IMG/VR virus record: IMGVR_UViG_3300042731_002222
Span: 1 to 20,746 of that record
Origin: a virus
Direction: 5' to 3' (one strand)
Length of the DNA: 20,746 nt
Numbering within the stretch: the first letter of the stretch is position 1; each line of letters starts with the position of its first letter. Shown here piece after piece: positions 1 through 20,746 of the stretch. The translations under genes and the position numbers were made by a program. The notes under the pieces were generated by a model. The model did no database searches. It saw only the letters and a program-made list of their open reading frames with translations, and was not told where the DNA came from.

Positions 1-376
1 TTTTATATTGTTCACCGTATAGTTTAGTTGAATTAAAGGAAGCGCCATAAGAGTATTGATTCTCGTACTGCGCTGCATAATCAGAAAATACAGTTAGGTC
101 ATCATACTGTCTTCCTACTGTAAATTTAGCATCCTTACCTATTTTGCCAAAAAATCTGGCGACGTCTTGTGAATAATTTCCACCTTCCTTTATAGAAAAC
201 TTCTGATACTCTGCTCTAGAAACTGTTCTGTTAGCTTTAAATGAGCTTAAATAAATTTCATCAGCTGAATCAACTACTAATTTAACGTTAGTACTTAACT
301 TTGGGTTAGCTCTTAAAACTGCAAAAGATTTATTTTCTACTAAATTTTCTTGTGAATTTAAGTTTATAGCAGCCAT
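1..376 (-). CDS. Partial structural protein, N-terminal 125 residues
   Basis: An open frame starts at the ATG at 376 and runs without a stop to the left edge, so only the N-terminal part is present. It begins MAAINLNSQENLVENKSFAV and continues with a segment containing ANPKLSTNVKLVVDSADEI. It is polar, with no signal peptide or membrane segment. The start is chosen because it follows a real 54-base gap carrying a candidate promoter, and MAA fits the MA- starts common among its neighbours. Its position directly after the baseplate and fibre genes suggests another virion protein. The N-terminus resembles, from memory, conserved proteins of unknown role in other large phages. No specific function can be assigned. 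Confidence 0.75.
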   Translation of the reverse strand, partial: MAAINLNSQENLVENKSFAVLRANPKLSTNVKLVVDSADEIYLSSFKANRTVSRAEYQKFSIKEGGNYSQDVARFFGKIGKDAKFTVGRQYDDLTVFSDYAAQYENQYSYGASFNSTKLYGEQYK

Positions 377-402
377 TAATTAGACCTATTTTTGGTTTTA
401 GC

Positions 403-410
403 TATATATC
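403..410 (-). promoter_or_regulatory. Candidate phage late promoter element GATATATA
   Basis: On the minus strand this reads GATATATAGC, about 25 bases upstream of the ATG at 376, in one of the few real gaps in the window. The same GATATATA core lies upstream of the two other genes that follow real gaps (14222 and 15566). T4-type late promoters consist of a single TATAAATA-like -10 box, which this resembles. A perfect 10-base palindrome, CTTTGCAAAG, lies just upstream at 414-423 and may be chance. The promoter role is inferred from recurrence and position only. Confidence 0.45.
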
Positions 411-430
411 ACCCTTTGCAAAGTCAAAAC

Positions 431-3400
431 TTATTGCAAATATCTCAGGTTATACTGAATGTCACTGCTGAAATCAGTTTCTCCATCGATGAATGTTCTG
501 TAAGAATAGCTAGGACCACCGGTTAATCTGTATCGTGTTAGCTGCTTGCTAGTAATAGAGTTAACGTTTCTTCCTGTAGATTTATATTTAGAGAAAACTT
601 CAACATCAAATGAGAAAGAGTTAGAGAAAGAATCTTCAACATCAATTCCTATTTTCTTAGAATACGTTAAGTTTGTAAAAGTATTTCCTAAAACACCACC
701 TACTCTACCTGTTCCAGTTGCACCATCGCCGTTATAGTCTGTCATTCTATATTGGAAAACTAAGTCAACTGAAATAGAATTACCATCTCCCGCAGAAATT
801 CTCTTCTTTCCAAATTTATTATTAGAATCTACAACAATAGAAGATGTGTTTATTGGAGCTAAATATAAGAATGAACCACATGACTTTCCACCTAACAAGT
901 ATTGGTCATTAGCCTCAAACCCTTGTTTAACAACAGTTCTAACACCTGGGTTAGCACCATCATCACTCATATTGTCAATTATCCTAAGGGGTGTTTGCTT
1001 TTTACCACTTGTATCATTAGCTCTTCTAGGAGCAGTTTTAGGAATTCCCACCATACCATTACTTTGAATCTCCAGTGCCGTTAAAGGAGTTCCTGTTGGC
1101 TGTGAAGATAAGTGTGAATTTATCAGTGGGTGATCGACGTGTAAAAATATACCGTTATCGTATGTTGCCGTAGTCACGGCGTTTATTGTAGCAAGCTCAG
1201 GCTCAGAGCTGGAATCATAGGTTCCTGCCCAAATATAATCAGTACCTGAAACACCAGTGTTAGTAAAGCTATTTTGAGTTGTTGTGCTCCAGTCTTTCAT
1301 ATCTGTACTGTTACCGTTTGTTCCAGTATATCCAGATGCACATGTGTAATATCCTAAACCGTATTCAAATTTGTCATACCCTGTTTCATCAGTTGAATCT
1401 AAATCAACTTCAGTATAATGAGCATCGCTATTTGCAAGGTTTTTAAATCTAGAGTAAATAAATTGACCATTAAGTTGCGTAGACTGGTTGGGCGATTCAT
1501 TAAAATAAGAGTTACCTGAAGCTTGCGCAGCATCTAAGTTTTGATACGCAACAGGAACTAAATCGTATTTTCCTTCAGTAGTATAATATGTATTATCCGT
1601 AACCGCTGAATCAATAGAACCACTTCCTAGACCGAAAGTTTGTCCAGTTGTAGATATAAACGCAGGCTGAGTAACATCACCTACCAGCTTAGAAACTAGC
1701 TCTAGTGTAGTAGATTTAGTGTTAGATAACTCTATCTTGTAATTCTTTGTTACAATAAATCCTTTCTTATCTGTTGCAGGTACTTCATCAGTATAATATC
1801 CTGCAAATAACTTAACAGTTGAGTTGTTTTTAACTGGAGTAACATTACCGTCTTCATCAACGATAGAGACTTTTAGTTCTCCAACTGCACCTGTTATCGC
1901 TGCTGTCAACCTGTCAATAGTAGCTTGCATTTCGGCAAGTTTATCATAAACTGAAATCGGAGATTGTTCTCCTGTTAAAAAGCCTGATGCAAGGTTAGTA
2001 GCACTGTGTGCAAAATAAGTTTCATTAGAATTAAATCCATCTGAAAGGTGGGTGTATAATCCCTGTGCATCTAAATCAGATTGTAATTCTACCTTTAAGT
2101 TGTCAAGTTCGTTCTGCGTTAAAACGTCTCCAATTCCATCAGTATTTAATTCTCCATCAGGAAACTCAACCTTGATAATATCAGACCAATCAGATTCTAT
2201 AGGGTTAGAAGGAAATCCAGCCTCAGATAAAGATTTAACCATTATCTCAACGACTTCTCCACTGTTAATTGGAATATCTAAAGAGTTAAAGTTAATTGCC
2301 TGTGCATCTTCTTCGCTTTCAATAACCCAGCTATATCTTCCATCTTCTAACTTTTGTCTTTTTCTAACAGGTCCTTCAACTTCAACCCAGTTAGAAAACG
2401 CTGCAGTTTTACTAGTATCGTTTGTAGAATCTTCAAACTGAATTTGTTCTATTTGAGAAGTTTTTCCAGAAGTAGAAACATATCTATATCTAATTTTGAA
2501 TTGCACAACTTCTTGTGAAACCCCTTCACCAACGGTCTTAGCTTCTGGAATGGACCAAAAACCTCTAACTCTAAACTTAGGAGTTATCTTTGCAACGTCA
2601 CTAGATTCAGAAGCTGATTTTATTTGAGTAACCGCTGAAGAATAAAACTTCGATTCAGATTCTCTTTGAGAAACTAATGAAGAAAGTTCACTTCTTAAAT
2701 TATCTTTTTCAATTTTAGATTGAAACTTTTTAGTATTAAATAGAGCTCTTTTCTTTCTAATAGTATCATCTAATTTTGTAAGTTGCTGCTCTGCAGAAGA
2801 CTTATCAGCTTTCAACTGCTTAATCTGTTCAGTTGTAGTGTTGTCAGTCATGTGCTTGTTAATTTGCACAACTTTAAAGTTAGACGTATTTAATATAGGT
2901 GAGTTGGGTTGAATTCCCTCTGATGCAGGTGGAATATAATCAACCTTTAAAGATTTGATAAATTGACCAAAGTCAGCAACAGAATCTTTATAGTATAAAG
3001 CTAAATTCTTTTCAGTACCATCATCTAAAATGATAGTTAATTCGTTTGAATAAAATCCAATACCAGGTGAGTACTCATTTGAAGGTAATTTAGAAACAGG
3101 GTCAATAGCTTTAATAAAGACAACCTGTCTTTCGTTGTATCCTATTTTTACCTCTACTTCTAAATTTGTATCGATTCCTTTGTTGATTACAAGGGAGTCT
3201 GCACCAACTGGTATGTTTTCAAATCCTTCTAATAATTTTAATTCAACCTGAAGGGTAGAATTATCGATAGAAAGAATTTCATATCTTGTATTGTAGTTTC
3301 CGCTATTTACAACTAAAGAATCTCCTACTCTTAAAACTTCAGTATCTCTCATAGACTTTGAAGAATCAGAATATGTAAGTTTGTTTAGTGTAAATAATTT

Positions 3401-4111
3401 TATACTCTTAGTATTAGTAACTCCATCTACTACTTGAGACTTTTGCTCGTTAGAAACATTGAGAACATCGAAGGTTCCTTTATATTGAACCTGTCTCATC
3501 GGCATGTCTACAACTTCACTATCAACATAGTATTGATAATTGTTTTCAGCTATCTCGTTTTTAAAAGTAGTGTAATCTATCTCACTTTCACCTTTGTAAA
3601 TCTCATCGAAGGCAGTTAAACTAGCTAATACGTTACTATCGAAAATATATCTTTCAACATATACTCTCTCAGTCTCAACTGGAATCTGACCAGTTACATC
3701 TAAGTTTATCGTCAATAATGGATTTAAAAAGTCTTCAAAAAACTCGTTCAACTTAGTTTTAAAGTTGACAGGAGTTGATAGATTTTTAATATCTTTAGCA
3801 GGTGATTTTAATTTAGAAGTATGAATTCTTCTAAAAGAACCGTCCTTTAAACGTATATTAGCAGAACTATTATCTAATCCTGAAATTGCTTTTACGTTTT
3901 TATCTAATCTTTCAATCTCTCTTTTTAAATATCCGAACGCAGGTATCTGAAGAGGTTTAAGCTCACCTGTAACCTCGTCAAATATATTAACGGTCACAGT
4001 TTGCTTATCAGTAGTTATAGCCTCATTGATACGCTCAAACGTTTCTAAAGAATTAGAATTTAATTCCAGAAATTGTTCAAGTAAATGTGATATAGAATTG
4101 CTAGCGCTCAT
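431..4111 (-). CDS. Large multidomain baseplate/tail-fibre structural protein
   Basis: This 1226-residue protein is the largest in the window. It has no signal peptide or membrane helix. Residues about 421-490 form a charged, heptad-rich coiled coil (KQLKADKSSAEQQLTKLDD and onward). Residues about 510-650 look like a fibronectin type III-like beta domain, with FWSIPEA, a KIRYRYVS strand, a Trp-containing middle and a C-terminal SDWSDIIKVEF. A short amphipathic helix (VYDKLAEMQATIDRL, about 721-735) precedes a Thr/Ser/Gly/Asn-rich beta region that fills the C-terminal half. The gene starts two bases after the stop of the 655-residue gene and ends the wedge/fibre block. Position and composition suggest a peripheral baseplate or fibre-attachment protein, comparable in place to T4 gp9-gp12. 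No homologue is recognised with certainty, and it could instead be the main tail fibre. Confidence 0.8.
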   Translation of the reverse strand: MSASNSISHLLEQFLELNSNSLETFERINEAITTDKQTVTVNIFDEVTGELKPLQIPAFGYLKREIERLDKNVKAISGLDNSSANIRLKDGSFRRIHTSKLKSPAKDIKNLSTPVNFKTKLNEFFEDFLNPLLTINLDVTGQIPVETERVYVERYIFDSNVLASLTAFDEIYKGESEIDYTTFKNEIAENNYQYYVDSEVVDMPMRQVQYKGTFDVLNVSNEQKSQVVDGVTNTKSIKLFTLNKLTYSDSSKSMRDTEVLRVGDSLVVNSGNYNTRYEILSIDNSTLQVELKLLEGFENIPVGADSLVINKGIDTNLEVEVKIGYNERQVVFIKAIDPVSKLPSNEYSPGIGFYSNELTIILDDGTEKNLALYYKDSVADFGQFIKSLKVDYIPPASEGIQPNSPILNTSNFKVVQINKHMTDNTTTEQIKQLKADKSSAEQQLTKLDDTIRKKRALFNTKKFQSKIEKDNLRSELSSLVSQRESESKFYSSAVTQIKSASESSDVAKITPKFRVRGFWSIPEAKTVGEGVSQEVVQFKIRYRYVSTSGKTSQIEQIQFEDSTNDTSKTAAFSNWVEVEGPVRKRQKLEDGRYSWVIESEEDAQAINFNSLDIPINSGEVVEIMVKSLSEAGFPSNPIESDWSDIIKVEFPDGELNTDGIGDVLTQNELDNLKVELQSDLDAQGLYTHLSDGFNSNETYFAHSATNLASGFLTGEQSPISVYDKLAEMQATIDRLTAAITGAVGELKVSIVDEDGNVTPVKNNSTVKLFAGYYTDEVPATDKKGFIVTKNYKIELSNTKSTTLELVSKLVGDVTQPAFISTTGQTFGLGSGSIDSAVTDNTYYTTEGKYDLVPVAYQNLDAAQASGNSYFNESPNQSTQLNGQFIYSRFKNLANSDAHYTEVDLDSTDETGYDKFEYGLGYYTCASGYTGTNGNSTDMKDWSTTTQNSFTNTGVSGTDYIWAGTYDSSSEPELATINAVTTATYDNGIFLHVDHPLINSHLSSQPTGTPLTALEIQSNGMVGIPKTAPRRANDTSGKKQTPLRIIDNMSDDGANPGVRTVVKQGFEANDQYLLGGKSCGSFLYLAPINTSSIVVDSNNKFGKKRISAGDGNSISVDLVFQYRMTDYNGDGATGTGRVGGVLGNTFTNLTYSKKIGIDVEDSFSNSFSFDVEVFSKYKSTGRNVNSITSKQLTRYRLTGGPSYSYRTFIDGETDFSSDIQYNLRYLQ

Positions 4112-4113
4112 AT

Positions 4114-6081
4114 TTATCTAATAATGTCAGATTCTAACGTTTTATTTGTTTCATCAATACAGATAAGTTCAATGTAAGGTGTATTGCTTAAAAGCTCTGT
4201 TGATGCTATCTCAAGCTTTTCAGTCCAAACACCTTCTTGTTTAGACCATATCTTTATTGATTTTCCAGACATGTTAGGTAGCTGGTTTTTAAAAGAAAGT
4301 TTTACAACTTGTCCTTTTTTCCAAGAAACTACACTATCGTCTATGTATATATTTAGATTAGAACTAGGTGGAATAGGAGAACCTACTAATAAATTAATTC
4401 TAACTAAATTTTCAAAATTCTTTAATCTTGTCCATATTCCTTTTAGAGATGCAGTTGTAGGATTAAACGGATTAGTTGAATCTATCGCATCTTCTAAGGA
4501 GCCGGAAGAAATGTCGTATATAAACAAATCATTCATTGAATAAACACCTCCAGTGTTAGTTACCTTTAACTTTTCATTTGATTTGCTTAATTGTATACCA
4601 CTACCCTGTTGAATAACGTCAGTATTATACTGTACTGATGTCGGAATGGTTCCATCTATAATGTTATTAATTCTTTGATTAGCCGATGTAATTAGCTCTA
4701 ACATCGAACTTGGCTTCTTATAGTTAAGAGAAGCATTTTCTAAAGACGCTTCTAGTCCATCCATTCTCGTAACTAAATTTTGTAGTTGAGGAGAAGTTAA
4801 GACTAAATTCTCTAAGTTTTGTAATCTATCACCCAACTTAGAATATCTGTCATTTGCACTCTTTAGGATTTCAGCTGCTTTTTCAAGAGCAGATGTTGTG
4901 TCAAAGAAAACGTCCATTGAAAAGGTAGTGTAGTCATTGATATTCTTTTCTACACCTACATTATCAAGAGATGAATTAAATTTAAGGTTTAACTTTAAAG
5001 CAAATGCATTACCATTTAAACCTGTAATTTCATTCGGCTTATATTTGCTCAGTTCAGGAATATACCATCCTGTAGAACCTGAGTCGTATTTCCACTGGTC
5101 TAATATAATAACTCCATAAAGATTGGTAGCTCTGTTGCCACTATTAGACTTAGAATATAAATCGTAATATACTAGAATGGCGTTAAATCTAAAATCGCCA
5201 CCTCTTCTAGACCACTCTAACATATTATTTAAAGAAGGATCGCCTTCAATTTTAGCATAATATGAGGGATCGAATTCAATACCATAACTGTAAACTTGAG
5301 TTTCATCTACGCTTAGAGTACCTTGGTCGTTATCAGCTAATGGGTCTAAGTTTATATTTGAATCTGGGTGAGTTTGACCGTCTCTACCGTTAATAAAGTT
5401 TCCAGTAGGTTGATATGAGTTAGTGGTCGTGTTATAGTTTGTAGATTTAAATAAAATTTCTGGAGTGTATCCTACATTAGAAGGTACATTAACAAAAATC
5501 TCACTAAATACTTCTCCACCATAATTTTTATCATTTGTAACGTCAATATCTCCGATGTATTTTACAACTTTACTGTATTCACTACCTGTAAGCGTAGAAT
5601 CATCTTCTTCTATTACTCTTGAAAATCCATTTACTACTTCCTGTGAAGTGGCTGTTCTAACTCTAAAAGCTCCTAAATGATTTAAATACTTAAAGAAAAT
5701 CTTTTCAGCATCACTAGTATAAACTGTAGAATCAAAATCATCGTCAGTAAGAATATAGTTCTCTAGGTTTAACGCATAGTTTTGAAATGTCTGCGCGAAA
5801 TGGCGGTTCGCAGAATCATCTGGCGTTGTATCATCGTAAGAAGGTGCAACTGCAGGCTGTGCTACAGGTCCTCCTTCATAGAGATTATCAAACTGAATAT
5901 AATTATTTGTTGAACCTTGTGAAGGTTCAGAAACTACAGGAATATCTAAAAGAGCAAACTTTGAAAATTCAAAGTTTATGTCAGGGTTGTAATATGCCCT
6001 AGTCAAATCTCTTGCGGCACTAGCAAATGCATATAGTGTACCGCCTTGTTCCTGTGGAATCCTTACTAGTGGTGTTGCCAT
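4114..6081 (-). CDS. Putative baseplate wedge protein at the gp8 position, with coiled coil
   Basis: This 655-residue virion protein has an N-terminal half of beta-rich segments. One stretch near residues 125-215 contains AEKIFFKYLNHLGAFRVR, YSKVVKYIGDIDV and EIFVNVPSNVGYTPEILFK. A second contains NLYGVIILDQW and GLNGNAFALKLNLKF (about 320-370). Residues about 397-476 form a long coiled coil (ILKSANDRYSKLGDRLQNLE, then RMDGLEASLENA). The C-terminal 150 residues are again beta-like. The order gp25, gp6, gp7-like, then this gene, together with the strand patterns, suggests a gp8-like wedge protein. At 655 residues it is about twice T4 gp8 (334), so the coiled coil and C-terminal domain would be additions. 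The gp8 assignment is tentative, but a structural role is likely. Confidence 0.75.
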   Translation of the reverse strand: MATPLVRIPQEQGGTLYAFASAARDLTRAYYNPDINFEFSKFALLDIPVVSEPSQGSTNNYIQFDNLYEGGPVAQPAVAPSYDDTTPDDSANRHFAQTFQNYALNLENYILTDDDFDSTVYTSDAEKIFFKYLNHLGAFRVRTATSQEVVNGFSRVIEEDDSTLTGSEYSKVVKYIGDIDVTNDKNYGGEVFSEIFVNVPSNVGYTPEILFKSTNYNTTTNSYQPTGNFINGRDGQTHPDSNINLDPLADNDQGTLSVDETQVYSYGIEFDPSYYAKIEGDPSLNNMLEWSRRGGDFRFNAILVYYDLYSKSNSGNRATNLYGVIILDQWKYDSGSTGWYIPELSKYKPNEITGLNGNAFALKLNLKFNSSLDNVGVEKNINDYTTFSMDVFFDTTSALEKAAEILKSANDRYSKLGDRLQNLENLVLTSPQLQNLVTRMDGLEASLENASLNYKKPSSMLELITSANQRINNIIDGTIPTSVQYNTDVIQQGSGIQLSKSNEKLKVTNTGGVYSMNDLFIYDISSGSLEDAIDSTNPFNPTTASLKGIWTRLKNFENLVRINLLVGSPIPPSSNLNIYIDDSVVSWKKGQVVKLSFKNQLPNMSGKSIKIWSKQEGVWTEKLEIASTELLSNTPYIELICIDETNKTLESDIIR

Positions 6082-6099
6082 TTAGTTAGCTTTATGTTT

Positions 6100-6657
6100 T
6101 TAATACGTTACAGTTGAGTTAGCAGATGCAATAACATACCATGATGTTCCTACATATCTAAGAGTTAACGTACCGTTTGCAGCCATACTAACAGCTGATG
6201 CTCCAGCAACGTTACTAGGGTCTACTGTAATACCTCCACCGCTAGCTATCAATGTAATTTCTTGACCTTCATCGCCAGCTGCTAATGTGTTTGTTCCACT
6301 GAACGTGTTAGAATCTAACACATAAGTATGATGTTCATAACTGTTTGCAGCAGGTAAAGAAGTTGGTGTTACTGTAGAGTATCTGATACCATCTTCTATA
6401 ATAAGCTGACCTTCAAATGTAGCCGGTAAACTGTTAACTATCTGTGTTGAGCTAACTACAAATCTGTTAGTACTGTTTGCAGTTAACGTTAAACTTCCAC
6501 CTGTTATAGCGCCAGTTAATGTTAAAGACTGTGCAGTTGTGTCTAACAAAGCTGTTATTCCATCTAGTCCAGAATCAAGAGCACTAAAGTTATCATTGAT
6601 AACTATTCTTGAAGTAGAAAGACTATCTGTTCCGTAAATTGTTGTAATACTTGCCAT
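6100..6657 (-). CDS. Small beta-rich fibre or decoration protein
   Basis: This protein of 185 residues is rich in Thr, Ser, Ala and Gly and almost free of Lys and Cys. It begins with TSRIVINDNFSALDSGLDGI (residues 15-34). An S/T-R-x-x-IN-x-N-F-x-x-L helix of this kind is common at the N-terminus of phage trimeric fibre and spike proteins. The rest alternates short beta segments (QSLTLTGAITGGSLTLTANS, later GTLTLRYVGTSWYVIASA), typical of intertwined trimeric beta structures. It starts six bases after the gp7-position gene, with an A-rich leader (TTTAAAAAGAA). It is probably a short trimeric baseplate-associated fibre or virion decoration; no receptor-binding tip is recognisable. Confidence 0.75.
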   Translation of the reverse strand: MASITTIYGTDSLSTSRIVINDNFSALDSGLDGITALLDTTAQSLTLTGAITGGSLTLTANSTNRFVVSSTQIVNSLPATFEGQLIIEDGIRYSTVTPTSLPAANSYEHHTYVLDSNTFSGTNTLAAGDEGQEITLIASGGGITVDPSNVAGASAVSMAANGTLTLRYVGTSWYVIASANSTVTY

Positions 6658-6663
6658 TTCTTT

Positions 6664-9384
6664 TTAAATTATTGTTAAGATGTTTTTTGTTGTTACATTT
6701 TTATTTCCATTAGAATCAGTCAATTCTAACTTGATTGTATAATCACCTTTGCTCTCAAACAAATAAGTCAGCCACTGATTGTTGTAGTATATATCTTTTT
6801 CATCTAGACTATTATTTATTAAAGTCCACTCTTGCTTTATGATGCCTGGCATATTTGTCAGGTCGTAAGAGAATGTTAGATGATTTAGTATTTTTACTGC
6901 CTCATGGTCTCTAATGATGTTTAAATTTTCAAACGTAGGATTGTAACTAACATAGTGTTGAATTCCTGATATATCACCGTCTGAAAGGGTTATGGTGTTA
7001 AAATCATAGTTTCTTCCAGGTTCCTCGGCAACCGCTAAAATAAAAGTACACTCGTCGTTTGTTCCATCTCCATTCGTGTCTACATATACAGGATTATAGT
7101 TAAATCTAGCTAATCTTGGGTTAGTCTGCTCTGTCAAAGCATTTAATTCATCAGCGACAATCTGCCACGCAGATAAATCAGTTGCGTCAGCTGGATATGT
7201 AGAGGTTATAGTATACGTGTCAGTTTGTGCAAGGTTATCACTCGGGTCTATCCAATTCATAGTTAATTCACCGCTTCCTGTATATCCTTGGTCTATTCTT
7301 ACGTCTATTTTAAATGAAGAGTTTATATCACTTCCAACTCTAGTCATATCCCAACTAACCTCATCACCATCACCCCATGTATGTGGTTTTAAATTTCTCC
7401 ACTGATATGGTCCTTGTGTTTCTGAAAAGCCTGTTGGAGAAGAAGGGTCTAAATACCTTCTAACCATTGAGAATTGAAATCCGTTTTCAGTTCCATTTAA
7501 ATAGTTTGCTCTATTTAAAGTTAAGTAGTAGGTTCCTATTACGTCTCTAACTTCTTCTTTGTTTTCATGAGCCCAATCCCATGAAGAACCTGCTTCTTCC
7601 CATGGAGTCTTATATTCTCTCCATGAAAGTTTAGGATATGTTTTTTCATAAACACCATAGATTTCAACCTCTTTCTGTGCAACGTGAATTGATTCTTCTC
7701 TTCTAATTACACTTCTAACGTTAAACAAATCATGAAAAGCCAGCTCTACGTTGTAAGTTCCGTGATAAGGTAAAACTAATGGAATCTCGTAATAGTCTGC
7801 TATTGGACCTCTTAGCGTTTTAGAATAATTATTAGGACCAGTAATAAACCATTCAATTTCATAGACGTTTCTGTACCACCAGTTATCCCATGTCATATCA
7901 TCTCCGCTTTCCTCAACATCTAAAAACGTAAAGTCTGCAGAATCCCATGTTTGTGGTAATGAATTTGCTTTTAAATTTATAGGAGCTCCAATAGGTATAC
8001 CGCTAAGGGTTTGAAAGGAGTTCATATCAGTATCATAGTAGTCGGTGTAAAAATCATCTATACTTTCTATTACGTCTGATTTGTCAGATGAGATTATCAA
8101 TGCATCAAAATCTTGACCTATACCTGTTAATCTATAGTCTACTTTTCTTAAATCTTCTATGAAAATTCTTCTCTCACCTGGAGTAAGTTCATAGTCTACA
8201 TGAACACCTTCATCTATGTCTTCTATTTTATGCTGATTACTAAAGACTCTGGTATTTACCTTTGCGAAATAGTCTCCTTCTCCAGTGATGTCAACAATCT
8301 TAGCCTGTAAAGGTAAATAGTATTTTTGAAGCTTATTCTTTAAACCGTAAAGTTTTATTAAAACTTCATCGGGAGAAAAATCAAAAACCTCATCTACCTG
8401 TGGAATATCATACTTGTCGAAAGTTCCGTTAAAGTTATTTAATCTATAGACCAATGAAAATCTAGAAGTTTTCTTATGGTTAGAGTTAGGTAACTGTGTG
8501 CTCTCGCTTTTAGCAGCCAAGAATCCTTTAGTTTCTTGGTTAGGAACCGCTACTGCAATCATTTTTCCAAATCCTTCGGCCTGCTCATTTATATTAAGCC
8601 AGTATTCCTTTAGAGTTAGGTTATCATATCCATAAAACTTAATAGCATTTAATAGAGCTTTATAGGTTCCAATAAAAGATTTTATTTCTTTTGCCTGTAG
8701 TAAAAGTTCTTTTCTTTTTTGATTGATTATTTGATAATCAGGTGAAAGCTCTTTAATGTCAGATTTTTTAAAGATTAAATAATCTGCTTCCTCTAAGTTC
8801 ATACCTATGTTAGTTAGCAAATCCTTTAATCTCTCATCCTCTCCTTCAACCTCACCATAGATTCTAATCTCAGCCACTAAATGTGTGTTAGTATTAGAAA
8901 CTCTTTCGTGAATTTGTAAAACTCTAGTGTGAAAACCTTCATCCTTACTAGAAAGAGTTACGTTACAGCTCATTGGAACGGCTTTAGGCTTTGTAGAAAT
9001 TACCTTAACTCCATTAGAAATAGATGAAGAAACAGAAGCGGCCTGTAAATCAGCATCAAGACTTTCAATTCTTTTTACATAAAATTTAGAATCCCTGTTC
9101 TCCGTTGAATATAAGTAAATATCGTTTGAAGAGCCATACTCATTAATAAAGTTAAACCTAAACTGAGCATTATTTCCATTCTCTGAAATAGGGTTAACAT
9201 ATCCTATTTGACCTAAACTAGCTTCAACCTCTTCTAATATGTAGATTGTAGTTGTCTCAAATAATCCTTCTGAAACTTCAGGTAAATATATTGTACCTGT
9301 CCACTTTTCAAGAGTAGAATCATAAGACATGTTTAAGTCATTAGATTGACTGTCAAAGAATTTTAAATTTTCGTATTTAGCCAT
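6664..9384 (-). CDS. Putative baseplate wedge protein at the gp7 position
   Basis: This 906-residue protein lies after gp6, where T4 has gp7 (1032 residues). Residues about 218-262 hold a helical segment, KELLLQAKEIKSFIGTYKAL, followed by LLNAIKFYGYDNLTLKEYW. That pattern resembles the conserved core of tail protein I/gp7-type wedge proteins. At least two Ig/PKD-like beta domains follow: about 507-567 (YEIEWFITGPNNYSKTLRGP, then HGTYNVELAFHDLFN) and about 835-906 (FESKGDYTIKLELTDSNGN). A Trp-rich linker lies around residues 575-660. The start overlaps the stop of the 90-residue gene as TAATG, suggesting translational coupling. A baseplate wedge role is well supported by context; the exact gp7 equivalence is inferred. 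Confidence 0.8.
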   Translation of the reverse strand: MAKYENLKFFDSQSNDLNMSYDSTLEKWTGTIYLPEVSEGLFETTTIYILEEVEASLGQIGYVNPISENGNNAQFRFNFINEYGSSNDIYLYSTENRDSKFYVKRIESLDADLQAASVSSSISNGVKVISTKPKAVPMSCNVTLSSKDEGFHTRVLQIHERVSNTNTHLVAEIRIYGEVEGEDERLKDLLTNIGMNLEEADYLIFKKSDIKELSPDYQIINQKRKELLLQAKEIKSFIGTYKALLNAIKFYGYDNLTLKEYWLNINEQAEGFGKMIAVAVPNQETKGFLAAKSESTQLPNSNHKKTSRFSLVYRLNNFNGTFDKYDIPQVDEVFDFSPDEVLIKLYGLKNKLQKYYLPLQAKIVDITGEGDYFAKVNTRVFSNQHKIEDIDEGVHVDYELTPGERRIFIEDLRKVDYRLTGIGQDFDALIISSDKSDVIESIDDFYTDYYDTDMNSFQTLSGIPIGAPINLKANSLPQTWDSADFTFLDVEESGDDMTWDNWWYRNVYEIEWFITGPNNYSKTLRGPIADYYEIPLVLPYHGTYNVELAFHDLFNVRSVIRREESIHVAQKEVEIYGVYEKTYPKLSWREYKTPWEEAGSSWDWAHENKEEVRDVIGTYYLTLNRANYLNGTENGFQFSMVRRYLDPSSPTGFSETQGPYQWRNLKPHTWGDGDEVSWDMTRVGSDINSSFKIDVRIDQGYTGSGELTMNWIDPSDNLAQTDTYTITSTYPADATDLSAWQIVADELNALTEQTNPRLARFNYNPVYVDTNGDGTNDECTFILAVAEEPGRNYDFNTITLSDGDISGIQHYVSYNPTFENLNIIRDHEAVKILNHLTFSYDLTNMPGIIKQEWTLINNSLDEKDIYYNNQWLTYLFESKGDYTIKLELTDSNGNKNVTTKNILTII

Positions 9385-9656
9385 TATCTAACCTTTTTAT
9401 CTCTTTTACTGTGCGTATATGATTTGTGTAATTTTAAAGTTGTAACTGCGTCTACAAGATCGCTTACTACAAGCTGAATTAAAGTTACAAAGTCATTCAT
9501 ATACTTGTTTCTAAAAATATATGGCGAAATAGAGTTCTTAAGCGCATTCTCAGTATAGTCGTTTCCTAGATTTTTTCTATTATCAACTGCACCTTTTCTT
9601 GCGTCATAGGTTCTCTTTCTTCTAACCTTAAATAAATTAGTATGTAAATCTGCCAT
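9384..9656 (-). CDS. Small basic protein between gp6 and the gp7-position gene
   Basis: This 90-residue protein shares one base with the stop of gp6 (TAATG at 9656) and one base with the next start (TAATG at 9384), so it is locked into the wedge operon. It is basic at both ends (FKVRRKRTYDARKG; HSKRDKKVR). A hydrophobic or amphipathic helix lies in the middle (YMNDFVTLIQLVVSDLVDAV, about residues 52-71). It has no recognised domain. The coupling to both wedge genes suggests a small baseplate component or an assembly factor made in step with gp6 and gp7. The frame is real, judging by the perfect fit between neighbours; the function is unknown. Confidence 0.75.
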   Translation of the reverse strand: MADLHTNLFKVRRKRTYDARKGAVDNRKNLGNDYTENALKNSISPYIFRNKYMNDFVTLIQLVVSDLVDAVTTLKLHKSYTHSKRDKKVR

Positions 9657-11476
9657 TATAGAAGGTTTCTGTTTTTAGCCTGTATTCTAGTGAACACTGT
9701 GTTAGGAATTGCAGGTTCATCAAAATAAATTGATAAAGCTGCCATCTCACCGGTCGCTGCTCCATCTTTGACTAAAACATTATCTCTATCGTTCCAGCCT
9801 CCTCTAAATAAAGCTATTTCTTCTTTTCCTAAAATAATATCTCCAAAGGAATCTAAATTAATTACATCTTCAGGAAGAGCTGCACCACTTTCAAATGAAA
9901 CTTGTGTGTTTTTAACGTTTCTTTTAAAGAAAACATATTTTTGTTTTCCATTTCCAATATCTTCAAGAACTGGGGTAGAAGGGGTTACAGTGACAGTTTG
10001 AACGGTATAAAATCCTTGTCTTCTTGCGTCTTCTTCAGCTTTAGAAGTAAATCTAACATTTACAGAGTCTATGCCTTCTATTCCTTCTAACAATGCGACA
10101 ATATCTGATTTAGGAAGTCTGTCTCTTCTTGTGATAGACATTAAATAATCTGATATTTTTGTTCTAATTTGAGTAGATAAAGTTTCTTTGTGATAACCTT
10201 CAAAGTATCTTACCTTAACGTCCATTCTAAAATACTGTACACTTGGTTCAACTATCTTAACTTCAGTTGTTACCATCTGTTGATTAGAATTTTCAATTAA
10301 TTCTAAGATTGCATCTTTTTCTAACTGAGAAAATGTAAATTCATCTACACTTAAGCTAAAGTAATCTTTATCTTTAGTTAATTTTCTTTTAGTATCAGGT
10401 AGCATAAACAAATAAATTACATTATCATCGTCTATGTAACCGTCTTCGGTTGTATTGTATGCATCTAAATAAGAGAACATTCCGTATCTTGATAAGAAGT
10501 GTTCGTAATTTTCAGGTCTTGCAAGAACAAATGAATTGGATTGTAATGGAGCTATCAATTTAGTTAATTCTAAATTTTCAGGGTCAGCTCCTAATCTAGG
10601 TGTAACTGTGAATGAAGACTCTAATAGGTCATTTAAATTATATAGATTTCCTAGGCTATCACTTCCTTCAGTTTCAAATTTAAAAGTAAGGTCTTTTGAA
10701 CCAATTAAGTTACCCGCTGCGCCGTCTGTTTTAATATACTCGACCATAATTGAAGAACCTGTTGTAGGAACTTTACCAAAAGAGCCGTTTCCAAAATAAA
10801 TATCTAAACCTCCTGAAATTCCAGTTTTAACCAAGAACCCTTCAGTGTCTTTTTTCATATCATACATAGAATCATACTTCGTCCAAGGAATTGAATTAAC
10901 AGATACCTTTACATGATGATGGTCTGTGTTCGATTTTGTAATTATGTTAAATGATTGAAAATCTTCTCCTGTTCCCGTTACAGTTTGAGATTCTAAAGTA
11001 CCTTGTATAACCGGAACAAAAACATATTCAGAATTGCTCTTGTCTATTCTAAATTGATCGTTGTTAGTTCTTAAGATGTAATCTAAGGTGTTATCATTTG
11101 ACTTGATAATACAATTAGCTGGTATATTAAGAGCATCTCCTGCAAGTTCACTAGCTCCTGATGTGTTTAATCTAAGTTTAATCTCACCTGTAGCTGAGGC
11201 ACCTCTGAATGGATCGTGACCCGCTAGCCTTGAGAGACCATAAATAGATTCAGGGTTTTGTGCAGTTAATATATTTTGTTCAACTGTTGCGTCTTCTATA
11301 TAAAAGAAAACTAAACCCGTTAGTTGTTTTAAAACTTGTAAAATTTGTGCAAAAGGAGACGCTGTTGTAAAAAGCTCACCGGTCTTATTATAGACTCTGG
11401 TCATATATGCCTTTGTGTCAGCAATCATCTCGTTGACACGAATTCTAGAAGTACTTAAGAAATTATTATCTGCCAT
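9656..11476 (-). CDS. 6: Baseplate wedge protein gp6 (baseplate J-like)
   Basis: This 606-residue protein is close to T4 gp6 in length (660). gp6 dimers form the inner ring that links the wedges of the contractile-tail baseplate. The N-terminal region, residues about 40-107, carries the characteristic pattern: SPFAQILQVLKQLTGLVFFY, a predicted helix ending EQNILTA, then SIYGLSRLAGHDPFRGASAT and a beta strand. This matches gp6 proteins of marine T4-like phages as remembered. The C-terminal part contains the baseplate-J type segment with KISDYLMSITRRDRLPKSDI and IEGIDSVNVRF (about residues 440-480). It lies directly after gp25, as in several T4-like phages. The leader is purely A/T-rich (AATTAAAAAATAAAA) without a Shine-Dalgarno sequence. 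Confidence 0.88.
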   Translation of the reverse strand: MADNNFLSTSRIRVNEMIADTKAYMTRVYNKTGELFTTASPFAQILQVLKQLTGLVFFYIEDATVEQNILTAQNPESIYGLSRLAGHDPFRGASATGEIKLRLNTSGASELAGDALNIPANCIIKSNDNTLDYILRTNNDQFRIDKSNSEYVFVPVIQGTLESQTVTGTGEDFQSFNIITKSNTDHHHVKVSVNSIPWTKYDSMYDMKKDTEGFLVKTGISGGLDIYFGNGSFGKVPTTGSSIMVEYIKTDGAAGNLIGSKDLTFKFETEGSDSLGNLYNLNDLLESSFTVTPRLGADPENLELTKLIAPLQSNSFVLARPENYEHFLSRYGMFSYLDAYNTTEDGYIDDDNVIYLFMLPDTKRKLTKDKDYFSLSVDEFTFSQLEKDAILELIENSNQQMVTTEVKIVEPSVQYFRMDVKVRYFEGYHKETLSTQIRTKISDYLMSITRRDRLPKSDIVALLEGIEGIDSVNVRFTSKAEEDARRQGFYTVQTVTVTPSTPVLEDIGNGKQKYVFFKRNVKNTQVSFESGAALPEDVINLDSFGDIILGKEEIALFRGGWNDRDNVLVKDGAATGEMAALSIYFDEPAIPNTVFTRIQAKNRNLL

Positions 11477-11491
11477 TTTTATTTTTTAATT

Positions 11492-11845
11492 TTATATGTA
11501 AACTCCTACTTGATACTTAGAGTCTATATCTATATTTACAAACAACAGGTGACGGTCTACTTCTTCTGTGAAGTCAACATTCACTCTCGTGTTATATTTT
11601 CTAGATAGAGGTACAAAGGTTTCTAATTGGTCTTCTATTGTACTTGCTATCATTCTGTCATTATACCTTAAGGCATATACCAGATCGTCTAAATTTGCAC
11701 CAAAATTAGGTTCTCCCATTACATCTCCTTTTCTTGTAAAAAGAAGAGTTTCGATCTGAGTTAAAAGCTGCGCAATTTCTGAGCCAGCTTCTAATTTATT
11801 CTGATCGAAATTAGGGTCTCCAACGTCTCTGATATAGAATTCCAT
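11492..11845 (-). CDS. 25: Baseplate wedge protein gp25
   Basis: This protein of 117 residues belongs to the gp25/gpW lysozyme-like fold family (T4 gp25 is 132). It contributes to the conserved wedge core and contacts the sheath. The diagnostic segment at residues about 31-56 reads IETLLFTRKGDVMGEPNFGA followed by NLDDLVY, the usual L-L-x-T-x-x-G-x-x-x-x-x-P-x-F-G pattern. A helix and the FVPLSRKYN segment (about 77-85) follow, with a final beta hairpin. Despite the family name it is a structural protein and no catalytic claim is made. It is followed within 15 bases by gp6, the usual partner order. A 16-base A/T-only gap (TAAATAAATATATAGATAA) separates it from the gene before. Confidence 0.92.
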   Translation of the reverse strand: MEFYIRDVGDPNFDQNKLEAGSEIAQLLTQIETLLFTRKGDVMGEPNFGANLDDLVYALRYNDRMIASTIEDQLETFVPLSRKYNTRVNVDFTEEVDRHLLFVNIDIDSKYQVGVYI

Positions 11846-11861
11846 TTATCTATATATTTAT

Positions 11862-12695
11862 TTAAGAATGCATCATCCAGTCGACGCCTTCATCTCCTTT
11901 TATTTCTTCAATTACTGCTTCAAGTTCAGTTTCACCTAAACCTTGAATTGCATCTGGATTTACTTCTATATTTCCAGGAAGAGAGTAACCGAATATACTC
12001 ATCTTTTGCCCAAGAGAAACTTTAATTTTAGCAGCACAATATCTAAAGAATGCTTCATCACCAAACAGTGCACATTCTGGAATTGTTTCGTAAACGTTTA
12101 AAACACAGTCTTTCTGAGGGGTCTCTCCTGTAAATTTAAGTTCATGTGTTAATCTACTATAATTATAGCTAATAGGATTATGAAGGATTTGTCTAACTAA
12201 ATCAAAGTAAGACTCATTAACTACATAATACTGTAAGTTTTCTGCACCTTCTACAAGGTTTGCTCCACCATATAAACCTTGATACATCATTCTTTCGATA
12301 GCAAAATCACCAGAAGTAAAGTCAACGTCCATTCCTGCACCATATCTTGTTCCAGTTTCTTGTACACCGTAAACTGAATATACTTCTCCACCTCCTGTTG
12401 CAGCGTTCATCGCTGGAAGGGTAAGGCTTCTGCTATTTTTAAAAGCATCTGTTTCAAATACCTCTTTTGGAATTATTAAAAAGTTCTCTTTAACAGAGTA
12501 CTCATAATTCTTATAGAACCATTTCTTAGCCCTTTTAACTATGTTTTGAACCTCCTTTTTAGGAAGATTCATAGGAATCATACATGAGCCGGTAACATCA
12601 TCCGCTAATTCGTTAACGAAGTTATTAAAACATTCGCTATCGTAAGAAGGTGGAGTGTTTAACGCGTTATTATCACCTACAAATATATTACTCAT
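11862..12695 (-). CDS. Unknown conserved-looking virion protein upstream of gp25
   Basis: This protein of 277 residues has no recognised domain. The N-terminal part has an aromatic and basic helix, VKRAKKWFYKNYEYSVKENF (about residues 53-72), preceded by MIPMNLPKKEVQNI. A Gly-rich segment follows (AATGGGEVYSVYG, then RYGAGMDVDFTSGDF). A C-terminal helical region contains FFRYCAAKIKVSLGQKMSIF, and an acidic tail ends DWMMHS. There is no signal peptide or membrane helix. It sits four bases after the 77-residue gene and 16 bases before gp25, so it is co-transcribed with the wedge genes. It is probably a baseplate or neck component; a distant relation to T4 gp53, gp13 or gp14 was considered but nothing in the sequence decides it. 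Confidence 0.75.
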   Translation of the reverse strand: MSNIFVGDNNALNTPPSYDSECFNNFVNELADDVTGSCMIPMNLPKKEVQNIVKRAKKWFYKNYEYSVKENFLIIPKEVFETDAFKNSRSLTLPAMNAATGGGEVYSVYGVQETGTRYGAGMDVDFTSGDFAIERMMYQGLYGGANLVEGAENLQYYVVNESYFDLVRQILHNPISYNYSRLTHELKFTGETPQKDCVLNVYETIPECALFGDEAFFRYCAAKIKVSLGQKMSIFGYSLPGNIEVNPDAIQGLGETELEAVIEEIKGDEGVDWMMHS

Positions 12696-12699
12696 TTCT

Positions 12700-12933
12700 T
12701 TACTTTATTTTTCTATTTATTTTATGGTCTTTCCAGAATTTATTTATCGTGTCCTTTAGGTCTTTAAGTAACTTAGTGACTTTTGGCCTATCTTCGTCAT
12801 TATATACATTAGTCATTTCAGAAGGTATCATATCTTTTAATAAAGAATGTGGAATCCCTCTATATACAAGTGTTTCATCCACTTTTTCAGAAGACTCTTT
12901 AATAAACTCGTTAAAATTATTTAAATGTTTCAT
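12700..12933 (-). CDS. Small protein with T4-type capsid-targeting N-terminus
   Basis: This protein of 77 residues starts MKHLNNFNEFIKES. The form MK-x-x-x-x-F-x-E-F-I-x-E/S closely resembles the capsid-targeting propeptide of T4 internal proteins (MKTYQEFIAE), which the prohead protease cuts after an (L/I)-x-E motif. Here the predicted cut is after I11-K12-E13. The mature part would be about 64 residues with VYRGIPHSLLKDM (residues 23-35) and a highly basic C-terminal helix (VTKLLKDLKDTINKFWKDHK). The VYRG segment recalls the first Arg motif of ADP-ribosyltransferases, but the protein is far too short for that fold. Its start overlaps the amidoligase stop as ATGA. A packaged internal protein is an inference; the reading frame itself is well placed. 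Confidence 0.7.
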   Translation of the reverse strand: MKHLNNFNEFIKESSEKVDETLVYRGIPHSLLKDMIPSEMTNVYNDEDRPKVTKLLKDLKDTINKFWKDHKINRKIK

Positions 12934-14222
12934 ACTTCAGTATATAGTATCATTTCAGTCTCATTAAACTTGGCGGTTTTCTTATCATACATTCCTTCTC
13001 TAAAAATACCACCATACATCGTTCCTTTAAATGTACCTTTTCCGTATATATAGCAGTCTTTTGCTACGACTGAACTGTGTACATAAGAACTTTTAATCTT
13101 AGAACCGTTTATTTGTGTAGATTGATAGAAATTACATTCCGTAATATCAGCTCCTTCTACATCACATCCAAAAATATCGCACTGTAAGAGCTCTCCTCTC
13201 AAATAACACTTTACGAATTCATAGGCTTGAATATCTACACAATACTCTAATCTTCCTCCTTCAACTTGAATTCTACCAACATCAGAGTCATAATTAATTT
13301 TACCCGAAGAAAGGTCGCCGTGTGTAAACAACTTAATAACTCTTTCTCTAACCATAGGCCAATATAAGTCTAATATCTTAGGGTCTTTTTTAAGGTCTAC
13401 AAAAAATTCAACATTTTTCCAACCTTTTTCAATCTCTCTCCAGTCGTGAAAAGATTTAATCACTCTGTCATTTTTTGCAAGAATTTTTCTAAGCTCTATT
13501 GAGTTCATTTGAGTAAACTCCTTTGACTCAGTACTATTCCATAACTGTGTTAAAAATAAATCTAAAACATGAAGTATTTTAGAAGTTTTCTTTTCCCAAT
13601 CTTGCCCACCTAAATATCTAAATTCTAAATAATTTTTATGTCTCTTTTCAAAGTTAACTCCATAGTACTTAGAGTCAGGAAAAATAAAGTTGTTTGCGTT
13701 TATATGATTTCCATCGAATGTATAAACGTCACTCTTAGGTAAAACAAATTTAATTGATTTTGCGTAAGCTGAATTTTCTCTATCTGGAAAAAACTTAAAT
13801 ACTTGAGATTCTTTGAAATCTAAAATAAATTTTAAGACGTTCATTTTAGATATTCTATACTTATCACCTATCTTATTCTTGTCAAATGAAAGATTCAAAT
13901 GTATTGAAGACCTGTCATTAGTGTAACCGTTTTTAGAAATCCAATCACAAACCCTGATAATCATAAGTCTTGCGTTGTGATAAGGTAAGGCACCTGTAAC
14001 TAATTCCATTAATTTAGCACCTCCACTCATATCAGGCTCGAGCTTAAACTCTTTATCAGTTACCTCAAAATCACTATGAGCCTTGTCTTCTACTCTGATT
14101 TTCTTACCTAACAGAGAACCGAGTTCTTTTGCAGTTTTCTCAATACTAAGATTAGAGTAAAACTCAAACTCTACTCCGACAAGAGCATTTGACAGAAATT
14201 TAGATTCAGTTATGTTATTCAT
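12930..14222 (-). CDS. Amidoligase-like enzyme with C-terminal beta-helix-like repeats
   Basis: This protein of 430 residues shows the motif series of the Amidoligase_2 family, part of the glutamine synthetase/GCS-like carboxylate-amine ligase fold. These enzymes join a carboxylate to an amine using ATP. Visible motifs are GVEFEF (residues 16-21, metal-binding Glu pair), EPDMS (62-66) followed by MELVTGALP (72-80), SSIHLNLSF (105-113) and NYLEFRYLGGQDWE (197-210, the Glu-Phe-Arg motif). Residues about 343-412 form short repeats such as CDIFGCDVEGADITECNF, like a pentapeptide or right-handed beta-helix. It follows a terminator and a candidate promoter and overlaps the 77-residue gene by four bases (ATGA). 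The substrate is unknown; peptidoglycan peptides or a host or virion protein are possibilities. Family assignment is fairly sure; activity is inferred. Confidence 0.75.
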   Translation of the reverse strand: MNNITESKFLSNALVGVEFEFYSNLSIEKTAKELGSLLGKKIRVEDKAHSDFEVTDKEFKLEPDMSGGAKLMELVTGALPYHNARLMIIRVCDWISKNGYTNDRSSIHLNLSFDKNKIGDKYRISKMNVLKFILDFKESQVFKFFPDRENSAYAKSIKFVLPKSDVYTFDGNHINANNFIFPDSKYYGVNFEKRHKNYLEFRYLGGQDWEKKTSKILHVLDLFLTQLWNSTESKEFTQMNSIELRKILAKNDRVIKSFHDWREIEKGWKNVEFFVDLKKDPKILDLYWPMVRERVIKLFTHGDLSSGKINYDSDVGRIQVEGGRLEYCVDIQAYEFVKCYLRGELLQCDIFGCDVEGADITECNFYQSTQINGSKIKSSYVHSSVVAKDCYIYGKGTFKGTMYGGIFREGMYDKKTAKFNETEMILYTEV

Positions 14223-14245
14223 TCTAGAATGTATACTTAAGTTGG

Positions 14246-14255
14246 TTTATATATC
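14246..14255 (-). promoter_or_regulatory. Candidate phage late promoter element GATATATAAA
   Basis: On the minus strand this reads GATATATAAA, 24 bases upstream of the amidoligase start and just downstream of the intrinsic terminator of the preceding unit. That is where a new promoter would be needed. The identical ten bases occur upstream of the S1-like gene, and GATATATA recurs upstream of the partial gene at the left edge. It resembles the TATAAATA late box of T4-type phages. There is no experimental support. Confidence 0.5.
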
Positions 14256-14260
14256 TCTCT

Positions 14261-14293
14261 AAAAAGAAGAAAGCCTGGTTATCGCCCAGGCTT
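14261..14293 (-). terminator. Intrinsic terminator after the S1-like gene
   Basis: On the minus strand a perfect 8-bp stem, AAGCCTGG with CCAGGCTT (14293-14286 and 14278-14271), encloses a 7-base loop GCGATAA. It is followed at once by TCTTCTTTTT (14270-14261). The T-rich tail is on the minus-strand side, so it ends transcription coming from the S1-like gene, about 80 bases after its stop. A weaker hairpin lies closer to the stop: AAGCTG/CAGCTT at 14361-14381, with the stop codon in its loop and followed by AAAATTTTT. Confidence 0.85.
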
Positions 14294-14372
14294 CCACTCT
14301 TAAAAAAATCTAAGTATCTTTTAGTAAATATACAAAAAAAATACGACCCGGAAAAATTTTAAGCTGACTTTT

Positions 14373-15566
14373 TTACAGCTTTAAGAAAACTTTTCTGGTT
14401 TCTTCCTCTATTCTTGATATTTCAACATTAACAGTATTACCCTGCTCGTACTCTTTTATTGAATTTTCAGGAAGTTCTGAGATGTGAAGTAATCCTGCAA
14501 CACCGTCTTCAATTTCTATAAATACACCATAATCTTTAACGGATTTGATTTTACCATCAACTCTACATGGTGTAGAGTATTTTTTAGAAACTCCATTCCA
14601 AGGATTTACTCTCTCAACTCTTTCAACTTGTGTTAACGTTATTTTCGTATTACTAATAATATCTTTAATCTTAAATTCTATTTCTTCACCTGGCTTAATG
14701 TCTTGTTTCTTGTGTCTTTTTAAGTATTCTGGAGATAGGTCATTTATATGAATCATACCAGTAAGACACGTGTTAAATTCAACAAAGACACCATACTTAG
14801 CGCTTCCAGTTACATGACCCTTTTGAGTATTTTCAAGGTCACCTTTTAATTTTTCTATTTGACCAGGAATCATTGCCTGTAAATACTTTCTATGAGAAAC
14901 AACAATTGTAGACTTTTCATTTGAGTATGTTACAGGAACAAAATACATTTCTTGTCCAATGATCGATTCAAAATCATGAAGCTTGTTAATACCTGCTAAA
15001 GAACCTGGCATAAAACACTCAACTCCTTGAATATCTACCATGTATCCTCCACCCGGAATCATCTTTAAGACTTTACCTACATAGGCTGTATTACCTTCTT
15101 CTATAGAAGCTAGAATTTCGTTGAATTTAGCAGTTGCCATTCCAGCACCAATAGAACCTATGACAAACCCTCTCTTGTTAGAAGATTTATCAGAAGTTAC
15201 TTCTACATCAACCAACATTCCAGCTGCAATGTTTTCTCTGATTTCAGAGTCTTCTCTGTTTAAATCAATGTAAACATTTTCTCTGTACCCTATATCAACC
15301 GAAGCCCAGTGGTCTTCGATTGCATATATTTTACCTGAATAAGTTTGACCTATTTGAACATTAAAGACTACACCACCATCTCTGTCGTGGTTTTCATAAA
15401 GGTCTAAAAGTTCTTGGGCGTAAGGTTCTCTAGAAAATACTTTTACTCCTTGTGGAGCTTTAATGTGAGGATTTGGTTTTCTAGTTTTTGTTGGGCAATG
15501 TGCCTCATAAGCATCCCAGTCAAATTCTTCTGTTTCGATCTGAGAGTCTAAGATTTCTTCAATCAT
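14373..15566 (-). CDS. Ribosomal protein S1-like protein with four S1 domains
   Basis: This 397-residue protein has four OB-fold S1 RNA-binding domains at about 72-140, 158-228, 243-315 and 331-397. The last two are canonical (GSAKYGVFVEF with GMIHINDLS; KSVKDYGVFIEI with GLLHISELP). Domain 2 carries GGGYMVDIQGVECFMPGS, the form typical of ribosome-binding domain 2 of bacterial S1. The N-terminus EEFDWDAYEA and the NPW linker after domain 3 match the Bacteroidota S1 pattern as remembered. The layout is therefore collinear with domains 1-4 of a six-domain host S1, with the last two missing. S1 recruits mRNA to the 30S subunit; a phage copy could favour phage mRNAs. The gene has its own candidate promoter and terminator. 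The leader is AAAAAAATATAA, with no Shine-Dalgarno sequence. Confidence 0.9.
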   Translation of the reverse strand: MIEEILDSQIETEEFDWDAYEAHCPTKTRKPNPHIKAPQGVKVFSREPYAQELLDLYENHDRDGGVVFNVQIGQTYSGKIYAIEDHWASVDIGYRENVYIDLNREDSEIRENIAAGMLVDVEVTSDKSSNKRGFVIGSIGAGMATAKFNEILASIEEGNTAYVGKVLKMIPGGGYMVDIQGVECFMPGSLAGINKLHDFESIIGQEMYFVPVTYSNEKSTIVVSHRKYLQAMIPGQIEKLKGDLENTQKGHVTGSAKYGVFVEFNTCLTGMIHINDLSPEYLKRHKKQDIKPGEEIEFKIKDIISNTKITLTQVERVERVNPWNGVSKKYSTPCRVDGKIKSVKDYGVFIEIEDGVAGLLHISELPENSIKEYEQGNTVNVEISRIEEETRKVFLKL

Positions 15567-15603
15567 TTATATTTTTTTAAAGGTTAAACTGTAAATTATA
15601 CTT

Positions 15604-15613
15604 TTTATATATC
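15604..15613 (-). promoter_or_regulatory. Candidate phage late promoter element GATATATAAA
   Basis: On the minus strand this reads GATATATAAA, 38 bases upstream of the S1-like start in a 65-base gap. It is identical over ten bases to the element before the amidoligase gene. The A/T-rich leader that follows (AAGTATAATTTACAGTTTAA) could hold a second -10-like box, TATAAT. No terminator for the upstream block is visible in this gap, so read-through from the spike block is also possible. Confidence 0.5.
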
Positions 15614-15631
15614 CGTTAACGCAAATAGGGT

Positions 15632-17485
15632 TTAAAAAACGGTCGGCATAAAACCAATCATAGGAACAGGTCCTCCGGGTGTAGTGATTCCTCCTAAATA
15701 TATGAATTTTAGTTCTAACAAATGTAAGCTACATGCAGCTGCCACCGCAGTCGCAACCTTATTCGCAGGAGGCCTATGTAAACCTGCAACTTTAAATTTC
15801 TTACCATTGTTCCATGCTTTTCTTAGGTTGCCTGCTAATTTACACTTGTCTCCATAATATATTGGGGCATATATACCTCCCAGTGGAGCAGTAGTGTTAC
15901 ATGGTGGAATAGGTGGAGATTTCTTTAAAGGCTGAACAGCACAGCTTTTCCAATAATCAATAATAGTTTCTGCCATTAAATCATATCCATCGCCTTGGCA
16001 ACCTCCTACTCCACCTTCTTGTTCAAATTCCTTGTTACTAACACATGCAGTTAAAGTATTAAACCATTTATCTCTTTCTATTTTATGTCTGTCAACCTTT
16101 TTTCTTCTAACATTAATCTCTTGAAAGTTTCTATTGTTGCCTATTGTAAACCCGTCAAGGTCTTTATCGTACGTAAATGCGGCTATGAATTTAGTATCTA
16201 ACCAATCTGGTAAATCAGGGTCAAATTCAGAATCAGGTTGCCACGCGTATTGATTTATCTTGGAATTATCTCTAATATCCTTTATATCATGTGCATTATA
16301 GATTTTATCTAAAGTTGACTGTACATTTCTAGTTAGTTGTGATTGATTGGTGCCAAAAAACCCTTCATCAATAAGTTTTTGATTTACTGTTTTCTGCAAC
16401 TCTTCAATCTTCTTCCAAGCTAGTTTTCCTATATCTCTAGGATAACTTCCATAGGCGAAAGAGTATACGTCATCTAAGCTTTTTGCCCAATCTTTAAACT
16501 GCTCGCTTTCATCATTTTGTAGAAGAACTCTTTCAACAATAGCGTCTGCTAAAAATTCTTTAAAGTCTTTATTGTTTTTGTTTCCTATATTTTCTCTAAC
16601 TATTTCAGGAAATTTAGGAGTAGGTTCATTTTTGTCAGACTCATCTTCTAATACATTTACAATAGTTGATTTTCCTACCTCATCGATGATGGCGGTCACA
16701 GTCTTATTAATATCTTTGATAAAATTACCTTCACTATCAAAAACAGATTTAAAGGTATATTGATATTCACCAGATTGTACTGAAACTGGAACAACTAAAA
16801 TACCATTCTCATCAGCTGCGGCTAAAGGCTGGTCTTCTCCGTTTATTGAATATAAGAATTTATAGTCAACTCCTTTTGTAAAACCAAGTATCGTCATAGT
16901 AGCGAAAAGACGCTCTTTATTTTCAGCTTCATTAATTAAGCCTTGTTCGTCTGCTATTTTTTCAGAGATAAAATCTTCCATGTTAATTCCACCTGTAAAG
17001 TCAATTTCATCAGTATATGGTACTGGGCATAATGAAGGAAATAAAGGAAAGTATTTAAACTTACTATATGTATGTGTTTTGGTGGGATTGCCACTCGATC
17101 TGTAATCTACATACTCGACGGTAGTATCTTTACTCTGATCGATACAATTTAATATGTCGCATGCAACGTCTGTCTTGAAATTAGGAACTACCGTAGGCTC
17201 GTTAAATTCGGCAAAAGCCGGCATTGTGAATTTATCATCAAACTCAATTCTTTCGTTTTCATAGATTTCTTTAAAAGCCTTTTTAAACCCATTATCTAAA
17301 ATTGCTTTTTGACCAGGAACATGAGTATCGCCGAAAGGAGATTGAGCTTTACCATTGACCGCATTAAAATACTCAGTTGCTACGAAAAGTGCAAACTCAT
17401 CTCTGCTATCTGGGCCAGATGATTTAGAATTACTGACCAGTCTGTCTGACACGTTCTTAATAAATGTAGGCCACTGTGCAGGCAT
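15632..17485 (-). CDS. Unknown structural protein of the hub/spike block
   Basis: This 617-residue protein has no recognised catalytic domain. The N-terminus (MPAQWPTFIKNVSDRLVSN) is helical. It is followed by DEFALFVATEYFNAV and SPFGDTHVPGQKAILDNGF (about residues 28-69), which looks like a conserved phage segment. The middle is mixed and acidic. The C-terminal third has a Gly/Cys/Pro-rich stretch (GGVGGCQGDGYD; PPIPPCNTTAPLGGIYAPIY), an Ala-rich helix (ATAVAAACSLHLLELKFIYL) and a Gly/Pro tail ending in FMPTVF. It starts two bases after the spike gene, implying co-assembly with the spike or hub. It could be a baseplate hub or wedge component, or a spike-loading factor. The gene is sure; the function is unknown. 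Confidence 0.8.
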   Translation of the reverse strand: MPAQWPTFIKNVSDRLVSNSKSSGPDSRDEFALFVATEYFNAVNGKAQSPFGDTHVPGQKAILDNGFKKAFKEIYENERIEFDDKFTMPAFAEFNEPTVVPNFKTDVACDILNCIDQSKDTTVEYVDYRSSGNPTKTHTYSKFKYFPLFPSLCPVPYTDEIDFTGGINMEDFISEKIADEQGLINEAENKERLFATMTILGFTKGVDYKFLYSINGEDQPLAAADENGILVVPVSVQSGEYQYTFKSVFDSEGNFIKDINKTVTAIIDEVGKSTIVNVLEDESDKNEPTPKFPEIVRENIGNKNNKDFKEFLADAIVERVLLQNDESEQFKDWAKSLDDVYSFAYGSYPRDIGKLAWKKIEELQKTVNQKLIDEGFFGTNQSQLTRNVQSTLDKIYNAHDIKDIRDNSKINQYAWQPDSEFDPDLPDWLDTKFIAAFTYDKDLDGFTIGNNRNFQEINVRRKKVDRHKIERDKWFNTLTACVSNKEFEQEGGVGGCQGDGYDLMAETIIDYWKSCAVQPLKKSPPIPPCNTTAPLGGIYAPIYYGDKCKLAGNLRKAWNNGKKFKVAGLHRPPANKVATAVAAACSLHLLELKFIYLGGITTPGGPVPMIGFMPTVF

Positions 17486-17487
17486 TC

Positions 17488-18207
17488 TTACTTATTTTTT
17501 TGTTGATAATCAATGTGCTTACTTTTAGCAGTACTAATAAAAATAGGAGTAGGTGGCAGTGGAGCTCCAGAAGGACCAACACCAGTAGGGTGGGTGTGAG
17601 CTTTATAGTCGTCTAACCATGCGTTTAACCACTCTTCAAGAGAAACACCTCTTACGGCAGGTTGACTTTCATCTTCACTGTCTTCACCTGTGTTTGAGAT
17701 AAAGATGTTTCCTGAATCTAAAAAGATTTTTTCATCGGAAGAAACTTTAATAATACCATTTTCATCTAATTGAATTATTGGTCTTTCTTTAGCACCTTCA
17801 CCTCTTGTAATTACAAGACCATCCTCTTTAGAATGATATATCCTTATATTTCTTTCTGCATCATATACTAATGATACTACATTATGTGGTTCAGCAGAGG
17901 CATCTAGAATGTCTTCCTTTAACTCTTTATTCTGATTAATTTGAAACCAATACTCAGGGTGATAAAGGTTACCGTTGTCAAATCTGACTGCCACAATATC
18001 TCCTACTCTAGGAATTGAATGTGCTCCAACGTGGTCTCTATTCATAGGAGTTGCCCATGGAATAGCTTCATCGGGTAAATTATCAAACTTACCTATAACC
18101 TTTACTTTACATCTTCCTAAATTACTTGGGTCTTCGTTGTCGATAACCTCACCTAGCCAATGAGTTTCTCTTAAGTTGTCTCTTAATAATTCCTTATCCG
18201 TCGCCAT
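17488..18207 (-). CDS. 5: Baseplate central spike, OB-fold, gp5/gpV-like
   Basis: This protein of 239 residues is a tail spike that would pierce the outer membrane. The OB-fold is at about 16-90, with HWLGEVIDNEDPSNLGRCKV, the AIPWATPM segment, HSIPRVGDIVAVRFDNGN and YWF. Short beta repeats at about 110-180 (NIRIYHSKEDGLVITRGEG, later GIIKVSSDEKIFLDSG) fit the trimeric beta-helix. A C-terminal HTHPTGVGPSGAPLPP (residues 204-219) has the His-x-His pair that binds a metal ion at the tip of gpV-type spikes. There is no lysozyme domain, unlike T4 gp5 (575 residues). The start overlaps the preceding gene by 14 bases; the ATG sits behind TTTAGGAAATATACACG, a weak possible Shine-Dalgarno. Confidence 0.88.
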   Translation of the reverse strand: MATDKELLRDNLRETHWLGEVIDNEDPSNLGRCKVKVIGKFDNLPDEAIPWATPMNRDHVGAHSIPRVGDIVAVRFDNGNLYHPEYWFQINQNKELKEDILDASAEPHNVVSLVYDAERNIRIYHSKEDGLVITRGEGAKERPIIQLDENGIIKVSSDEKIFLDSGNIFISNTGEDSEDESQPAVRGVSLEEWLNAWLDDYKAHTHPTGVGPSGAPLPPTPIFISTAKSKHIDYQQKNK

Positions 18208-19411
18208 CGTGTATATTTCCTAAAGATTCTCTGGCAGCGCTATTTAACGCGTCTCCGATGTTAGTTCCAGGAGGAACGCTGTCAGCGAAAACGTTATCAA
18301 AAATTTGTTGAGAAACCTCTCTTTGTTGGCTAGGAAGATCGGTTGCGCTGTCTACTCCTTGAACAAAATCTTGATAAATGTTTTCAAAATTGGGTGTATT
18401 TCTTCTAACTATGTCAGAAGCCTGTTGTTTTAACTCTTGTACTTTCTGTTGGCCCATTCTTTCTAAATCACCAACTGCTCTTTCTGCTAAGTCATTTAAC
18501 TTTTCTTCTCCTTTAGACAACAAGTAGTCTTTTAAACTTCCATGTTCTAGGTCTTCAGGATCGTATGATGGTGCCTCTTTTTCATCGTTTCTAGAATCAA
18601 CTATCATACCGTTTAAGACTCTAGCATCAACTTTATGTAATTGCTCGTATGTAAAATCTAACGTATTAACGGCGGCTCCTTCAGGATTTTTAGATAAGTC
18701 GGCAAACGGGGTTGCTCCACTATCTAATAACCATTCACAATATCCTAGTTGAAAATAAAAGAATGGTCTACCTTTACTTCCTGATATTCCAGTATTACTG
18801 TTTTCAATTCCAAGCGAAGGTTTAAAGTTACTAGGAAACTCTCTTAAACTTTCTCTATTCGCCTTTGGTAAACCTCCAATAGTTGGTTTAGATTGATTTT
18901 TAATTTGTCTAATTTCAGTTACATATATTCCAACTGAAAATTTTCTAAGGTTAGCAGGTAAAACATAAGTCCACTTTTCATCATCCCATACCGCTTTCTT
19001 ATATAAGTGCATTAGACCTGCAATAGGTAGATTTAAACTTTCTAGACATGCAATACTAATAGCAGCATCATCTCCTCCCCAATAAGCATTCATTTTATTG
19101 TACTTAACTAATCTATCTAAACCTGATAGGGTCTGAAAAGTCCAAGGCAATTCTGAATTAATTTCGAAAAGAGCCTTTTTAAAGTTTTGAAGAGCCTCTA
19201 ACTTTTCTTCCCATTTAGTAGCATTTACATTATTACCGTCTATTAGGTTTTCTTGCATCCACGCTTCGGCTGCACCTGAAAAAAGAGGTGACTTTGCAGG
19301 ATTTGACCTATCAAATAATAGGACAAACGAAAGGTACGTCGGGTCTTGATAAGGGTATCTCTTATTAAGCCTTCCTTTTCTAAAATCTAATCCTGTCTTA
19401 AAGTCTGCCAT
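18194..19411 (-). CDS. Putative tail-tube/baseplate junction protein (gp48/gp54-like position)
   Basis: This 405-residue virion protein is placed between the hub and spike genes. The N-terminal part begins MADFKTGLDFRKGRLNKRYP and contains PTYLSFVLLFD. Residues about 90-170 hold LPWTFQTLSGLDRL, a helix-and-strand stretch and YVLPANLRKFSVGIYVTEIR. The last resembles the strand pattern of tube-fold proteins such as T4 gp19, gp48 and gp54, which cap the hub and start tube growth. The C-terminal 130 residues are helical and charged (LNDLAERAVGDLERMGQQKV, later SLGNIHDGDG), suggesting a coiled region. The last 14 bases overlap the spike start. The structural role is secure from context; the gp48/gp54 identity is a guess from position and one motif. 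Confidence 0.75.
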   Translation of the reverse strand: MADFKTGLDFRKGRLNKRYPYQDPTYLSFVLLFDRSNPAKSPLFSGAAEAWMQENLIDGNNVNATKWEEKLEALQNFKKALFEINSELPWTFQTLSGLDRLVKYNKMNAYWGGDDAAISIACLESLNLPIAGLMHLYKKAVWDDEKWTYVLPANLRKFSVGIYVTEIRQIKNQSKPTIGGLPKANRESLREFPSNFKPSLGIENSNTGISGSKGRPFFYFQLGYCEWLLDSGATPFADLSKNPEGAAVNTLDFTYEQLHKVDARVLNGMIVDSRNDEKEAPSYDPEDLEHGSLKDYLLSKGEEKLNDLAERAVGDLERMGQQKVQELKQQASDIVRRNTPNFENIYQDFVQGVDSATDLPSQQREVSQQIFDNVFADSVPPGTNIGDALNSAARESLGNIHDGDG

Positions 19412-19433
19412 GTCTTATATATTCATTTTAGTA

Positions 19434-20746
19434 TTAGCCCATATTGTTCAATCTACCAGGCCACTCTCTTCTATATAAAGTTAAAGTTTGTCTTACTTTT
19501 TCATCAGCTCCTTTATATGTTATCTTCATTCCGCCTATTACATAGAATCCGCTTAAGAATTCATCTAAAACTGAAGGGTCTTTGATTTCATCTTCTCTGT
19601 CGACTTTATCTTTTACCTCAAACCCTTTTTCTTCTTTGGCCTGTTTAACTGCATCTGCGGCTGCAATCTGCTGTTGAGTTTCTCCAAAGATTGCAACAGG
19701 AACCTTTTGCCATCTATGTAAGTTAGGTGAAAATCCATTCAGCTGAAGTATTAGTTTGCTCTTAGTTGCCTCTGTCATGTTCTGATGATTATGAACAGCG
19801 GCAAAAGAATAATTTAAATGTGTGCTAGAAGTTTCAGGGTCTGCGTTCTTTCTACCAGCGTACTTATACTTTATTTCTTTTTTGTAAGTTTCTTCACCTC
19901 TTCTGCCTTTTTGAGGTTCTTCAATATCTTTTAATTCCTTACTAGATAGAGGTTCCATTTCAAAACTAACTACACCTTCTTCAGAATCATCTTCAAAATA
20001 CTGTAGCACTCTTTTGTATCCATTCTTTTTGGCAGCTGTTCCAGCATCTTGTCTAAGAGAATATCCTGATACAAAAAAGTTGGTTCCTTCTATTTTACTG
20101 TGATTTGTTAAAAGCAAAGGACCTTCATCTTTGTCTTCTTCAGAATCTCCACCAGCCTCTTCATTATTAAAGTTATCAAGTAAATTTGCAAATGTAGTTT
20201 CAATATCTTCAGGGGAATCCATTAACTTATTTAAATCTACATAGTTTAAATAATAGTAAGGGTCGATATTATATGTTTGAAAACTTTCTTCACTTACGTA
20301 GGAGTGTTTAATCAAATTATCGATTACGTCACACATAGGCTCATAGCCAACTATTAAATTCATCTCGTCATCGGAAGAATCTATGTTAGTTGCAAGACCT
20401 AATCCTAAATCAGTAGACAACATTTCAATATGGTCCAAAGAAGTTCCTTTTCCGAGAGCTTTACAATCTTCGGCATACATTCCTGGTATTTTCATACGAC
20501 CGGTTAAATTAAACTTAGCTCCACCAGTACCTTTATCTATGGCATTTTGTTTTGGACCAGCAACACTATCAATATCAAAATCTATTCTAATATCTTTAAA
20601 GGTATCAACCTGTCTTGAAGCTATTCTAACATTAATGACATCCCCATCTCTAGGAAACTGATCGGCCATAAGACCTGCTTGACTATCAAGAAGTGTCAAA
20701 GATATTGTAGGAATTTTATTTTCAAGGTCTATAACCATAGACTGAA
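19434..20746 (-). CDS. Baseplate hub protein, gp27/gpD-like, probably 5'-truncated
   Basis: The frame stays open to the right edge. The first ATG at 20738 (MVIDLENKIPTISLTLLD) is preceded in frame by sense codons (CAG TCT) and no leader, so the true start probably lies outside the window. Counting from that Met, 434 residues are visible. DLENKIPTISLTLLD and DQFPRDGDVINVRI (about 4-38) look like the first beta domain of gp27/gpD hubs, and GRMKIPGMYAEDCKALGKGT (about 80-99) follows. Next come YYYLNYVDLNKLM (about 161-173) and an acidic insertion (EEAGGDSEEDKDEG, about 193-206). The end is GGMKITYKGADEKVRQTLTL and RREWPGRLNNMG. The hub forms the trimeric platform for the spike, which is encoded two genes downstream. 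Confidence 0.75.
   Translation of the reverse strand, partial: QSMVIDLENKIPTISLTLLDSQAGLMADQFPRDGDVINVRIASRQVDTFKDIRIDFDIDSVAGPKQNAIDKGTGGAKFNLTGRMKIPGMYAEDCKALGKGTSLDHIEMLSTDLGLGLATNIDSSDDEMNLIVGYEPMCDVIDNLIKHSYVSEESFQTYNIDPYYYLNYVDLNKLMDSPEDIETTFANLLDNFNNEEAGGDSEEDKDEGPLLLTNHSKIEGTNFFVSGYSLRQDAGTAAKKNGYKRVLQYFEDDSEEGVVSFEMEPLSSKELKDIEEPQKGRRGEETYKKEIKYKYAGRKNADPETSSTHLNYSFAAVHNHQNMTEATKSKLILQLNGFSPNLHRWQKVPVAIFGETQQQIAAADAVKQAKEEKGFEVKDKVDREDEIKDPSVLDEFLSGFYVIGGMKITYKGADEKVRQTLTLYRREWPGRLNNMG

Follow-up and report, generated by a model that had tools for sequence, protein, structure and literature searches.

A beta-helix-fused member of the phage Amidoligase_2 family encoded beside neck and baseplate genes

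We found that a stretch of phage DNA of 20,746 nucleotides (hereafter the window) encodes a 430-residue protein that belongs to a beta-helix-fused, tail-linked subfamily of phage Amidoligase_2, a variant of a known family. The family, fold, tail, conserved catalytic residues, operon position and purifying selection are well supported. Our preferred reading, to which we give a probability of about 0.4, is that the protein is a ligase resembling gamma-glutamylcysteine synthetase (GCS), fused to a beta-helix and made late in a neck/baseplate operon, and that it modifies a virion or assembly protein. Earlier readings of phage amidoligases place them in early cassettes, as enzymes acting on the cell wall or on metabolites; a large, strongly conserved subfamily that heads a neck/baseplate operon in huge phages and has relatives among phages of 634–735 kb points to a candidate late step of peptide-bond formation.

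Family assignment and relatives

The amidoligase gene is a real open reading frame on the minus strand, starting with ATG at 14222 and running down to 12930, stop codon included (12930–14222). The assignment proposed in the initial annotation held up in a profile search, in which the protein matched PF12224 (Amidoligase_2) with 28 bits (E 2.5e-6; Pfam gathering cut-off 22); when 46 diverse relatives were scanned singly, 35 also matched (E ≤ 0.01; best E 3.8e-10). The match in the window protein covers residues 14–100 only, and the C-terminal half of the domain was linked via a homologue in phage Atu_ph07. All of the ordered motifs that had been read from the sequence were present in the translation (G16-V-E18-F-E20-F, E62-P-D64-M-S, S106-I-H108-L-N110-L-S and L199-E-F-R202), as was E73-x6-P80 downstream of E62-P-D64-M-S, although the proline of this last motif is not conserved in the family. 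The gene is under purifying selection, with a dN/dS (0.05–0.12) within the range of the neck, gp25 and gp6 genes. Together with the above-threshold match and the matching relatives, this value argues that neither the reading frame nor the family assignment is due to chance. A PHROGs search gave no useful match, and a search of PDB sequences yielded weak matches to pentapeptide and solenoid proteins but no relative of the amidoligase. TFIIE_alpha and other Pfam matches were discarded as weak or below cut-off.

A first search of viral contigs yielded 32 loci with an amidoligase relative, and a profile search yielded at least 547 stretches encoding one, of which the best 80 were kept, a sample that leans to close relatives. 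A homologue of 41.5% identity is encoded by LR756500 (462 kb) and homologues of 30–33% identity by LR756501-504 and LR745206 (634–735 kb), and remote homologues of the amidoligase core were found in Atu_ph07 and Salicola phage SCTP-2. Five phage genomes over 634 kb have been described as the Mahaphage clade, with predicted Bacteroidetes hosts (PMC7162821), and we infer that LR756501-504 and LR745206 are those five genomes. For both its gp6 and its neck protein, the window is closest to these huge phages, followed by Lak, Tenacibaculum, Flavobacterium and Chryseobacterium phages, suggesting that a Bacteroidota host is likely for the window phage. A profile search detected no amidoligase homologue in Lak-A1, Lak-B6, pT24, PTm1, PAU, MA9V-2 or MaF61; since these relatives bear tails, an amidoligase is not a general requirement of tail assembly. 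In SCTP-2 (locus L040, 8924–12684, with gp125 and gp124), the gp125 query also matched the adjoining gp124, which suggests two adjacent amidoligase-related genes.

Predicted ligase domain and beta-helix tail

An AlphaFold2 model of the 430-residue protein, built with 46 sequences, was confident (pLDDT 89.7, pTM 0.80). We assigned residues 1–235 (13518–14222, minus strand) to a GS/GCS-type catalytic domain based on the VIA-align match to glutamine synthetase (GS) and on conservation (E18, E20, D64, E73, H108, N110, E200 and R202). Glutamine synthetase was the best fold match to this region (Z 11.9, rmsd 3.1 over 181 residues; GS matches at Z 11–12), with about 12% identity and a different C-terminus. 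Foldseek TM-scores to GS were low (0.25–0.30, rmsd about 15 A), an expected effect of superposing both domains of the model at once, and the fold assignment therefore relies on VIA-align of the single domain and not on the Foldseek TM-score. Matches among viral models were mostly 'Amidoligase enzyme' entries, and A0A6J5PQ40 is a full-length relative (TM 0.86). The predicted model thus bears out the fold that had been claimed from the letters alone, and the window protein very probably adopts a GS/GCS-type amidoligase fold.

All 46 diverse members share G16, E18, E20, E62, D64, S66, E73, T76, N110, S112, K185, Y186, Y187, N190, E200 and R202; H108 is present in 45 of them and replaced by Gln in the remaining one (L119, SVQVN), and the catalytic residues are retained also in the huge-phage homologues of 30% identity. 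The invariant N110 stands at the second His of H-x-H, a feature that the initial annotation took as a possible sign of changed or lost activity. We abandoned this view, and with it active-site decay, because E. coli GshA also has Asn at this position (H150-Y-N152) and because N110 is found in every member. H-x-N is the pattern of E. coli GshA, an active enzyme; glutamine synthetase uses H-x-H, which is also found in YbdK. Among phage proteins, LUZ24 gp18 has H-L-H and the PF12224 member of Atu_ph07 has H-I-N; as the second His is absent from the latter and from GshA, we did not treat it as family-defining.

The likeness to GshA extends to the order of E27, E29, D60, E67, H150, N152, E328 and R330, which are established metal and phosphate ligands of that enzyme and which match the residue order of the window protein (ExE, D/E, H-x-N, ExR), although GshA is without the beta-helix tail. 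In the GCS2 (PF04107) protein of locus L145, EPGGQLELS resembles EPDMSGG...EL. A profile comparison with GCS2 (PF04107) detected no similarity (hhalign probability 0.7%, at low profile diversity), and an alignment of three remote phage amidoligases was of insufficient quality for such a comparison. Since the GCS2 comparison gave nothing usable, the link to GCS rests on fold and motif order, which also lead us to predict that the catalytic residues lie in one pocket. The conservation makes it quite probable that the predicted ligase is catalytically competent. The protein could instead be a structural pseudoenzyme, its non-catalytic GS/GCS fold serving as a scaffold in the virion or during assembly, as would suit a gene in a late virion operon and the replacement of H108 by Gln in one member; several tail proteins are solenoids. 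This is improbable, however, given that all catalytic positions other than H108 are invariant in 46/46 members and that Gln at the place of H108 has a parallel in the PF04107 GCS-family protein of L145 (LQVSLDF).

Residues ~320–428 (12939–13265, minus strand) are predicted to form a pentapeptide-type beta-helix with a conserved cap (G400, G405, R408 and G410), invariant even in mahaphage members. The model confirmed the beta-helix-like tail noted earlier, but over a longer extent than the residues 343–412 first claimed. Modelled alone, the C-terminal 163 residues gave a helix and a beta-solenoid (pLDDT 96.2), with a strand spacing of ~5 residues that continues to the protein end. The pentapeptide repeat score of the tail was 34, compared to 23.9 ± 2.4 in shuffled sequences (p about 7e-4), and exceeded the shuffles more strongly in mahaphage members. 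In VIA-align, the tail matched several beta-helices including pentapeptide proteins (Z 7–8, rmsd about 2.5–3.5; top row 4kh3, Z 9.9), with other beta-helices scoring like the pentapeptide ones. NCBIfam returned a weak Qnr pentapeptide-repeat match to residues 344–421 and nothing else, and a Pfam scan of the 430-residue protein gave no pentapeptide match. The tail resembles pentapeptide repeat proteins (AlbG, MfpA, Qnr) in its ~5-residue strand spacing, but its repeats are imperfect. Qnr-like DNA mimicry was considered and dropped, as the net charge is only -2. A literature search of incomplete coverage found no paper on a fusion of pentapeptide repeats to an amidoligase.

Gene order around the amidoligase

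The neighboring window genes listed here all lie on the minus strand. Upstream of the amidoligase is a ribosomal-S1-like gene (14373–15566; PF00575 E 3e-26, three stretches). The next core operon gene downstream encodes a neck protein (T4 gp13-like/head-tail adaptor Ad2; 11862–12695; phrog_211 E 9e-10), whose homologues in Tenacibaculum, Chryseobacterium and Flavobacterium phages carry that annotation, followed by genes for a gp25-like baseplate wedge (11492–11845; PF04965 E 2.7e-5, just under its cut-off) and a gp6-like baseplate wedge (9656–11476; phrog_219 E 4e-35). Surveying the neighbors of homologues, as had been suggested at the outset, revealed the S1-like gene upstream in 110 and the neck gene downstream in 110 of 121 fetched loci, many of them near-identical, with a gap between amidoligase and neck genes of mostly 1–18 nt. 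The S1-like gene is itself located inside a virion-gene region.

An intrinsic-terminator-like hairpin follows the S1-like gene (14269–14295, minus strand; a 10-bp stem then a T run, a consensus match only), and a putative promoter-like (TATA-like) element, GATATATAAACCAACTTAAGT, lies ahead of the amidoligase ATG (14235–14255, minus strand) and has counterparts of related sequence in many loci. These two features suggest that the amidoligase is probably the first gene of the neck/gp25/gp6 transcript. Co-transcription with virion genes, as originally proposed, was thus corroborated and is conserved in the family, but the gene adjoins the neck gene at the head of the operon and is not placed among the wedge genes. 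Further copies of the shorter string ATATATAA lie immediately upstream of the S1-like gene (15605–15612) and of an ORF starting at 19411 (19415–19422), but three occurrences in the window do not exceed chance expectation.

Intervening ORFs were examined in LR756500 and L119, and the identifiable ones encode homing endonucleases. Such genes were seen inserted beside the amidoligase and neck genes in several huge-phage relatives: L034 (15074–16276), L038 (16316–18106) and L119 (919–1557). The last is a phage-like contig of a Deltaproteobacteria MAG that carries S1, amidoligase (1560–2963, with Gln for His108), neck, gp25 and gp6 genes. Mahaphages keep the amidoligase but have lost the tight operon order, although several have a hub, neck or gp25 gene no more than about 10 kb away, indicating that co-transcription is not essential. 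Amidoligase genes also lie near head or tail genes in a Porphyromonas phage and in Atu_ph07, so linkage to virion genes is not unique to the window family, which is the strongest case among those examined. Atu_ph07 AUZ94978 (A0A2L0UZM1, 'Amidoligase enzyme') shares the homologous core (profile E 7e-21), H-I-N, E-F-R and a location in a head-gene region, two genes from portal, but it has a larger N-terminal part, no beta-helix tail and an orientation opposite to its portal neighbors. The CDS 170-215 cluster of Atu_ph07 is rich in virion proteins (PMC6102473), and AUZ94978 appears to fall within it, going by an inferred gp numbering.

Possible substrates

The window protein would act as an ATP-dependent carboxylate-amine ligase, made late in infection, that combines a GCS-like active site with a pentapeptide-type beta-helix. 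E18, E20, D64/E62, E73, H108 and E200 would bind two or three Mg ions, and R202 would sit on the phosphate. The enzyme would activate a carboxylate, probably that of a glutamyl side chain or of a C-terminus, as an acyl phosphate, which an amine would then attack. Least certain are the last steps, in which the beta-helix would dock the ligase onto a partner from the neck, the tail or the assembly process, and a virion or assembly protein would emerge modified. From its genomic context we rate such a protein as the substrate at somewhat below an even chance, and only moderately ahead of a cell-wall or host substrate. More tentatively still, the enzyme might covalently modify or crosslink the phage's own neck/tail proteins during assembly, guided by the beta-helix. 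If true, the virion would carry an enzyme-made isopeptide or glutamyl modification.

A late operon position is no proof of a virion role, because genes for lysis or the cell wall may be expressed late as well. Amidoligase chemistry fits the D-Glu/meso-DAP stem peptides of peptidoglycan, and the protein could cap or alter these late, either to exclude superinfecting phages or to remodel the wall; the beta-helix would then bind or position it at the wall. Such a role, altering peptidoglycan or blocking superinfection, has been proposed for phage amidoligase cassettes (PMC5498523, PMC10580990). The phage Amidoligase_2 members LUZ24 gp18, tf and UFV-P2 ORF23 resemble the window protein in family match, motif order and GS/GCS fold; LUZ24 gp18, however, has H-L-H and no beta-helix seen in its sequence, where the window protein combines H-x-N with a beta-helix. 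The neighbors of LUZ24 gp18 are COOH.NH2 ligase, GATase, RimK-like ATP-grasp and GGCT genes, an early enzyme cassette, whereas the window gene lies with neck/baseplate genes. Our searches for cassette partners covered related phage records, the window's own genome being a fragment only. PF14395 (COOH-NH2 ligase) was found in 0/7 of these records (LR756500, LR756501, LR756502, LR756504, LR745206, Atu_ph07 and SCTP-2; LUZ24 control positive), and PF13522 (class II glutamine amidotransferase) in 0/7 of the same five huge phages, Atu_ph07 and SCTP-2 (controls 14/14). GGACT/gamma-glutamyl cyclotransferase (PF06094) was present in 3/5 huge phages, unlinked to the amidoligase; it agrees with a cell-wall role and, as a possible glutamyl-amine partner, counts against a virion substrate. 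Given the missing cassette partners, the neck/baseplate location and a near-universal retention and virion-like constraint that would be unusual for an exclusion gene, we regard action on the cell wall as a somewhat less likely reading than the virion one.

Modification of a host protein or a small molecule (a glutamyl-amine type metabolite), with the tail operon merely the site of late expression, would agree with the resemblance of H-x-N to GshA; GCS/GmaS-like enzymes usually act on free glutamate. We consider it unlikely, since the C-terminal solenoid is conserved down to 30% identity, suggesting a macromolecular partner, and the linkage to the neck gene is constant.

A 77-residue ORF found only in the nearest relatives overlaps the amidoligase stop (12700–12933, minus strand). 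It begins with MKHLNNFNEFIKES, which resembles the T4 capsid-targeting leader, and many ORFs in related loci begin similarly (e.g., MNKFKTYGQFLNESN and MKHVQLFEQFLNEG); such starts may mark head-packaged proteins.

Follow-up and report, generated by a model that had tools for sequence, protein, structure and literature searches.

A divergent bS1 homologue encoded among the baseplate genes of Bacteroidota phages

The window, by which we mean the whole analysed stretch of 20,746 nucleotides (positions 1 to 20,746 of the IMG/VR virus record IMGVR_UViG_3300042731_002222), carries the gene of an S1-like protein within a baseplate cluster. The features at this locus are the following.

15604..15613, minus strand: late-promoter-like motif GATATATAAA, 38 bp upstream of the S1 ATG.
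14373..15566, minus strand: phage S1-like protein gene, an uninterrupted ATG ORF of 397 amino acids.
15504..15524, minus strand: FDWDAYE (residues 15-21), the Bacteroidia-type S1 N-terminal motif, in which F15 and W17 do not vary among 16 group phages.
15384..15419, minus strand: predicted helix 50-61 (AQELLDLYENHD region), aligned with the N-terminal docking helix of E. coli S1 (F5/F9).
15153..15350, minus strand: OB domain 1 (residues 73-138), D1 type.
15282-15284, minus strand: Arg95 in OB domain 1, at the E. coli Lys43 position.
14880..15089, minus strand: OB domain 2 (residues 160-229), D2 type.
Within OB domain 2, minus strand: Tyr175 and Phe185, at E. coli F120/F130.
14625..14831, minus strand: OB domain 3 (residues 246-314), D3-D5 type, closest to host D5.
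14376..14579, minus strand: OB domain 4 (residues 330-397), D3-D5 type, closest to host D4.
14269..14295, minus strand: intrinsic-terminator-like hairpin, 10 pairs and then T-rich, about 78 bp past the S1 stop.
12930..14222, minus strand: amidoligase-like gene (Pfam Amidoligase_2, 2.5e-6), the neighbour of S1 across the group, preceded by a separate GATATATAAA at 14246-14255.

The initial annotation had placed an S1-like frame at 14373-15566, and a single unbroken ORF indeed occupies exactly this stretch. Pfam S1 recognized the protein with an E value of 3e-26, and NCBIfam bS1 models covered residues 65-396. The scores stayed far under the bS1 equivalog cut-offs (166 vs 524 bits for NF004952, 148 vs 577 for TIGR00717 and 141 vs 368 for PRK06676), so that by this measure the protein falls outside the standard rpsA products. 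In PHROGs it had no match. Its best solved relatives are the bS1 chains of E. coli and others, and an AlphaFold2 model predicted four OB folds, a short helix at FDWDAYE and the helix at 50-61. This model is of moderate quality (pLDDT 70.5, pTM 0.41) and its interdomain angles were for that reason left uninterpreted. The top structural matches were bS1 in 30S mRNA-delivery complexes, with residues 65-397 superimposed on 14-346 of E. coli S1 at Z 14.3 and residues 46-397 on 1-346 at Z 13.9. The four S1 domains proposed initially are thus borne out by the predicted fold and by the span of the bS1 models, but only the last two repeats gave separate Pfam stretches. From its sequence we assign the window protein as a divergent bS1 homologue. 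The dN/dS of 0.069 between the gene and its 86% relative, similar to that of the baseplate neighbours, indicates purifying selection, and at least 201 S1 relatives were confirmed in IMG/VR. Many of the relatives (L005, L006, L008, L011-L013, L015, L020 and L030) carry about 25-45 additional residues at the N-terminus, in a tail with a basic start (for example MSENKRKR) that the window protein does not have.

To assign the domain types, 16 phage S1s were compared domain by domain with 22 Bacteroidota S1s, giving 352 pairs. Phage domain 2 corresponded to D2 in all of them, and the ECFMPGS segment, from which a domain 2 of the ribosome-binding type had been proposed, sits in this domain. Domain 1 corresponded to D1 in 278/352 comparisons, domain 3 was most like host D5 in 279/352 and domain 4 most like host D4 in 261/352. 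A domain tree confirmed D1 and D2, with phage domains 3 and 4 falling within D3-D5 without closer placement. The two canonical S1 repeats at positions 3 and 4 are D4/D5-like in sequence, and D6 is absent from phage S1. Since domains 3 and 4 are closest to D5 and D4, the collinearity with D1-D4 suggested by the initial annotation holds in order and fold, the structure aligning in order to residues 1-346 of E. coli S1, but not in sequence type. Of the supposed absence of domains 5 and 6, that of D6 was confirmed. The sequence type of domains 3 and 4 gives no support to a plain truncation to D1-D4. The NPW linker was dropped as a mark of Bacteroidota S1, as E. coli S1 has NPW too and the Bacteroidota D3-D4 linker reads HPW, with NPW at D5-D6. 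Among the phage S1s, mean identity was highest for domain 2 (76%), followed by domain 3 (67%) and domain 4 (56%), and lowest for domain 1 (41%).

The N-terminal F-x-W motif was found in all 16 non-redundant group phages, mostly as FDW, with FNW in L013 and FMW in L030, and the S1 protein of a Lak phage carries FDW as well. F[DN]W was present in 16 of the 48 host S1s sampled from the phylum Bacteroidota, including Sunxiuqinia, and PDB chain 9zcd_A, nearly identical to host L078, has FNW. The N-terminal likeness to Bacteroidota S1 seen at the outset is therefore real, and we infer that F-x-W is restricted to the class Bacteroidia. In E. coli, Lys43 of S1 inserts into the Zn pocket of uS2 (PMC10123108). 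At this position, with contact positions taken from the same study, arginine was found in 14/14 group phages, and lysine in 4/5 huge-phage proteins and 26/26 hosts; R95 was invariant in 16/16 group phages. The aromatic residue F9 of the N-terminal helix is missing in 5/14 phages, and the loop that contacts bS21 (G78/F79) varies in the phages as it does in the hosts; both observations count against a substitution of host S1 by the phage protein.

The pocket of OB2 differs between phages and hosts. The F120 position is Tyr/Phe in 19/19 phage proteins and Met/Leu/Ile in 26/26 hosts (aromatic in 0/26), whereas F130 is universal in phage and host S1s. At K117, hosts have K/R in 26/26 cases and phage proteins Pro/Glu/Gln/His in 18/19, although a one-residue gap in the alignment near this residue makes its register less sure than that of F120. 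With respect to the docking surface of domains 1 and 2, which the initial annotation had made decisive, the N-terminal helix, a basic residue at the Lys43 position and the FDW motif are retained, and the mRNA-facing residues of OB2 are altered.

S1 domains are found in many non-ribosomal proteins. The phage protein may act off the ribosome as an RNA-binding protein, whether by protecting late mRNA as a chaperone, by assisting the RNA polymerase of phage or host, or by regulating an RNase after co-option, and the wide margin by which every bS1 equivalog cut-off was missed fits such a role. Host S1 itself serves Q-beta replicase and T4 RegB, according to literature named in PMC13157829. Against this, the phage proteins have kept traits of ribosomal S1 across great divergence, namely domains of D1 and D2 type, an FDW motif of the Bacteroidia type and the Lys43 position, and we consider a function off the ribosome unlikely.

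The gene appears to form its own transcription unit, as had been proposed, with GATATATAAA ahead of the ATG and the terminator-like 10-bp stem past the stop. Two copies of GATATATAAA occur in the window vs 0.15 expected, one before S1 and one before the amidoligase gene. In the 16 group members read, S1 is preceded by GATATATA or a near variant. Over 19 loci, 72 copies of GATATATA lay on the gene strand vs 1 on the opposite strand, and the same loci held 47 copies in 10.9 kb of intergenic sequence vs 25 in 358 kb of coding sequence. Hairpins similar to that of the window were seen 3' of S1 in L004, L005, L008, L024-L026 and L030.

The neighbouring genes bear out the location of S1 in a baseplate/tail cluster. 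The gene order common to the compared group contigs is hub/spike genes, S1, amidoligase, head-tail adaptor Ad2, gp25 and wedge, and the genes adjoining S1 follow the same order in the 462-kb phage LR756500. With Ad2 as an independent bait, S1 was found in 72 of 73 loci having at least 3.4 kb upstream, on the same strand and 1.35-3.3 kb upstream, the single miss stopping at a contig end. S1 is a core gene of this phage group. Its location and the phage-specific promoter-like motif point to a late gene. Cultured phages with related baseplates, namely Tenacibaculum pT24 and PTm5, Flavobacterium MaF61, Chryseobacterium MA9V-1 and phage PAU, had no detectable S1, which argues against S1 being a necessity. 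The amidoligase-like protein combines its Amidoligase_2 domain with pentapeptide-like repeats at the C-terminus. Small proteins with N-termini of the form MKxxxxFxEFIxE, like T4-type capsid-targeting propeptides, are encoded in the window (12700-12933, minus strand), in G101 (6270-6602 and 7551-8309) and in L296 (415-1781), and are possibly internal head proteins of the phage group.

The constant position in the baseplate cluster, at 72/73 loci, could also reflect a protein of the virion or its assembly, which would take part in building the tail or baseplate or be injected with the genome. Yet the protein has no match to a baseplate family, its best matches are ribosomal S1, and the gene has its own promoter motif and terminator, so we give this explanation very little credence. 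In another explanation, the phage S1 would fill the uS2 site, deliver mRNA poorly owing to its smaller number of RNA-binding domains and altered OB2, and act as a dominant-negative on host initiation. Such a shut-off of the host is in line with docking features that are kept while OB2 pocket residues differ, and with the absence of two of the six domains. However, SD-less phage mRNAs would suffer too, the good conservation of domains 3 and 4 is unexpected for a plug, and the position of the gene, in a block of virion genes and downstream of a phage promoter-like motif, suggests expression at a stage that demands strong phage translation. We regard host shut-off as quite improbable.

A tree of D1-D2 was built from 47 rows, including 14 group phages and 5 huge-phage proteins. 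All compared phage S1s, those of huge phages included, came out as a single clade (support 100/100), whose stem measures 4.3 changes per column. The clade lies beside the FDW-type S1s of Bacteroidota, with support of 90/94 for phages plus those hosts; a placement outside Bacteroidota was not rejected (AU p = 0.44). The tree is thus compatible with an origin inside Bacteroidota, as in the initial description of a shortened Bacteroidota S1, and equally with one outside. The FDW columns of most phages fell outside the stretch aligned for the tree and the motif is therefore largely separate evidence. The single phage clade on its very long stem rules out a recent capture of host S1, and by sequence comparison the phage S1 is an old phage lineage common to huge phages. 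Sequences filed under 'Acinetobacter phage MD-2021a' look like bacterial chromosome and served as outgroup only; one of them, L093 (CAKLQH020000011.1), has the order cmk-rpsA-himD-pyrF. A second divergent S1-like protein of 505-558 aa without the FDW motif was seen beside the main S1 in 5/99 Bacteroidota-phylum genomes (L067-L071). Among the best 30 phage records for the baseplate wedge protein, the stated hosts were Tenacibaculum, Prevotella, Flavobacterium and Chryseobacterium, with phage PAU (Sphingomonas) as the one exception, which supports a Bacteroidota host.

Of the group contigs in three sets, 6/18, 8/21 and 13/20 were seen to carry a gene for bS21. Where present, it is always upstream of S1, at 15-33 kb (median 20 kb; S1 positions of the Ad2-bait contigs are approximate), and it was present in 26 of the 28 contigs that extend 24 kb or more beyond S1 on that side. 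Conversely, of 22 contigs with bS21, for which a single bS21 protein served as query, 14 carry S1; in the other 8, neither S1 nor the window-type baseplate was found, an empty search being weak evidence there. Three of the five huge phages tested (LR756504, LR745206 and LR756501) carry both genes. In three lineages bS21 lies between a DnaJ-like region and a small gene preceding PhoH, and the bS21 aromatic residue near position 54 is kept in the group members aligned. Within 130 bp of bS21 no GATATATA was seen in the seven members read, where bS21 follows closely behind other genes, and control of bS21 by the promoter motif of S1 was rejected. In the near-identical 41.7-kb relative of the window, this slot is taken by a thioredoxin-like gene and no bS21 was seen. 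The pairing is therefore a property of the group and only conjectural for the window's own lineage, and the lack of bS21 from its usual slot there counts against the substitution of host S1. A thioredoxin-like gene occupies the usual place of bS21 in L190 (G101, 560-964), possibly by local gene replacement. IF3 and bL12, considered as further partners, were not found in the group contigs tested. On the E. coli 30S subunit, bS21 and bS1 are in contact (PMC10123108). One could imagine that phage S1 and bS21 are a matched pair that replaces the host proteins along the mRNA exit channel and gives a virus-specified 30S platform, on which late SD-less phage mRNA would be chosen via the rebuilt aromatic pocket of OB2; we put this forward as a tentative and rather doubtful extension.

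S1-domain proteins have been described in huge phages, where SD sequences are rare, and a role in initiation was proposed for them (Al-Shayeb 2020, PMC7162821). The huge phages LR756500, LR756504, LR745206 and LR756501 and the Lak phages belong to the same clade as the window S1 and share the S1 repeats and the aromatic OB2 position, the Lak protein matching domains 1-3 only. Like the window group, the huge phages have no SD signal and predicted Bacteroidota hosts. Their S1s are 29-35% identical to that of the window. In the window group the contigs are smaller (to 256 kb), those tested yielded no IF3, and S1 keeps strictly to the baseplate cluster; an IF3-like protein is also encoded by LR756500, LR756504 and LR756501. 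Full-length fold matches were obtained with A0A7S9STL2 ('S1 motif protein', Virus NIOZ-UU157; 38% identity) and A0A8D9CG03 ('30S ribosomal protein S1', uncultured marine phage; 28% identity), and our literature search found no study of proteins of this type as a group. Bacteroidia bS1 (rpsA) shares the FDW motif, D1 and D2 with the window S1, which differs in being only about 28% identical, in having four domains instead of six and no D6, in its changed OB2 pocket and in its long stem.

The bS21 phages of Bacteroidetes (Chen 2022, PMC9723584) share with the group a phage bS21, Bacteroidota hosts and a link to late genes, but their complete genomes are without other ribosomal protein genes according to the authors, whereas the window group has S1. 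The bS1 of cyanophage PhiMa05 (PMC13157829) is comparable by its description as a phage bS1 proposed to enter host ribosomes; it differs by its origin from Vampirovibrio-like hosts and its occurrence alongside five other ribosomal proteins. Mizuno 2019 had left the S1 domain out of account because ribosomal proteins are not the only ones to have it. A core S1 subfamily in smaller Bacteroidota phages with an OB2 signature, its own promoter motif and linkage to bS21 was not found described in our literature search. The core subfamily, its OB2 signature and its pairing with S21 appear to be new; S1 in huge phages and the idea of a role in initiation were already known.

Bacteroidia ribosomes sequester their anti-SD, and purified F. 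johnsoniae bS1 increased initiation on SD-less mRNA twofold in vitro (PMC9976891), which makes S1 a sensible target for a phage. The phages show no Shine-Dalgarno signal, with SD cores in 11/300 phage genes vs 12.6 expected from shuffles. This absence is expected of any phage in these hosts and therefore does not discriminate between functions of S1; the host already initiates without SD, so that no need for a phage S1 is singled out. Being confounded by the host, SD absence was dropped as evidence for S1 function.

The reading we favor, at slightly better than even odds, is that late in infection phage S1 replaces host S1 on the 30S subunit or competes with it there, so that late phage mRNA is preferred at initiation. 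The data show the gene with its domains and fold, its conservation and location, the promoter-like motif, the bS21 linkage and the residue patterns; ribosome binding, late timing and mRNA preference are what we infer. Docking on uS2, where mRNA leaves its channel, would fall to domain 1 together with the N-terminal helix, the FDW motif and Arg95 in loop 2. The A-rich, Shine-Dalgarno-less leaders of late phage mRNAs would be captured by domain 2, remodelled around Tyr175/Phe185, and by the putative RNA-binding domains 3 and 4, and this capture would tilt initiation to the proteins of the virion. Most relatives may also exchange the bS21 at the neighbouring site for a phage version. The redirection of ribosomes to phage mRNA suggested in the initial annotation fits the docking and OB2 patterns, though the idea itself had been published (PMC7162821).

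S1 and S21 are leading suspects for the choice of mRNA by Bacteroidota ribosomes, whose anti-Shine-Dalgarno is hidden. A common phage group with its own core, probably late S1 and usually its own S21 is a natural perturbation of this system. If the proteins enter host ribosomes, the comparison of phage and host (Lys43 to Arg, OB2 Met/Leu to Tyr) would reveal the contacts that select SD-less mRNA. That a large group of uncultured Bacteroidota viruses has a shortened and remodelled S1, usually together with S21, suggests that these viruses refit the mRNA-capturing part of the host ribosome; if true, such refitting would be an established strategy also outside the largest phages, in a group whose contigs mostly stay below 260 kb.
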